From Alphaproteobacteria bacterium (GTDB taxonomy: Bacteria; Pseudomonadota; Alphaproteobacteria; UBA828), in contig JAJDUK010000035.1 in NCBI GenBank assembly GCA_022826665.1, positions 1-64,000 of the forward strand: a DNA stretch of 64,000 bases. Direction: 5' to 3'. Positions 1 through 64,000 of the stretch are shown here, in pieces. The position numbers and the translations under genes are program-made. Numbering within the stretch: position 1 is the stretch's first letter; each line of letters opens with the position of its first letter. The notes under the pieces are model-generated. The model was not told where the DNA came from, ran no database searches, and saw only the letters and a list, made by a program, of their open reading frames with translations.

Positions 1-1
1 G

Positions 2-115
2 GGCGGCATGCGCTGGACCGTCAACGGCGCCAACGCCATCATCGCCCTGCGCTGCGCCGTCGAGAGCAATCGCTTCGACGATTTCTGGGAACGGCGCGCC
101 GGCGCAGCAGCATGA
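2..115 (+). mobile_element. C-terminal end of an ISKra4-like transposase (cut by window edge)
   Basis: Frame 2 is open from the window edge to a TGA at 113-115 and gives a 37-residue C-terminus containing GMRWTVNGANAIIALR, then FDDFWERR. A Met-Arg-Trp followed by Gly-Ala-x-Ala-Ile-x-x-Leu-Arg and a closing Phe-x-x-x-Trp is the usual tail of ISKra4-type transposases, which catalyse DNA strand transfer for an insertion sequence. The rest of the gene and the left inverted repeat lie outside the window, so I cannot tell whether the element is intact. The right end of the element should fall between 116 and 241; no clear terminal repeat can be named without the left end. Family assignment is by motif memory only. 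Confidence 0.55.
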
Positions 116-241
116 ATCTCACAAATCAGACGTACACCCCCGGCCCATCGACTATCGTCCTCGACAAGAGCCGTCCGGCGGCTTATCTCGCTCACGAATG
201 ACCGTGCAAACGAAGACGGACACGCGGGTGAGGGGAGGCCG

Positions 242-1015
242 ATGAGCGCCTCGGCCGCCACGCGTCCGCCGCCCCGGAACCCAATCGTGCTGATCCCGGC
301 GCGAATGGCTTCGACGCGACTCCCCGGCAAGCCGCTCGCCGACATCGCCGGCCGGCCGATGATCGTGCACGTGCTGGAGAGGGCGCGCGCAGCGGCGATC
401 GGCCCTGTGGTGGTCGCCTGCGCCGAGCCCGCCATTGCGGAGGCGATCGAGGGCGCCGGCGGTCGCGCGGTATTGACCGACCCCGATCACCCGTCCGGCT
501 CCGACCGAGTTTTTGAGGCGCTGCAGGCGGTCGACCCGGCGGGCGAACATGACGCGGTGGTCAACCTGCAGGGCGATCTGCCGACCCTCGACCCGGCACT
601 TCCTGCCCAGGCGCTCGCGCTCCTGGCGGACCCTGCGGTCGATATCGGCACGCTCGCGGCAGAGATCGTCGACCCGGCGGAGCGCAACGATCCCACTGTG
701 GTGAAGGCCGTGGTCTCGCACCGGCTTGGGGAGACGCACGGCCGGGCGCTCTATTTCACTCGCGCGACCGCGCCCTCGGGCGAAGGCCCGCTCTGGCACC
801 ATATCGGCCTTTACGCCTACCGGCGCGAGGCTCTCGCCCGTTTCGTCGCGCTCCCGCCGAGCCCATTAGAGCGCCGCGAGCGGCTGGAGCAGCTTCGCGC
901 GCTCGAGGACGGGATGTGTATCGAGGTCGCGTTCGTGGACACGGTCCCGCTGGGCGTCGATACCCCGGCGCAGCTCGAGCAGGCACGAGCGCTAGTCTCC
1001 GGCAACCTGGAGTAA
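242..1015 (+). CDS. kdsB: 3-deoxy-manno-octulosonate cytidylyltransferase (CMP-Kdo synthetase)
   Basis: Activates Kdo with CTP to give CMP-Kdo for the inner core of lipopolysaccharide; a cytoplasmic enzyme. The 257-residue protein has the family's nucleotide-binding start ([15 protein letters not shown], about residues 18-32), the HPSGSDRV segment, the metal-site loop [12 protein letters not shown] near residue 100, and the closing [10 protein letters not shown] stretch. Length fits the family (about 245-260). The ATG at 242 is preceded by GAGGGGAGG at a good distance, which fixes the start. DUF924 follows after 7 bases and its ribosome-binding site lies against the kdsB stop, so the two are probably co-transcribed. 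Nothing unusual beyond a short Pro-rich N-terminal extension. Confidence 0.95.
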
Positions 1016-1022
1016 AGAAGAG

Positions 1023-1559
1023 ATGATGGAGCAAGTCCTCTCCTTCTGGTTCGAACGCCACGGCCCCGATCAGTGGTGGGCCAAGGACCCCGCCTTCGAC
1101 GAGGCGATCCGCACCGAGTTTGGCGCCCTTCACGCCAGCGCTGCGCTCGGCGAGCTACACGACTGGCGCGAGGCGCCGGAGGGCCGCCTCGCCGAGATCA
1201 TCGTGCTCGACCAGTTCTCCCGAAACCTCTATCGCGAGGACCCGCGCGCCTTCGCCTGCGACGGCATGGCGCTCGCGCTGGCGCAAGAGGCGGTGCGCAT
1301 CGGCGCCGACAAGGCGCTGCCGCTGGAGCGCCGGCACTTCTTCTACCTGCCCTACGAGCACAGCGAATCGCCCCGCATCCACGAAATCGCCGTCACCCTC
1401 TTCGAATCCTTGGGCGATCCCGAGAGTCTGAAATACGAGCTGCAGCACAAGGTGATCATCGACCGTTTCGGACGCTATCCGCACCGCAACAAGGCGCTCT
1501 CGCGCCCCTCCACGGCCGAGGAAATCGCCTTCCTCAAGACCCCCAACTCCTCGTTCTGA
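1023..1559 (+). CDS. DUF924 family protein
   Basis: A 178-residue protein of the DUF924 family, whose biochemical role is not established; structurally the family is an all-helical, TPR-like fold. Recognisable features are the N-terminal VLSFWFERHGPDQWWAKD, the central LDQFSRNLYREDPRAFA, the YLPYEHSE segment and the FGRYPHRNKALSR motif. The gene starts 7 bases after kdsB with an AAGAAGAG ribosome-binding site, so it is likely the second gene of a kdsB transcript. The pairing gives no firm clue to function. Two ATG codons are adjacent (1023 and 1026); either could be used. Confidence 0.85.
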   Translation: MMEQVLSFWFERHGPDQWWAKDPAFDEAIRTEFGALHASAALGELHDWREAPEGRLAEIIVLDQFSRNLYREDPRAFACDGMALALAQEAVRIGADKALPLERRHFFYLPYEHSESPRIHEIAVTLFESLGDPESLKYELQHKVIIDRFGRYPHRNKALSRPSTAEEIAFLKTPNSSF

Positions 1560-1576
1560 GCCCAGCGAGCGCGCGG

Positions 1577-1605
1577 TTGACGCTCACCCCGGCGGGGGGC
1601 ATGTT
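1577..1605 (+). promoter_or_regulatory. candidate sigma70-type promoter for tkt
   Basis: TTGACG at 1577-1582 and CATGTT at 1600-1605 are separated by exactly 17 bases in the gap between DUF924 and tkt. The -35 box is close to consensus while the -10 is weak. Placement 45 bases ahead of the tkt start would make it the head of the tkt-gap-pgk-fba transcript. By eye only. Confidence 0.35.
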
Positions 1606-1649
1606 GCGCCCACTTTTCGGCGCGACGGCGCGGCACAGGACGGAAGCCC

Positions 1650-3665
1650 ATGCCTTCCACAATGGCTGAAGGGCGCGCACCGCGCGTCGATCACGCGGAC
1701 ATGGCGAACGCCATCCGCGCCCTTTCGATGGACGCGGTGGAGCAAGCCCGCTCCGGCCATCCCGGCATGCCGCTCGGCCTTGCCGACGTCGCGACCGTGC
1801 TCTTCGGCCAGTTCCTCAAGTTCGATCCCGCGCGCCCCGACTGGCCCGACCGGGACCGCTTCGTGCTCTCGAACGGTCACGGTTCGATGCTGCTCTATTC
1901 GCTGCTCTATCTCACCGGGTATCCAGACATCGACATCGACGAGATCCGCAACTTCCGCCAGCTCGGCAGCCGCACCGCTGGCCATCCGGAGTACGGCCTC
2001 GCCGCCGGGATCGAGACCACCACCGGCCCGCTCGGCCAGGGTCTCGCCAACGCGGTCGGCATGGCCCTGGCGGAGCGCAGCATGGCCGCCCGCTTTGGTG
2101 CGGACCTGGTGGACCATTACACCTACGTCGTCTGCGGCGACGGCTGCCTGATGGAAGGCATCAGCCAGGAGGCGATCTCGCTCGCGGGTCACCTGAAGCT
2201 CGACCGCCTGATCGTGCTCTACGATTCCAACGACATCTCCATCGACGGCCCCACCAGCCTCTCCTGCTCCGACGACGCACGGGCGCGCTTCGAGTCCGCC
2301 GGCTGGCACACGCAGCGCGTCGACGGACACGATCCGGACGCGGTCGCCGCAGCCATCGCCGCAGCCAAGGCCGAGCCCCGGTCCTCGATGATCGAGTGCC
2401 GCACGGTGATCGGCTACGGCGCGCCGACCAAGGCCGGCACCGCCGCGAGCCACGGCGCGCCGCTTGGAACTGACGAGATCGCGGGCACCCGCGAGGCGCT
2501 GGGCTGGCCGCACGCGCCCTTCACGGTGCCCGACGCAGTCCTTGCTGCCTGGCGCGCCCTCGGCGAGCGGGGCAGGGAGGCGCGGGAAGCCTGGGAGGCT
2601 CGCCGCGCCGCGCTCGACGAAGACCGCCGGGCCGAATTCGACGGTGCCGCCTCGGGCGCGCTGCCACCGGCACTCGTGGAGGCTCTCGTGGGCCTGAAGA
2701 CCACGCTGGCCGAGGAGCGCCCCACCATCGCCACCAGGGTCGCCAACAAGCGGGTCATCGGCGCCATCGCCGACGCCTTGCCGTCCCTCGTCGGCGGCTC
2801 GGCCGACCTCACCGGCTCCAATGGCACCAAGAGCGACGAGCTTGCGCCGATTACGCCCGGCGACTACGGCGGCCGCTACCTCTATTACGGGGTGCGCGAG
2901 CACGCCATGGGCGCGGTCATGAACGGCATGGCGCTCCACGGCGGGGTCATCCCCTTCGGCGGCACCTTCCTCACCTTCACCGACTATTGCCGGCCGGCGA
3001 TCCGGCTGTCCGCGCTCATGGAGCTTCGCGTCATCTACGTGATGACCCACGATTCCATCGGCCTCGGGGAGGACGGACCGACCCATCAGCCGATCGAGCA
3101 CTTAGCCAGCCTGCGGGCCATGCCCAACCTTCTTCTCTTCCGGCCCGCCGATGCCATCGAGACGGTAGAATGCTGGGAGCTCGCCCTGGCCAACGCCGAG
3201 CGCCCGTCTGTGCTCGCGCTCACGCGGCAGGGGGTGCCCTATCTGCGGGCGGCCGAGAATGGCTCTGGGAACGCCTGCGCGCGCGGCGGCTACGTGCTGC
3301 GCGAAGCCTCGACGGAGACGCCGCGCGTCGTGCTGCTTGCCACAGGATCGGAGTGCGCGATCGCCGACGAGGCGCGGCAGACGCTGGAAGCGGACGGCGT
3401 GGCGACGCGGCTGGTGTCGCTCCCCTGTTGGGAATTGTTCGACGAGCAGGAGCCGGCCTATCGCGAGAGCGTGCTGGGCGGCGCCGACGCGCTGCGGGTT
3501 GCAGTCGAGGCCGCGAGTCCCCTCGGCTGGGAGCGCTACGTGGGCCCCGCCGGCGCCATCGTCGGCATGCGGAGTTTTGGCGGCTCGGCGCCGGCCAAGG
3601 ACCTCTACGCCCACTTCGGCATCACGGCCGACGCCATGGTCACAGCGGTAAAGGCGCGGCTTTAA
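1650..3665 (+). CDS. tkt: transketolase
   Basis: Thiamine-diphosphate enzyme that moves two-carbon ketol units between sugar phosphates, linking glycolysis, the pentose phosphate pathway and, where present, the Calvin cycle. At 671 residues it has family length. Visible landmarks: [18 protein letters not shown] near the N-terminus, [16 protein letters not shown], the TPP/metal loop [21 protein letters not shown], and in the pyrimidine domain [18 protein letters not shown] and [20 protein letters not shown]. The ATG at 1650 follows GGACGGAAG. It heads a cluster with gap, pgk and fba, a common alphaproteobacterial arrangement. No phosphoribulokinase or Rubisco gene lies in the window, so a Calvin-cycle role is not supported here. 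Confidence 0.97.
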
Positions 3666-3730
3666 AGCGCTCGGGACCACCGCGGGCCGAGCCGATAGCA
3701 AGACGCGACATCTCATACATCGGAGGGATC

Positions 3731-4735
3731 ATGACGGTTCGCATCGCCATCAACGGCTTCGGGCGGATCGGCCGCAACATTTTGCGCGCAATCCACGAGT
3801 TCGGCCGCACCGATCTCACCGTCGTCGCTCTCAATGACCTGGGCGACGTGGAGACCAACGCCCACCTGCTGCGCTACGATTCGGTTCACGGGCGCTTCCC
3901 CGGCACCGTCGAGGTGGCGGACGGGGCGATCGATATCGGCGCGGGGCCGATCCGGGTGCTGAGCGAGCGCGATCCGGCCCGGCTGCCCTGGGCCGATCTC
4001 GGCATCGACGTGGCGCTGGAGTGCACCGGGATCTTCACCGCGCGCGAGAAGGCCGCGGCACATCTGGAGGCAGGCGCCCGCGCGGTGCTGATCTCGGCGC
4101 CCGGCACGGATTCCGACCTCACCGTGGTCTACGGCGTCAATCACACCGCGCTCACGCCCGAGCACCGCATCGTCTCCAACGCGTCCTGCACCACCAACTG
4201 CCTCGCCCCGGTCGCCTCGGTGCTGCACGAGGCCATCGGGATCGAGAGCGGCTTCATGACCACGGTGCACGCCTACACGCTGGATCAGCCGGTGCTCGAC
4301 ACGCTGCACAAGGACCTCCGACGGGCGCGCGGTGCGGCGGGCTCAATGATTCCGACCTCCACCGGGGCCGCGCGTGCCGTGGGCCTCGTGCTGCCCACAC
4401 TCGCCGGCAAGCTGGACGGCACCGCGGTCAGGGTGCCGACCGCCAACGTCTCGATGGTCGATCTCAACTTCGTCGCCAAGCGAGCGACATCCGTGGACGA
4501 GATCAACGAGGCCGTGGCGAGCGCCGCCGCCGGCGCCATGGCGGGCGTGCTCGCTTACAGCGAGGAGCCGCTGGTCTCGGTCGACTTCAACCACCGGCCG
4601 GAGAGCTCGATCGTCGATGCCGGCCAGACCGCCGTGGTCGATGGCACGCTCGGCCGCGTCCTCTCCTGGTACGACAACGAATGGGGCTTCTCGAACCGGA
4701 TGGGCGATGTCGCCGCCCATCTCGGCAACCTGTGA
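3731..4735 (+). CDS. gap: type I glyceraldehyde-3-phosphate dehydrogenase
   Basis: Interconverts glyceraldehyde 3-phosphate and 1,3-bisphosphoglycerate with NAD(P). The 334-residue protein opens with the Rossmann motif [14 protein letters not shown] and carries the active-site signature NASCTTNCL, with the nucleophilic cysteine at residue 153, the base histidine in TVHAYTLDQ, and the substrate loop [11 protein letters not shown]. The C-terminal [12 protein letters not shown] is typical. GGAGGG at 3722-3727 is well placed for the ATG at 3731. It sits 65 bases after tkt and 37 before pgk, which use its product in the next glycolytic step. Cofactor preference cannot be settled by eye. Confidence 0.97.
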
Positions 4736-4772
4736 CGGAGCCCGCGCAACTCTCCAGCCTGGGGCTCGAGGC

Positions 4773-5981
<1,209 letters not shown>

Positions 5982-5988
5982 ACCGGCC

Positions 5989-6423
5989 ATGAGCGCGCGG
6001 CGGCCCGCAATCGTCGTCCACGATCTCGACCAAGCCATCGGCGCGCTCCGCGCGGCCGCGACAGCCGGAGTCCCGGTGACGCTCTGGTCTGCGCCCGGCG
6101 CCGCGTCATACGCGGGGCTCGGCTTCTTACGTGCGGTGTTCGAGAAAGCCCGCGACGCGGTGCCGGAGGCCGACCACGACACGGTCGTCGACTGCAGGGG
6201 CAACGCCGTGCTCGCCCACGAGGCGCTGAGTCGCAGCTTCGCCAGCGTCGCGTTCACCGGCCGCGGGGCCATGCGCAAGACCCTCCAGGCCATCGCGAAC
6301 GAGCAGGGAGTCCCGCTGATTACAACTGGGCCGGCTCGGGGCGCGCTCGATCTCGTCCACTCCGCCGACCCGGAGCGCGACAGCACCGACTATCTCGCAA
6401 AAGGGCATGCCAGACGTTCATAA
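5989..6423 (+). CDS. uncharacterised 144-aa protein between pgk and fba
   Basis: I do not recognise a named family. The ATG at 5989 comes 7 bases after the pgk stop and the gene ends 38 bases before fba, so it is almost certainly in the same transcript. The product is soluble-looking, with no signal peptide or membrane segment. It begins IVVHDLDQAIGALRAAATAG, continues with VTLWSAPGAASYAGLGFLR, has HDTVVDCRGNAVLAHEALS in the middle, and ends with a short polar tail. The alternation of hydrophobic strands and Ala-rich helices suggests a small alpha/beta domain. Its place inside a glycolytic operon hints at a metabolic or regulatory link, but that is inference. Confidence 0.8.
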   Translation: MSARRPAIVVHDLDQAIGALRAAATAGVPVTLWSAPGAASYAGLGFLRAVFEKARDAVPEADHDTVVDCRGNAVLAHEALSRSFASVAFTGRGAMRKTLQAIANEQGVPLITTGPARGALDLVHSADPERDSTDYLAKGHARRS

Positions 6424-6461
6424 CCTCTGGCAAACGAGCCGCGCGTCGGTCAGGATAGGCC

Positions 6462-7382
6462 ATGCGAATCACCCGGCGCGTCAGAGAAATTCTCTCCTGG
6501 TACGAGAGCGACAATCCGGGCACGAAGTCCAACCTCGCCCGAATCCTGATGCACGGCCGCCTCGGCGGCACCGGGCGCATGGTCATCCTGCCGGTTGATC
6601 AGGGCTTCGAGCATGGTCCGGCGCGCAGCTTCGCGCCCAACCCGCCAGCCTACGACCCGCACTATCACTGGCAGCTTGCCATTGACGCCGGCCTGAACGC
6701 GTTTGCGAGCCCGCTGGGCATGATCGAGTCGGGCGCCGCAAGCTTCGCCGGCGCGATCCCAACCATCCTCAAGGTCAACAACGCGAACTCCTTGGGCTCG
6801 GCCAAGGATCAGGCGGTGACCGGCTCGGTGCGCGACGCGCTCCGGCTGGGCTGCTCGGCCATCGGCTTCACCGTCTATCCGGCCTCCGACCGTCAGTACG
6901 AGATGATCGAGGAGATTCGGGAGCTCGCGGCGGAGGCGAAGGCGCACGGGCTCGCGGTGGTGGTCTGGTCCTATCCGCGCGGCGGTGCGCTCTCCAAGGA
7001 GGGCGAGACCGCGCTCGACGTGGTGGCCTATGCGGCGCACATGGCTGCGCTGGCCGGTGCCCACATCATCAAGGTCAAGCCGCCGACTGCCCATCTGGAG
7101 CAGGAGGCCGCCGCCAAGGTGTACAGCGCTCAGGCCGTGGACGGCGAGACGCTGGAGAAGCGGATCGCCCACGTCATGCAGTCGGCCTTCGCCGGCCGCC
7201 GGCTCGTTGTCTTCTCCGGCGGCGCTGCGAAGGGGCTGGAGGGCCTCTTTGGCGAGGTGCGCGCGATCCATGCGGGTGGCGGCAGCGGCTCCATCATCGG
7301 CCGCAACAGCTTCCAGCGCCCGCGCTCCGACGCGCTCGCCATGCTGGACACCGTCATCGGCATATACCGGGGCAAGGGGTAG
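6462..7382 (+). CDS. fba: class I (DhnA-type) fructose-bisphosphate aldolase
   Basis: Cleaves or condenses fructose 1,6-bisphosphate through a lysine Schiff base. The 306-residue protein belongs to the bacterial/archaeal DhnA/FbaB group rather than the zinc-dependent class II: it has ILPVDQGFEHGP, IESGAASFAGAIPTILKVN, AIGFTVYPASDRQYEM, VVVWSYPRGGALSKEG and HIIKVKPPTAHLEQE, where the Lys of IKVKPP is the expected Schiff-base residue, then a phosphate-binding GGGSGSIIGRNSFQRP loop. The ATG at 6462 starts MRITRRVREILSWYES, as in relatives. It closes the tkt-gap-pgk-unknown-fba cluster. Confidence 0.93.
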   Translation: MRITRRVREILSWYESDNPGTKSNLARILMHGRLGGTGRMVILPVDQGFEHGPARSFAPNPPAYDPHYHWQLAIDAGLNAFASPLGMIESGAASFAGAIPTILKVNNANSLGSAKDQAVTGSVRDALRLGCSAIGFTVYPASDRQYEMIEEIRELAAEAKAHGLAVVVWSYPRGGALSKEGETALDVVAYAAHMAALAGAHIIKVKPPTAHLEQEAAAKVYSAQAVDGETLEKRIAHVMQSAFAGRRLVVFSGGAAKGLEGLFGEVRAIHAGGGSGSIIGRNSFQRPRSDALAMLDTVIGIYRGKG

Positions 7383-7448
7383 TTCAGTACCGCCGGCCTC
7401 CGTCGGAATCGGTGGCGCCGCTCGCCGTCGGCGCCTATAACCCCGCCC

Positions 7449-8270
7449 ATGACGGGGCTTCCCTTCACCAAAATGCACGGGCTCGGCAACGACTTCGTGG
7501 TGTTCGACGCACGCCGCGCGCCGCTCGCGCTGGACGCCGCGCGCGTGCGCGCCATCGCCGAGCGGCGCACTGGTGTCGGCTGCGATCAACTGGTCGTCCT
7601 GGAGGCACCGCGCAACGGCGGCACCGACGCCTACCTCAGGTTCTGGAACCAGGACGGCGGCGAGGTCGCGGCCTGCGGCAACGGCACCCGCTGCGCGGCC
7701 CGGCTGCTGCTGGACGAGACCGGCGCGGAGCGCGTGGTCCTTGAAACCGATGCGGGGCCGCTCGCGGCGCACGAGGCCGGCGTAGGCCAGGTGCGCGTCG
7801 ATATGGGGCCGGCGCGGCTCGACTGGCACGAGATCCCCCTGGCCCGCGCGATGGACACGCTCCACGTCACGGTCGGCGCGGGGCCGCTCTCGGACGCCGT
7901 GGCGGTCAACATGGGCAACCCGCACGCGGTGTTCTTCGTGGACGATGCGGAGGCCGTGCCGCTGGCCGAGATCGGCCCCGGCCTGGAGACCGATCCGCTC
8001 TTCCCCGAGCGCGCGAACATTGGCGTCGCCCAGCGCCTTGCCGAAGACCGTCTCAGGCTCCGCGTGTGGGAAAGGGGCGTGGGCCTCACTCAGGCCTGCG
8101 GCACCGGCGCCTGCGCCGCGGCGGTCGCAGGCGCGCGGCGGGGGCTCACCGGGCGCGATGTCACCGTTGTCCTCGACGGTGGCGAGTTGGGGATCGTCTG
8201 GCGCGAGGACGGCCATGTCGAGATGACGGGCCCCACGGCGGCTAGCTTCACGGGCGTGCTGCCGGCATGA
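7449..8270 (+). CDS. dapF: diaminopimelate epimerase
   Basis: Converts LL- to meso-diaminopimelate, the last step before lysine and the source of DAP for peptidoglycan. The 273-residue protein carries both catalytic cysteines in their usual settings: C76 in AACGNGTRC and C217 in QACGTGACA. The start TKMHGLGNDFVVFD and MGNPHAVFFVDD are also typical. Its stop overlaps the mtaB start in an ATGA. The two other lysine-pathway genes of this window, dapD and dapE, lie 9 kb away on the other strand. Confidence 0.96.
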   Translation: MTGLPFTKMHGLGNDFVVFDARRAPLALDAARVRAIAERRTGVGCDQLVVLEAPRNGGTDAYLRFWNQDGGEVAACGNGTRCAARLLLDETGAERVVLETDAGPLAAHEAGVGQVRVDMGPARLDWHEIPLARAMDTLHVTVGAGPLSDAVAVNMGNPHAVFFVDDAEAVPLAEIGPGLETDPLFPERANIGVAQRLAEDRLRLRVWERGVGLTQACGTGACAAAVAGARRGLTGRDVTVVLDGGELGIVWREDGHVEMTGPTAASFTGVLPA

Positions 8271-9514
8271 GCGGGCTCGAGGTCATCACCATGGGCTGCC
8301 GGCTCAACGCCTACGAGTCAGAGGTCATGCGCGGCCGTGCGCGTGCTGCGGGGCTCACCGAGGGCATCATCGTCAACACCTGCGCGGTCACGGGCGAGGC
8401 CGAGCGCCAGGCGCGCCAGGCGATCCGCCGCGCGCGCCGGCACAACCCCGATGCCACCATCATCGCCACCGGCTGCGCCGCCCAGCTCGACCCCGCAGGC
8501 TATGCCGCGATGCCCGAGGTCGACCGGGTCATCGGCAACCGGGAGAAGCTCACGCTGGAGGGTCTGGCGCCCGGCGCAGACGCGCCCATCGCGGTCGGCG
8601 ACATCATGGCGGTGCGCGAGACCGCCGGCCATCTGGTCGCGGGCTACGAGGCGCGCTCGCGCGCCTTCGTTCAGGTCCAGAACGGCTGCGACCATCGCTG
8701 CACCTTCTGCATCATCCCCTTCGCGCGGGGCCCGAGCCGGAGCGTGCCGCTCGGCGCGATTGCGGCCGAGGTGCGGGCGCTGGTGGCGGCCGGCCATCGC
8801 GAGGTGGTGCTGAGCGGCGTCGATCTTGGTCACTATGGGGCCGACCTGCCGGGCCGGCCGAGCCTTGGCGAGGCGGTGCGCCGTCTGCTCCAGGCGGTGC
8901 CGGAGCTGCCGCGACTCCGCCTTTCCTCCATCGATCCGGTTGAGGTCGACCCAGAACTGGAGCGGCTCTTCGCCGATGAGCCGCGCCTGATGCCGCACCT
9001 GCACCTCAGCGTCCAGGCAGGCGACGACATGGTGCTCAAGCGGATGAAGCGGCGCCACAGCCGGGCCGACGTGCTGGCGCTCTGCGAGCGGCTCCGCGCG
9101 CTCCGGCCGGAGATCGCCTTCGGCGCCGACCTGATCGCGGGCTTCCCCACCGAGACGGAAGCGATGTTCGAGAACACGCGGCGCCTGATCGCCGACGCCG
9201 GTCTGGTCTGGCTCCACGTCTTTCCCTATTCGTCCCGCCCCGGCACGCCGGCGGCGCGCATGCCCCAGGTGCCGGGGCCCGAGCGCCGCGCCCGCGCCGC
9301 GGCGCTGCGCCGGGCCGCAGAAGGCCCGCGCCGGCAGTTTTTGGAGGGCCGCATCGGCGACGACAGCCGGGTGCTGCTGGAGCAGCCCGAGAGCGGGCGC
9401 GACGAGTGCTTCGCCGAGGTCGCGTTCGACCGTCCGGCAGGCGAGCCCGGCACTCTGGTGCAGGCCCGTATCACTGGCGTGGCAGGCGATCGCCTGATCG
9501 GGATCGCAGCCTGA
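8267..9514 (+). CDS. mtaB: tRNA t6A37 methylthiotransferase MtaB
   Basis: Radical-SAM methylthiotransferase that adds a methylthio group to t6A37 of tRNAs reading ANN codons. The 415-residue protein has the three N-terminal cluster cysteines of the UPF0004 domain (C11 in MGCRLN, C39 in VNTCAVT, C70 in ATGCAAQ) and the radical-SAM CxxxCxxC motif (C141, C145, C148 in NGCDHRCTFCIIPFARG). GCRLNAYES rather than a MiaB-type start, plus the short C-terminal TRAM-like region, favours MtaB over MiaB. It overlaps dapF by 4 bases and ftsY by 1, an order (dapF-mtaB-ftsY) often seen in alphaproteobacteria. Confidence 0.93.
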   Translation: MSGLEVITMGCRLNAYESEVMRGRARAAGLTEGIIVNTCAVTGEAERQARQAIRRARRHNPDATIIATGCAAQLDPAGYAAMPEVDRVIGNREKLTLEGLAPGADAPIAVGDIMAVRETAGHLVAGYEARSRAFVQVQNGCDHRCTFCIIPFARGPSRSVPLGAIAAEVRALVAAGHREVVLSGVDLGHYGADLPGRPSLGEAVRRLLQAVPELPRLRLSSIDPVEVDPELERLFADEPRLMPHLHLSVQAGDDMVLKRMKRRHSRADVLALCERLRALRPEIAFGADLIAGFPTETEAMFENTRRLIADAGLVWLHVFPYSSRPGTPAARMPQVPGPERRARAAALRRAAEGPRRQFLEGRIGDDSRVLLEQPESGRDECFAEVAFDRPAGEPGTLVQARITGVAGDRLIGIAA

Positions 9515-10455
9515 TGGCGCGGGAAGAGGGCGGCGGGCGCGGCCTGTTCGCCCGCCTCAAGGCAGGACTCAGGCGCACCTCCAACAGTCTCACCGGCGGC
9601 ATCGGGGCCATCTTCACCGGCCGCCGGCTCGACGATGAAGCGCTGGAGGAGCTGGAAGAGCTGCTCATCGCCGGCGATCTCGGCGCGGCGACTGCGGCCG
9701 AGCTCACGGCTGAGCTGGCACAGCAGCGCTTCGGCAAGGAAGTGACCGCCGCCGAGGTACGCCGAGCGCTCGCCGATCAGATCGCCGACTTGCTCGTGCC
9801 GGTCGAGGGGACGCTGGCGATTGAGGAGGACGCCAAGCCCCACGTGATCCTGGTGGCCGGCGTCAACGGCACGGGCAAGACCACCACCATCGGCAAGCTC
9901 GCCCAGCGGCTCAGCCGCGACGGGAAGCAAGTCATGCTGGTCGCGGGTGACACCTTCCGCGCCGCCGCCGTGGAGCAGCTCACGATCTGGGGCGAGCGGG
10001 CCGGGTCGCCGGTGGTCGCGCGCCCCGACGGCGGCGATCCCGCCGGCCTCGCCTTCGATGCGCTCGAGCGCGCGCGGGCGGAAAGCATCGACGTGCTCCT
10101 GATCGACACCGCCGGCCGGCTGCAGAACAAGGCGCACCTGATGGCCGAGCTTCAGAAGATCGACCGCGTGCTCAAGAAGCTCGATGAGCGCGCGCCGCAC
10201 AGCCGCCTCCTGGTGCTCGATGCCACCACCGGCCAGAACGCGCTCAATCAGGTCGATGTCTTCCGCGAGGCCATCGCCGTCGACGGCCTGGTCATGACCA
10301 AGCTCGACGGCACGGCGAAGGGCGGTGTACTGGTGGCGCTGGCGCGGCGCTTCGGCGTGCCTGTGGTCGCAATCGGCATCGGCGAGGGGATCGACGACCT
10401 GCGCCCCTTTGAGGCCCGTGCCTTCGCCGCAGCCCTGATGGGACTCGACGAGTAG
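9514..10455 (+). CDS. ftsY: signal recognition particle receptor FtsY
   Basis: SRP receptor GTPase that docks ribosome-SRP complexes at the inner membrane. The ATG at 9514 overlaps the mtaB TGA (TGATG), giving 313 residues. A helical N domain (LTGGIGAIFTGRRLDDEALE...) precedes the GTPase domain with the P-loop GVNGTGKTTTIGKL, DTFRAAAVEQL, IDTAGRLQNK and the specificity motif TKLDGTAKGG. The long acidic A domain found in enterobacterial FtsY is absent and only about 20 residues precede the N domain, as is usual in alphaproteobacteria. The gene is followed at once by the structured repeat at 10463. Confidence 0.96.
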   Translation: MAREEGGGRGLFARLKAGLRRTSNSLTGGIGAIFTGRRLDDEALEELEELLIAGDLGAATAAELTAELAQQRFGKEVTAAEVRRALADQIADLLVPVEGTLAIEEDAKPHVILVAGVNGTGKTTTIGKLAQRLSRDGKQVMLVAGDTFRAAAVEQLTIWGERAGSPVVARPDGGDPAGLAFDALERARAESIDVLLIDTAGRLQNKAHLMAELQKIDRVLKKLDERAPHSRLLVLDATTGQNALNQVDVFREAIAVDGLVMTKLDGTAKGGVLVALARRFGVPVVAIGIGEGIDDLRPFEARAFAAALMGLDE

Positions 10456-10462
10456 CACTTTA

Positions 10463-10568
10463 TCGCTCACGGCAGCCGGCCTGCGGCCGGCGCCTCCGCG
10501 AGGGCGCCGCAGAGCGGCGGGCCGCGGTCGCGGCCTATCGCGAGCCCGTCAGAGACGGCCTCGCTCTA
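10463..10568. repeat. structured intergenic repeat, copy A (~106 nt)
   Basis: This segment fills the gap between the convergent ftsY and NUDIX genes and is about 84 % identical by hand alignment (about 16 mismatches and one single-base gap) to 34666-34772. It contains several inverted repeats: a 7-bp stem GCCGGCC/GGCCGGC with a TGC loop (10475-10491), a CCTC/GAGG stem around 10492-10507, GGCCGC/GCGGCC near 10520-10535, and a terminal hairpin GCGAG.CCGTC-AGA-GACGG.CTCGC (10540-10564). The last three bases, read on the minus strand, are the TAG stop of the NUDIX gene. It may be a REP/MITE-like element, a bidirectional terminator or both; no T-run follows the hairpins. Confidence 0.75.
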
Positions 10569-11132
10569 ACGGCGTGCGGGGATGCCAGGCCGGTAGTCGC
10601 CGACGTCGCCCACGGGATTGGTGAACGGCGCGAATTCGCCGTTCTCGGGCGCCTCGGCATGGTGGCGGAGCGCCCACGTCACCGACGGGAAGGCGAGGGA
10701 ATCCCACGGAATCTCGTTCGGCTCGAAGAGTTCGACCTCCAGGCTTTCGAATCCCGGCGCGATCTCGGGCCGCACGAGGTGCGCCCGGTAGAAGAGCTGC
10801 ACCAGAGAGATACGGGGGATGGTGTAGACCGCGAGCAGCGCGTCGATCGCGATCTCGGCACAGGCTTCCTCCTCGGCTTCACGCCGGGCTCCCTCTGCGG
10901 GCTCCTCGTGCAGTTCCAGGAAGCCCGCCGGCAGGGTCCAGAAACCGGCCTGCGGCTCGATGGACCGGCGACAGAGGAGGATGCGCCCTTCCCAGGTCGC
11001 GACCGAGCCGGCGACGATCTTCGGGTTCTCGTAGCGGATGAAGCCGCAGGCATCGCAGACCAAGCGCGGTCGGTCGTCGCCCTCGGGCACCCTGCGCACG
11101 ATCGGGCCGCCGCTGTTCGGATAGCGCCCCAT
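10566..11132 (-). CDS. NUDIX hydrolase with degenerate zinc-ribbon
   Basis: Probable nucleoside-diphosphate-X hydrolase; substrate unknown. The NUDIX box reads GFLELHEEPAEGARREAEEE, matching G-x5-E-x7-R-E-x-x-E-E, but the usual Gly two residues further on is Cys. The family normally begins with a zinc ribbon of two Cys pairs. Here only the second (LVCDACG) remains; at the place of the first the sequence reads RYPNSGGP with no cysteine. That alignment favours the ATG at 11132 (188 aa), although upstream in-frame ATGs at 11174, 11264 and 11321 exist and the ribosome-binding site at 11132 is weak. The C-terminus (about 70 residues) has WDSLAFPSVTWAL as in relatives. It converges on ftsY and ends in the repeat. 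Confidence 0.85.
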   Translation of the reverse strand: MGRYPNSGGPIVRRVPEGDDRPRLVCDACGFIRYENPKIVAGSVATWEGRILLCRRSIEPQAGFWTLPAGFLELHEEPAEGARREAEEEACAEIAIDALLAVYTIPRISLVQLFYRAHLVRPEIAPGFESLEVELFEPNEIPWDSLAFPSVTWALRHHAEAPENGEFAPFTNPVGDVGDYRPGIPARR

Positions 11133-11355
11133 GAGCCTGAGTATGAGGCGCCCGCTCGCTGCGAGTCCAGCCATCCGGTCGCCGATCGGCGAGCGAAAGC
11201 CTTGTCCGACTGCCCGCCCAACGACACGAGGTCGTGATTGGTGATACCGAATGGCGCGACTCATGTTATGCCCTACTGGTTTGGCACAACAATGCCGGGC
11301 GGCGGCACGCGCGAGGCACAAGGACCCTGCGCCAGCGTCAGGAGGAGATGGACCG

Positions 11356-13221
11356 GTGAGACTCAGCAGAAGACGCTTCGTTCAGGCCTCAGCCGTTGCC
11401 GTCGCGTCGTCGATGGCGCCGGTGTCGCACCTTGTCGGGAGCGGGGCGACTGAGGCGGCATCCGCTGCACACGGGCTTTCGCTCTTCGGAGACCTCAAAT
11501 ATGGCCCCGATTTTGCGCACTTCGAGTACGTGGACCCAAACGCGCCCAAGGGCGGCGTATTGCACCTCGCCACGGTCGATACCTACAGCACGCTCAATCC
11601 CTTCACACTGAAGGGCACGAGCGCGGCCGGCGCGGGCCTGCCCTTCGAGAGCCTGCTCGAAGGCTCGGCGGACGAAGCGGACGCGGCCTACGGGCTGGTC
11701 GCCGCAAGCGTCGCGCTCGCGCCCGACCGGCGCAGCGTCCGCTTCCTCCTGCGGCCTGAGGCGCGCTGGCACGACGGCACCCCGATCACGGCCCGCGATG
11801 TCGCGTTCTCCTTCGAGATCCTCACCACCGAGGGCCATCCCGCCTACGCCAACCAGCTTGCCGGCGTCGACCGGGTCGAGACCGCCGGCGATCACGAGGT
11901 CACGTTCCATCTCGCCGACCCCGACAACCGCAAGCTGCCGCTGATCGTGGGCGGGCTCTCCATCGTCTCCGAGGCCTATTACCGGGACCGCGCGTTCGGC
12001 GAGACGACGATGGAGCCGCCGCTCGGCAGCGGCGCCTATCGCATCTCCAAGGTCGATCCGGGCCGCTCCGTCACCTACGAGCGCGTCGCGGACTATTGGG
12101 GTGCCGGGCTCCCGCTCAATGTCGGCCGCTACAATTTCGACACCATCACCTACGACTACTACCGCGACCGCACGGTGCTGGTGGAGGCGCTGAAGGCGGG
12201 CGAGTTCGACGTCCACGAGGAGTTCACGTCCAAGGTCTGGGCGACGCAGTACGACATCCCCGCCGTCGAGGAGGGATGGCTCGTCAAGGACGTGCTGAAG
12301 GACAACACGCCGTCGGGCGTGCAGGCCTTCTTCTTCAACACGCGGCTCTCGAAGTTCCAGGACCGCCGCGTGCGCGAGGCGTTCGCCTACGCCTTCGACT
12401 TCGAGTGGCTCAACAAGAACCAGTTCTATAGCCTCTACGACCGCATGGCGAGCTACTTCGAGAACTCCGAGCTCGCGGCGCGCGGCCTGCCGTCCGCGGC
12501 CGAGGTCGCCCTGCTCGATCCCCACCGGGGCGCCGTGCCGGAGGAGGTCTTCACCAAGGCCTTCGTGCCGCCTGCGACCGACGGCTCCGGCAACAACCGG
12601 CGCAACTTGCGCGCCGCACGCGCCCTGCTCAAGGAGGCCGGTTGGGTTACGAAGGAGCGGAAGCTCGTCAACGCCGAAACCGGCGAGCCGATGACCGTCG
12701 AGTTCCTCTACTTCGAGCCTACCTTCGAGCGCATCTACGCGGCCTTCGCCCGCAGCCTCGAGCGCCTCGGCGTGGATGTGACTCTCCGCCTCGTCGACGG
12801 CGCGCAATACGAGGAGCGGCTCAAGACCCACGATTTCGAGATCACGACGATCCGCTTCGTGTTCAGCCTCTCGCCCGGCGCCGAGCTCAACTCCTACTTC
12901 GCGTCCAGCACCGTGGATCAGGTCGGCTCGTTCAACATCGCCGGCATCGATGACCCGGTGGTCGATGCGCTGATCACCGAGGTCGCCGCTGCGACCGACC
13001 GGCCAAGCTTGATCGCCGCGGCCCGCGCGCTCGACCGCGTTCTGCTCTGGGGCCACTATATGATCCCGCAGTGGTACAAGGGGGCACATCATCTTGTATA
13101 CTGGAACAAGTTCGACCGGCCCGCGCTCAAGCCCCGCTACGCGCGGGGCATCATCGACACCTGGTGGGTCGATCGGGAGAAGGACGACGCCTTGAGAGCC
13201 TACCGCGAAGGCACGGCGTGA
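11356..13221 (+). CDS. yejA: YejA-type extracellular solute-binding protein, Tat-exported
   Basis: Periplasmic binding protein (SBP family 5) of an oligopeptide/microcin C-type ABC importer. The GTG at 11356 follows AGGAGGAG (11340-11347) and gives 621 residues beginning with the twin-arginine motif SRRRFVQ and a hydrophobic stretch ending in Ala-rich sequence, so it is probably exported folded by Tat. The mature part has LSLFGDLKYGPDFAHFEYV, HLATVDTYSTLNPF, RPEARWHDGTPITARDVAFS and the late TWWVDREK, all typical of YejA relatives. The open frame continues upstream to 11251, but without a ribosome-binding site. yejB follows after 137 bases in which I see no gene. Confidence 0.93.
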   Translation: MRLSRRRFVQASAVAVASSMAPVSHLVGSGATEAASAAHGLSLFGDLKYGPDFAHFEYVDPNAPKGGVLHLATVDTYSTLNPFTLKGTSAAGAGLPFESLLEGSADEADAAYGLVAASVALAPDRRSVRFLLRPEARWHDGTPITARDVAFSFEILTTEGHPAYANQLAGVDRVETAGDHEVTFHLADPDNRKLPLIVGGLSIVSEAYYRDRAFGETTMEPPLGSGAYRISKVDPGRSVTYERVADYWGAGLPLNVGRYNFDTITYDYYRDRTVLVEALKAGEFDVHEEFTSKVWATQYDIPAVEEGWLVKDVLKDNTPSGVQAFFFNTRLSKFQDRRVREAFAYAFDFEWLNKNQFYSLYDRMASYFENSELAARGLPSAAEVALLDPHRGAVPEEVFTKAFVPPATDGSGNNRRNLRAARALLKEAGWVTKERKLVNAETGEPMTVEFLYFEPTFERIYAAFARSLERLGVDVTLRLVDGAQYEERLKTHDFEITTIRFVFSLSPGAELNSYFASSTVDQVGSFNIAGIDDPVVDALITEVAAATDRPSLIAAARALDRVLLWGHYMIPQWYKGAHHLVYWNKFDRPALKPRYARGIIDTWWVDREKDDALRAYREGTA

Positions 13222-13358
13222 GGGCCGGAGAGGGCCATCGGCGGCGACGCCGGTCCTGCAGCCCGGCCGTCGTGCCACCCGGCTGGCCGATACCGAGAGA
13301 GGGCGGGTGCTGAAGAAGCAAGAGCACGCCGCTTAGCACCGCCCGCACCGCGACAGCC

Positions 13359-14468
13359 ATGTTCGCCTACATCGTCCGCCGACTGCTGCTGATCATCCCG
13401 ACGCTGTTCGCGATCATGGTGATCAACTTCGCGATCATCCAGATCGCGCCGGGCGGGCCGGTGGAGCAGGCGATTGCCGAGCTTACCGGGTCTGCGGTGG
13501 GAGCCACGGCGCGCATCTCCGGCGCAGGCCCCGGTGAGGTGGGAACCGAGAGCCAGTTCGACATCTCGCAACGCGCCGACACCAGCAAGTACCGCGGCGC
13601 GCGCGGCCTCGACCCCGAACTGATCGAGCGGCTGGAGAAGGAGTACGGCTTCGACAAACCGCCGTTCGAGCGCTTCCTCCACATGATGGGCCAGTACGTG
13701 CGGTTCGACTTCGGGACCAGCTTCTTCCGGGACGACCGCGTGGTCGATCTGGTCCTCGACAAGCTGCCGGTCTCGATCTCCCTCGGGCTCTGGACCACGC
13801 TGCTGGCCTATCTGATCTCGATCCCGCTTGGCATCGCCAAGGCTGTGCGCGACGGCCAGCGCTTCGACGTCTGGACCAGCGGGGTCATCATCGTCGGCTA
13901 CGCGATTCCGAACTTCATCTTCGCGATCCTGCTGATCGTGCTCTTCGCCGGCGGCAGCTACGTAGATTGGTTCCCGCTGCGTGGACTTGTCTCCAACGAC
14001 TTTGGCGAGCTCTCGCTGCTCGGCCAGATCGAGGACTATTTCTGGCACCTGGCGCTGCCGGTCCTGGCGATGGCGGTGAGCGGCTTCGCCACCACCACGA
14101 TGCTGACCAAGAACTCCTTCCTGGATCAGATCAGCCAGCACTACGTCATCACCGCGCGCGCCAAGGGCCTGACCGAGCGCCGCGTGCTCTACGGTCACGT
14201 CTTCCGCAACGCGATGCTGATCATCATCGCCGGCCTGCCGGGCGCCTTCATCGGCATCCTGTTCACCGGCGTGCTGCTGATCGAGGTCATCTTCTCGCTC
14301 GACGGGCTCGGGCTCCTGGGTTTCGAATCCCTGCTCAAGCGGGACTACCCGATCATCTTCGGCACCCTCTTCTTCTTCACGCTGCTCGGGCTCGTCGTGA
14401 ACCTGATCGGCGATCTCATGTACGTGATCATCGACCCCCGCATCGACTTCGAGACGCGGGAGGTGTGA
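13359..14468 (+). CDS. yejB: oligopeptide ABC transporter permease YejB
   Basis: Inner-membrane permease of the YejABEF importer. The 369-residue protein starts with the first membrane helix ([20 protein letters not shown]), followed by a longer periplasmic loop than in DppB/OppB (to about residue 130), which is the mark of YejB. Further membrane segments follow near 140-165, 180-205, 230-250, 280-305 and 325-350. The EAA-type coupling loop reads [21 protein letters not shown]. The stop is 3 bases before the yejE start. Confidence 0.95.
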
Positions 14469-14471
14469 GCG

Positions 14472-15500
14472 GTGTCGCTCTCCCCCATCACGCGGCGGCG
14501 CTTCTACAACTTCCGCGCCAACCGCCGCGGCTACATCTCGTTCTGGATCTTTCTGGCGCTGCTGCTGTTCACGCTGTTCGCGGAGTTCATCGCTAACGAC
14601 AAGCCCATCGTCTTGAGCTACGACGGCGATCTCCACTTCCCGATCTTCTTCGAATACGCCGAGACCGAGTTCGGCGGCGATTTCGAGACCGAGGCGGACT
14701 ACCGCGACCCCTTCGTCGCCGAGCTGATCGAAGAGAAGGGGTGGATGGTCTGGCCGCTCATCCCCTACAGCTACCGGACCATCAACTACGACCTGCCGGT
14801 GCCGGCGCCGGCTCCGCCATCCGCCGACAACTGGCTCGGCACCGACGACCAAGGGCGGGACGTGCTCGCCCGCGTGATCTACGGCTTTCGATTGTCGGTG
14901 CTGTTCGGCCTGATTCTCACCGCCGCCGCCTCGGTCATCGGCATCGCCGCGGCCGCGGTGCAGGGCTTCTTCGGCGGCTGGATCGACCTCACCTTCCAGC
15001 GCTTTATCGAGGTCTGGTCGGGGCTGCCGCAGCTCTTCATCCTGATCATCCTGTCCAGCATCATCGAGCCCAACTTCTGGGTCCTTCTGGTGATCCTGCT
15101 GCTGTTCAGCTGGATGGCGCTGGTGGGCGTGGTGCGGGCCGAGTTCCTGCGGGTGCGCAACTTCGACTATATCCGCGCGGCCCGTGCGCTCGGCGTTGGC
15201 AACATCGCGATCATCTTCCGCCACGGTCTGCCCAACGCGATGGTCTCGGCCGTCACCTTCCTGCCGTTCATCCTTGTGGGTTCGATCACGTCGCTGACTT
15301 CGCTCGATTTCCTGGGCTTCGGCCTGCCGCCAGGCGAGCCGTCGCTGGGCGAGCTGCTGCGCCAGGGCAAGGCGAACCTACAGGCGCCCTGGCTCGGCAT
15401 CGTGAGCTTCGTGGTGCTCGCGCTCATGCTGAGCCTGCTGATCTTCATCGGCGAGGCTGTGCGCGACGCCTTCGACCCGCGCAAGTTGGTGGGCCGGTGA
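14472..15500 (+). CDS. yejE: oligopeptide ABC transporter permease YejE
   Basis: Second permease of the importer; the GTG at 14472 gives 342 residues. An N-terminal membrane helix (ISFWIFLALLLFTLFAEFI) is followed by a large periplasmic segment with the FFEYAETEFGGDF region characteristic of YejE, then NWLGTDDQGRDVLARVIYG, the standard entry into the DppC/OppC-type permease domain, four to five helices, and the coupling loop YIRAARALGVGN. It partners YejB as a heterodimer. The yejF start lies 24 bases downstream, or overlaps if an upstream GTG at 15497 is used. Confidence 0.95.
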   Translation: MSLSPITRRRFYNFRANRRGYISFWIFLALLLFTLFAEFIANDKPIVLSYDGDLHFPIFFEYAETEFGGDFETEADYRDPFVAELIEEKGWMVWPLIPYSYRTINYDLPVPAPAPPSADNWLGTDDQGRDVLARVIYGFRLSVLFGLILTAAASVIGIAAAAVQGFFGGWIDLTFQRFIEVWSGLPQLFILIILSSIIEPNFWVLLVILLLFSWMALVGVVRAEFLRVRNFDYIRAARALGVGNIAIIFRHGLPNAMVSAVTFLPFILVGSITSLTSLDFLGFGLPPGEPSLGELLRQGKANLQAPWLGIVSFVVLALMLSLLIFIGEAVRDAFDPRKLVGR

Positions 15501-15523
15501 GCGGGGCCGATGATGAGCGAGCG

Positions 15524-17146
15524 ATGAGCACGCTGGTCCGCATCCGCGATCTCTCGGTGGATTTCACGAGCGCCGGCGAGACCGTGCGCGCCGTCTCGGG
15601 CGTCTCTTTCGACATCGAGCGGGGCGAAACCATGGCGCTGGTGGGCGAGAGCGGCTCGGGCAAGTCGGTGACCGCGCTCTCGATCCTCCAGCTCCTGCCC
15701 TACCCGGTCGCCTCGCACCCCAGCGGCACCATCGATGTCGACGGGACTGAGGTGGTCGGCGCGTCTCCGCGCAGGCTCCGCCAGATCCGTGGCAACCGGG
15801 TCTCGATGATCTTCCAGGAGCCGATGACCTCGCTCAATCCGCTGCACACCATCGGCCGCCAGGTGGCCGAGGTACTGACGCTGCACCGGGGCTTGCCCAA
15901 GCGCCGCGCACTCATCCGCGCGCAGGAGCTGCTGGAGATGGTCGCGCTGGGCGAAACCGCCAAGCGCCTCAAGGCGTTCCCCCACGAGCTTTCCGGCGGG
16001 CAGCGCCAGCGCGTGATGATCGCCATGGCGCTCGCCTGCGAGCCCGACCTGCTGATCGCGGACGAGCCCACCACCGCCCTCGATGTCACCGTGCAGGCGC
16101 AGATCCTGAAGCTGCTCGGCGAGCTACAGCAACGCCTCGGCATGGCGATGCTGCTGATCACCCACGACCTCTCTATCGTGCGGCACATCTCGGACCGGGT
16201 CTGCGTGATGCGGGACGGTGCCATCGTGGAGGAGGGGCCGACGGAACGCGTCTTCGAGACGCCCGCCCACGACTACACGCGGGCGCTGATCGCGGCCGAG
16301 CCCAAGGGCGAGCCGCTCGCGGTGGATGGCACGGCAGAGGAGGTCGTCACCTGCGACGACCTCAAGATCCACTTTCCGATCAAGGCAGGCATCATCCGAC
16401 ACACGGTGGGCCACGTAAAGGCGGTGGACGGCGTCACGCTTTCGATCCGCGAGGGGCAGACCGTCGGCATCGTGGGCGAGAGCGGCTCCGGCAAGACCAC
16501 GCTGGCGCTGGCGTTGCTGCGGCTGATTTCGAGCGACGGCCCCATCACCTTCGAGGACCGCTCGATCCAGGGGCTCACCTTCAAGCGCATGCGCCCGCTG
16601 CGGCGGCGGATGCAGATCGTCTTTCAGGACCCCTTCGGTTCGCTGAGCCCCCGCATGACCGTGCGCCAGATCATCGAGGAGGGGCTGAAGCTGCACCGGC
16701 TTGCGAACGGTGACGGCGAGAGCGATCCCGTCGCCGCGGTGCTGGAGGAGGTGGGGCTCGAGCCCGCGATGCAGGACCGCTACCCGCACGAGTTCTCAGG
16801 CGGCCAGCGCCAGCGCATCGCGATCGCCCGCGCGCTCGTGCTGAAGCCCCGCCTGGTGGTGCTCGACGAGCCCACGTCCGCGCTCGACATGTCGGTGCAG
16901 GCCCAGATCATCGACCTGCTGCGCGCGCTCCAGGCCCGGCACCGCCTCGCCTATCTCTTCATCAGCCACGATCTCAAGGTCGTCCGCGCGCTCTGCCACG
17001 AGGTGATCGTGCTGCGCGACGGCCTCGTGGTGGAGACAGGGCCCACCGAGGCGATCTTCGAGCGGCCTGAGACCGAATACACCCAGGCGCTGCTCGCCGC
17101 CGCCCTCGACCTCAAGGCGACCGAAACCGGCGCCGTCAGGATGTAG
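15524..17146 (+). CDS. yejF: oligopeptide ABC transporter ATP-binding protein YejF (two fused ATPase domains)
   Basis: ATPase of the importer, with DppD- and DppF-like halves fused in one 540-residue chain. First half: Walker A GESGSGKSVTALS, signature LSGGQRQRVMIAMAL, Walker B LLIADEPTTALD. Second half: Walker A GESGSGKTTLALALL, FQDPFGSLSPRMTV, signature FSGGQRQRIAIARAL, Walker B VVLDEPTSALD, and the switch His in FISHDLKVV. I chose the ATG at 15524 (MSTLVRIRDLSVDF); an in-frame GTG at 15497 overlapping the yejE stop would add nine residues. Together yejABEF encode a complete peptide uptake system. Confidence 0.95.
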   Translation: MSTLVRIRDLSVDFTSAGETVRAVSGVSFDIERGETMALVGESGSGKSVTALSILQLLPYPVASHPSGTIDVDGTEVVGASPRRLRQIRGNRVSMIFQEPMTSLNPLHTIGRQVAEVLTLHRGLPKRRALIRAQELLEMVALGETAKRLKAFPHELSGGQRQRVMIAMALACEPDLLIADEPTTALDVTVQAQILKLLGELQQRLGMAMLLITHDLSIVRHISDRVCVMRDGAIVEEGPTERVFETPAHDYTRALIAAEPKGEPLAVDGTAEEVVTCDDLKIHFPIKAGIIRHTVGHVKAVDGVTLSIREGQTVGIVGESGSGKTTLALALLRLISSDGPITFEDRSIQGLTFKRMRPLRRRMQIVFQDPFGSLSPRMTVRQIIEEGLKLHRLANGDGESDPVAAVLEEVGLEPAMQDRYPHEFSGGQRQRIAIARALVLKPRLVVLDEPTSALDMSVQAQIIDLLRALQARHRLAYLFISHDLKVVRALCHEVIVLRDGLVVETGPTEAIFERPETEYTQALLAAALDLKATETGAVRM

Positions 17147-17169
17147 GCGCTCCGATCAGAAAGCCTGTA

Positions 17170-17409
17170 TCAGGATTGATCGTCGAAGACGGACATTCGC
17201 TTGATCGAAGATGCGCGACGCTCGGCCCGAGCCTCCCGCGCCCAAGCCTCGACGTCGATGCCGCGCGCCTTCACCGAAGCCTGCAGCTTGTCGAGGGCTT
17301 CCAGCTTCTTTTGCGCGCGTGGGCTTACGCTGCGTTCTACCACGCGCATCGTCTTGGATTCCCGCGAAGAGATTGGCTCATCATTCATGAAATTGTGATA
17401 TATCGCCAT
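17170..17409 (-). CDS. small uncharacterised protein (79 aa or 72 aa)
   Basis: Not recognised. The frame from 17409 encodes 79 residues; starting at the second ATG (17388) gives 72 (MNDEPISSRES...). The product is very polar and basic with a predicted helix, SPRAQKKLEALDKLQASVKA, followed by an Arg/Glu-rich tail, and has no membrane or signal segment, so it could be a small nucleic-acid- or protein-binding factor such as a lone antitoxin. The upstream stretch is more AT-rich than the neighbours, with TTGACG (17418-17423) and TATATC (17397-17402) 15 bases apart, which would place transcription start next to the 17388 ATG. It lies 35 bases downstream of dapE on the same strand. Confidence 0.5.
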   Translation of the reverse strand: MAIYHNFMNDEPISSRESKTMRVVERSVSPRAQKKLEALDKLQASVKARGIDVEAWAREARAERRASSIKRMSVFDDQS

Positions 17410-17444
17410 GCCTTGTTCGTCAAGTTAGCAAGCCGACAGCGACC

Positions 17445-18629
17445 TCACGTCTCCGCGAAATAGCGTTCCAAGACGCCGAGGTAGATGTCTGCCAGGCGCT
17501 CAATCGCCTCCACAGGCACGCACTCGTCGATCCGGTGCATGGTCCGGCCGATCAGGCCGAACTCGGCAACCGGGCAGTAGTCCTTGATGAAGCGCGCGTC
17601 CGAGGTGCCGCCGGTGGTGCTGAGCGCGGGCGTCATGCCGGCGACGGCGACTACGGAGTCGGCGATGATCGTGCTGAGAGGGCCCGGCGGGGTGACGAAG
17701 GCCTCGCCGGAGACCTCGGTCGCGAGCTCGTAGGGCTCGCCGGTCGCATCGAGGCTCGCGCGAATGGTGCGCTCGAGGCTCGCCCCGGTGTGACGGTCGT
17801 TGAAGCGGACGTTGAAGCGCGCCGCCGCCGCGCCGGGTATGACGTTCGTGGCCTCGTTGCCGACATCGATGGAGGTGAGCTCCAGCCGGCTCGGCTGGAA
17901 GTGATCGGTGCCCTGGTCCAGTTCCAGCGCGAGCAAGGCATCGAGCAGAGTCACCAGGCGGGGGAGAGGGTTGTCCGCCAGCGCCGGATAGGCGACATGT
18001 CCCTGACGCCCGGTGACCCGGAGCCTGCCGTTGAGGCTGCCGCGTCGGCCGATCTTCACCATCTCGCCGACCTCGTCGGGGTTGGTGGGCTCACCCACCA
18101 GGCAGACATCGAGGGTCTCGTCTTGCGCGCCGAGCCAGTCCAGCACCTTGCGCGTGCCGTTGATTGCCGGGCCTTCCTCGTCGCCTGTAATCAGTAGGCT
18201 GATGGAGCCGCCGCCTGCGGGGCGCTCGCCGAAGCGCGCCACGGCGGCGACGAAGGCGGCGATGGCGCCCTTCATGTCGCTCGCGCCGCGCCCGTAGAGG
18301 ACGCCGTCCTCCACGTGTGCCGCGAAGGGCTCGCGGGTCCAGCCCGCACGGTCACCCGTCGGCACCACGTCGGTGTGGCCCGCGAAACAGAAGTTGGGCG
18401 CATCTTCGCCCCGCCTCGCGTAGAGGTTGTCAACCGGCGCGGTGCCCGGCTCCTCAAAGAGCAGGCGATGGCAAGTAAAGCCGAGCGTCTGGAGCGCACT
18501 CTGGAGCACGTCGAGCGCGCCGCCGTCCGCCGGTGTGACGCTCTCGCAGCGGATCAGCGCGCGGGCGAGCGCGAGCGGATGCGCGAGCGCTTCAGCGCCC
18601 GCCAGGTCCTCAGTGTTTGCCTCGCTCAA
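17445..18629 (-). CDS. dapE: succinyl-diaminopimelate desuccinylase
   Basis: Zinc hydrolase that removes succinate from N-succinyl-LL-diaminopimelate in lysine/DAP synthesis. The 394-residue M20 protein shows [12 protein letters not shown] (first metal His), [14 protein letters not shown] (bridging Asp), [13 protein letters not shown] (catalytic Glu and Glu ligand), VGEPTN and the late [15 protein letters not shown] (His ligand). [14 protein letters not shown] is the DapE substrate loop. The start is a TTG at 18629 overlapping the dapD TGA by three bases, with no ATG or GTG near, so translation is probably coupled to dapD. Confidence 0.94.
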
Positions 18630-19471
18630 TTGCGGAGCAGCTTGTTAATCGAGGTCTTGGCCCGCGTGCCCGCGTCCACCCGCTTGACCATCACCGCACA
18701 GTAGAGGCTGGGGCCGGGCGAACCGTCCGGCAGCGGCCTGCCCGGAATCGAGCCCGGCACGACGACGGAATAAGACGGAATGCGCCCACGATGAACCTCG
18801 CCGGTCTCGCGGTCGATCACCCGCGTCGAGGCGCCGACATAAACGCCCATCGCCAGCACTGCGCCCTGCTCGACGATGACGCCTTCGGCCACCTCGCTGC
18901 GTGCGCCGACGAAGCAATCGTCCTCGATGATCACCGGGTTCGCCTGCAGCGGCTCCAGCACGCCGCCGATCCCGGCGCCGCCGGAGATGTGGCAGTTCTT
19001 CCCGATCTGCGCGCAACTCCCCACCGTGGCCCAGGTGTCGATCATGGTGCCGCTGTCCACGTAGGCGCCGATGTTTACGAAGGAGGGCATCAGCACCACG
19101 CCGGGCGCGACGTAGGCCGAGCGCCGCACGATGGCGCTGGGCACGGCGCGGAAGCCAGCCTCCTGAAAGCGCGCCTCGTCCCAGCCCGCAAACTTGGACG
19201 GCACCTTGTCGTACCAGGACGTATCGGCCCCCGGCCCTCCCGGAATTGTCGCCATGTCGTTGAGCCGGAAGGAGAGCAGCACCGCCTTCTTGAGCCACTG
19301 GTTGACGATCCACTCGCCGTCCCGCTTCTCCGCGACGCGCGCCTCGCCGGAATCGAGCAGGGCGAGAGCAGTCTCTACCGCCTCTGCTGCGGCACCGCCG
19401 CTCGCGGGCGAGAGCGAGTCACGCTCCTCCCAGGCAGCTTCCACCGCGCGCTCCAGGTCTACTAAGTTCAC
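18626..19471 (-). CDS. dapD: tetrahydrodipicolinate N-succinyltransferase
   Basis: Succinyl-CoA-dependent acylation of tetrahydrodipicolinate, the step that commits lysine synthesis to the succinylase branch. The GTG at 19471, behind GAGGGAGAGG, gives 281 residues, the family's usual length; the frame runs further up but without support. After a helical N-terminal domain ending in FNDM-like [12 protein letters not shown], a left-handed beta-helix of hexapeptide repeats is visible ([59 protein letters not shown]), closed by [14 protein letters not shown]. Overlaps dapE and follows the HAD gene by 23 bases. Confidence 0.96.
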
Positions 19472-19494
19472 GGGCCTCTCCCTCGTTCCTCGCT

Positions 19495-20217
19495 TCAACC
19501 GCCGGTGCCGTCCGCCTCCGGCGGCGCTGGAAGCGCGGCGAGCCAGGCGGGAAGATCGTCGGTCACGTAGTCGGGCGTGATGTGCTCATTGCCGGCCGCC
19601 GCCCAGGCGCTGTCGTTTTGCACCCAGACGGTGGCCATGCCGAGGGCGGCGGCAGGTGCCAGGTTGCGCAGGATGTCCTCGAAGAAGATGGCCCGCGTCG
19701 GCTCCACGTCATGCACGTCGGCAAGCCGATCATAGGCTTCGGGAAACGGCTTCGGCACCCAGTCGGCGGCCTCGATGTCGTAGATCTCGCTGAAGTGGTG
19801 GCCGATGCCGAGCCGCGCCATCACGCGCTTGGCGTAGGGTGCATCGGCGTTGGTGAACACCAGCTTGCGGCCGGGCAGCCGGCCCAGCGCCGTCTCCAGC
19901 GCATCGCTCGGCGCGATCGGCGAGAGATCGATGTCGTGCACGTAGTCGAGAAAGGGGGCGGGGTCCATGTCGTGCTTGAGCATGAGGCCGCGCAGAGTGG
20001 TGCCGTACTCGCGGAAGTAGCCCTTCTGCAGCTTGTGGGCCTCCTCCCGGTCGACATCGAAAGCGGTGGCGATGTAGTCGCCGATGCGCTGGCTGACCTG
20101 GTCGAAGAGGTGCGAACTCGACGGATAGAGGGTGTTGTCGAGGTCGAATATCCAGGTGTCGATGTGAGCGAGGTCGGCGCCGCCCGGTGCCGTGCGCGCG
20201 CCGTCGGTCAGTTGCAT
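19495..20217 (-). CDS. HAD-family pyrimidine 5'-nucleotidase-like hydrolase
   Basis: Haloacid-dehalogenase phosphatase of the pyrimidine 5'-nucleotidase (Sdt1/Phm8-like) group, which dephosphorylates nucleoside monophosphates. Motif I is [19 protein letters not shown], motif [15 protein letters not shown], motif III includes KPFPEAYD, and motif [19 protein letters not shown] with the usual acidic pair. The helical cap lies between motifs I and II. The ATG at 20217 overlaps the last 10 bases of the pentapeptide gene and has GGAGGG upstream; the frame extends 8 codons further. dapD follows after 23 bases, so the genes are probably one transcript. Confidence 0.88.
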
Positions 20218-20726
20218 TGGCCGCTGGAGCCCTCCGCGCACACCTTGTTGCCGTCAATCCAAGTCGCGCCGCTGAGGTCGGCCTTGAGAAAATCGGTCCC
20301 GTCCAGCCGGGCGCCGGTGAAATCGGCACCGCGCAGGTCGGCGCGGAAGAAGCGGGCGCGGCGGAGATCGGCGCCCTCGAACGAGGCGCCGGAGAGATCC
20401 GACTTGGTGAAGTCGGTGCCGATCAGGCGCGCGCCGGCCCAGTGCGTATCCACCAAAACGGCGTCGGTGAACTTGGCGCGCCGGCCGTCAACGGCACTGA
20501 AGTCGGCCCGCGTAAGGTCCGAACGCGCGAAAAACCCGTCGCGCAGCGTTGCCCCGGCGAGGTCGACGTCGACAAAATTCCGGTTGTCGAGAAGGCAGCG
20601 CCGCCAGTCGACGCCGGGCTGCGGCGTATCGGTGCACGCGGCTTGCACTTCGGGCGCCGCGAGCGCAAGCGCCACCCCGATCAGCCCCGCCAACACAACA
20701 CTCCCTCGCCTCATTCTACCGGGCAC
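20208..20726 (-). CDS. exported pentapeptide-repeat protein
   Basis: A 172-residue protein with a signal peptide (hydrophobic VVLAGLIGVALALA, likely cut after VQA) followed by a right-handed quadrilateral beta-helix of pentapeptide repeats. About eight to twelve repeat units of the A(D/N)(L/F)xx kind are visible between residues 60 and 150 (TRADFSAVDG, KSDLSGASFEGADLRRARFF, RADLRGADFTGARL, KADLSGATW). Two cysteines near the mature N-terminus and two at the C-terminus could form disulfides, fitting a periplasmic location. Function unknown. It overlaps the HAD gene and probably heads or joins the dapD-dapE transcript. Confidence 0.85.
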   Translation of the reverse strand: MPGRMRRGSVVLAGLIGVALALAAPEVQAACTDTPQPGVDWRRCLLDNRNFVDVDLAGATLRDGFFARSDLTRADFSAVDGRRAKFTDAVLVDTHWAGARLIGTDFTKSDLSGASFEGADLRRARFFRADLRGADFTGARLDGTDFLKADLSGATWIDGNKVCAEGSSGQCN

Positions 20727-20752
20727 CGCCTGACTCTATCCTGACGCGCCGC

Positions 20753-20977
20753 TCAGTCGCCCTGTGGGCCCAGTCTGCCGCCGCCCTCGGGCTCGTCGGG
20801 CTCATGATCGATCCGCTTGCCGTCGAGCGCGCCATCGCCCCGCGCCGCCTCGGCCTGCGTTGCTTGCCTCTCCGCCTTGGTGCGCCCTGTCCGCGCACGG
20901 TTCGCCGCGCGTTGCTGCGCCTTCGCCGCCCTGTCGCGCTTCTTGCGGAACTGGTTCAGGTTGACGACATCGCCCAT
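20753..20977 (-). CDS. DUF4169 family small protein
   Basis: A 74-residue, highly charged protein matching the DUF4169 pattern: MGDVVNLNQFRKKRDRAAK at the start, an Arg/Ala-rich helix with ANRARTGRTKAER, and LDGKRIDHEP near the end. The frame is open back to 21064, but the ATG at 20977 gives the family start. The family is small, alphaproteobacterial and of unknown function. It ends 26 bases before the pentapeptide gene on the same strand and is divergent from the AsmA gene. Confidence 0.8.
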   Translation of the reverse strand: MGDVVNLNQFRKKRDRAAKAQQRAANRARTGRTKAERQATQAEAARGDGALDGKRIDHEPDEPEGGGRLGPQGD

Positions 20978-21161
20978 GACCAAAGGCCTTTCGGTACGCC
21001 GGCAAACGTGGTCTAAGAAACGCGGAGCCTCCCATCCGATCAGAGCCGTCCGATCGAGAGGCAAGCCTAGACGAAATGAATCGGGCTGTTAACCGGAGTC
21101 GACCGGGCCGGCACCGCTCGGGCAGAGCGCCCGTCCTTCCCGCCCCGAGGCATGGACAACG

Positions 21162-24100
21162 GTGAAATTCGTTTACGGCATCCTCGTCTTTCTGGCCCTC
21201 GCCGTCGCCGCCGTCTTTCTCGTGCCGTCGTTCCTCGATTGGGAGGACTTCAAGCCCGAGATCACCGAGCGCCTCGAAGCCATTACCGGTCGCGAGCTTG
21301 CGATTGACGGGCCGCTCAAGGTCTCCATCTTGCCGACGCCCAAGATTGAGGCGACCGACCTGCGCCTCGCCAACGTACCCGGCGCGGTCGACCCCGATAT
21401 GGCACGGATCGGGTCGCTCGATCTCCGGCTCGCGCTCGGGCCGCTTCTCGGCGGCGAAATCGCCGTCACCGGCCTTGAGATGGTGGAGCCGGTCATCGAG
21501 CTCCAGCGTCTACCCGATGGCCGTCCCAATTGGCTTTTCGAGGGCGTGCCGGCACCGGCGACAGGGGAGGGTGCCGCGGGGGAACCAGAGGCCGGACTGG
21601 AACTGACCAGGCTCGACTCCGCGACGATTACGAACGGCACGATCGTCTATCACCATGCCGACGGCCGGCCGTCGGAGCGAATAGAGGGGATCGACGCCAC
21701 GCTCTCCGCCCGCTCGCTCGACGGACCCTTCCGTGGAGACGGCACGCTCGCCGTGCGCGGCCGGCCGGTCGTGTTCCAGCTCGCGACGAGCACCCTGCGC
21801 GACGACGGCACCATGCCGATCTCGGTCGAGGCGATCTTTGGCGGCGAGCGTGGTCGCGCGCTGTTCGAAGGCATCGTGCGCGGCGATGGCGAGACGCCGG
21901 CATTCGACGGCAACGTGCGGATCGAGGCGGCCGATCTCGGCGCCTTGCTGAGCGCGCTCGCCGTCGATTTCGGTGCGCTGCCGGCAGCACCGCTTGCCGC
22001 CGAATTCGACGCCAGGGGAGCCGTCAGCGTGAGCGGCGAGGCGATCGCCGCTGATGAGCTTCAAGTTCGGTTGGGCGAGAGCCAAGCAACTGGTGCACTC
22101 TCCTGGCGAGACGGCGATGTGCCGCAGTTGGCCGCCGACATCGACCTCAACCGGATCGACCTCGACCGGTTCCTGCCGTCCGAAGATGTGGGCGACGGAG
22201 GGCAGCCGGGCGACGAGACGGCTTTGGTCCCGTTGCAGACGATCTCCGATAACGTTCGACAGGTAATTCCCGCAGACGTTGCGGCGACGATCGATCTCAA
22301 GATCGGCACCCTCACCTGGCGCGAAGGCGTCATCCGTCAGGCCCGGACGCGATTTGTGCTGGACGATGGTGTCGTCACGCTCCAACCGGCCTCGGCCCTG
22401 CTGCCTGGTGGTGCCGACGTCCGGTTCGCCGGCCGGCTGACACAGGGCGGCGACCGCCCCTGGCTGCAGGGCGTGGTGGAGATCGCAGCCGACGATCTGC
22501 GGGCCATCCTCTCCTGGCTTTCCGTGGACGTGGGCGATGTCCCGGCGGACCGACTCCGTCGCCTCAATGCCAGCGCAGACCTCTCCGCCATCGGCAATCG
22601 GCTGTCGATGACCAACCTCGACGTCAGGATCGATACCACGCGGATCGCCGGCAATGCGGCCGTCGCAGCGGACGAGCGTCCCCGCATCACCGCCGCCCTC
22701 GCGGTCAACACGGTCAACGTGGATGCCTATTTACCCCCCGCCGTCGAGACGGGTGCCGGTTCCGAGGAGACGGCGAGACCCGCACCCGAGACAGCAAGCG
22801 AAGACGCGTGGGCGGGGCTGGCCGATATCGACGCCGATGTCGCACTCAAGATGGATGCGCTGATCTATGACGGCGTACACGTAGCCGGTCTGGAGCTCGA
22901 CGCCGCCCACGACGACGGCAACCTGACCCTGCGTCGGGCGCAGGTGGCGGACGTAGCGGGTGCCAGCGTCTCGGTAAGCGGCACCGCGCGCACGGTCTGG
23001 TCGGCGCCGACCGTCGATCTCGCGGTGGAGAGCACGGCCGACTCCCTCGAAGGCATCGTCGCGTTTCTCGACATCGACCCCGAAATTCGCACCCAGGCGT
23101 TCGGTAAGATCGCGTTAAACGGCACTCTCGCGGGCGGTGAGGACTCGCTGTCGCTCGATTTCACGCTAGCGGCTGGTACCGCAGAGGCATCTCTTCAAGG
23201 CACCGTCGACGATCCGTTGGGCACACCCGCAGGCGCTCTCGCGCTCAGCCTCCGCGCATCGGATGCCGCCGCTCTCGCTCGCGCCGCCGGGCTCACGCCG
23301 CCCGTCACCTTCGAGCGGCTCGGCAAGCTGGCCGTCGACAGCGAAATCCGCGGCAATCTCGACTCGGCTGCGGTCGATCTGAGCGCTGAGGCCGCCGGTG
23401 CCAGGGTGACGGTTAACGGCAGCGTCACGGAGATGCTGACCTCGCCTGGCTACAGTGTCGACGTCGATCTCGCTCATCCCAGAGGCGAGGCTCTGGTCGC
23501 GACCGTGATCGGAGAAGCGCCGGCAGGCGCCGCTCTTGGCCCTGTCCGCCTCGTCGGCAAGGTTTCAGGGGATCGGATGGTGGCCAACCTCGCCGGCATC
23601 GACGCCGCCATCGGCGAAAGCACGCTGGCCGGCGACATCTTCCTTCGCCTGGATCAGGATCCGCCGGCATTCAGCGCCGCCATGCGCGCGGGCCTGCTCG
23701 ACCTCGCCTGGATTGGCGGCGGCCTCGCGGCGGCGGACGGTAACGCGGGGACCGGTATCGAAGTCACCGAACTGTATTCCGATCGCTGGTCCGATGAGCC
23801 GATCGACCTTGCGCTCCTCGATCGGCTCTCCGGCACGCTGACGCTGGCTGCCGAGGCGCTCGTTCTCGGCCCCTACCGCATCGAGCAAGCCGATGTCGAC
23901 ATCGCGGCGGGCGAGGGAACGCTGACGCTGCGCTCGCTCGGCGGGCGGCTCTTCGGAGGCGCGCTGCGGGCCGACGGCAGCCTCGCAGGAGCGCCGGTGC
24001 CGGCCGGACAAGCGGCGGTCCAGCTCAGCGACGCGAACATCGGCGCCATTCTGCGGGAGACAGCAGGCGGCCGTGCGGTCTCCGGCAAGGCCACGATCGA

Positions 24101-25199
24101 CGGGTACTTCACCCTGCGCGGACAGACCGAGCGCGAGGTGGTCGAGAGCCTCGCCGGCCGAGTCGCCATCACCTCCGACGAGGGCGCCGTCGAGGGTGTG
24201 GACGTGCCCGCGATCAGCCGCCAGATTGCCGCGCTCTCCGAGGCCCATGCGCTCGACGACATCGTGAGCTTTGTCGAGCAGGCGGAGCAGAGCCTTTCGA
24301 GCGGGCAAACGGCAATCCACTCCCTCGATGGCATCGTGCGGGTTCAGAACGGCCGGGCGCGCATCGACGGCTTCGAGATCGTCACCGACGGGGGCATCGG
24401 CACCATCAACGGCACCGCGGATCTGCCGGCGTGGCAGCTCGACTTCACGGCGCTGTTCCGCCTCGCCGAGCACCCCAAGGCTCCGCCGGTCGGCTTGCGG
24501 CTCGAAGGGCCGATCGACCGACCCGAGCGGCGCTATTTGATCGAAGAAATGCAGGCTCATCTGGTCAAGCTCGGCCTGCTCTCGCTCGCGGGCTCGCCTG
24601 ACACGCCCAAGATCACACTACGCAAGGGCGCGAAGGCGGAGCCGGGCACCGAGATGGACACGCTGCTCCGCAACGTGCTCGGCGATCCCGACGAGGCGGA
24701 GGACGCCGAAACAGCCGAGGAGCCGGTGGAAGCGCGCGAGAGAACGGACGAGACAGACAAAGCGATTGAGGTTCCCAACCAAGACGACGCGGGAAGTGCT
24801 CTACTGTCGCTGGACGACGTACCTTCCAGTCCCGTGGTGGCAGAAGAACCACTTGATGTCGGTCAGGCGGAAAAGCCGGCGGACCCGGAACAGATCGAAC
24901 AGCAAGAAGTGCTGCTGGAAACTGAAGACCTGGAGCAGCCTACGGTGGCGGTTACGCCCGACGAGTCAGTGCCCCAACCCCCGCCTGCGCCTGAGCGCTA
25001 CCGGGCCGAGACCCTGCAGGACTTCGTCGACGATGTGTTAGGGGAGCCCGACCCTGACCAAGACGCGGACTTCCAGGAAGCCGTCGACGATCCGTTGAAG
25101 GAGTCCGAGCCCGAGCGGGATGTGAAGGAGGCCGAGCCTGACCCGGACGAGGGCTTGCAGGACTTCGTTGACGACCTGCTGGAGTCGCTCGACGAGTAG
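21162..25199 (+). CDS. AsmA-family envelope protein with long acidic C-terminal tail
   Basis: A 1345-residue AsmA-like protein, a family of inner-membrane-anchored periplasmic proteins related to TamB and implicated in phospholipid transport to the outer membrane. The GTG at 21162 starts with a signal anchor (YGILVFLALAVAAVFLVP) followed by the chorein-like AsmA N-terminal region (FLDWEDFKPEITERLEAITG, then LKVSILPTPKIEATDLRLAN). Long stretches of short amphipathic beta-strands follow, ending in an AsmA_2-like domain with GKATIDGYFTLRGQTEREVV and IGTINGTADLPAWQLDF. From about residue 1174 a ~172-residue tail rich in Asp, Glu and Pro follows, which relatives usually lack, and LQDFVDD(V/L)L occurs twice in it (1285-1293 and 1332-1340). 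A GC-rich inverted repeat follows the stop. Confidence 0.9.
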   Translation: MKFVYGILVFLALAVAAVFLVPSFLDWEDFKPEITERLEAITGRELAIDGPLKVSILPTPKIEATDLRLANVPGAVDPDMARIGSLDLRLALGPLLGGEIAVTGLEMVEPVIELQRLPDGRPNWLFEGVPAPATGEGAAGEPEAGLELTRLDSATITNGTIVYHHADGRPSERIEGIDATLSARSLDGPFRGDGTLAVRGRPVVFQLATSTLRDDGTMPISVEAIFGGERGRALFEGIVRGDGETPAFDGNVRIEAADLGALLSALAVDFGALPAAPLAAEFDARGAVSVSGEAIAADELQVRLGESQATGALSWRDGDVPQLAADIDLNRIDLDRFLPSEDVGDGGQPGDETALVPLQTISDNVRQVIPADVAATIDLKIGTLTWREGVIRQARTRFVLDDGVVTLQPASALLPGGADVRFAGRLTQGGDRPWLQGVVEIAADDLRAILSWLSVDVGDVPADRLRRLNASADLSAIGNRLSMTNLDVRIDTTRIAGNAAVAADERPRITAALAVNTVNVDAYLPPAVETGAGSEETARPAPETASEDAWAGLADIDADVALKMDALIYDGVHVAGLELDAAHDDGNLTLRRAQVADVAGASVSVSGTARTVWSAPTVDLAVESTADSLEGIVAFLDIDPEIRTQAFGKIALNGTLAGGEDSLSLDFTLAAGTAEASLQGTVDDPLGTPAGALALSLRASDAAALARAAGLTPPVTFERLGKLAVDSEIRGNLDSAAVDLSAEAAGARVTVNGSVTEMLTSPGYSVDVDLAHPRGEALVATVIGEAPAGAALGPVRLVGKVSGDRMVANLAGIDAAIGESTLAGDIFLRLDQDPPAFSAAMRAGLLDLAWIGGGLAAADGNAGTGIEVTELYSDRWSDEPIDLALLDRLSGTLTLAAEALVLGPYRIEQADVDIAAGEGTLTLRSLGGRLFGGALRADGSLAGAPVPAGQAAVQLSDANIGAILRETAGGRAVSGKATIDGYFTLRGQTEREVVESLAGRVAITSDEGAVEGVDVPAISRQIAALSEAHALDDIVSFVEQAEQSLSSGQTAIHSLDGIVRVQNGRARIDGFEIVTDGGIGTINGTADLPAWQLDFTALFRLAEHPKAPPVGLRLEGPIDRPERRYLIEEMQAHLVKLGLLSLAGSPDTPKITLRKGAKAEPGTEMDTLLRNVLGDPDEAEDAETAEEPVEARERTDETDKAIEVPNQDDAGSALLSLDDVPSSPVVAEEPLDVGQAEKPADPEQIEQQEVLLETEDLEQPTVAVTPDESVPQPPPAPERYRAETLQDFVDDVLGEPDPDQDADFQEAVDDPLKESEPERDVKEAEPDPDEGLQDFVDDLLESLDE

Positions 25200-25231
25200 G
25201 GGCCGGCGCCCTGGTCTGGGAACACCGGCCC
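25200..25231. terminator. inverted repeat between convergent AsmA and htrA genes
   Basis: GGGCCGG (25200-25206) pairs with CCGGCCC (25225-25231), and an inner CCC/GGG pair shortens the loop. The position between two convergent stop codons fits a bidirectional terminator, but no T-run follows on either strand, so intrinsic termination is uncertain. Confidence 0.4.
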
Positions 25232-25266
25232 TCCCCGTCCCACCTCAAGAGGTGACGAAGCGAACC

Positions 25267-26790
25267 TCAGGAAGTGGCAAAGGGAAAAGCGACGAAGCGC
25301 TCGCTTCCGTCCCGGCTCATCAGCATGAGGACGGCCTCGCGCCCGTCACCCTGGGCGGCCTCGATGCGCTCGTTTACTTCCGCGATCGAGCCCACGGGCT
25401 CCTTGTCGACGCTGACGATCGTGTCGCCGGGGCGAACGCCCTTGCGATGAGCGGTGCTCCCCGGCGCCACGCCGGCGACGACCACGGCACCCGATCCACC
25501 TTCCATGTCAGCACCGTCGCCTGACTGGGAATCGATGTTCTCGAGGCGAAGACCAAAGGTGTCGAGGCGGCCGGCCTCGTCTCCGCCGGGCATGTCGGCG
25601 CTGGCTTCCTTTGCCGGCGTCGCGTTGGCGATCGCCGCCGTTAGCTCGATAAACTGACCGTCGCGCCAGACGGTGAGCGCGGCGGGGGTTCCGGCGTCGA
25701 TGGCGGCAATGGTCTGCGAGAGTGTCCGCGTGTCGTCGACCGGTACCTGATCCACGGCGGTAATGACATCGCCCTGCTCAAGCCCTGCCGCCTCGGCCGG
25801 ACTTTCCGGCTGTACGCGGGCAACGATGGCGCCCTCCGTGCCCTCGAGCCCGAGGCTCGCCGCGATGTCCTCGGTTACGGGCTGAATGTGGACGCCGAGC
25901 CAGCCCCGCATGACCCGGCCGTGGGCCTTGAGATCGTCGATGACCGTCGTGGCCGTGGCAGCGGGGACCGCGAAGCCGATTCCCACGTTGCCGCCCGAGG
26001 GCGAAACGATGGAGGTGTTCACCCCGATGACCTCGCCGTGCAGGTTGACCGTGGGGCCGCCCGAGTTGCCGCTGTTGATCGGCGCATCGATTTGCAGATG
26101 GTCCTCGTAGGGGTTGACGCCGGTCCCACGGGCGCGCGCGGAGACGATGCCGAAGGTCGCGGTCTTGCCCACGCCGAAGGGGTTGCCGATGGCGACCACC
26201 CAGTCGCCGACGCGGGTGCTGTCGTCCGCCGCGAAATTCACTGTGGGCAGCGGCTCGCCGCTCTCGACCTTGAGCAGGGCGAGATCGGTCCGCTTGTCGC
26301 CGCCGACGATTTCGGCGTCGAGCCGGATGCCGTCATCGAGGATCACGGTCACGGTCTCGGCGCCCGCGATCACGTGATTGCTGGTCACGATGTAGCCGTC
26401 GGCGTCCACGACGAAGCCCGAGCCAATGCCGCCCCGTGGCCTCATGGGGCCGGGCCCGAAGTCCGGCGTGAAGCCGAAGCGTTCGGCAAAGTCCTCGCCG
26501 AAGAAGCGCTTGAAATGCTCGGGCAGATCGCGGCCGCGCCATTGCTGGGAGGTGAATGCGGGCTTGGCCTTGTGCATGACCTCGATCGAGACGACCGCCG
26601 GGCTTACCGCCTCCACCACGCCGGCGAGGCTGGGCGCCACCAGCATCTGATCCACCGGCATCGGCGGCGTGACCGCCGTGGCCGTCTTGAGCGAGCTGGC
26701 CAGGCCGCCACCGGCCAGCGCAATCATGCCGAGGCCCGCCAGAGCCGCGACGATGACCGTCCGTTTGCGTTGCGGTGAAAGCGTGCTCAT
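25267..26790 (-). CDS. degP: HtrA/DegP-family periplasmic serine protease
   Basis: Envelope quality-control protease/chaperone. The ATG at 26790 is preceded by GAGGA and gives 507 residues; an in-frame ATG at 26814 has no good ribosome-binding site. An N-terminal hydrophobic segment (TVIVAALAGLGMIALAGG) anchors or exports it. The trypsin-like domain has its triad at H139 (TSNHVIAG), D169 (RTDLALLKV) and S243 (NSGNSGGPTV). Two PDZ domains follow: GWLGVHIQPVTEDIAASLGL with AAGLEQGDVITAV, and a second with HRKGVRPGDTIVSVD. The response regulator and kinase genes often seen next to this protease lie 0.9 kb away on the same strand, separated here by two DUF1499 genes. Confidence 0.94.
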   Translation of the reverse strand: MSTLSPQRKRTVIVAALAGLGMIALAGGGLASSLKTATAVTPPMPVDQMLVAPSLAGVVEAVSPAVVSIEVMHKAKPAFTSQQWRGRDLPEHFKRFFGEDFAERFGFTPDFGPGPMRPRGGIGSGFVVDADGYIVTSNHVIAGAETVTVILDDGIRLDAEIVGGDKRTDLALLKVESGEPLPTVNFAADDSTRVGDWVVAIGNPFGVGKTATFGIVSARARGTGVNPYEDHLQIDAPINSGNSGGPTVNLHGEVIGVNTSIVSPSGGNVGIGFAVPAATATTVIDDLKAHGRVMRGWLGVHIQPVTEDIAASLGLEGTEGAIVARVQPESPAEAAGLEQGDVITAVDQVPVDDTRTLSQTIAAIDAGTPAALTVWRDGQFIELTAAIANATPAKEASADMPGGDEAGRLDTFGLRLENIDSQSGDGADMEGGSGAVVVAGVAPGSTAHRKGVRPGDTIVSVDKEPVGSIAEVNERIEAAQGDGREAVLMLMSRDGSERFVAFPFATS

Positions 26791-26911
26791 CGTTTCCTCA
26801 CTTGCCGTTGCCATTTGTCCGCAGCGGCCGATGGCAGGCCGCCGGTTATCTATGGCAGGGCAAGCTGTCGTCACGATGGACGCTGCATTAACTCTTCTCC
26901 ATGATGGTGCA

Positions 26912-27268
26912 ATGAGCGAACCGCTTGCCCCTTGTCGGCGCTGGCGGAACTGCGTCTGCAGCAGACGCGACGCGTCGCGCATTCATCGCGTCGAGCCCTT
27001 CGTCCTCTTGGGCGATCCGGTGGCGGTGATCGGCCGGCTGCGGTCGCTTTTGGAGGAGCTCCCGCGCATGGAAATCGTCACCGAGACGGCGGACTACCTC
27101 CACGCGCTCTGCCGCAGCCGTGGCGGCTTCATCGACGATGTCGAGTTTCGCCTCTCCCCCGACGAGGGGGTCATCCACGTCCGCTCAGCCTCACGCTCGG
27201 GCCTGCACGACCTGGGCGTGAACAGGAGGCGGGTCGAGAGGCTGCGTCGGCGCTACATGAACGAGTAG
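26912..27268 (+). CDS. DUF1499 family protein (first of a tandem pair)
   Basis: A 118-residue protein with the DUF1499 pattern: N-terminal APC-x5-CVCS segment (family usually PCP-x-x-PNCVSS), HRVEPF, a Tyr-x-His-Ala stretch (ETADYLHALCRSRGGFIDD), VEFRLSPDEGVIHVRSASR, and LGVNRRRVERLRRR. Function of the family is unknown. The second Ser of the usual CVSS is Cys here. No signal peptide or lipobox is evident, unlike many DUF1499 proteins. It is divergent from htrA (121 bases between starts) and followed 17 bases later by a paralogue. Confidence 0.85.
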   Translation: MSEPLAPCRRWRNCVCSRRDASRIHRVEPFVLLGDPVAVIGRLRSLLEELPRMEIVTETADYLHALCRSRGGFIDDVEFRLSPDEGVIHVRSASRSGLHDLGVNRRRVERLRRRYMNE

Positions 27269-27285
27269 GCGGAGTCCGTTCGGAG

Positions 27286-27648
27286 ATGGCAGACCGACTC
27301 GCACCCTGCCCGTTCCGACCCATCTGCGTCTGCAGCCGAGCGGACGCGGCTCCGCGACACCGAGTCGAGCCCTTCGCCATCTCGGGCGACCCTGCGGCGG
27401 CCTTTGCTCGGCTGAAGAAACTGGTGGAAGAGATGGAACGGACCGAGATTCTTTCCGCGACCGATGACTACCTGCACGCCGCCTGCCGCACGCGGCTCGG
27501 ATTCGTCGACGATCTCGAGTGCCAGCTCGCTCCGGCGGAAGGGGTGATCCACGTCCGTTCCGCTTCGCGCGCCTTCTATGCCGTAACCGACTCGGGCGTG
27601 AACAGGCGGCGCGTCGAGGCGCTGCGCCAGCGGTTGCAGAGCGCTTAG
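27286..27648 (+). CDS. DUF1499 family protein (second of a tandem pair)
   Basis: A 120-residue paralogue of the preceding gene; both share the Cys motif (APC-x5-CVCS), the HRVEPF segment, the YLHA-C-R core, the RSASR motif and the ending GVNRRRVE-LR. Here the Cys motif reads APCPFRPICVCS and the late loop is altered (RSASRAFYAVTDSGVNRRR, two residues longer). The ATG at 27286 is 17 bases after the first copy's stop, behind CGGAG, so the two are one transcript. Divergence between copies is high, so the duplication is not recent. It converges on the histidine kinase gene, 25 bases apart. Confidence 0.85.
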   Translation: MADRLAPCPFRPICVCSRADAAPRHRVEPFAISGDPAAAFARLKKLVEEMERTEILSATDDYLHAACRTRLGFVDDLECQLAPAEGVIHVRSASRAFYAVTDSGVNRRRVEALRQRLQSA

Positions 27649-27673
27649 CGGGGCGGCGGTACGGGCGGCCGCT

Positions 27674-29059
27674 TCATGCGTTCGGCGGCGGAAAGGTCAC
27701 GGTTGCGCGGAGGCCCCCGAACGGACTCTCGTCCAGCGCCAATTCCGCTCGGTGCAGGGTGGCGACGCCTGCGACGAGACTGAGCCCCAAGCCGCTGCCA
27801 CCCCCGGTGCGGCTCGCGTCGAGGCGGACGAAGCGTTGCAGCACGCGCTCCCGCTCCTCGGGCGGAATCCCCGGCCCCGAATCCTCCACCGTGAGCCGCA
27901 CTGCACCCGCACTTTCGCGCGCGAGGCTCACCCCGATCCGGCCTTCGGGCGTGTAGGCCAGCGCGTTGTCGAGCAGATTGGCGACGAGTTGGGAAAGGAA
28001 CTGGCCGTGGCCGAAGACCTCGCCCGTATTCTCCAGCGCGGCGTCGATGGCGAGGCCCTTCTCCTCGGCGAGCGGGGCGTAGAGCTCGACCATGTCGGCG
28101 ACGACGGCGCGGAGGTCCACCGGCGTGAGCGTGATCCCGGTCTTGCCCGATTCGGCGCGAGCGATCTCCATGAGCGTGGCGAAGGTACGCAGAATGGCGT
28201 CGGTCTCGGCGATCGCGCGTTCGAGGGCGGCGCGGTGGCCCTGCTCGTCCGTCGGCCCCTCTCTGAGCGCGAGCTCCAGCCGGGACTTGAGCCGGGTGAG
28301 CGGGCTGCGCAGGTCGTGCGCCACGCTGTCGGTCACCGTGCGCAAGCCGGTCATCAGGGTCTCGATCTCGTCCAGCATTTCGTTGACCGTGATCGAGAGG
28401 CGGTCGAACTCGTCGCCCACCCCCGTGACCGGCATGCGCCGCGAGAGATCGCCCCGCACAATGCGCTGGCCGGTCTCGCGCACGGCATCGACCCGGCGCA
28501 GCATCCGCCGGCTCATGACGAGGCCGCCGAGCAGCCCCAGGACCAGTGTGATGCCGAGTGCGCCGCCCAAGGATTCGAGGATCAGGTCCTCGAAGTCCGC
28601 CCGCCCGCGCGGATCCCGGCCGACGAGCAGCCGAAAGCCGCCCGGCAGGACGAAGGTGCGGGCACGGATGCTGCCGTGCGCCTCCTCGCCGCTCGCGCGC
28701 GTCGCCGCAATTTCCACCCAGTCGGCTTCGGCGCCGGCCGCCTCGCGTGGCCAGGCGCTGAGATTGCCAGCGAGCTTGCGGAGTCCGGGATCGGCGAGGA
28801 GGTAGACGCTGTCCGGATCGCCATAGGGGCCGCTCCGCTCCCCGATAACGGCGACCAGCTGGCGAATGCCTCGCGCCCGGTACTGCTCGGCGAGGCCGCG
28901 CACCTCGGCCTCGATGGTGTCGCTGGTCTGGCTGTCGATGACGCGAACAGTGGTCCAGTAGATGAAGGCGAGCAGCAGTAGAACCGAGGCGCCGAAGAGG
29001 ACGACGTAGAGGAGCGAGAGCCGGAACGTGGAGGTCCGGAGCAGCCTAGCGATCGTCAC
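27674..29059 (-). CDS. sensor histidine kinase
   Basis: Membrane-bound two-component kinase of 461 residues. Two membrane helices (about 13-35 and 165-190) flank a periplasmic sensor of roughly 130 residues with no domain I can name. A HAMP domain follows, then the phospho-acceptor helix with H248 in DSVAHDLRSPLTRLKSRLE, the N box LVANLLDNALAYTPEG, G1 VEDSGPGIPPEER and G2 GGGSGLGLSLV. It overlaps the response-regulator gene by 14 bases. Signal unknown; proximity to htrA suggests envelope sensing. Confidence 0.94.
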   Translation of the reverse strand: MTIARLLRTSTFRLSLLYVVLFGASVLLLLAFIYWTTVRVIDSQTSDTIEAEVRGLAEQYRARGIRQLVAVIGERSGPYGDPDSVYLLADPGLRKLAGNLSAWPREAAGAEADWVEIAATRASGEEAHGSIRARTFVLPGGFRLLVGRDPRGRADFEDLILESLGGALGITLVLGLLGGLVMSRRMLRRVDAVRETGQRIVRGDLSRRMPVTGVGDEFDRLSITVNEMLDEIETLMTGLRTVTDSVAHDLRSPLTRLKSRLELALREGPTDEQGHRAALERAIAETDAILRTFATLMEIARAESGKTGITLTPVDLRAVVADMVELYAPLAEEKGLAIDAALENTGEVFGHGQFLSQLVANLLDNALAYTPEGRIGVSLARESAGAVRLTVEDSGPGIPPEERERVLQRFVRLDASRTGGGSGLGLSLVAGVATLHRAELALDESPFGGLRATVTFPPPNA

Positions 29060-29723
29060 GAAAGCAATACCCGACGCCGCGCACGGTGTGGATCAGTGGC
29101 GGCTTGAAGCTCTTGTCGATCTTGCCGCGCAGCCGGCTCACATGGACGTCGATCACGTTGGTCTGGGGGTCGAAGTGGTAGCCCCAGACATGCTCCAGCA
29201 GCATCGTGCGCGTCACCACCTGGCCCGTATGGCGCATGAAGTAGGCCAGCAGGTTGAACTCACGCGGCTGCAGGGCGATCTCGCGGCCGGCACGCCGCAC
29301 CGTGCGGGCGAGCAGATCCAGCTCCAGGTCCGCGAAGCTGAGACGCGTCTCGCCGGCTGCATCGCCCGCGCGCCGGAGCAGCGCTTCAAGCCGCGCCAGG
29401 AGCTCGGAGAAGGCGAAGGGTTTGGTCAGATAGTCGTCGCCGCCGGCCCTGAGGCCTTCCACGCGGTCGTCCACCTGGGCAAGCGCGCTCAGGATCAGCA
29501 CCGGCGTGCGCCGGCCCTTGCGGCGCAGCGTCTCGATCAGCGAGAGGCCGTCGAGGCCAGGCATCATGCGGTCGACGACGAGCGCGTCGAAGCGGTGGTC
29601 GAGCGCGAGCGCGAGCCCGTCCGCCCCGTCATGGACGAGCTCGACCACGTGGCCGCTCTCGGTCAGGCCCTTCTGCAGGTAGCGGGCGGTCTCGATATCG
29701 TCTTCGACGACCAGCACGTGCAT
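29046..29723 (-). CDS. OmpR-family response regulator
   Basis: A 225-residue DNA-binding regulator paired with the downstream kinase. The receiver domain has the acidic pair VVEDDIE, the phospho-acceptor D51 in FDALVVDRMMPGLDG, and the conserved Lys in YLTKPFAF. The winged helix of the OmpR/PhoB type has LQPREFNLLAYFMRHTGQVV, LLEHVWGYHFDPQTNVIDVH and IHTVRGVGYCF. The ATG at 29723 starts MHVLVVEDD as expected. Target genes cannot be read from the sequence. Confidence 0.95.
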   Translation of the reverse strand: MHVLVVEDDIETARYLQKGLTESGHVVELVHDGADGLALALDHRFDALVVDRMMPGLDGLSLIETLRRKGRRTPVLILSALAQVDDRVEGLRAGGDDYLTKPFAFSELLARLEALLRRAGDAAGETRLSFADLELDLLARTVRRAGREIALQPREFNLLAYFMRHTGQVVTRTMLLEHVWGYHFDPQTNVIDVHVSRLRGKIDKSFKPPLIHTVRGVGYCFRDDR

Positions 29724-29802
29724 GGCTGCAACCTTGGCAGGCCGCGCGCAGCGATCAAGGGCCTCAAGAGATTGTGTGCAGGACAGTTTTGAGTTGTCGG
29801 TC

Positions 29803-29831
29803 TTGATTGGACCACGTCAGGGTTCATATTT
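29803..29831 (+). promoter_or_regulatory. candidate promoter for the phd-type antitoxin
   Basis: TTGATT (29803-29808) and ATATTT (29826-29831) with a 17-base spacer, 36 bases ahead of the antitoxin ATG in a locally AT-richer gap. Weak match by eye. Confidence 0.35.
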
Positions 29832-29867
29832 GGGGCTTGAGCGGCTCTGATTGAGGGAATTGGTCCG

Positions 29868-30125
29868 ATGCGAATTTCCGTCAGCGAGGCGAGGGTACGA
29901 TTGGCCGAACTTGTCCGCCGGGCCGAAGAGGGCGATGAGGTGGTGCTGACCCGTCACGGCAAGGCAACGGTCCAGTTAGTGCCAGTGCGACCGAAACCCG
30001 ATGCCGAGACTCGGCGTGCGGTGATTGCGGCCGTGCAAGCGGCTGCCGCGCACAAGTTGATTCCGGGCCCCAGTGCCGCCCGCAGTCAGGATCTCCTCTA
30101 CGACGATGACGGCTTGCCGGGATGA
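29868..30125 (+). CDS. Phd/YefM-type antitoxin, apparently without its toxin
   Basis: An 85-residue protein with the Phd/YefM-type fold signature: MRISVSEARVRLAELVRRAE, then GDEVVLTRHGKATVQLVPV, a DNA-binding and autoregulatory half, followed by a disordered toxin-binding C-terminus ending LLYDDDGLPG. In intact loci of this kind a PIN-domain VapC toxin usually starts in an ATGA overlap with the antitoxin stop. Here the overlap (30122-30125) is present, but the following frame is unlike a PIN domain. The antitoxin is therefore probably an orphan. Confidence 0.85.
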   Translation: MRISVSEARVRLAELVRRAEEGDEVVLTRHGKATVQLVPVRPKPDAETRRAVIAAVQAAAAHKLIPGPSAARSQDLLYDDDGLPG

Positions 30126-30195
30126 TCGCCGCCTATTCGTCGACGCCGACTTTGCGTGAAACGGTGTCAGCAGCGCCCTTTACGTTCGTACCGAC
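30122..30195 (+). pseudogene. possible remnant of a VapC-type toxin start
   Basis: The ATG overlapping the antitoxin stop opens a 35-codon frame (MIAAYSSTPTLRE...) that ends inside the 3' end of ureD. In another frame just downstream, LFVDADFA resembles the first acidic motif of PIN-domain toxins (FVDASA-type) before a TGA. This could be a frameshifted, 3'-truncated toxin gene. The stretch is too short to be certain. Confidence 0.25.
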
Positions 30196-31053
30196 TCACT
30201 TGCGACGGGGGGCGGGCGCAGCACCGTAAAGCGCAAGGCGCACCGCGCGCCACGCCGCCTCCAGTCCGCGGCGTAGCGTCGCTCCGTCCCGCGCCAGCAG
30301 GCGCACGCCGATGCCGGCCTCGTTGGGGAGTGCCGAGGCGCCGCCGTAAAACGCATCCGTCGGGGCTAGGGCCGAGTGGAGCGCTGCCAAAATGGCTTCG
30401 CATTCAGGGCCACGATGGGCGACCACGAAGCTGCCCTGCGCGGGCCAGCACCCGATCTGGCTGCGGCCCGCCGCCAGGCGGTCGCCGGCCACGGCATAAC
30501 GCTCCAGCGCCAGCAGCCGGCCGCCCTCGTCACGGATCCGCATCTCCGCCTCGAAGCTCTCGAAGCGGCGGTCCTCGCCGCCCGGGTCGTGATGGGCGAA
30601 GCTTTCCGACGCGATGACCGTGGCGCCCGCCGCCGCCTCGATCTCCAGCATTGACGTGAGCCGCGCGCCGGGAAACATGATCAGCGGGTCCGGCAGGTAT
30701 TCCAGCAGCGCGCCGTCCGCAGCCTCCAGCGCGACCGTCTGCCGCGCCGGCGCCGCCGGCATGCGGTGGACGATGGTCGCCGCCTGGGTGGTCACGTGGG
30801 CTGCGCTGCCGGCGCTTGAGACGCAGGTCATCACGAGGTCTTCGCCCTGATAGATGCCGCCGGAGACCGACTGGAGATAGAGCGTCAGCGCCCCCGCCGG
30901 CGTCTCGTCGAGATAGAACGGCCGGGTGATGTGAAAGGGATAACCGACGCGCTGGCGAGCGATATAGCTCCGCCCGTCGGGCGCGCGGGCGAAACGGAGC
31001 GCCGCTTGCGGCCCCTCGTTGGGCCGGGCGGCCTGGGTCACGGCAAGAGCCAA
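30196..31053 (-). CDS. ureD: urease accessory protein UreD
   Basis: Maturation chaperone that, with UreF and UreG, delivers nickel to the urease active site. The 285-residue protein shows the UreD features YPFHITRPFYLDETPAGALT, LYLQSVSGGIYQGEDL, HVTTQAATIVHRM and LLEYLPDPLIMFPGARL. It is the last gene of a ureAB-ureC-ureD set, 9 bases after ureC. No ureE, ureF or ureG gene is present in the window, so maturation must rely on genes elsewhere. Confidence 0.92.
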   Translation of the reverse strand: MALAVTQAARPNEGPQAALRFARAPDGRSYIARQRVGYPFHITRPFYLDETPAGALTLYLQSVSGGIYQGEDLVMTCVSSAGSAAHVTTQAATIVHRMPAAPARQTVALEAADGALLEYLPDPLIMFPGARLTSMLEIEAAAGATVIASESFAHHDPGGEDRRFESFEAEMRIRDEGGRLLALERYAVAGDRLAAGRSQIGCWPAQGSFVVAHRGPECEAILAALHSALAPTDAFYGGASALPNEAGIGVRLLARDGATLRRGLEAAWRAVRLALYGAAPAPRRK

Positions 31054-31062
31054 GGAACGGGC

Positions 31063-32772
31063 TCAGCGCAGCAAGTAATTCTGGCCGAGGGTGATCGTGT
31101 CGATCGGCTCGCAGGCCGCGAGCGTCCCGTCGACGAAGACCTCGAAGGTCTGGCTGTCGACGCGGATATCGGGGCAGGCGTCGTTGTGCAGCATGTCCTT
31201 CTTGGTGAGCTTGGTGAAGCTCCCGATCGGCAGGATAGGCTTGGCGAGCCCAAGCCGGCCCTGCACGTCAATGTCGAGCGCGCGCCGATGGGCGAAGTTG
31301 GCGCTGAGCGTCGCCGGCGCCCGCCCGTGATGGCCGAACTGCGGCCGCATGATCACCGGCTCGGTCTGGAAATAGCTGCCGGAGGGATCGCCGCTCGCGC
31401 CCCAGGCGACGAAGCCGCCCTTGATCACGCCAAAGGGCTTCATGCCGAAGAAGGCGGGCTTCCAGGTGACGAGGTCGGCCATCTTGCCCGGCTCCAGCGA
31501 GCCCACGTACTGATCGATGCCGAAGGCGATCGCCGGGTTGATGGTGTACTTCGCGATGTAACGCTTGATGCGCTCGTTGTCCGCATCGGCGGTGGTCTCT
31601 TCCGGTAGCCGCCCACGCTGGTCGCGCATCTTGCTGGCGAGCTGCCAGCAGCGGGTGATAACCTCGTTGATCCGCCCCATGCCCTGGCTGTCGGAGCCGA
31701 ACATCGAGACCGAGCCGATATCGTGCAGCACGTCCTCGGCGGCGATGGTGCCGTGGCGCACCCGGCTCTCGGCGAAGGCCACGTCCTCCGGCAGGTCGAA
31801 GCGCAGCAGGTGGCAGGCCATGGTCATGTCGAGCTGTTCGTCGAAGACGTTGACCGTGTAGGGGTTGGTCGGATTGGTCGAGGACGGCAGACAGTGCGGC
31901 TCGCCGTTGCAGCGGATGATGTCGGGTGCATGGCCGCCGCCCGAGCCTTCCGTGTGATACATGTGGATGGTGCGGCCTGCGATCGCCGCCATCGTGTCCT
32001 CGTAGAAGCCCGATTCGTTCAGCGTGTCCGTGTGGATCTGGACCGGGAAGTCATGCTCGGCCGAGGCGCGCAGGCAGGCGTCGATGGTGGCCGGCATGGC
32101 GCCGTAGTCCTCGTGGATCTTGACGCCGATGATGGCGCCGTCGAGGTGCTCTGCGACGGTCGCAGGATCGTGGGACGAGCCGCGGCCGAAGAAGCCGAAA
32201 TTGATCGGCCACGCCTCCGACGCCTCATGCATGCGGTAGGTGTTCCAGGGACCACCGCAGTCGATGGCGAAGAGCGGCCCCATGGTGCCGCCGATCATGG
32301 TGGTGAGCCCGCTGGCCAGCGCGTGGTTGCACTGCTCCGCCGACATCCAGTGGACATGCACGTCGATGCCGCCCGGCGTCACGATCAGGCCGCTGGCCGG
32401 GTAGTAGGTGGTGTTGGGGCCGCAGACGAGATTGGGGTCCACGCCGTCCTGGGTGTTGGGGTTGCCGGCCTTGCCGACGCCCGCGATCTTGCCGTCCTTG
32501 ATGCCGATGTCGGCCTTTACCAGCCCAAGAACGGGGTCGATGACGGTGGCGTTCTCCACCAGCATGTCGATGGCGCCGTCGGCGGCGGAGGTGTGGGCAT
32601 CGTAGGACATGCCGTCCCGCATCACGCGGCCGGCGCCGGTCCAGCACTCGTCGCCGTAAGAGGTGTGGTCGTGCTCGATCTCGCCGATCAGCGAGGTGTC
32701 GCCGAGCCTGATCTTGTCGCCCTTGGTCGGCCCGTAATAGCGGGCATAGGTCTCGCGCGCGATCTTCACCAT
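31063..32772 (-). CDS. ureC: urease alpha subunit
   Basis: Catalytic subunit of the nickel enzyme that hydrolyses urea to ammonia and carbamate. At 569 residues it has standard length. Metal-site residues are in place: GGIDVHVHW (two His), GVKIHEDYG (the carbamylated Lys), [12 protein letters not shown] and [17 protein letters not shown] (His ligands), and [10 protein letters not shown] (Asp ligand). The flap has [16 protein letters not shown] with the conserved Cys-His. Several positions differ from the commonest ureases (HEDYG for HEDWG, CHLL for CHHL), so this may be a divergent urease lineage. ureAB ends 4 bases upstream. Confidence 0.95.
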
Positions 32773-32776
32773 CTGC

Positions 32777-33472
32777 CTATGCTCCCCGGAATCCGCCCGC
32801 CTTGGCGCGGGCGATCGCCTGTTCCTTGACCGCAGGCGCGTCGATCATGCCCTCGGTGAGGGAGTTGAAGCCGCTGACCCGGCCGCGGCCGCCGAACTCC
32901 ACCAGCGCAACCTGCTTCTCCTGCCCCGGCTCGAAGCGGACGGCGGTGCCGGACGGGATGTCGAGACGCATGCCGAAGGTCGCCTGCCGGTCGAACTCGA
33001 GCGCCCGGTTGACCTCAAAGAAGTGGAAGTGGCTGCCGATCTGCACCGGGCGGTCGCCGGTGTTGGTGACGGAGACCGAGCCGGTTCTCCGGCCTGCGTT
33101 CAGCTCGATCTCCTCGTCCGGCGTGATGATCTCGCCGGCACGAGGGCCGGGCGCGCTCTCGACCTTACCTGGGCGGATCGGCTGATGCACCGTGATGAGC
33201 TTGGTGCCGTCAGGGAACATCGCCTCGACGTGGATCACCGGAACCAGCTCGGGCACGCCGGGCAGCACGTCGTCCGACGTGAGGATCTCCGCGCCGTAGC
33301 CCATGAGGTCCTTGAGCGAGCGGCCCTCGCGGGCGCACATCAGGAGCTCGTCGCAGATATAGGCGAGGGCCTCAGGGTGGCTCAGCTTGATGCCGCGGCG
33401 CTTGTGCTCGCGCGCGAGCTGGGCGGCCGTGAAGATGGTGAGCCGCTCCTTCTCCGTCGGATTGAGGTTCAT
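32777..33472 (-). CDS. ureAB: fused urease gamma-beta subunit
   Basis: A single 231-residue chain combines the gamma subunit (residues about 1-100, [20 protein letters not shown], then [20 protein letters not shown]) and the beta subunit (from about 125, [17 protein letters not shown]-like [15 protein letters not shown], then [15 protein letters not shown]). Gamma and beta are separate in most bacterial ureases; fusions are known in Helicobacter and some others. The ATG at 33472 fits the gamma-subunit start; the open frame continues to 33577 without support. It heads the ureAB-ureC-ureD set. Confidence 0.93.
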
Positions 33473-33597
33473 CGGCCGTCGTCTCCCTATTGCGTCCCAT
33501 GACCAGAGTAGTCGCCGGACCGCGCGGAAAACAGCCGAATTTGCCGCCACTTCGGGCTTGCATAGACTCGGGCTCACGTCAGGAGGGAGACCCGCCG

Positions 33598-34611
33598 ATG
33601 ATCGCCAACGCCAACCGCCAGATCGTCCTCGCCGCCCGCCCGGAAGGGGCGCCGAAGGAGACAGATTTCCGCCTCATCGAGGCGCCGGTGCCCGAGCCGG
33701 CAGACGGCGAGCTGCTGGTTCGGACCATCTGGCTCTCCCTCGACCCCTACATGCGGCTCAGGATGGGCACGGACCTGCGCTACTACCCGCCGATTCCGCT
33801 CGGCGACGTGATCGTGGGCGGCGCGGTCAGCCGGGTGGTGGAGAGCCGGCACGCGGACTTCGTGCCGGGCGACATCGTCGACGACTACACGGGCTGGCAG
33901 GACTACGCCATCGCGCAAGGCGCGAGCGCGCGCAAGGTGGACCCGGCATTGGGACCGCTCTCCACCGCCATCGGCATCCTCGGCATGCCGGGGCTCACCG
34001 CCTATCTCGGGCTGGTCAAGGTCGGTCGGCCCGCACCGGGCGATGCGGTCGTGATCTCGGCGGCGGCGGGCGCGGTCGGCGCAGTCGCGGGCCAGGTGGC
34101 GAAGATCGCTGGCTGCCGGGTGGTCGGCATCGCCGGCGGAGCGGAGAAGCTGCGTTATCTCACGCAAGAGCTCTGCTTCGACGAGACCATCGACCGCCAC
34201 ACGGACGACCTACCCGGCGCCCTTGCCCAAGCCTGCCCGGACGGCATCGACGTCTACTTCGAGAACGTCGGCGGGCCTATCGGCGATGCGATCTATCCCC
34301 TGCTCGCCCACGGCGCGCGCGTGGTGATCTGCGGCGGCATTTCCCATTACAACGCGACCGAGCCGCCCAAGGTCGCGAGCCACCTCGCGCCCATCCTCTT
34401 CACCGAGACTGAGGTGAAGGGCTTCAACATCTTCTCCTACGGCGCGCACTACGAGCACGCGCGCAAGCGCCTCGCCCGCTGGCTGGCCGACGGCCGGCTC
34501 GCCTTCAAGGAGGACGTCGTGGAGGGGCTGGAGAGCGCGCCGCTCGCGTTTCAGCGCCTCTTCGACGGGCGCAACTTCGGCAAGCTGCTGGTCAAGGTCT
34601 CGGAGGAGTAA
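33598..34611 (+). CDS. zinc-independent NADP-dependent MDR oxidoreductase (CurA/LTB4-dehydrogenase-like)
   Basis: A 337-residue medium-chain reductase of the group reducing the carbon-carbon double bond of enones and enals with NADPH. Seen: [54 protein letters not shown], the nucleotide motif [35 protein letters not shown] and GFNIFSYG. No zinc ligands are visible. AGGAGG sits 11 bases before the ATG at 33598. The gene is divergent from ureAB; its 3' end faces NUDIX gene 2 across the second structured repeat. Substrate unknown. Confidence 0.92.
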
Positions 34612-34665
34612 GCGGCTTGCGTCCTAAAACGTTTCCGTTACGCACGGAATTGCTCAAACCCTTTT

Positions 34666-34772
34666 TCGCTCGCGGCAGCTGGCCTATGGCCAGTGCCTCC
34701 GCGAGGGCGCCGCTAGCACGGCGGACCGCTGTCGCGGCCTAGAGCGCGTCCGTCGAAGACGGCCTCGCTCTA
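34666..34772. repeat. structured intergenic repeat, copy B (~107 nt)
   Basis: Second copy of the element at 10463-10568, in the same orientation and again between convergent genes with a NUDIX gene on the minus strand. The first stem is GCTGGCC-TAT-GGCCAGT (34678-34694); relative to copy A one C:G pair has become T:A, which keeps pairing. The terminal hairpin keeps CCGTC/GACGG with a GAA instead of AGA loop (34750-34762). The final CTA is again the TAG stop of the NUDIX gene read on the minus strand. The 54 bases between the MDR gene and this copy (34612-34665) hold nothing I recognise. Confidence 0.75.
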
Positions 34773-35444
34773 CTCGTGCCCGTGGATGTGGTCCTGGCCG
34801 ACGCGGATGCAGACCGGCACGGGCCGGTCGCGGTCGGGGTCCGGGGGTGAATCGTACATGTGCTCCAGCTCTTCGAGGACGACGGCGGTGATGTAGGGTA
34901 TCGGCAGGTCCATGGCCTCGGTCACCGGCACCCAGCCAAGGTCGAGCAGCTCACCGTTGCCGCCGAGGGTGCCCACTGTGTCCTCGGCGCGCGCCAGGAA
35001 GAACCGGGCATTGAAGCGGCGCGGCAGCCCCGGCGGTGTCACGGCGCGGTAGATGTAGTCCAGCCTGTCCAGCGCGGGCGCCACTCCGGTGGCGTGGAAG
35101 GCCTGCCATTCGGGTCGCACCTTCCCGTTCGCCCCCGACACCTCAAGCCCGAGCGCGAGTCCGGCCTCCTCGAACGTCTCGCGCACTGCCGCGGCGGCCA
35201 GCGAGCGGGCACGCGCCGGCGTGCACGCACGCGCAAGCCGCGCGGCGACCGCCGGCTTGAGCTCCGTCGCCGGGCGCACCCAGCGGTCGCAGGGCTCGAC
35301 GCCGCCGCCGGGAAACACATACTGATCTGGCATGAAAACACTGCGGCGGGGGCGGCGGCCCATCAAGACCTCGGGCCCATTCGCCCCGTCGTGCACCAGG
35401 ACCAGCGTGGCGGCGTCTTTCGGTCGGGGACTCCGACGGTTCAC
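34770..35444 (-). CDS. NUDIX hydrolase (coenzyme A diphosphatase/NUDT19-like)
   Basis: A 224-residue hydrolase of the group with a long insertion between the substrate loop and the NUDIX box. It begins PKDAATLVLVHDGANGPEV, then MGRRPRRSVFMPDQYVFPGG, and after an insertion the box AAAAVRETFEEAGLALGLE; the C-terminal part has DYIYRAVTPPGLPRRFNARF. The GTG at 35444 follows GGAGAG; the frame extends to 35486. It is unrelated in detail to the NUDIX gene at 10566 yet ends in a copy of the same repeat. Substrate not determined. Confidence 0.88.
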   Translation of the reverse strand: MNRRSPRPKDAATLVLVHDGANGPEVLMGRRPRRSVFMPDQYVFPGGGVEPCDRWVRPATELKPAVAARLARACTPARARSLAAAAVRETFEEAGLALGLEVSGANGKVRPEWQAFHATGVAPALDRLDYIYRAVTPPGLPRRFNARFFLARAEDTVGTLGGNGELLDLGWVPVTEAMDLPIPYITAVVLEELEHMYDSPPDPDRDRPVPVCIRVGQDHIHGHE

Positions 35445-35674
35445 GTCATTCTCTCTCCGTGGCGCGGCGGCGCATCTTACGCGCAAGAGCCGGCAATGCC
35501 GATGGTGGATCGGCGTCTCTCCAGCCTAGCGGCGAACATTGCGCCCCGGCGGCGTTTCCGTTACCTCTCAAGGCTGTGCGGAATGACCAAGGCACGGCGG
35601 GCCGGCATGGACGAGAGCGGCATGGCGGGCACGGTTGCTGACCCCGCCGGCGGCCCGTCGGCGGCAGCGCGCGC

Positions 35675-36589
35675 ATGACGGTCGCCGCGGGCCGGGACCC
35701 GAACTTCACGCATCGCGCGAGCCTCTTCGCCGACCGGCACTTTAAGTGGCTGGTGATCGCGCCGTCGATCATCGTGCTGCTGCTGATCGGCCTCTATCCG
35801 CTGGTTCACACCGCCATCGTCAGCTTCCAGGACATCACCATGCTGGCCGAGGACACCTCCTGGTCCGGCGGCAAGCATTACGCGGCGCTCTTTTCCGACA
35901 CGCGGCTCTGGGAATCGATGGGCCACACCTTCCTGATCCTCGCGATCGCGCTCCCCATCGAGCTGGTGCTGGGCCTGCTGATGGCGCAGCTATTTCTCGA
36001 AAAGATGCCGCTCAAGCAGGTGTTCGTCGCGCTGCTCATCATCCCGACCGTGATCTCGCCGATCGTCGCAGGCTCGACCTGGCGGCTGATGTTCGACAAC
36101 CAGTACGGACCGATCAACCAGATCATCAACTGGTTCACGACGGAGCATGTGGCGATTCTCTGGCTCTCGCGGCCGGAATGGGTCTATCCGGCGATCCTCG
36201 TCTGCGAGGTGTGGCAGTGGACGCCGTTCATGTTCCTGATTCTGCTGGCCGCGCTCTCCAACGTCGACCGCAGCCTGATCGAGGCGGCTGAGATCGACGG
36301 CGCCTCGTTCTGGAAGATCTTCTTCAAGATTACGCTTCCGGTGATCAAGCCGGTGCTGATCATCGCCATCCTGATCCGCGCGCTCGATCTCTTCCGCATC
36401 TTCGACATCATCTGGGCGATGACCAAGGGCGGGCCCGGTACGATGACCGAGACGATCTCGATCTACACCTACATCCGGGCCTTCAAGGAGTTCGAGACGA
36501 GCTATGCGGGCGCGATCGCCTTCCTGGTGATCATCCTGCTCTCGATCATCGTCATATTCGCGCTCAAGCGCGTGGAGATCGCCCGATGA
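35675..36589 (+). CDS. carbohydrate-type ABC transporter permease (MalF/UgpA family)
   Basis: Inner-membrane permease of 304 residues with about six membrane helices: WLVIAPSIIVLLLIGLYPLV first, then IELVLGLLMAQLFL, VALLIIPTVISPIVAGSTWR, and others. The coupling loop is LIEAAEIDGASFWKIFFKITLP. The 230 bases upstream contain no gene, so no substrate-binding protein precedes it, which is unusual for this class. It overlaps the next permease by 4 bases. The ligand is probably a sugar or polyol, inferred from family only. Confidence 0.92.
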   Translation: MTVAAGRDPNFTHRASLFADRHFKWLVIAPSIIVLLLIGLYPLVHTAIVSFQDITMLAEDTSWSGGKHYAALFSDTRLWESMGHTFLILAIALPIELVLGLLMAQLFLEKMPLKQVFVALLIIPTVISPIVAGSTWRLMFDNQYGPINQIINWFTTEHVAILWLSRPEWVYPAILVCEVWQWTPFMFLILLAALSNVDRSLIEAAEIDGASFWKIFFKITLPVIKPVLIIAILIRALDLFRIFDIIWAMTKGGPGTMTETISIYTYIRAFKEFETSYAGAIAFLVIILLSIIVIFALKRVEIAR

Positions 36590-37461
36590 CGGCGTCCGAC
36601 ACATCCGCACCCCAGCCTGCCAGCAAATGGCCGCGTTGGTTCACCCGCGAGCGCAGGCGCATGGCCTGGCGCTTCCTGATCGCGCTGGTGGTGCTGGTGT
36701 TCTTCCTGTTTCCCGTCTACTGGCTCTTCATCACCTCGATCAAATCGGCGGGCGATATCTTCGCCCGCCCGCCGGTCTGGTTCCCCGAGCAACCGAGCTT
36801 TCGCATCTTCGGGGTGCTGTTCAAGGACGGCGACGTCTGGGCGATCTACAACAGCCTGATCATCGCCAGCGTCTCCACTGTCGCTGCGATGATCCTCGGC
36901 ACCGCGGCCGCCTACTCCCTCGCGCGCTTCAAGACCGGCGGACAGAACCTCGCGATCTGGATCATCTCGCAGCGGATGATCCCGCCCATCGTCATCGTCT
37001 TCCCGATCTTCCTGCTGTTCGTCTGGTTCGGCTGGATCGACAGCTACGTCGGGCTGATCCTGCTCTATATCGCCTTCAACCTGCCCTACGTGATCTGGAT
37101 GATGCGGGGCTACATCGAGGACATCCCGGTCGAGGTGGAGGAGAGCGCACTGACCGACGGCTGCTCGCGCTGGCAGGCGCTGCGCAAGATCGTCTTCCCC
37201 ATGGCGCGCACCGGTATCTTCGCGACGGCGGTGTTCACCTTCATCTTCGCCTGGAACGAGTTCGTCTTCGCGCTGATTCTGACCCGCACGGAGGTGCTCA
37301 CCTTCCCCGTGCTGGTCACCCACTACTACGGCGCCCAGTCGACCTTCTGGTCGAAGATCGCGGCGCTTTCGGTGCTCGGCACGCTCCCGGTGTTCTTCGC
37401 GGTGGCGACGCTGCAGCGCTTCCTGGTGCGCGGCATCACCATGGGCGCGGTCAAGGGGTAG
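36586..37461 (+). CDS. carbohydrate-type ABC transporter permease (MalG/UgpE family)
   Basis: Second permease, 291 residues, overlapping the first by ATGA. A cytosolic N-terminus precedes FLIALVVLVFFLFPVYWLFI, then five more helices; the EAA loop reads EVEESALTDGCSRWQALRKI. FAWNEFVFALILTRTEVLTF and the closing ITMGAVKG are hallmarks of MalG-type subunits. The ATPase gene follows after 10 bases. Confidence 0.93.
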   Translation: MTASDTSAPQPASKWPRWFTRERRRMAWRFLIALVVLVFFLFPVYWLFITSIKSAGDIFARPPVWFPEQPSFRIFGVLFKDGDVWAIYNSLIIASVSTVAAMILGTAAAYSLARFKTGGQNLAIWIISQRMIPPIVIVFPIFLLFVWFGWIDSYVGLILLYIAFNLPYVIWMMRGYIEDIPVEVEESALTDGCSRWQALRKIVFPMARTGIFATAVFTFIFAWNEFVFALILTRTEVLTFPVLVTHYYGAQSTFWSKIAALSVLGTLPVFFAVATLQRFLVRGITMGAVKG

Positions 37462-37471
37462 GAGGAACGCG

Positions 37472-38569
37472 ATGGCCGGAGTCAGGCTGCGCGGCGTGCA
37501 CAAGCGTTTCGGCAAGGTCCATGCCGTGCGCGGGGTGGACATCGAGATTCCCGACCGCGCCTTCACCGTGCTGGTGGGACCCTCCGGCTGCGGTAAGAGC
37601 ACGCTACTCCGCATGATAGCCGGCCTGGAGGAAGTGACCGAAGGCACGGTGGAGATTGACGGTGAGATGGTCAACGACGTCCGGCCCAAGGACCGCGACG
37701 TCGCCATGGTGTTTCAGAACTATGCACTCTACCCGCACATGTCGGTGTTCGAGAACGTGGCCTTCGGGCTCAGGATGCGGAACGCTCCCAGTGCCGAGAT
37801 TCGTCCGCGGGTGGAGCGGGCGGCGGCGATGCTGGGGATCGCGGACCTGCTCGACCGCCAGCCGCGCCAGCTTTCCGGCGGTCAGCGCCAGCGCGTCGCC
37901 ATGGGCCGCGCCCTGGTGCGGGACGCGAAGCTCTATCTCTTCGACGAGCCGCTCAGCAACCTCGACGCCCAGCTGCGCGACGAGATGCGCACCGAGATCA
38001 AGCGGCTGCATCAGGAGATGCAGCGGACCATGATTTACGTCACCCACGATCAGGTGGAGGCGATGACGCTCGCCGACCGCATCGTGCTGCTGCGCGAGGG
38101 CGAGATCGAGCAGGAGGGGCCGCCGCTGGAGCTCTACGAGCAGCCGCAGACCCGCTTCGTCGCAGGCTTCATCGGCTCGCCGGCGATGAACTTCACCCCG
38201 GCACGGATCGAGGCGGTGGACGGTGCGCTGGCGGTTCAGGCCGGAGAGCACGCCTTCGCACTGCCGCCCGCGCGGGCCGAGCGCCACGCCGGCGACGGCG
38301 GGCGCGACGTGCTGCTCGGCATCAGGCCCGAGCACATGTACCGGGCCGAGGGCGAGGCGCCCCGGCCCGATTGCGCCAGGCTCTTGACGACGGTCGAGAT
38401 CGTCGAGCCCATGGGCGCCAACACCCTCGTCAACTTCCACTTGGGCGAGACCTCGATGCTCGTGCGCCTCGACGGCTCCGCCGCCGAGCAGCCGGGGGAT
38501 GCGCTCCCGCTCGACGTGGACATGAGCCGGGCCATCCTCGTCGATCCCGAGAGCGAACGGGTGATCTGA
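37472..38569 (+). CDS. MalK/UgpC-family ABC transporter ATPase
   Basis: 365-residue ATPase that energises the two preceding permeases. Walker A GPSGCGKSTLLRMIAG, Q-loop VFQNYALYPHMSVFEN, signature LSGGQRQRVAMGRAL, Walker B LYLFDEPLSNLDAQLR and switch His VTHDQVEAMTLA are all present. A C-terminal TOBE/OB regulatory domain follows from about residue 240 (FIGSPAMNFTPARIE, GIRPEHMYRAEGE). Such ATPases often serve several importers, so a shared role is possible. Confidence 0.94.
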   Translation: MAGVRLRGVHKRFGKVHAVRGVDIEIPDRAFTVLVGPSGCGKSTLLRMIAGLEEVTEGTVEIDGEMVNDVRPKDRDVAMVFQNYALYPHMSVFENVAFGLRMRNAPSAEIRPRVERAAAMLGIADLLDRQPRQLSGGQRQRVAMGRALVRDAKLYLFDEPLSNLDAQLRDEMRTEIKRLHQEMQRTMIYVTHDQVEAMTLADRIVLLREGEIEQEGPPLELYEQPQTRFVAGFIGSPAMNFTPARIEAVDGALAVQAGEHAFALPPARAERHAGDGGRDVLLGIRPEHMYRAEGEAPRPDCARLLTTVEIVEPMGANTLVNFHLGETSMLVRLDGSAAEQPGDALPLDVDMSRAILVDPESERVI

Positions 38570-38580
38570 AGTCGTCTGAG

Positions 38581-39456
38581 TTAACCGGTGGCGGACAGCG
38601 TGCCGATGCCGGCGATCACGATGGCGACGCCCAGCCACTGAAGCGGCACCACAGGCTCACGCAGGAAGATCCGCGCCAGAATGATCGTCACCACCGAATA
38701 GGCCGAGCTTGTGACGATGGCGAACTCCCCGTTCTCCAGCGCGAGCCCGGCGTAGACGAAGACGTAGCCGAGCGTATCCACGAGCGCGATGAAGAGAATC
38801 AGCGGCCATGCGCGGAGCGGCATATGCGGCAGCTTGCGCATAACGAGAAAGCCCGCTCCCAGGACAACGGCGCCCACAATCCGCCCCGAGAGCAGCGTGA
38901 GCGGGAGGCCGTAGCGCTCGATCGCTTCGTCGGCGGCGAGCAGGGCGACGGCGAAGAGGACCGCAGAGCCGAGCGCCATCAACGCGGCGCGCCGGATCAC
39001 CGCCGGTGCGTATTCCGGCTTGTCGCCGCCGTCAACGCGCGAGACCGCGAGCGCCACCAGCCAGACCCCGCCGATCGTGGCTGCCATCGCGATCCAGTGG
39101 ATGATCTCTGGTCGGGCACCGAAGACGACCGTGATCGGCACCGCGAACGCCGGGTAGCTGGAGACCATGGGCGAGCCGAGCGAGACCGGGCCGCGGGTCA
39201 GCGCCTCGAACAGCATCAGAGTTGCCAGCATTGTGGCGACGCCGTTGAGGGCCAGGAGCCAGAGACCCGAAAGCTCCCAGACCAGCGTCTCGCCGCTCAC
39301 CACGATGTAGAGCCCGACTGCGAGGCTGCCGACCAGCATCATGCCGAACAGCCCCTGCGGTACGCCGATCGCGCGGCCAAGGAAGCGGGCCGTGAAGTCG
39401 CCGACGCCCCAGCTCGCGGCGGCACCTGCGCCCATGAGCGCCGAGCCGGCAATCAT
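38581..39456 (-). CDS. EamA/DMT-family transporter
   Basis: A 291-residue membrane protein of two repeated EamA domains with about ten membrane helices. The first half begins AGAAASWGVGDFTARFLGRA and contains LMLFEALTRGPVSLGSPMVS; the second ends FAIVTSSAYSVVTIILARIF then EPVVPLQWLGVAIVIAG. The protein is probably an exporter of a small metabolite; substrate unknown. It converges on the ABC ATPase gene with 11 bases between stops, and the isochorismatase gene lies 70 bases upstream on the same strand. Confidence 0.9.
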   Translation of the reverse strand: MIAGSALMGAGAAASWGVGDFTARFLGRAIGVPQGLFGMMLVGSLAVGLYIVVSGETLVWELSGLWLLALNGVATMLATLMLFEALTRGPVSLGSPMVSSYPAFAVPITVVFGARPEIIHWIAMAATIGGVWLVALAVSRVDGGDKPEYAPAVIRRAALMALGSAVLFAVALLAADEAIERYGLPLTLLSGRIVGAVVLGAGFLVMRKLPHMPLRAWPLILFIALVDTLGYVFVYAGLALENGEFAIVTSSAYSVVTIILARIFLREPVVPLQWLGVAIVIAGIGTLSATG

Positions 39457-39526
39457 TGCGCACCCGATCCGCCCGCGCCGACAGGGTGGCGAGAGGTCAC
39501 CGTGCTCTCGTTCGTAACCGTAGCGC

Positions 39527-40207
39527 TCAGGACTCGCCGATCTCGCCCAGAATTTCGTCGGCCGGGATGACCCGCGCGTAGCCGCGCCGCAGCGTCTTCA
39601 GCTCCGCCTCGTGCAGCTCCCGGTTGTCGGTCGCGGTCACGTCACTGCCGAAGATGACCTTGTAGTCGCGAAAGAAGGCGTCCCGGGCGGTCGCGCCGCA
39701 GCAGTAATTGGTCATGCAGCCCGTGATGATCACCGTGTCCACGTCGCAGCCGCGCAGATAGGTGTGCAGGTCCGTATCGAAGAAGGCGCTGTAGCGGTGC
39801 TTCTGGATGACCTTCTCGCCCGGCTCCGGCGCGATCTCGTGATAGGTGGGCACGTCTTCGGCACCGATCCGGAGCGCGCCGTCCCTGATCGGCCGGTTGA
39901 GCGGCACATCCCACATCAATCCCTTGTCCCGGCCCGTGGCGTCGTGGGCGTGCTCGGTGAAGATGACGGGGATGCCGAGGGTGCGGCAGCGCTCGATCAG
40001 CGCCTTGACGCGGGGCAGGATACGCAGGTTTTCCGGGGTCCACATGCGCGCGCCCTCGGCGACGAATCCCTCCTGGAGGTCGATCACCAGCAGCGCCGTC
40101 TTGACCGGATAGATGGGAAAATCGGGGTTGGACGCTTCGTATTGATCGGCTGCGCGCTCGAGGATTTCCGCCTCGCCCGGAAATGCCCGATCGGCCCTGT
40201 CCGCCAT
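39527..40207 (-). CDS. isochorismatase-family cysteine hydrolase
   Basis: A 226-residue hydrolase of the isochorismatase/nicotinamidase superfamily. The catalytic triad is readable as Asp in LLVIDLQEGFV, Lys in VIQKHRYSAFFDTDL and Cys in ITGCMTNYCCGATARDA, with the usual cis-peptide before the Cys region. The superfamily includes hydrolases of amides such as N-carbamoyl compounds and ureas; which one applies here cannot be told. The start ATG at 40207 leaves a 214-base divergent gap to the deacetylase gene. Confidence 0.92.
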   Translation of the reverse strand: MADRADRAFPGEAEILERAADQYEASNPDFPIYPVKTALLVIDLQEGFVAEGARMWTPENLRILPRVKALIERCRTLGIPVIFTEHAHDATGRDKGLMWDVPLNRPIRDGALRIGAEDVPTYHEIAPEPGEKVIQKHRYSAFFDTDLHTYLRGCDVDTVIITGCMTNYCCGATARDAFFRDYKVIFGSDVTATDNRELHEAELKTLRRGYARVIPADEILGEIGES

Positions 40208-40421
40208 GCCTCCCTCCTCGCCGTTCGTCCTGAAGTCCGCCGGCTTTCGGGCCGGCTCGTGTGCGGGAGAGCGGAGAATACCTCAGATCGCCGGCGTCGC
40301 CGACGCCCCGACAGGCCGCGGCGCTCGCACCTACAAGCGCCGACACGGCGATCATGTTATGCCCAACCGATGTACGATGGCGGGGCGCCGCAGGCGCGCG
40401 ACTTTGCCAAGGGTGACGAAC

Positions 40422-41255
40422 ATGCACATCGCCTGCCTGACCTTCGACTTCGATGCCGTCTCGGGCTTCATCGCCCAGGGCATGCGCTCGCCGACGCCGA
40501 TCAGCCGGGGCGAGTTCGGGCTGGTCGGCACCGAGCGCATCCTGGCTTTGCTCAAGCGGCACGACATCCGTGCGACCTGGTTCATCCCCGGTCACACCAT
40601 CGAGACCTATCCCGAGATGTCGGTCCGCGTCGCGGTGGCGGGGCACGAGATCGGCCATCACGGCTGGACCCACATGACGCCGGTCACCATGTCGCGCGAC
40701 GAGGAGGAGGCGGGGCTCCAGCGCGGCACCGACGCCATCGTCAAGCTCTGCGGGCTGAAACCCAGAGGCTACCGCTCACCGGCCTGGGACCTGAGCGAGA
40801 ACACGGTCGATCTCCTGGTTTCGCGCGGCTTCCTCTACGAGAGCAGCATGATGGGGAACGACTACACCCCGTATTTCGCGCGCACGGGCGACGTGATCGC
40901 GCTCGAGGAACCCATGCAGTTCGGGCCCGAGACCAGCCTGGTCGAAATGCCGATCAGCTGGACACTGGACGACTACCCGCACTTCGAGTTCGTGCAGAAC
41001 CAGCGCTATCGCATCCAGGGCCTGATGCCGGCCGGCGGCGTGCTGCAGAACTGGGTGGACGACTTCGACTACATGACCCGCACGATGGATTGGGGCGTGC
41101 TCACCTACACCTGCCACCCGCTCGTGATCGGCCGCGGCCACCGCATGATGATGCTGGAGCGCCTGATCGAGGCGCTGCAGGGGCTAGGCGCGGTCTTCAT
41201 GACGATGGAGGACGCCGCGAACGCTTGGCTGGAGCGCACCGCACCCTCAGGCTGA
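40422..41255 (+). CDS. polysaccharide deacetylase-family hydrolase
   Basis: A 277-residue NodB-fold protein. The metal-binding triad is visible as Asp in CLTFDFDAVSG and the two His of GHEIGHHGWTH, and RSPAWDLSENTVDLL gives the Arg/Trp groove motif. It has no signal peptide, and the sequence is close in type to cytosolic members (PuuE allantoinase-like and HpPgdA-like) that act on small cyclic amides or N-acyl compounds, not on polymers. The neighbouring amide-type hydrolase and urease genes make a nitrogen-compound role plausible, but this is inference. I chose the ATG at 40422; the frame extends to 40206. Its end overlaps the GMC gene by 9 bases, convergently. Confidence 0.88.
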   Translation: MHIACLTFDFDAVSGFIAQGMRSPTPISRGEFGLVGTERILALLKRHDIRATWFIPGHTIETYPEMSVRVAVAGHEIGHHGWTHMTPVTMSRDEEEAGLQRGTDAIVKLCGLKPRGYRSPAWDLSENTVDLLVSRGFLYESSMMGNDYTPYFARTGDVIALEEPMQFGPETSLVEMPISWTLDDYPHFEFVQNQRYRIQGLMPAGGVLQNWVDDFDYMTRTMDWGVLTYTCHPLVIGRGHRMMMLERLIEALQGLGAVFMTMEDAANAWLERTAPSG

Positions 41256-42842
41256 GCTGCGGATCATCTCCGCCACCTTCTCGCCGATCATGACGCAGGT
41301 CGCCAGCGGATTGCCGCTGACGATGGTCGGCATGATCGACGCGTCCGCGACAAGGAGGTTCTCAACGCCCCGCACGCGCAGGCAGTGGTCGACCACCGCC
41401 AGCTCGTCCTGGCCCATTTTGCAGGTGCCGACCGGGTGGTATCCACTAAGCGAGTTCTCGCGCAAGTAGGCGCGCCACTCGTCGTCGGTCTGCACGTCGC
41501 TTGAAGGGCGGTAGTCGCCGGCGATGGAGCGGGCGAGCGGTTCGGTCTGGAACAGCTTTCGCTGCAGCTTGGCGCCGGCGAGCAGCAGCGCGAGGTCGCG
41601 CTCATCGGCGAAGAGGTTGGGCTGAATCGTCGAATGCACGAGCGGGTCGACGGAGCGGAGCCCAACCCGTCCACGGGAGTAGGGTCTGAGCAGGTTGATC
41701 AGGCCCGTGACCGCAGGCCGGTCGAAGAGCACGGGCCCGTCCGCCGACAGATCGTAGCCGGCGGGCGTGAACATGTATTGAAGGTCGGAGCGGCCCTCGC
41801 TCATGTCGTGGCGCAGGAAGGCGGTGACTTGAGAGTGGGGCGTGGACGCCGGGCCGGAGCCGGCGAGCAGCCACTGCGCACCGTAGATCAGGCCACCGAG
41901 CGGTCCCATGAGCGTGTTGTAGGTCGGCACGCTGGCAAAGCAGGTCTGCGCAAGGCCTGGATGATCCTGCAGGTTCTCGCCCACGCCCGGCAGGTCGTGA
42001 ACCACCGGAATGTCGAGCGCGCGCAGTTGCGCCGCTGGGCCCACGCCAGAGAGCATGAGGAGCTGCGGCGAGGCATAGGTGCCGGCGCACACGATCACCG
42101 CGCGCGCCGCCTCCGCCCGCTCGGTGCGATCCCGGCGCGTGTATTCCACTCCGGTCGCGCGTTTGCCGTCGAACAGCACGCGCCGGATGTGGGCATGGGT
42201 CAGCACCCGCAGGTTTCGCCGCCGCATCGCTGGCCTGAGGTAAGCGCGCCCGGTGCTGTGCCGCCGCCCCCTGCGCTGGGTGGCGGGCACGTAGCCGACA
42301 CCGGCCTGCGGCGGCGTGTTGATGTCGGCCACGCGCTTGATTCCCAAGTTGGTGCAGGCCTGGAGATAATCGTCCGAGAGCGGGTGCAGAGTGCGGATGT
42401 TGGAGACCGAGAGTGGGCCGCCTGAGCCGTGATAGGCATCGGCGCCGTTCTCGTTGTTCTCCGAGCGCTTGAAGTAGGGCAGCACGCTATCGAAGTCCCA
42501 GCCTTCGCAGCCGAGTGCGGCCCAGCCGTCGTAGTCCTCCGGTTGCCCTCGCAGGTAGGACATGCCGTTGATCGCGCTGGTGCCGCCCAGTACCTTGCCG
42601 CGCGGCATATAGTCCTCGCGCCCGTCGCGCGTCGGGTCGGGCTCGGCCTTGAACCCCCAGTCGTAGCGTGGATTGGACAACGCCAGGACGAGCCCGGCGG
42701 CGGGCATCGAGACGGCGATGCTCTGGTCCGAGCCGCCGGCCTCCAACACCAGCACGCGGCTGCGACCGTCCTCCGTCAGGCGGTTGGCGACGACGCTGCC
42801 GGTCGTCCCCGCGCCCGCGACGATGTAGTCCCACGTCACCAT
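41247..42842 (-). CDS. GMC-family FAD-dependent alcohol oxidoreductase
   Basis: A 531-residue choline-dehydrogenase/aryl-alcohol-oxidase-like flavoprotein. FAD-binding start DYIVAGAGTTGSVVANRL, GMC signature 1 GKVLGGTSAINGMSYLRG, signature 2 GTYASPQLLMLSGVGPAAQL, and the catalytic His in SGYHPVGTCKMG, with NPLATCVMIGEKVAE at the end. GAGGAGG precedes the ATG at 42842, and an immediately following GTG (42839) is equally possible. It is divergent from a benzoate-type CoA ligase, which suggests a pathway taking an alcohol through aldehyde and acid to a CoA thioester; the alcohol is unknown. Confidence 0.93.
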   Translation of the reverse strand: MVTWDYIVAGAGTTGSVVANRLTEDGRSRVLVLEAGGSDQSIAVSMPAAGLVLALSNPRYDWGFKAEPDPTRDGREDYMPRGKVLGGTSAINGMSYLRGQPEDYDGWAALGCEGWDFDSVLPYFKRSENNENGADAYHGSGGPLSVSNIRTLHPLSDDYLQACTNLGIKRVADINTPPQAGVGYVPATQRRGRRHSTGRAYLRPAMRRRNLRVLTHAHIRRVLFDGKRATGVEYTRRDRTERAEAARAVIVCAGTYASPQLLMLSGVGPAAQLRALDIPVVHDLPGVGENLQDHPGLAQTCFASVPTYNTLMGPLGGLIYGAQWLLAGSGPASTPHSQVTAFLRHDMSEGRSDLQYMFTPAGYDLSADGPVLFDRPAVTGLINLLRPYSRGRVGLRSVDPLVHSTIQPNLFADERDLALLLAGAKLQRKLFQTEPLARSIAGDYRPSSDVQTDDEWRAYLRENSLSGYHPVGTCKMGQDELAVVDHCLRVRGVENLLVADASIMPTIVSGNPLATCVMIGEKVAEMIRSSA

Positions 42843-43016
42843 CGCCTCCTCACGCCCCCCGCGCCCGCTCGATTTGCACGCGCGCCTCCCCGAAATTGGA
42901 GACTGCGGGCCCCGGCGTTTGAGCATAGGGTACTCCGGTTGCGCTCCTCCACGCAGGCGAATCCGGCGAGCATGTCCGGCGGGGGCGGGACGACTATCGG
43001 ATGGCAGGGAACCGGC

Positions 43017-44600
<1,584 letters not shown>

Positions 44601-44635
44601 CCCTTCCATTCCATTCCCGTCTTCTCGTGCCCAAC

Positions 44636-44645
44636 CAAACGTTTG
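44636..44645. promoter_or_regulatory. palindromic operator candidate upstream of the LLM gene
   Basis: CAAACGTTTG (44636-44645) is a perfect 10-bp palindrome in an AT-rich patch of otherwise GC-rich DNA, extended on the left by AAC and on the right by TT (AACCAAACGTTTGTT). This form is typical of TetR-type operators controlling CoA-ester or aromatic pathways. No TetR gene is in the immediate neighbourhood. Confidence 0.4.
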
Positions 44646-44711
44646 TTTTCTTTCCGCCTTCCGGCTAGGATCGCAGGGTTGGAACGCGGTGCGGGGCAGG
44701 GACGGGTTGTC

Positions 44712-45806
44712 ATGAGCGAGATCAAGTTCGGAACGGTTATTTCGGCGGTCGGCGAGCCCGGCGCGTCCGATGCGGATCAGTACGTCGAAGCCCTGGTCGA
44801 CGCAGACCATGTCGCGGGACTCGGCTACGACGCGTTCTGGGTGATCGAGCACCACTTCTCGGACTACTTCCCGACGCCGAGCCCGCTGGTGATGCTGTCC
44901 CACCTCGCCGGGCGCTATCCCGACATGGACCTCGGGACCTGCGTCCTGGTATTGCCCTGGTACAGCCCGCTCCGGCTCGCCGGCGAGATCGCCATGCTGA
45001 GCCAGTTGAGCCGGGGCACGCTGCATATCGGCTTCGGGCGCGGCCTCGCGCGCCTGGAATACGACGCCTTCGGCGTTTCCATGACCGAGACCCGCGCGCG
45101 CTTCCGCGAGTGCCGCGAGGTCATCGGCAAGGCGCTCGCCGGCGGCTTGTTCACCTATGGCGGCGAGTTCTTCGACATCGAGCGGCCGATTCAGCTCAGG
45201 CCCAAGTCCGTGCAGGAGCGCATCAATCTCTACGGCGCGACCAGCAGCCCCGAGAGCGCCGGCATCATGGCCGAGCTCGACCTCCCCATGATCCGGGTCT
45301 CGAACTTCCCGATGCATTTCCACAGCAACGACTTCGCGCGGTGGGACGAGGAGACCCGCCAGCGCGGCGGCTCCACCGACGTCAGCCGGCCGATCCTGAT
45401 CCACGCGGTGCTGGCGGACACCGACGAGGATGCAGACGCGCTCGCCAAGGAGCATCTCTCGCGCTACTTCGTGAAGGTGGTCGAGCACTACGAGGCCGAC
45501 GCCGACCCGTGGAAGGAACTGGAGGAGTTCAAGGCCTTCAGCAAGTTCATGGCCACCTCGAAGAAGCTGACCAATCCCGACAATCTGGGGCCGTGGCTCG
45601 ACCTTCAGCTCGTCGGCCGGGCCGAGACCGTATGCGAGAGGCTCCAGGCCTATGTCGACCTGGGGTTCGACCACTTCATCCTGCAGAACGTGACCTACGG
45701 CATGCCGCGCGCTTACCGCCATGAGATGTGGGAGCGCTTCGCCCGCGACGTGGTTCCCCATTTCTCCGCCCAACCCGCGCCCATGCAGAGGGCAAGCACC
45801 GGGTAG
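44712..45806 (+). CDS. LLM-class flavin-dependent oxidoreductase
   Basis: A 364-residue luciferase-like monooxygenase (TIM barrel, FMN or F420 as cofactor). Seen: KFGTVISAVGEPGASD, GYDAFWVIEHHFSDYFPTPS, LDLGTCVLVLPWYSPLRLA-like DLGTCVLVLPWYSPLR, LSRGTLHIGFGRGLARLEYD, and QERINLYGATSSPESAG. HHFSDYFPTPSPLVML is the usual flavin/substrate loop of bacterial luciferase relatives. The ATG at 44712 gives MSEIKFGTV; the frame extends to 44643. Probably acts in the same pathway as the CoA ligase upstream; substrate unknown. Confidence 0.9.
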   Translation: MSEIKFGTVISAVGEPGASDADQYVEALVDADHVAGLGYDAFWVIEHHFSDYFPTPSPLVMLSHLAGRYPDMDLGTCVLVLPWYSPLRLAGEIAMLSQLSRGTLHIGFGRGLARLEYDAFGVSMTETRARFRECREVIGKALAGGLFTYGGEFFDIERPIQLRPKSVQERINLYGATSSPESAGIMAELDLPMIRVSNFPMHFHSNDFARWDEETRQRGGSTDVSRPILIHAVLADTDEDADALAKEHLSRYFVKVVEHYEADADPWKELEEFKAFSKFMATSKKLTNPDNLGPWLDLQLVGRAETVCERLQAYVDLGFDHFILQNVTYGMPRAYRHEMWERFARDVVPHFSAQPAPMQRASTG

Positions 45807-45819
45807 CGCCCGCCTCTTC

Positions 45820-46632
45820 TCATACCGGCCGGGCTTCCCGAAGCACGCCGCCCTGCCGTAGCACGCCGACATGGCGGGCGAGCCCGGTATCGTTGTCGGT
45901 CTCGACCAAGACAGCGCAGAGGGTGGCTTCGCCGTCGGCGGGCGCCGCGCGGGGGCCGGGGCGTTTCCGCGTGAAGCGGGCAAGCGGCGCGTCGATGGCG
46001 AGCCCAATGATCGATTCGTAGCTGCCGCACATGCCGACGTCCGAGATGTAGGCCGTCCCCTTGGGCAGGATACGGTGGTCGGCGGTCGGCACGTGCGTGT
46101 GGGTGCCCACTGCCAGCGACACCCGGCCGTCGGCGAGGTACCCGAGCGCCTGCTTTTCGGCCGTCGCCTCGCCGTGGATGTCGAGCACAATCGCGTCTAC
46201 CGACTGTCCGAGCCGGTGCTCCTGCAGTGTCTCCTCGACGCAGGCGAAGGGCTCGCCGATCGGGTCCATGAAGAGCTGCGTGAGCACCTGGAAGACGAAG
46301 ACCGAGCGGCCGTCGCGCGTGCGCAGCAGCGCGCCGGCGCTCCCCGGCGTGCCCTTCGGGTAGTTGCGTGCGCGGACCAGTCGCCGGTCGGTCTCGATGT
46401 AGCTCTCGGTCCCGCGCTGGTCCCAGGCGTGGTTGCCGAGGGTGATCACGTCGGCGCCGACCTGATAGAGGGACTTGCAGATGTCGGCAGTGATGCCGAA
46501 GCCGCCGGCGGCGTTCTCGCCGTTCACGATCACCAGGTCGAGGGCGAGCTCCTCGCGCAGGCCCGGCAGGTGTTCCGTCAGGATGTCGCGGCCGGGGCGG
46601 CCGACGACATCGCCGCAGAACAGGATGCGCAT
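45820..46632 (-). CDS. ymdB: YmdB-family metallophosphoesterase
   Basis: A 270-residue calcineurin-like phosphodiesterase of the TIGR00282/YmdB family, reported to act on 2',3'-cyclic nucleotides. The metal motifs are ILFCGDVVGRPGR, IVNGENAAGGFGIT, ITLGNHAWDQ, VLDIHGEATAEKQALG and GTHTHVPTADHRIL, in order, and SDVGMCGSYESIIG follows. The gene is 25 bases downstream of fau on the same strand, an association common in alphaproteobacteria. Confidence 0.93.
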   Translation of the reverse strand: MRILFCGDVVGRPGRDILTEHLPGLREELALDLVIVNGENAAGGFGITADICKSLYQVGADVITLGNHAWDQRGTESYIETDRRLVRARNYPKGTPGSAGALLRTRDGRSVFVFQVLTQLFMDPIGEPFACVEETLQEHRLGQSVDAIVLDIHGEATAEKQALGYLADGRVSLAVGTHTHVPTADHRILPKGTAYISDVGMCGSYESIIGLAIDAPLARFTRKRPGPRAAPADGEATLCAVLVETDNDTGLARHVGVLRQGGVLREARPV

Positions 46633-46657
46633 CGTCCCGATCCCCTCGCGCCCGCGA

Positions 46658-47275
46658 TCAAGCCGTCCGCGGGGCGATCGGCATGGCGCCCCGCTCGGTC
46701 ACGATCCAGTCCAGCGGCTCGTCGTGCTCGGTGCGGGGTAGGCCCTGCACGAGCTGCTCGGTATAGGCGAGGCCGACGGCGACGATGGGGCGGGTCTGGC
46801 GTAGCGCGCGCAGCGAGAGGTCGTAGTAGCCGCCGCCGTAGCCCAGGCGGTAGCCATCCCGGTCGTAGGCGAGCAGCGGCACCAGCAGGTGAGTCGGCTG
46901 AGCCGGCGCGGCGTCTTCCGTCGGTTCGGGAATGCGGAACGGCCCGCGCGAGAGCGCGGCGCCCGGTGTCCAGACGCGGAACTGGAGCGCCTCGCCCTTG
47001 CCGACCACAGCGGGCAGGCAGCAGACGAAGCCCGCACCGACGAGCCGCGCCAGCAGGGGCATGGCGTCAATCTCGTCCCGGATCGCCCAGTAGCCGGAGA
47101 CCACCGCGCCAGCAGGCGTCGGAACTGCGGCGAGGTAATGGTTAGCGGCCCGCACGCCCGCGCCCGGCCCCGCCGCCCGCCGCGCGGAGCGCCGCCGCGC
47201 CAGCGCATACTCGCGCAGCGCCTGCTTGCGGTCATGGATAGCAGCGCTCTGAGACACGGCCGGCCCCCGCGACAA
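46658..47275 (-). CDS. fau: 5-formyltetrahydrofolate cyclo-ligase
   Basis: Converts 5-formyl- to 5,10-methenyl-tetrahydrofolate with ATP. Conserved elements are DRKQALREYALARRRS, VSGYWAIRDEID, LQFRVWTPGAALSRGPFRIPEP, LLVPLLAYDRDGYRLGYGGG and YYDLSLRAL. The longest frame starts at a TTG (47275, 205 aa); a GTG at 47257 is an equally good start. The gene follows zapA and the 6S RNA, the classical zapA-ssrS-ygfA order of proteobacteria, and may be co-transcribed with the 6S precursor. Confidence 0.92.
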   Translation of the reverse strand: MSRGPAVSQSAAIHDRKQALREYALARRRSARRAAGPGAGVRAANHYLAAVPTPAGAVVSGYWAIRDEIDAMPLLARLVGAGFVCCLPAVVGKGEALQFRVWTPGAALSRGPFRIPEPTEDAAPAQPTHLLVPLLAYDRDGYRLGYGGGYYDLSLRALRQTRPIVAVGLAYTEQLVQGLPRTEHDEPLDWIVTERGAMPIAPRTA

Positions 47276-47280
47276 GGAAA

Positions 47281-47443
47281 GGACGGCCCCGCCTGAACCG
47301 TCGCACCCAGAGCTTCCTCCAGGCCGAAGAGACCAGGTGGGCGCCGTGTTGCCGAGACCGCGGCCCCAGCAGGGACAGCTCCCGAGAAGCGAAAATTGAC
47401 CGCGGGAAACAGTCGGTGCGACTAATCCGGCAGTAACCGTCCG
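47281..47443 (-). ncRNA. ssrS: 6S RNA
   Basis: The 177-base gap between zapA and fau holds an RNA candidate of about 163 nt on the minus strand. Its ends pair: GGACGG (47437-47442) with CCGTCC (47281-47286), and further in GTCGCACC (47415-47422) with GGGTGCGAC (47300-47308), with most bases between also matched. This is the closing stem of 6S RNA. A long unpaired left side follows (about 47391-47414), then GCTTC/GAAGC opens the terminal stem. 6S RNA binds the sigma70 holoenzyme in its central bubble. Synteny with zapA and ygfA supports the call. A promoter (TTGCCG-17-TAGATT) ends 7 bases upstream. Confidence 0.8.
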
Positions 47444-47449
47444 AAAGGA

Positions 47450-47478
47450 AATCTAATCCTTCTCCAGACGGTCGGCAA
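47450..47478 (-). promoter_or_regulatory. candidate promoter of the 6S RNA gene, overlapping the zapA stop
   Basis: On the minus strand TTGCCG (47473-47478) and TAGATT (47450-47455) are 17 bases apart. The TAG of the -10 box is the zapA stop codon. Transcription would start near 47443, where the predicted 6S closing stem begins. Confidence 0.5.
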
Positions 47479-47806
47479 TATTCTCGATCCGCTCGGCGAG
47501 CGCGTCCACGAGCGGCGCGAACTTGGCCTCGAGCGCCGTCTCGGCATCCACGCGGGCCCTGCGCTCGGCGATCCGCGCCTGCGATTGCAGCCGGTCGAGC
47601 TCGTCATAGGCGTCGGCCAATTCGTCGGCGACGACCAGGCTGGCCATGAGCAGGAGCCGAACCTCGCCGACCCGGCCCACAGTCTCCTCCAGTTCCTGCG
47701 CCCGCTTGTCGACGTAGGCCGCGAGCTTTGAGACATGATCTTCCTGGCCGTCGTCGCAGGAGACCGGGTAGCGCCGCCCGCCGATGGTGACCGCAACTTC
47801 GCCCAT
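47453..47806 (-). CDS. zapA: cell division protein ZapA
   Basis: A 117-residue FtsZ-ring-associated protein. N-terminal VAVTIGGRRYPVSCDDGQED is the ZapA globular half, followed by LAAYVDKRAQELEE and LLLMASLVVADELADAYDEL, then a long coiled-coil helix (about residues 70-117) used for tetramerisation. The ATG at 47806 is 8 bases after DUF4164. The longer open frame on this strand has no coding support upstream. Confidence 0.93.
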   Translation of the reverse strand: MGEVAVTIGGRRYPVSCDDGQEDHVSKLAAYVDKRAQELEETVGRVGEVRLLLMASLVVADELADAYDELDRLQSQARIAERRARVDAETALEAKFAPLVDALAERIENIADRLEKD

Positions 47807-47814
47807 CGCGCGCC

Positions 47815-48126
47815 CTAGACTCCCAGGATCCCGCGGAGCGAGCCGATCGCGTCGTCGAGCCGCTCGGCGACAGCTTCGTTGGTCTGCCGCGTGGCCGCCT
47901 GGCGTTCCGTGGCCTCCGTGAGCGCCCGCGTTAGCCGCGCCCGCTCCACTCTGACAGACTCGAGATCGACGCGCAGCGAATCCCGCTCGCGCTCGACGGC
48001 GGCCATTTCGATCATCAACGCTGGCGCTTGCGCGCTCTGCGTCGCTAAATCGCCATTTGCGAGCGCCTGGTCCAGCCGCGCCACGGCCTGCTCGAGCCGG
48101 TCGCTCGCCTTCTTCAGCTCCGACAT
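47815..48126 (-). CDS. DUF4164 family coiled-coil protein
   Basis: A 103-residue, almost entirely helical protein: KKASDRLEQAVARLDQAL, then MIEMAAVERERDSLRVDLE with heptad spacing of hydrophobics, typical of DUF4164, which often sits directly upstream of zapA in alphaproteobacteria. The function is unknown; a role with the division ring is possible. The ATG at 48126 gives MSELKKASD; the frame extends to 48192. It is cotranscribed with zapA (8-base gap). Confidence 0.85.
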   Translation of the reverse strand: MSELKKASDRLEQAVARLDQALANGDLATQSAQAPALMIEMAAVERERDSLRVDLESVRVERARLTRALTEATERQAATRQTNEAVAERLDDAIGSLRGILGV

Positions 48127-48188
48127 GAAAAATGCGCTGTTGTTCTTGTTGCGGGCTACAAAATTCCGATCTCCCACCCGCCGCCGAA

Positions 48189-48217
48189 ACACTAGAGCGC
48201 TCGCCTGCGAGCGTCAA
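48189..48217 (-). promoter_or_regulatory. candidate promoter for DUF4164-zapA, with inverted repeat in the spacer
   Basis: On the minus strand TTGACG (48212-48217, containing the TGA stop of the carboxypeptidase gene) and TAGTGT (48189-48194) are 17 bases apart. CGCTCGC/GCGAGCG (48198-48213) forms a 7-bp inverted repeat inside the spacer, which might instead act as a terminator of the upstream operon. Confidence 0.4.
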
Positions 48218-49734
48218 CGCTTTGCGCGCAGAACCGGTGTTCGTGAGGTTCGGTTGAGGTAGCGCCGCTGCAGGTGGGCCTTGAAGACCTCGGTGCCGAG
48301 CGGCGCGCCGGTGGCGCGTTCGAGCAGCACCGGACCCTCGTAGCGGGAGGCGAGGCCGTGAACGTTGGCCCTGAGCCACCCGAACAGGGGCGAGAAATCG
48401 CCGCGCTCGATGGCGGGCCACAGCTCAGGCTCACTCCGTGCCGCGGCGTCGAAGAATTGCGCCGCCATCAGGGCTCCGATGGTGTAGCTCGGGAAGTAGC
48501 CGAGCTCGCCGACGGACCAATGGATGTCCTGGAGGCAACCCTGCGTGTCGTTTTCCGGCCTGATCCCGAGCATGGCCTCGTGGATCTCGGCCCAGGCGTC
48601 GGGAATCTCGTCGCAGGCCAGATCGTCCGCAATCAGGGCACGCTCCAGCCGGTAGCGGAGCATGATGTGGGCAGGGTACGTCACCTCGTCGGAGTCCACC
48701 CTTATGTAGCCGGGCTCCACGCGGATCGCCTGCCGGTAGAGCGCGTCTGCGTCCGGCGTGGCAGCGCCGCCGTCGAGATGCTCTACCAGCAGCGGCGCGA
48801 GGAAGCGCATGAAGGGCCGGCTGCGGCAAGCCTGCATCTCGATCAGCAGTGACTGGCTCTCGTGTAGCGCCATGCCGCCGGCTTGGCCTACCGGCTGGTA
48901 TCGCCATTCCTCCGGCAGGCCTGCCTCGTAAAGCGCGTGGCCAGTCTCGTGCAGCACCCCCATGAGGCCGGATAGAACGTCCGTTTCGTCGTAGCGGGTG
49001 GTGATGCGGATGTCTCCGGCGCTGCCGCCGCAGAAGGGGTGGAGGCTGACGTCGAGGCGGCCGTGGTCGAAGTCGAAGCCCAGTGCCGTCATCAGGCGCC
49101 TGGCGAGGGTCTCCTGCGCGTCCACGGGGCTGCTTACCGGCGGCAGGGCGTCTGCTTCTGCCTGCGCCTCGCGCACCTGCCCAAGGAAGTCGGGGAGGAA
49201 GCCCGCGAGATCGTCGAAAAGCGGGTCGATGGTGGCGCAGCGCAGCCCCGGCTCGTAGGAATCCACCAGCCCGTCGTAGGGCGCGCAGCCGAGCGTCTCG
49301 CCCAGCGCCGCCGCCTTCTCGCGAACGAGGCCGAGTAGCGGCGCGAAGGCCTGCGCGAAGGCGGCAAAGTCGCTCGCCGGCCGGGCCTCACGCCATGCCA
49401 TCTCGCAGTGTGACGAAGCCTCGCTCAACGCCTGCACCAGATCGGCCGGCAGCGCCGCCGCCTGGCGCCAGCGCCGGCGCATGCGGGCGAGGTTGGCCCG
49501 CTGCCAATCGTCGAGGGCATCGGCGTTGGCCTCGGCCTCGTCCAGCAGGTCGGGAACGCGGGCATCGGTGAGCAACTCGTGGCGGATCAGCGCAAGCTCG
49601 GCGAGCTGTGCCGCACGGGGCTCCGCGCCGCCCGGCGGCATCATCGTCGCCCAGTCCCAGTGCAGTATCCCGGCCGCGCCGCCGAGCAGGCCGAGGCGGC
49701 GGAAGCGGGCCTCCAGCGCGGCGTAGGCGCTCAA
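48214..49734 (-). CDS. M32-family metallocarboxypeptidase
   Basis: A 506-residue thermostable-carboxypeptidase-like zinc enzyme that removes C-terminal residues from peptides. The metal site is GVLHETGHALYEAGLP (HExxH) with the third ligand in MALHESQSLLIEMQ; IRTDEITYPLHI-like RVDSDEVTYPAHIMLRYRLE and GCLQDIHWSVGELGYFPSYT are family markers. It overlaps the surf1 stop by 4 bases, so it is probably the last gene of the cytochrome oxidase operon, an unusual partner whose link to respiration is unclear. Confidence 0.94.
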   Translation of the reverse strand: MSAYAALEARFRRLGLLGGAAGILHWDWATMMPPGGAEPRAAQLAELALIRHELLTDARVPDLLDEAEANADALDDWQRANLARMRRRWRQAAALPADLVQALSEASSHCEMAWREARPASDFAAFAQAFAPLLGLVREKAAALGETLGCAPYDGLVDSYEPGLRCATIDPLFDDLAGFLPDFLGQVREAQAEADALPPVSSPVDAQETLARRLMTALGFDFDHGRLDVSLHPFCGGSAGDIRITTRYDETDVLSGLMGVLHETGHALYEAGLPEEWRYQPVGQAGGMALHESQSLLIEMQACRSRPFMRFLAPLLVEHLDGGAATPDADALYRQAIRVEPGYIRVDSDEVTYPAHIMLRYRLERALIADDLACDEIPDAWAEIHEAMLGIRPENDTQGCLQDIHWSVGELGYFPSYTIGALMAAQFFDAAARSEPELWPAIERGDFSPLFGWLRANVHGLASRYEGPVLLERATGAPLGTEVFKAHLQRRYLNRTSRTPVLRAKR

Positions 49735-50483
49735 GCCGCGTCCTCGTCCTCGTACTCGCGGGGGCCGCGCCGCATATAGATCGCGTAGATCACGGCGAGG
49801 CCGATCGCGAGCGCGTACCAGATCACGATGTACTGCATGTGCTCGCTGCGCAGCTCGACCTTGGTCTGCCCGCCGATGGGCAGGCCGCCCGGATTGGGGG
49901 CGGGGCCGGCGTCCACGAGAAACGACGGCGCGAGGATGCCCGCCTCGACCGCGAGCGCCTCTGTATCGGTCCAGAACCAGATGTTGTTCTCAGGCTCGTT
50001 GTCGGGCGTGAACCAACCGGCCCGCCCGCCCGGCACGACGACGCCTTCCAGACGATACGTGCCCTGAATCTGGCCCCCGAGCCGCGTCTCGGGCTCCTTG
50101 TTGTCGAGCGGCACCCAGCCCCGGTTGACCAGCACCGCCGGGCCGTCCGCGCGCTCGAACGGGGTGATGATCTGGTAGCCCACCCGGCGGTCGAAGGTGC
50201 GCGCGGCGAGGAACATCTCCGCCTCGTGGCGAAATTGCCCCTCCAGCCAGACCCGGCGGTAGGCGTAGGGCGTTGGATCGTCGAGCTCGGCGGGCAGCAT
50301 CACCGCCTCGGCCTGGAATTGGGCGCGACGCTCCTCGTTGAGATCGGTCTTCCACATCAGGCGATGCACCTGCCAGGAGCCGAGCGCCAGCAGGACGATG
50401 ATGCCCGGAATTGCGAACCAGGTGGCCCGCCTGCGGGCGCGGTCAGATGGTGCCCGACGCCGGGCCCGGTCATCACTCACCAA
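49731..50483 (-). CDS. surf1: Surf1-family cytochrome oxidase assembly protein
   Basis: A 250-residue SURF1-like protein that assists haem a insertion into subunit I. Two membrane helices, near residues 20-40 (IPGIIVLLALGSWQVHRL) and 220-240, flank a periplasmic domain with YRRVWLEGQFRHEAEMFLA, VGYQIITPFERADGPAVLVN and GWVPLDNKEPETRLGGQ. It overlaps DUF983 by 11 bases in the ctaE-DUF983-surf1 string. Confidence 0.93.
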   Translation of the reverse strand: MVSDDRARRRAPSDRARRRATWFAIPGIIVLLALGSWQVHRLMWKTDLNEERRAQFQAEAVMLPAELDDPTPYAYRRVWLEGQFRHEAEMFLAARTFDRRVGYQIITPFERADGPAVLVNRGWVPLDNKEPETRLGGQIQGTYRLEGVVVPGGRAGWFTPDNEPENNIWFWTDTEALAVEAGILAPSFLVDAGPAPNPGGLPIGGQTKVELRSEHMQYIVIWYALAIGLAVIYAIYMRRGPREYEDEDAA

Positions 50484-50850
50484 AGCCGGCCGCTCTGTGT
50501 CTGTATTGAAGGGCGATCAGGAGCGCCTTGGCGGGCCGCAGCAATGCAAGGCTCAAGATGATGATCGCCGGCAGCCAGAGCACCGCGTGGAGCCAGTAGG
50601 GCGGCGCGTGGGTGAACTCCAGCCAGAACGCGAGCGCGACGACGATGCCGCCCACGATAAACATGACGAAGACGGCCGGCCCGTCGGCGCTGTCATGCTG
50701 CGAAAGGTCGAACTGGCATGCGCCACAGCGCTCGGCGACCCGCAGATAGCCTCTGAACAGCTTGCCGCACCCGCAGCGAGGACAGCGGAAGAGCAGGCCG
50801 GCCTTCAGGACCGAGACCGGCGGATAGTAGGTCCCGTCCCCATCCGCCAT
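50473..50850 (-). CDS. DUF983 family membrane protein
   Basis: A 125-residue protein with an N-terminal zinc-ribbon-like pair of CxxC motifs (FRCPRCGCGKLFRGYL and ERCGACQFDLS), then two membrane helices (about 50-75 and 85-110). The family sits between ctaE and surf1 in many alphaproteobacteria and is presumed to help oxidase assembly or copper handling; direct function unknown. Starts 10 bases after ctaE. Confidence 0.88.
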   Translation of the reverse strand: MADGDGTYYPPVSVLKAGLLFRCPRCGCGKLFRGYLRVAERCGACQFDLSQHDSADGPAVFVMFIVGGIVVALAFWLEFTHAPPYWLHAVLWLPAIIILSLALLRPAKALLIALQYRHRAAGFGE

Positions 50851-50860
50851 GTCGTCTCGA

Positions 50861-51664
50861 TCAACCGCCCCACCAGTAGACCCAGATGAACAGGAAGAGC
50901 CAGACGACGTCGACGAAGTGCCAGTACCATGCCGCGGCCTCGAGACCGATGTGCTGGTCCGGCTTGAACTGCTTTTTCAGCGCCCGGTAGAGGCAGACCG
51001 CCAGGAAGATCGCGCCGACGGTGACGTGGAAGCCGTGGAAGCCCGTCGCCATGAAGAAGGTCGAGGGGTAGATGCCATCGCGGAAGCCGAAGGCCGCGTG
51101 GGCGTATTCGTATCCCTGGACGCCGATGAAGGCGACGCCGAGCGCCACGGTGAGCGCGAGCCCGTAGACCAGCTGCTGCTGGTTGCCGTGGCGGAGCGCG
51201 TGATGCGCCCAGGTCACAGTGGCGCCGGAGGTCAGCAGCAGCAGCGTGTTCACGAAGGGCAGCCGCCACGCTGGAATGACCTCGACTCCTGGCGGCGGCC
51301 ACGTGTTGGCGATGACATCGGGCGGCATGATCGAGGCGTTGAAGAATGCCCAGAAGAACGCCGCGAAGAACATCACCTCGGACGCGATGAAGAGCACCAT
51401 GCCGAAGCGCAAGCCCCGTTGGACCACTTGCGTGTGCTCGTTCTCGACCAGCGCCTCGCGGATCACGTCGCGCCACCAGAAGTACATGGTGAACAGCACC
51501 ACGATCCCGCCAATGGTCATCAGCCAGAGCTGGCCGGTGTGCATGAAGATGACCACGCCGCCGAGTCCCAAGCCGCCGCCGCCCAAGGCGCCGATGACCG
51601 GCCACGGGCTCGGCTTCACCATGTGGTACTCGTGGTTCGCGGTCCCGTGTGCGCTATCCGCCAT
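50861..51664 (-). CDS. ctaE: cytochrome c oxidase subunit III
   Basis: A 267-residue membrane protein with seven helices. Typical segments: HEYHMVKPSPWPVIGALG, WWRDVIREALVENEHTQVV, GMVLFIASEVMFFAAFFWAF, TSGATVTWAHHALRHGN, GYEYAHAAFGFRDGIYPSTF, MATGFHGFHVTVGAIFL and WYWHFVDVVWLFLFIWVYWW. Overlaps ctaG by 11 bases. Confidence 0.97.
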   Translation of the reverse strand: MADSAHGTANHEYHMVKPSPWPVIGALGGGGLGLGGVVIFMHTGQLWLMTIGGIVVLFTMYFWWRDVIREALVENEHTQVVQRGLRFGMVLFIASEVMFFAAFFWAFFNASIMPPDVIANTWPPPGVEVIPAWRLPFVNTLLLLTSGATVTWAHHALRHGNQQQLVYGLALTVALGVAFIGVQGYEYAHAAFGFRDGIYPSTFFMATGFHGFHVTVGAIFLAVCLYRALKKQFKPDQHIGLEAAAWYWHFVDVVWLFLFIWVYWWGG

Positions 51665-52310
51665 AACTAAGCTCGCTCCCTGGTCTGGGGCCCGCCGCTT
51701 CGGGGCGCGGGTCGCCGGCCGTATCGTCCGTCAGCACGGCTTCCGTCACGCCCTCTCCGCGCGCGAAGAACGTGTAGGACAAGGTGATCGTGGTCACGTC
51801 GTCGAGCCTGCGATCCTCAACGATGTCCGGGTCCACGAAGAAGGACACCGGAAAGTCGGCGCGCTCGCCCGGTGCCAGCGTCTGCTCCTCGAAGCAGAAG
51901 CACTCGATCTTGTTGAAGTAGGCACCGGCCTTCACTGGAGTCACGTTGAAGGTCGAGGTGCCGATGAGCGACCGGTCCGACTGGTTCACGGCGTTGTAGA
52001 AGGCCATCGCCATCTCGCCGACGCGCACCTTGATCTCGCGCTGCTCGGGCTTGAAGTGCCACGGCAGGTCGCGCGCGGTATCGGCGTTGAAACGGACGGT
52101 GACCACCCGCTCGCCGATTTCCACAGGCGCTTCCTCGGCCACCTGAGTGGTGCCGCCGAAGCCCGTGACCTGGCAGAAGAGCTTGTAGAGCGGCACCGCG
52201 CCGAAGGCGAGGCCCACCATGCCGCACACGACGCCGCCCAGGATGAGCGCGGTCGCGGTGCGGCGCCGGCTCGCGCGCTTGCCGGGGGCGTCGGGCATGT
52301 CGGTTGCCAT
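51654..52310 (-). CDS. ctaG: cytochrome c oxidase assembly protein CtaG/Cox11
   Basis: Periplasm-facing copper chaperone for the CuB site of subunit I; 218 residues. One membrane helix near the N-terminus (TALILGGVVCGMVGLAFG) is followed by PLYKLFCQVTGFGGTTQ, then the copper motif YFNKIECFCFEEQTL with the Cys-x-Cys pair. VSFFVDPDIVEDRRLDDV is the usual C-terminal marker. The ATG at 52310 fits the family; the frame extends to 52379. Follows coxF after 1 base. Confidence 0.94.
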   Translation of the reverse strand: MATDMPDAPGKRASRRRTATALILGGVVCGMVGLAFGAVPLYKLFCQVTGFGGTTQVAEEAPVEIGERVVTVRFNADTARDLPWHFKPEQREIKVRVGEMAMAFYNAVNQSDRSLIGTSTFNVTPVKAGAYFNKIECFCFEEQTLAPGERADFPVSFFVDPDIVEDRRLDDVTTITLSYTFFARGEGVTEAVLTDDTAGDPRPEAAGPRPGSELSYGG

Positions 52311-52311
52311 C

Positions 52312-52446
52312 CTACTCGCCCCCCATCCTGACGATGGTGATGAGGTAGAACAGGATCGCGAGCGCGAGCAGCGCGCCACCGAGCGCGAAGTTGCGAATCT
52401 TGCGCCGGCGCTCGCTGTCCCGGTCTTTCACGACGCCATCCTTCAT
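52312..52446 (-). CDS. CoxF-like small oxidase assembly protein
   Basis: A 44-residue protein easily missed by gene callers. A charged N-terminus (KDRDSERRRKIRN) precedes one membrane helix (FALGGALLALAILFYLITIV) and ends RMGGE. Small single-helix proteins with this layout and the end YxITIVRMG lie between ctaB and ctaG in alphaproteobacterial cox operons (coxF). Its start overlaps the ctaB stop (ATGA) and its stop is 1 base before ctaG, supporting real translation. Function unknown, presumably assembly. Confidence 0.8.
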   Translation of the reverse strand: MKDGVVKDRDSERRRKIRNFALGGALLALAILFYLITIVRMGGE

Positions 52447-53360
52447 GGCACGACCGGGACCGGCCACGCGTGGTCCGCGAGCAGCAGCGCGAAGAGCGCG
52501 AAGAGATAGATGATCGACGTGCCGAAGAGCCGCTTCGCAGCGGCCGGGCTGTGATCCACGAGGACGCGGATGGCACCGGCTGCAAGCAGGACGCCCGCCA
52601 CCAGCGCGCCGATGCCGTAGACCGCGCCGGCAGCCCCGGTCGCGCACGGCGCCAGGCTCACGGGCACGAGGAGCAGCGTGTAGGCCACGATCTGGCGCCG
52701 CGTGCTGCGATCGCCCGAAACCACCGGCAGCATCGGCACGTCGGCGGCCTCGTAGTCCGACGAGCGGACCAGCGCGAGCGCCCAGAAATGCGGCGGGGTC
52801 CAGAGGAAGATGATGCCGAAGAGTGCCACCGCCGTGAGGTCGATCCCGCCGGTCACCGCCGCCCAGCCGATCATCGGCGGGAAGGCGCCGGCAGCGCCCC
52901 CGATCACGATGTTCTGCGGTGTGCGCCGCTTCAGCCACATCGTGTAGATACAGACGTAGAAGAAGATCGTGAACGCGAGCAGGCCGGCCGCGACCCAGTT
53001 GACCGCGAGCCCCATCAGCGCGGTCGCGCCCACCGAGAGCACGATGCCGAGACCGAGCGCGGCGCTCGGCTCTACCCGCCCGGCGGGAACCGGCCGTTCT
53101 CGGGTGCGCGTCATCACCGCGTCGATGTCGCGGTCGTACCACATGTTGATAGCGGCGGAGCCGCCGGCACCGATGGCGATGCAGAGCACCGCCACCGCAG
53201 CGATCACCGGATGGATGGTGCCGGGCGCGATGATTAGCCCGACCGCGCCGGTGAAGACCACGAGGGACATCACACGGGGCTTCAGCAGCGCGAACGTATC
53301 GCCGAGCGCGACCGGCGCCGCGCTTTCCGCGACCGCCATCCTTGCTGCCGGCTCGCTCAT
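52443..53360 (-). CDS. ctaB: protohaem IX farnesyltransferase (haem O synthase)
   Basis: Attaches a farnesyl group to haem b to give haem O on the way to haem a; 305 residues with about nine membrane helices. Prenyl-diphosphate motif NMWYDRDIDAVMTRTRERP with the second Asp-rich loop DYEAADVPMLPVV, plus LKPRVMSLVVFTGAVGL at the start and IFLWTPPHFWALALVRSSDY. ATG at 53360 or the internal Met at residue 8 could be the start. Lies between ctaD and coxF. Confidence 0.95.
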   Translation of the reverse strand: MSEPAARMAVAESAAPVALGDTFALLKPRVMSLVVFTGAVGLIIAPGTIHPVIAAVAVLCIAIGAGGSAAINMWYDRDIDAVMTRTRERPVPAGRVEPSAALGLGIVLSVGATALMGLAVNWVAAGLLAFTIFFYVCIYTMWLKRRTPQNIVIGGAAGAFPPMIGWAAVTGGIDLTAVALFGIIFLWTPPHFWALALVRSSDYEAADVPMLPVVSGDRSTRRQIVAYTLLLVPVSLAPCATGAAGAVYGIGALVAGVLLAAGAIRVLVDHSPAAAKRLFGTSIIYLFALFALLLADHAWPVPVVP

Positions 53361-53381
53361 TGCGCTGGCCCCCGCTCCGGC

Positions 53382-54980
53382 CTAGCGGACGCGGGGCAGC
53401 TCCTCATGGGTATGGAAGGGCGCCGGCGAAGGCACCGTCCATTCGAGGGTGCGCGCGCCCTCGCCCCACGGGTTGGCGGCGCACTTCTTACCCCAGAAGA
53501 GCGTGTAGATGAGGATATAGATGAACAGGATCAACCCGGCGGTCGAGATGTAGGCGCCGATCGACGAGATCAAGTTCCAGCCGGCGTAGGCATCCGGATA
53601 GTCGGGGATGCGGCGCGGCATGCCCGAGACGCCGGAGAAGTGCATCGGGAAGAAGGTAAGGTTCACGCCGATGAAGGTGATCCAGAAGTGAATCTTGCCC
53701 AGCGTCTCCGGGTACTGGCGGCCGCACATCTTGCCGATCCAGTAGTAGAACGCGCCGAAGGCCATGAACACGGCGCCAAGCGAGAGCACGTAGTGGAAGT
53801 GCCCGACCACGTAGTAGGTGTCGTGCAGCGCGCTATCGAGGCCGGCATTGGCGAGCACGACTCCGGTCACGCCGCCCACCGTGAACAGGAAGATGAAGCC
53901 GAAGGCCCACAACATGGGCGTCTTGAACTCGATTGAGCCGCCCCACATGGTGGCGATCCAGCTGAAGATCTTGATGCCCGTAGGCACCGCGATGACCATC
54001 GTCGCACCGATGAAATAGGCGCGCGTGTCGACGTCCATCCCCACCGTGAACATGTGGTGCGCCCACACCACGAAGCCGATGAAGCCGATCGCGACCATGG
54101 CATAGGCCATGCCGAGGTAGCCGAAGACCGGCTTGTTGGAGAAGGTGGAGACGATGTGGCTCACGATGCCGAAGGCCGGCAGGATCAGGATGTAGACCTC
54201 CGGATGCCCGAAGAACCAGAAGAGATGCTGGTAGAGGATCGGGTCGCCGCCGCCGGCCGCGTCGAAGAAGGCGGTGCCAAAGTTGCGGTCCGTCAGCAAC
54301 ATCGTGATGGCGCCCGCCAGCACCGGCAGCGAGAGCAGCAGCAGGAACGCGGTCACCAGCACCGACCAGACGAAGAGCGGCAGCTTGTGCATCGTCATGC
54401 CCGGCGCGCGCATGTTCAGAATCGTGGTGATGAAATTGATGGCGCCGAGGATCGACGACGCGCCCGCGAGATGCAGTGCGAAGATGCCGAGGTCCATGGC
54501 CGGGCCTGCGTGGCCCGAGGTCGATAACGGCGCGTAGACCGTCCAGCCCGCTCCAACGCCCGGCCCAGGCCCTCCGTCCACGAACATCGAGGTCACAAGG
54601 AGGGCGCCGGACGGCACCAGCAGCCAGAAGCTGATGTTGTTCATGCGTGGGAACGCCATGTCCGGCGCCCCGATCATCAACGGCACGAACCAGTTGCCGA
54701 AGCCGCCGATGAAGGCGGGCATGATCATGAAGAACACCATGATCAGGCCGTGGCCGGTCACGAAGACGTTGAAGGTGTGAGAATCGGCAAAGATCTGCAT
54801 GCCGGGCTCGGCCAGCTCCATCCGCATGAAGATGGAGAGCACCGCGCCGACGATGCCGAACACCACCGCGAAGGCGATGTACATCGTGCCGATGTCTTTG
54901 TGGTTGGTGGAGTAGAGCCACCGCGTGATGCCCCGCGGCATATGATCGTGCGCTGCGTGGGCGTGGGCGTGGTCCGCCAT
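53382..54980 (-). CDS. ctaD: cytochrome c oxidase subunit I (aa3 type)
   Basis: Catalytic subunit with haem a, haem a3 and CuB; 532 residues and twelve helices. Haem/copper ligands and proton-channel residues are in normal settings: [38 protein letters not shown] (D-channel Asp), [17 protein letters not shown] with the E of type A1 oxidases and the cross-linked His-Tyr, [11 protein letters not shown], and [17 protein letters not shown]. Cytochrome c is the probable electron donor because subunit II carries CuA. Confidence 0.98.
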
Positions 54981-54995
54981 GGCCTCTCTCCTTCC

Positions 54996-55847
54996 TCAGC
55001 GCGCCTTGGGCGCGCTGGCGTCGAGCGCGGCAACCTCGGTCGGGCTGTCGTTCGCCGATGCGTATTCTTCTCGCGCGAATTCCACCCAGGCGTCGAACTC
55101 CTCCTGCGACACTGCTTCGATCATGATCGGCATGAAGCCGTGCAGCGTGCCGCAGAGTTCCGAGCATTGCCCGTAGTAGGTGCCCTCGCGGTTGATCTGG
55201 AACCAGGTCTCGTTGACCCGGCCGGGCACGGAATCCATCTTCACCCCGAACGCCGGGATGGCCCAGGAGTGGATCACGTCGTCGGCCGTCGTCAGCAGCC
55301 TGATCTTGGCGCCCACCGGAAGCACCACCGCCTCGTCGGTGGCGAGCAGGCGAGGCTGCCCCTCCTCCAGCTCATCCTCCTCCAGCATGATCGCGTCGAA
55401 GGTGAAGTCGCCGTGGTCTGGATATTCGTAGGACCAGTACCACTGGTGGCCGATCGCCTTCAGCGTCATGTCGGCTTCTGCGACCTTGTCGGTGAAGTAG
55501 AGCAGCCGGAACGAGGGCACAGCGATCACCAGCAGGATGATGACCGGCACCACGGTCCAGATCACCTCCAGCATGGTGTTGTGGGTGGTCTTTGACGGCA
55601 CCGGGTTCCGCTTCTTGTTGTAGCGGATCACGATCCACGCCATCAGGCCGAACACGAAGGCCGTGATGATGACGATGATGATCGTCACCATGAGGTTGAA
55701 ATCGACGATGCGCTCCATGGAGGGCGAGAGGGCGGTCTGAAAGTCGACCTCCCAATCAGTCGGCTGCTGCGCCACTGCCGCTCCGGCGGCGCCAAGCGCG
55801 CCGGCGAGACCGGCGACCGATGCGCCCAGTTTCGCGAGATGCCTCAC
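54996..55847 (-). CDS. ctaC: cytochrome c oxidase subunit II
   Basis: CuA-bearing subunit, 283 residues. A signal sequence (VAGLAGALGAAGAAVA) precedes two membrane helices (about 50-75 and 92-115); the periplasmic cupredoxin domain holds HQWYWSYEYPD, VIHSWAIPAFGVKMD and the CuA site YYGQCSELCGTLHGFMPI with both Cys, both His positions and the Met. No haem c motif follows, so it is the aa3 rather than caa3 form. The start is a GTG at 55847 behind GGAGG. It heads the operon. Confidence 0.96.
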   Translation of the reverse strand: MRHLAKLGASVAGLAGALGAAGAAVAQQPTDWEVDFQTALSPSMERIVDFNLMVTIIIVIITAFVFGLMAWIVIRYNKKRNPVPSKTTHNTMLEVIWTVVPVIILLVIAVPSFRLLYFTDKVAEADMTLKAIGHQWYWSYEYPDHGDFTFDAIMLEEDELEEGQPRLLATDEAVVLPVGAKIRLLTTADDVIHSWAIPAFGVKMDSVPGRVNETWFQINREGTYYGQCSELCGTLHGFMPIMIEAVSQEEFDAWVEFAREEYASANDSPTEVAALDASAPKAR

Positions 55848-56160
55848 TACTCAACCTCCACTCGATCGTCGGATTTCGCCTGATCGCCCGCCTTCTCCGG
55901 TGCCGTGACTTGGCACCGAAGGCGCGAACGCAAGGCGGCCCGGACCCCCTCACGCGAAACGGCGCGGCGCGGCCATCGGCGCGCCGCCGCCATTACACGA
56001 GCCGCCTGCGTCCTACCATGCACCCCACCGTTTTTGAAGCCCCTCATTGACGGCGAGCGGCGCTCTCGCCGATCCTTGGGGCGTTCGGGATGGACGCCAC
56101 GCCCCGGCGGCCCCATATGTTCTCTGCGCACTGGCGCGGGACAAGCGAAGGACAAGCGAC
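55848..56160. other. divergent gap between ctaC and tldD, with a hairpin
   Basis: The 313 bases hold no gene. They should carry the promoters of the cox operon (minus) and tldD (plus), but no convincing -35/-10 pair is visible. CGGTGCC/GGCACCG with a 7-base loop (55898-55918) forms a strong hairpin about 50 bases before the ctaC start and would lie in its leader. Confidence 0.5.
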
Positions 56161-57594
56161 ATGAGCCGCGAAACCGTCACCGACGAGATCTTCTTCAATC
56201 GCGCCGGCCTCGACCGGCCGCGCACGGAGGGGATCGTCGCGGACGCACTCAAGGGCGCCGACGACGGCGAGCTTTTCCTCGAATATCGCCAGAGCGAGAG
56301 CTTCTCATTCGATGACGGCCGGCTCAAGAGCGCGAGCTTCGACACAAGCCAGGGCTTCGGGCTGCGCGCCGTCGCCGGCGAGACCACCGCTTACGCCCAC
56401 GCCGGCGAGCTCGGCGAGGACGCGCTGAAACGGGCGGCCGCCACGGTCAAGGCGGTGCGGCACGGCCACGGGGGGACCATGGCGCAGGCACCGTCGCCGA
56501 CCAACCGCTCGCTCTACGTGGACGACAACCCGCTGGACGGCACGCCCTTCGACGACAAGGTCGCGCTGCTGGCGGAGATCGACGCCTATGCGCGCACGAA
56601 AGAGCCGAGGGTGCGCCAGGTGATGGCGTCGCTGCTCGGCTCCTGGCAGGCGGTGGAGATCGTCCGCGCAGACGGCAGCCGCGCCTGCGACGTGCGCCCG
56701 CTCGTGCGCCTCAACGTCGCCGTGATGGTGGGCGAGGGGGAGCGGCAGGAGACCGGCTCCCATGGCGTCGGCGGGAGAGTGGTCTACGACGAGTTCCTCG
56801 TGCCAGAGCGCTGGCAGGCGCAGGTGGACGAGGCGCTCCGTCAGGCCCTGGTCAATCTCGACTCGGTCGCGACCCCCGCCGGCGAGATGCCCGTGGTACT
56901 CGGCCCCGGCTGGCCCGGCATCCTGCTTCACGAGGCCATCGGCCACGGCCTCGAAGGCGACTTCAACCGCAAGAAGACCAGCGCCTTCTCCGGCCTCCTC
57001 GGTGAGCGGGTCGCCTCACCGGGGGTGACCGTGGTGGACGACGGCACCATCGACGACCGGCGCGGCTCGCTTACCGTGGACGACGAGGGCACGCCCACCG
57101 GCCGCACCGTGCTGATCGAGGACGGCATCCTGCGCGGCTACCTGCAGGACCGCATGAACGCCCGCCTGATGGACATGGAGCCCACCGGCAACGGCCGGCG
57201 CGAGAGCTATGCGCATGCGCCTATGCCGCGCATGACCAACACCTTCATGCTGGACGGCGCGAACGAGCCGGAAGAGATCATCGGCCGGGTGAAGAAGGGC
57301 ATCTACGCCAAGAACTTCAGCGGCGGCCAGGTGGATATCACCTCCGGCAAGTTCGTGTTCTCGGCCGCCGAGGCCTACCTGATCGAGGACGGCAAGACGA
57401 CCGCCCCGCTCAAAGGCGCGAGCCTGATCGGCAACGGCCCGGACGTGCTCACCAGGGTCGCCGCCATCGGTAACGATTTCGCGCTCGATACCGGCATCGG
57501 CACCTGCGGCAAGAATGGCCAAGGCGTGCCGGTCGGCGTCGGCCTGCCGACACTGCTGGTCGACCCCATCACCGTGGGCGGCACCGACGCCTAG
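56161..57594 (+). CDS. tldD: metalloprotease TldD
   Basis: Zinc protease of the TldD/TldE complex, which degrades unfolded peptides and matures ribosomally made modified peptides. The 477-residue protein contains the active-site helix LHEAIGHGLEGDFNRK (HExxxH), DDRRGSLTVDDEGTPTGRT, RRESYAHAPMPRMTNTFM and the C-terminal metal-site region DTGIGTCGKNGQGVPVGVG with the Cys ligand. The ATG at 56161 is the family start; the frame extends to 56047. The partner TldE (PmbA) gene is not in the window. Confidence 0.95.
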   Translation: MSRETVTDEIFFNRAGLDRPRTEGIVADALKGADDGELFLEYRQSESFSFDDGRLKSASFDTSQGFGLRAVAGETTAYAHAGELGEDALKRAAATVKAVRHGHGGTMAQAPSPTNRSLYVDDNPLDGTPFDDKVALLAEIDAYARTKEPRVRQVMASLLGSWQAVEIVRADGSRACDVRPLVRLNVAVMVGEGERQETGSHGVGGRVVYDEFLVPERWQAQVDEALRQALVNLDSVATPAGEMPVVLGPGWPGILLHEAIGHGLEGDFNRKKTSAFSGLLGERVASPGVTVVDDGTIDDRRGSLTVDDEGTPTGRTVLIEDGILRGYLQDRMNARLMDMEPTGNGRRESYAHAPMPRMTNTFMLDGANEPEEIIGRVKKGIYAKNFSGGQVDITSGKFVFSAAEAYLIEDGKTTAPLKGASLIGNGPDVLTRVAAIGNDFALDTGIGTCGKNGQGVPVGVGLPTLLVDPITVGGTDA

Positions 57595-57618
57595 GCGTTG
57601 GCGCAGGAGCGCCCAAAC

Positions 57619-59100
57619 CTACAAAAGAGAGCCCTGCCCGTTGTCGTCTTCGTCCCGCGCGGTCCTGCGGGGCTTGGGTCTGCCGGCGGCGCGGGCGGCA
57701 GCGCGGCCATCGTGAAATTCGAGTGAGAGCGCGGCGCCGGACTTCACCTCCTGAGCGCTGGTCAACGGGCGCTCGCGCTCATCGCGCACCACCGCGTAGC
57801 CGCGCGCGAGCACGCCCCGGTAGGAATAGCTCTCCAGCAGGCGTGCCGCGGTCTCGACCCGCCCGGCACGCTCGCTCAAGGCCGCCCGCCCGGCGTGGCG
57901 CAGCCGCCCGGCCAGTTGGTCGGTGCCTCGGCATTCCCAGTCGATGCGGGCGGCGGGGTGCCCGGCCGCGAGGCGCCCGGCGGCATGCGTGAGCTGCTGA
58001 CGCTTGAGCGTGAGGAGCTGGCGCGGCTTGAGCGGTCTCAGCCGGTCCACGGCCTGACGCTCCGCCGCGAGCCGGCCCCGCGCCCCGCGGGCGAGCCGCT
58101 CCGACCAGTCGTCGAGCCGCTGGCCCGCGGTCGCGAGCCGGTCCCGCGCCGCCGGCAGGCCGCGCCCGAGCCCGTCGATCCGCGCGCGCTGTTCTGCGAT
58201 CTGCCGGCGGAGCGATGCGCCCAGCCGATGCTCCAGAGACTGCGTGCGCTCGAGCAGGTCGGCGCGCACCGGCACCGCCATCTCGGCGGCGGCGGTCGGT
58301 GTCGGCGCGCGGCGGTCGGCGGCGAGGTCGATCAGCGTCACGTCGGTCTCGTGACCCACGGCGGCGATCAAGGGGATTTCACTCGCGGCTGCGGCACGCA
58401 CCACGACTTCTTCGTTGAAGGCCCATAGATCCTCCAGGCTGCCGCCGCCGCGGGCGACGATCAGCACATCGGGCCTCGGCACCGCTGCGCCTGCGTCAAT
58501 GCGGTTGAAGCCCTCGATGGCGGCGGCGATCTCCTCGGCCGCGCCCGCACCCTGCACCGTAACCGGCCAGACCAGCACCCGGCGGGGGAAGCGGTCTTCG
58601 ATACGGTGCAGGATGTCGCGAATCACGGCGCCCGTGGGTGAGGTCACGACTCCCACCGTCTCCGGCAGGTACGGCAGGTCGCGCTTGCGCGCCCCGTCGA
58701 ACAGGCCCTCGGCGGCGAGCGCCTTCTTGCGCGCCTCCAACAGCGCCAGTAGCGCGCCGGCGCCGGAAAGCTCCAGCCGCTCGACCACGATCTGATAGCG
58801 CGAGCGCCCCGGATAGGTGCTGATCTTGCCGGTGGCGACGACCTCGATCCCGTCCTCGGGCGCGATCCCGAGCCTGCCGGCGACGCCCCGCCAGCAAACG
58901 GCGTCGAGCACCGCGTCCGCGTCCTTGAGCGCGAAGTAGAGATGGCCCGAGGCGGCGCGCTTGAAGCCCGAGACCTCACCACGCACGCTGACCCAGGCGA
59001 ACTCGCCCTCGACCACGCGCTTGAGCGCCTGCGAGAGCTCGCCGACTGTGAAGATCGGCCGATTGTCGCCGTCGGCGAGGGTGGTGTCGGCCTCCGTCAT
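57619..59100 (-). CDS. xseA: exodeoxyribonuclease VII large subunit
   Basis: Large subunit of the single-strand-specific exonuclease involved in repair. The 493-residue protein has an N-terminal OB domain (FTVGELSQALKRVVEGEF, SGHLYFALKDADAVLDAVCW), the catalytic domain with VGVVTSPTGAVIRDILHRI, DVLIVARGGGSLEDLWAFNE and AVGHETDVTLIDLAADRRAP, then a long coiled coil and ARGYAVVRDERERPL. The ATG at 59100 matches family starts; the frame extends to 59466. XseB is not adjacent. Confidence 0.96.
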   Translation of the reverse strand: MTEADTTLADGDNRPIFTVGELSQALKRVVEGEFAWVSVRGEVSGFKRAASGHLYFALKDADAVLDAVCWRGVAGRLGIAPEDGIEVVATGKISTYPGRSRYQIVVERLELSGAGALLALLEARKKALAAEGLFDGARKRDLPYLPETVGVVTSPTGAVIRDILHRIEDRFPRRVLVWPVTVQGAGAAEEIAAAIEGFNRIDAGAAVPRPDVLIVARGGGSLEDLWAFNEEVVVRAAAASEIPLIAAVGHETDVTLIDLAADRRAPTPTAAAEMAVPVRADLLERTQSLEHRLGASLRRQIAEQRARIDGLGRGLPAARDRLATAGQRLDDWSERLARGARGRLAAERQAVDRLRPLKPRQLLTLKRQQLTHAAGRLAAGHPAARIDWECRGTDQLAGRLRHAGRAALSERAGRVETAARLLESYSYRGVLARGYAVVRDERERPLTSAQEVKSGAALSLEFHDGRAAARAAGRPKPRRTARDEDDNGQGSLL

Positions 59101-59135
59101 TCCTGTCGGTGTGCCGCCCTCCGGATGCGCCACCC

Positions 59136-59951
59136 TCAGGGTGCGAAGAAGGCGAGGGTGCGGGATTCGATGCTCTGGCGCGGGCGCGCGTCCGCTGGCG
59201 CGTTGGGATTGGCGAAGGCCGTGTGCGCGGTGAACCGCGCCCGGCCGTCGGCAAGGGATTCGTAAGTCTTGAACATTAGCGCCTCGCCCGGGTCCATGTC
59301 GGGGAAGTAGAACCAGCGGTGGCCGGGATTGTGGCTGAGCTGCATCACCTCGCCAACGCGGTGGGTGTAGACCAGATCGGTCAGCACGAAGTCCCGCTCG
59401 TCGATGCTCTGGGCATCGCAGATCGCGAGCGGCATGTCCTGCACCGGGCCCGCGATCGGCCGCCACATCTGCACCACGGCGAAGCGATGCTCCAGCAGCG
59501 CCTCGGCGCGCTTGGCCGACAGCAGGTCGCGCACCCGCTGCGGCGCCGAGCGGGGAGTGTAGTCGTTGTGCGCCACGTGCACGGGCTCGCGCAGCTTGCG
59601 TTCGGTCCGCAGCGTGTCATCGGCAACGCGGATGGTGTGGTCGAAGACCAGCACCTCGGCAGCGCCGCTCGCCTGCTTCACGAGCCGCTCGACTTCCGGG
59701 CTGTAGACCGCTTCGATCTCGTCGCTGTCGAAGAAATCCGAGACCGCGCTTTTCCCGGTGTTAAAGGTGAAGCCCTCGCGCTCCAGATCGAGGACATCCG
59801 CCGTCGGCCGGGCGTCGCGGATCGTAACCTCGACCTCCTGGTACTCGGCGTTGCGCTGTGCCGGCTTGCTGCCCGGATTGGTCAGGTAAGTGACCGGCTT
59901 CTCGTCCGTGGGAAGGATGTAGTTGATCTGCGCTTGGACGGCTCCAGACAT
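59136..59951 (-). CDS. CmcJ/NvfI-family oxygenase-like protein
   Basis: A 271-residue protein of the CmcJ/NvfI family, which includes enzymes of secondary metabolism and resembles non-haem iron/2-oxoglutarate oxygenases. Seen: INYILPTDEKPVTYLTNPG, VLDLEREGFTFNTGKSAVSD, VLVFDHTIRV, then the probable metal-binding segment VHVAHNDYTPRSAPQRVRDL and, later, the second His region MQLSHNPGHRWFYFPDM. Starting ATG at 59951. Substrate unknown. Between xseA and a molybdenum enzyme; same strand, 35 and 105 bases from its neighbours. Confidence 0.85.
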   Translation of the reverse strand: MSGAVQAQINYILPTDEKPVTYLTNPGSKPAQRNAEYQEVEVTIRDARPTADVLDLEREGFTFNTGKSAVSDFFDSDEIEAVYSPEVERLVKQASGAAEVLVFDHTIRVADDTLRTERKLREPVHVAHNDYTPRSAPQRVRDLLSAKRAEALLEHRFAVVQMWRPIAGPVQDMPLAICDAQSIDERDFVLTDLVYTHRVGEVMQLSHNPGHRWFYFPDMDPGEALMFKTYESLADGRARFTAHTAFANPNAPADARPRQSIESRTLAFFAP

Positions 59952-60056
59952 GGCGATGCTCTCTCAGGCTAAGGCGTGCTGCGGGACTGGTGACAATTTA
60001 GACGGAAGTGCGCCGCCGGCAACACCGGTGTGGTTCGGTTGCGTTGTATCCCGGAT

Positions 60057-62078
60057 TCACACGGCGGCGACCTCGACCTCGACCCCGTGCACGCAGGTGC
60101 TTTCGCCCATGTCCGACTTGATGCCGGGGTTGAGCACGTTGACGTTGGCTCTGGTGCCCTCCTGGCGCGGCCAACGGCCCTTGGGGCTGAGCGCGACGCC
60201 TTGCGGGATCATCTCGGCGATGGCGAGATCGAGTTCCAGGCTGCCGGTCTCGTTGCTGAGCCGCACCCGCTGGCCTTCGGAGAGCCCGAGGGCCTGGGCA
60301 TCCGCCGGATGCAGCGTCACCGTCGCCTCGCCCATGCGCTCGGCGATACGCTGGTCGTTGGCGTAGGAATCGTTCATCAGCCAGGGCGAAGCCGGAGTCA
60401 GCAGACGCAGCCGGCCGCTCTCCGGCTTCGGGTCGGCCTCGGCGAGCGGCAGGCGGGGATGGCCGTCTGCCTCGGCGCGGTCCGAGGCGATCTCGATCTT
60501 GCCGCTCGGCGTCGGGAAGGCGAGGTCGGGGAACTGAATTATGGGCTTTCCGTCGGGAAACACGGTGCCGGTCTTCTTGAAGTCGTCGAAGGAGCCCTCG
60601 ATACCCACCTGGCCCATGATCCGCGCGATGATCTCGTTGTCGGGTTCGTAGAGCTCCGGCTCGGCAAAGCCCATGGCGCGGGAGAGGCGACGGAAAATCT
60701 CCTGGTTGGGAAGGGAGTCACCCAACGGCTCCTGCAGCTTGGCCTGGGCGGAGAACGAGAGGTTGAAGTAGCCCGAGACCAGATCGTCGAATTCCAGGAA
60801 GGACGCCGCCGGCAGCACGTAATCGGCATAGTCGGCGGTGTCGGTCTGGAATATGTCCACGACCACGGTGAAGAGGTCTTCCCGCATGAGCGCGCGGCGG
60901 AATCTCGTCTGCTCGGGGCTGGAGGCGGCCGGGTTGATGTTCCAGCAAAGGAAGGCCTGGATGTCCGCCGGGTCTTCGAGCCTGGCCGCGAGTTCCATCT
61001 GGCTGAAGCTCGGCGGACTCTGGCTTAGCGCGGCGCCCGACAGGTAGTCGCCGTCCACGCCCTTCCGCCCGCTGCCGTTGAGGTAGAGCATGCCGGCGCC
61101 GGGCTTGCCGAAGTTGCCGGTGACCGCCGGCAGAAGCGCGCAGGCGCGCATCACGTTGCCGCCCATCGCCTGGCGTTGCAGCCCCTGGCCAAGCCAGAGC
61201 AGCGCCGGCCCTGCGCCGTAGACCCGCGCCGCCTCTTCGATCTGCGCCGCCGGCACGCCGGTGCGGGCCTCGCCCCATGCCGGCGGGCAGGGGGCGATGG
61301 CGGGCTCAAGCTCATCCCAGCCGAGTGTGTGGGCATCGAGGAAGGCGCGGTCGATCAGCCCGTCACGCACCAGCACATGGATCATGGCGAAGGCCAGCGC
61401 AGCATCGCTGCCGGGGAAGGGTTGCAGGTGCATGTCGGCCTGCTCGGCCGTCGGGTGGCGCACCGGGTCGATCACGATCACCGTGCCCGGCGCCTCCTTC
61501 AGCCAGTGCTTGTGCTGGTGCGGCGCGGAGGCGGACGGGTTCGCGCCCCAGACGACGATGCAGTTGGAGTCCTTCGCCGTGCGTGGATCGAAGCCGATCA
61601 CCGAGGTGCCGATGACGTAGTCGAGCGCCACGTGGCCGGCCATGTTGCACACGGTGTCGGGCTCCACCTCGCGGGCGCCGAGGCGGCCCAGGAAGCGCAT
61701 CGGGAAGGTGTTGGCGATCAGCGAGCAGGTTCCGGTGTAGTGGGCGTGCACGATCTTCTCGGCGCCGTCGCCCTCTGCGATCTGCGTGAAGCGCGCGGCG
61801 ATGTCGCCGATGGCCTCGTCCCAGGAGACCGACTCGAAGCGCCCTTCGCCCTTGGCGCCGGCGCGCTTGAGCGGCGTCTGCAGTCGCACCTCGGGGTCGC
61901 GGAAGACGCCGTTGTAGGCGAGCGCGCACTTGCCGCAGAGCGCACCCCGGCTCACCGGGTGGTCGGGGTCGCCGAGCACGCGGGTGATCGCTCCGTCGCG
62001 CTTGATCGCGACGATGCCGCAGGCGTCGTAGCAGTCGCGCGGGCAGGTGGTCTTGAGGACTTCCTTCTCGCCTGACAT
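60057..62078 (-). CDS. molybdopterin-containing oxidoreductase
   Basis: A 673-residue member of the DMSO-reductase family. The N-terminal 4Fe-4S site is formed by C12, C16, C20 (TTCPRDCYDACG) and C48 (GALCGKC). The cofactor-binding region includes DTVCNMAGHVALDYVIG, where Cys is the likely molybdenum ligand, CIVVWGANPSASAPHQHKHW, IDPVRHPTAEQADMHLQPFP and the C-terminal LLTPASPWLMNDSYAN. There is no Tat signal, so it is cytoplasmic. The substrate is unknown; no electron-transfer subunit is adjacent. Confidence 0.9.
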   Translation of the reverse strand: MSGEKEVLKTTCPRDCYDACGIVAIKRDGAITRVLGDPDHPVSRGALCGKCALAYNGVFRDPEVRLQTPLKRAGAKGEGRFESVSWDEAIGDIAARFTQIAEGDGAEKIVHAHYTGTCSLIANTFPMRFLGRLGAREVEPDTVCNMAGHVALDYVIGTSVIGFDPRTAKDSNCIVVWGANPSASAPHQHKHWLKEAPGTVIVIDPVRHPTAEQADMHLQPFPGSDAALAFAMIHVLVRDGLIDRAFLDAHTLGWDELEPAIAPCPPAWGEARTGVPAAQIEEAARVYGAGPALLWLGQGLQRQAMGGNVMRACALLPAVTGNFGKPGAGMLYLNGSGRKGVDGDYLSGAALSQSPPSFSQMELAARLEDPADIQAFLCWNINPAASSPEQTRFRRALMREDLFTVVVDIFQTDTADYADYVLPAASFLEFDDLVSGYFNLSFSAQAKLQEPLGDSLPNQEIFRRLSRAMGFAEPELYEPDNEIIARIMGQVGIEGSFDDFKKTGTVFPDGKPIIQFPDLAFPTPSGKIEIASDRAEADGHPRLPLAEADPKPESGRLRLLTPASPWLMNDSYANDQRIAERMGEATVTLHPADAQALGLSEGQRVRLSNETGSLELDLAIAEMIPQGVALSPKGRWPRQEGTRANVNVLNPGIKSDMGESTCVHGVEVEVAAV

Positions 62079-62157
62079 GGCGGCCTCCCGGCTCCGTTCC
62101 TAGCCTCAACCTAACCCGGCGCACGCGGCCCCGGAAGCCCGCGCCGAGAATCCGGGG

Positions 62158-64000
62158 TCAGAGCGCGAGCGCGGCGCGGTGGCCGTCGTGGATGGCCGAG
62201 GCGGCATCGCGCGGCAGCAGGCAGTCACCGATGAGCGTGACCGGGACCCCGGCCTCCGCCAGATCGCCGGCAAGCTCGTCCCGCACCGCGCGCGGCGTCG
62301 CGTAGGTCAGCAACGCGACATCCTCGATGACGGTCTCGGCGCCGGTGATGACGTGGCGGCAGGTGACCCGGTCGCCCGCGCGCGCGATGGGCTCGGTGAG
62401 CCTCCGCACGTCGATGCCGAGCAGCGCCAGCCTGCGCTCCACGCCCATGCGCGACATGAGGTTGACGAAGCGGGCGTTCTCGGCCGCCGGGGTCAGCAGG
62501 ACGACGTGCGAGAAGCGCTGCGCCAGAAGCTCCACCGCGCCGTAGACGGCGGGGGTCTGGTCCATGTCGAGCAGCACCGCCGTGCCGGCCGACGGCGGGG
62601 CATCGCTCTCGGCGAGATCCGCGACGGCTTGCCGCAGATCGACCGCGTCCGCACCCTCGGCTAGCGCCGGCGGCCAGCGCATGCGGGAGCCGGCGGCCAG
62701 GATGACCGCGTCCGGCTCGCACGCCAGCACCGCCGCTGCGGTGGCGGTCTCGCCCCAGCGGAACTCGACCCCCGCCTCTGCCGCCTTTCGCTGCTGGAAT
62801 TCGGCGGTCGTGGCCACCTCCGCTCGGCTCGGCAGGAGCGCTTCGATGCGCGCCGCACCGCCAGGCCCGGCGCCCGCCGAGAACACGGTGACCGCATGGC
62901 CGCGCGCCGCCGCGACCCACGCAGCCTCCAGCCCGGCAAGCCCGGCGCCGACCACCGCCACGCGCTTGCGCTCGCGGGCCGGCGGCGGCTGCCACCCGGC
63001 CTCGTCCGCGCTCGCCAGCACGGGATTCTGGAAGCAGCGAATGGGCTTGCCCGCGTGAATCTCGCCCCAGCAGTAGTTGCAGAAGGTGCAGGCGCGGATG
63101 TCGCCGGCGCGGCCGGCCTCCGTCTTGCGCGGCCAATCGGCGTCCGATATCAACAGCCGGCTGAAGCCGACCATGTCGCAGGCGCCCTCGGCAAGCGCCG
63201 TCTCCGCTGCTTGGGCCGATTCGATCCGGCCGAGGCCGATCACCGGGAGCCCGCCGCCGGCCGCGCGGAGCCGCGTGTGGAGCGGCAGGAACGGCCGGGG
63301 CGGGTAATGCATGTCGGGTAGATGGGTATCGAACGCGGGACCGAACGCGCCCTGGCTGAAGGAGAGATAGTCGAGCACGCCCTCAGCGGCAGCGGCGCGG
63401 GCGATGCGCTCCGCCTCGTCGGGGTCGATTCCGCCCGGCACGCGCTCGTCCGCCGGCAGCTTGATGCCGACGATGAAATCCTCGCCGCAGGCGGCGCGCA
63501 CCGCCGCCATCACCTCGCGCATGAAGCGGGTGCGGCCCTCGAAGCTGCCGCCGTAGCCGTCCGTCCGGTCGTTGCAGGCGGGCGAGAGGAACTGCGCGAT
63601 CAGGTAGCCGTGCGCACCGTGCAGCTCGACCCCGCTGAAGCCCGCGCGCTTCAGCCGCTCCGCGCTCTCCGCATAGCCGGCGACGATGCCCGCAATCTCG
63701 TCTTCGGCCAGCGGCTTGGCGCTGTTCCAGTAGAGCGCCTCGGGCTGCGAGGACGCGCTGCGCGGCACGGAATCGAGGCCCCAGAGCTGCTGGCGGCCGA
63801 TGTGGCCGAGCTGGCCGACCAGTCGGCAGCCGTGGCGCTCCACCGCCTCGGCCCAGCGCGTAAGACCGCTCAGGTTGGCCTCGTCGTGAAGGCTCACCAG
63901 GATCGGCGCGCCTGTGCTGGTGGGATGGACGTTCATCAGCTCGGTCACGATCATCGCGGCGCCGCCGCGCGCCCGCGCCGCGTGGTAGGCGATCAGGCGA
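62158..64000 (-). CDS. NADH:flavin oxidoreductase of the TMADH/2,4-dienoyl-CoA reductase type (5' end beyond window)
   Basis: At least 613 residues are visible and the frame runs off the right edge, so the N-terminus is missing. An OYE-type TIM barrel (GQLGHIGRQQLWGLDSVPRS, VELHGAHGYLIAQFLSPACN, YGGSFEGRTRFMREVM, PVIGLGRI) is followed by a 4Fe-4S motif CTFCNYC-x11-C and a flavin-linked module with VAVVGAGLAGLEAAWVAAAR. The Cys spacing x2-x2 matches trimethylamine dehydrogenase rather than dienoyl-CoA reductase (x2-x3). Probably an amine or enone flavoprotein. It lies upstream of the molybdopterin gene (79-base gap). Confidence 0.9.
   Translation of the reverse strand, partial: RLIAYHAARARGGAAMIVTELMNVHPTSTGAPILVSLHDEANLSGLTRWAEAVERHGCRLVGQLGHIGRQQLWGLDSVPRSASSQPEALYWNSAKPLAEDEIAGIVAGYAESAERLKRAGFSGVELHGAHGYLIAQFLSPACNDRTDGYGGSFEGRTRFMREVMAAVRAACGEDFIVGIKLPADERVPGGIDPDEAERIARAAAAEGVLDYLSFSQGAFGPAFDTHLPDMHYPPRPFLPLHTRLRAAGGGLPVIGLGRIESAQAAETALAEGACDMVGFSRLLISDADWPRKTEAGRAGDIRACTFCNYCWGEIHAGKPIRCFQNPVLASADEAGWQPPPARERKRVAVVGAGLAGLEAAWVAAARGHAVTVFSAGAGPGGAARIEALLPSRAEVATTAEFQQRKAAEAGVEFRWGETATAAAVLACEPDAVILAAGSRMRWPPALAEGADAVDLRQAVADLAESDAPPSAGTAVLLDMDQTPAVYGAVELLAQRFSHVVLLTPAAENARFVNLMSRMGVERRLALLGIDVRRLTEPIARAGDRVTCRHVITGAETVIEDVALLTYATPRAVRDELAGDLAEAGVPVTLIGDCLLPRDAASAIHDGHRAALAL

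Follow-up and report, generated by a model that had tools for sequence, protein, structure and literature searches.

A folded intergenic repeat of about 105 nt in Alphaproteobacteria and its sites at gene 3' ends

Described repeats and the present locus

The Brucella repeats Bru-RS1 and Bru-RS2 are palindromic, intergenic elements of Alphaproteobacteria, similar in size to the repeat described here. Rhizobium RIME, said to have been described by Osteras in 1995, is reportedly also palindromic and intergenic, belongs to Alphaproteobacteria and is about 108 bp long. RIME and Bru-RS could be relatives of the repeat. Literature searches yielded no matching description among the papers that were read. 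In the available portion of a stem-loop catalogue, clusters of Brucella melitensis are listed without sequences (PMC2267715). Bradyrhizobium contains Br-REP1 and Br-REP2, which are REPs located between convergent genes, and the Br-REP1 region consists of three palindromes (PMC5082802). The present repeat shares the location between convergent genes, whereas the published Br-REP1 and Br-REP2 consensus sequences were not seen in it by inspection (PMC5082802).

The repeat lies in a 64,000-nt window, the whole stretch of DNA that was analysed, which corresponds to one contig (C61) of a 4.6 Mb alphaproteobacterial genome in 106 contigs. Similar to REP and BIME sequences, it is palindromic, intergenic and multicopy, forms a mosaic of hairpins and is found at the 3' ends of genes. 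In contrast to them, it has a three-hairpin core with long conserved motifs, and a Y1/RAYT transposase gene (PF01797) was found in none of eight genomes of the genus, with positive controls. The repeat resembles MITEs in being short, lacking a gene of its own, being non-autonomous and being present or absent at orthologous sites. However, copies without the upstream hairpin P1, such as copy A, have no clear terminal inverted repeats, and no clear target-site duplication is seen in the genus. Only where P1 is present do its left arm and the right arm of the terminal hairpin correspond, as CTAGAGCG../..CGCTCTAG. Because the RAYT gene is missing and copy A is without clear terminal inverted repeats and a target-site duplication, the repeat is filed neither as a REP/BIME nor as a MITE.

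Anatomy of copies A and B

Within the window, BLASTN aligns copy A (10463-10568) with copy B (34666-34772) at 83.9% identity over 112 columns (E 3e-29), in agreement with the value of about 84% from an earlier sequence-only reading. The compensatory change that this reading placed in the first stem is present in the letters of both copies: the H1 stem is GCAGCCGGCCTGCGGCCGGCGCC in copy A and GCAGCTGGCCTATGGCCAGTGCC in copy B, with a C:G pair replaced by T:A and the outer G:C by G:T. CCGTC/GACGG is the same in both copies and the loops are AGA in A and GAA in B, also as previously noted. The segment 10463-10568 was correctly positioned but slightly too short, as the element of copy A spans approximately 10456-10568 and copy B has an upstream hairpin in addition.

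In order, the element comprises a T-rich lead, for example CACTTTATC, then GCTCACG with the H1 stem, CTCCGCGAGGGC with the H2 stem, and GGGCCGCnGTCGCGGCC (H3); its terminal hairpin follows the pattern GCGnnTCCGTC-loop-GACGGAnnCGCTCTA. It is about 105 nt long, and its core of 72 nt consists of the three hairpins H1-H2-H3. In copy A, which lies on the plus strand, the lead (10456-10464) directly follows the TAG stop (10453-10455) of an ftsY-like gene; such a lead stands before GCTCACG in almost every copy. H1 (10463-10501), of the form CGC(TCAC)GGC-stem-GCC(TCC)GCG, contains an internal loop that is conserved, and is followed by H2 (10505-10519) and the nearly invariant H3 (10520-10535), GGCCGC-GGTC-GCGGCC. 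These three hairpins are indicated by the predicted fold and by class-wide covariation, and the terminal hairpin (10540-10564) by the fold and by covariation within the genome. The NUDIX gene on the minus strand has its TAG stop (10566-10568) within the 3' end of the element, CTCTA. The cores of copy A (10459-10536) and copy B (34662-34740, plus strand) score 88.1 and 84.4 bits, respectively, with the covariance model R1. A weak match to the model, with 21 bits and an E value of 0.07, occurs on the minus strand at 48738-48804 and is either a decayed copy or chance.

The terminal hairpin of copy B (34740-34772, plus strand) is TAGAGCGCGTCCGTC GAA GACGGCCTCGCTCTA. Upstream of its core is a degenerate P1 (34630-34653, plus strand), CGTTTCCGT..ACGGAATTG, recognised from its sequence. 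Intact P1, CTAGAGCGTTTCCGT..ACGGAAACGCTCTAG, is an optional hairpin, similar in kind to the terminal one, located just 5' of the lead in many copies. It was also considered as an abundant free-standing repeat and rejected, as a strict pattern finds four only, of which at least three adjoin cores. Some copies (L015/L036; L016-L020 and L023-L030) carry an additional GC-rich hairpin module of about 27-31 nt, of which there are two kinds; it lies inside the loop of H1 or, at CCGCG^AGGGC, between H1 and H2. Fold prediction for single-stranded DNA gives exactly four hairpins in copy A. The single-sequence energies are only moderately better than those of dinucleotide shuffles (copy A, DNA z -2.35 and RNA z -1.81; copy B, z -2.65).

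Conserved fold and distribution of the family

In the source genome, BLAST with copy A gives 51 matching pieces, comprising 30 retrieved places and further fragments, so that at least 30 places carry the repeat and copies A and B are not its only members. Duplication of the flanking NUDIX genes was rejected as the origin of the pair, as the two genes match only at a BLASTP E value of 3.8 and the genes beside eight other copies are unrelated. The repeat is present in all seven other genomes of the genus. Diverged forms, whose core stems differ yet still pair, occur in one further genus of the family and in a second family of the order. At E<=1e-3 with strict filters, R1 matches 31 of 386 genomes of the class. 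In a phylum-wide draw, whose class make-up was uncounted, 13 of 397 genomes match and all 13 belong to the same class. Carriers are scattered patchily over some fifteen families, in several of which the core is repeated in tandem with periods of about 103-117 nt (L225, L122, L140 and L150). No Rfam covariance model matches, relaxed thresholds included, and BLASTN against a plasmid collection gives no match. With the published repeats that were compared also giving no match, the earlier statement that no repeat name can be assigned holds.

A core-motif pattern scan of public genomes returned at least 114 stretches. Since the motif letters are constant by the design of the search, the stems alone count as evidence. 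Among the matches listed, 93 core matches retain the context GG(G/A)CC(A/G)CnGTCGCGGCC, and where titles were examined these come from alphaproteobacterial or unclassified bacteria; Actinobacteria and Variovorax are among the chance matches. In 34 divergent cores from across the class, 92.8% of the cells pair. Cells changed on both sides number 105, against 39±5 in shuffles (0 of 500 as high) and 11-23 with slid partners. Counted by pairs that show any double change, the cores have no excess (10 against 8.8 in shuffles). The terminal hairpin, compared among copies of the source genome only, has 19 cells changed on both sides where shuffles give 4.7±1.8, and double changes affect 5 of its pairs where shuffles give 1.9 (0 of 500). 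H3 itself shows a compensatory change from GGCCGC/GCGGCC to GCCCGC/GCGGGC in one distant lineage that was reached by R1 outside the search pattern. The repeat is thus a family with a conserved fold. Covariation is present in both the core and the terminal hairpin, and the selection on structure proposed from the two copies is borne out by statistically strong compensatory change, both within the genome and class-wide.

Sites at gene ends, mobility and competing explanations

Gene settings were taken from a simple codon-usage gene caller, for 35 rows representing 34 distinct copies of the genus (L018 appears twice). The setting is convergent in 23 rows, tandem in 6 + 4 and divergent in 2, and no copy lies inside a gene. 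The proportion of convergent pairs, 23 of the 34 copies, exceeds the baseline of 9 of 56 in the window (Fisher p 1e-6). In about a dozen copies, the right-hand gene has its stop codon at the identical place in the terminal CTCTA. Part of this exactness arises because convergent genes in this compact genus can be almost contiguous, with 3 nt between them at the empty copy A site. One copy adjoins a DDE_3 transposase gene (L011:1626-2192); no such gene was seen beside the other copies that were inspected.

Ten copies in Rhizobiales-type genomes (L064, L136, L137, L154, L052, L054, L123, L131, L153 and L198) begin 8 nt, once 9 nt, after a tRNA CCA on the same strand. The tRNA genes ahead of them are for Ser, Ala, Phe, Tyr, Leu or Asp. 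In four of the ten tRNA-linked loci tested, the tRNA end and its T-run are copied at core_end+27..29, and these copies resemble direct repeats flanking an insertion.

The copy A site at the ftsY-like/NUDIX junction is empty in five relatives (G001, G002, G003, G005 and G007). The junction reads GACGAATAGCTCTAGCGGCG in G001 and GACGAGTAG-CACTTTATCGCTCACG..CCTCGCTCTAACGGCG in the source genome, while a sixth relative, G006, has unrelated-looking filler there. The copy B site is occupied by P1, core and terminal hairpin in the source genome and by a perfect terminal hairpin alone in G005; it is empty in G004 and G007. This lone hairpin could be what a deletion left behind, and the change may have run in either direction. 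The site of L023 is likewise empty in its counterpart L060 in a relative. At an orthologous intergenic spot of two species, the element is present in opposite orientations (L021 and L079). L015 and L036 represent one inherited orthologous copy, with an extra H1-loop hairpin in just one of them. No clear target-site duplication was found at copies A, B and L023. Single sites may represent remnants of excision or deletion. Taken together, the differences in presence, orientation and modules are not easily accounted for by vertical inheritance alone. As judged from these sequence comparisons, mobility of the repeat is strongly supported; the empty sites in relatives represent gain or loss of copies and favour the palindromic mobile element family that had been suggested.

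The repeat is therefore probably a non-autonomous mobile mosaic element, REP/BIME/MITE-like, which inserts at gene 3' ends. Its folded strand would be recognised by a recombinase or transposase acting in trans, with the hairpins as the recognition signal. Such an enzyme would place new copies where genes end, immediately behind the stop codon or the tRNA CCA, and insertions at other places are presumably purged. Candidates for the mover were looked for in the eight genus genomes. A RAYT/IS200 Y1 transposase was rejected, as it was found in none of the eight. IS110 is present in five and absent from three, including the source genome, and reverse transcriptase domains were found in three and not in the other five. 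Neither is present throughout the genus, and both were rejected as partners. The broader proposal is held tentatively, with somewhat less confidence than doubt: that structured mobile elements of about 105 bp extend across the class, insert at 3' ends in a fixed phase to the tRNA CCA, duplicate the tRNA end, and have a mover other than Y1, a reverse transcriptase or IS110.

A rather unlikely alternative, the best of those weighed, is a host-maintained 3'-end element spread by recombination, with hairpins for termination, processing or mRNA stability that insulate convergent genes and end tRNA transcripts. It would account for the location between convergent stop codons and exactly after the tRNA CCA, for a fold under compensatory selection, and for the parallel that the 3'-UTR REPs of Bradyrhizobium are transcribed (PMC5082802). 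However, close relatives retain the genes at orthologous sites without the repeat, only 31 of 386 sampled class genomes match R1, and copy A has no intrinsic-terminator pattern, i.e. no GC stem directly followed by a T run. A host role at transcript ends is nevertheless possible and is compatible with mobility: by analogy with REPs in other bacteria, the inserted hairpins may have an effect where flanking transcripts end.

A structured RNA gene family, in which every copy is a transcribed ncRNA, is improbable. Letters of the internal loop and the H3 loop are conserved beside the stems, partly fixed by the search pattern, and the covariation is deep, as expected of such a family. On the other hand, the copies are dispersed and variable, their sites are empty in relatives, no promoter-like match was found near copy A, and G.U-type changes favour neither strand once stem-1 pairs whose register is uncertain are set aside. 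A.C exceeds G.U in the stems by 77 to 28 overall, an excess due mainly to a few of these stem-1 pairs, and without them the count from the per-pair table is 24 A.C to 19 G.U, so that 77:28 is an uncertain sign of strand preference. Very improbable is a retro-element in which the minus strand would be a folded RNA, A-rich at its 3' end, that is reverse-transcribed at transcript 3' ends: the minus strand does run through hairpins to GTGAGCG and an A-rich stretch, the copies do lie after transcript ends and A.C is in excess, but that excess comes mostly from the same few stem-1 pairs and reverse transcriptase domains were not found in five of the eight genus genomes.

The results bring GC-rich intergenic repeats dispersed over many Alphaproteobacteria together as one family that shares a covarying fold, and whose consensus and covariance model can now be searched for. 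If RIME belongs to the same family, the repeat is a known family seen class-wide. A question that can be tested is how, without a Y1 transposase, an element of 105 bp is brought precisely to the ends of tRNA genes and protein genes. The annotation of gene ends would improve, and caution is advised against naming such copies as separate small RNAs.
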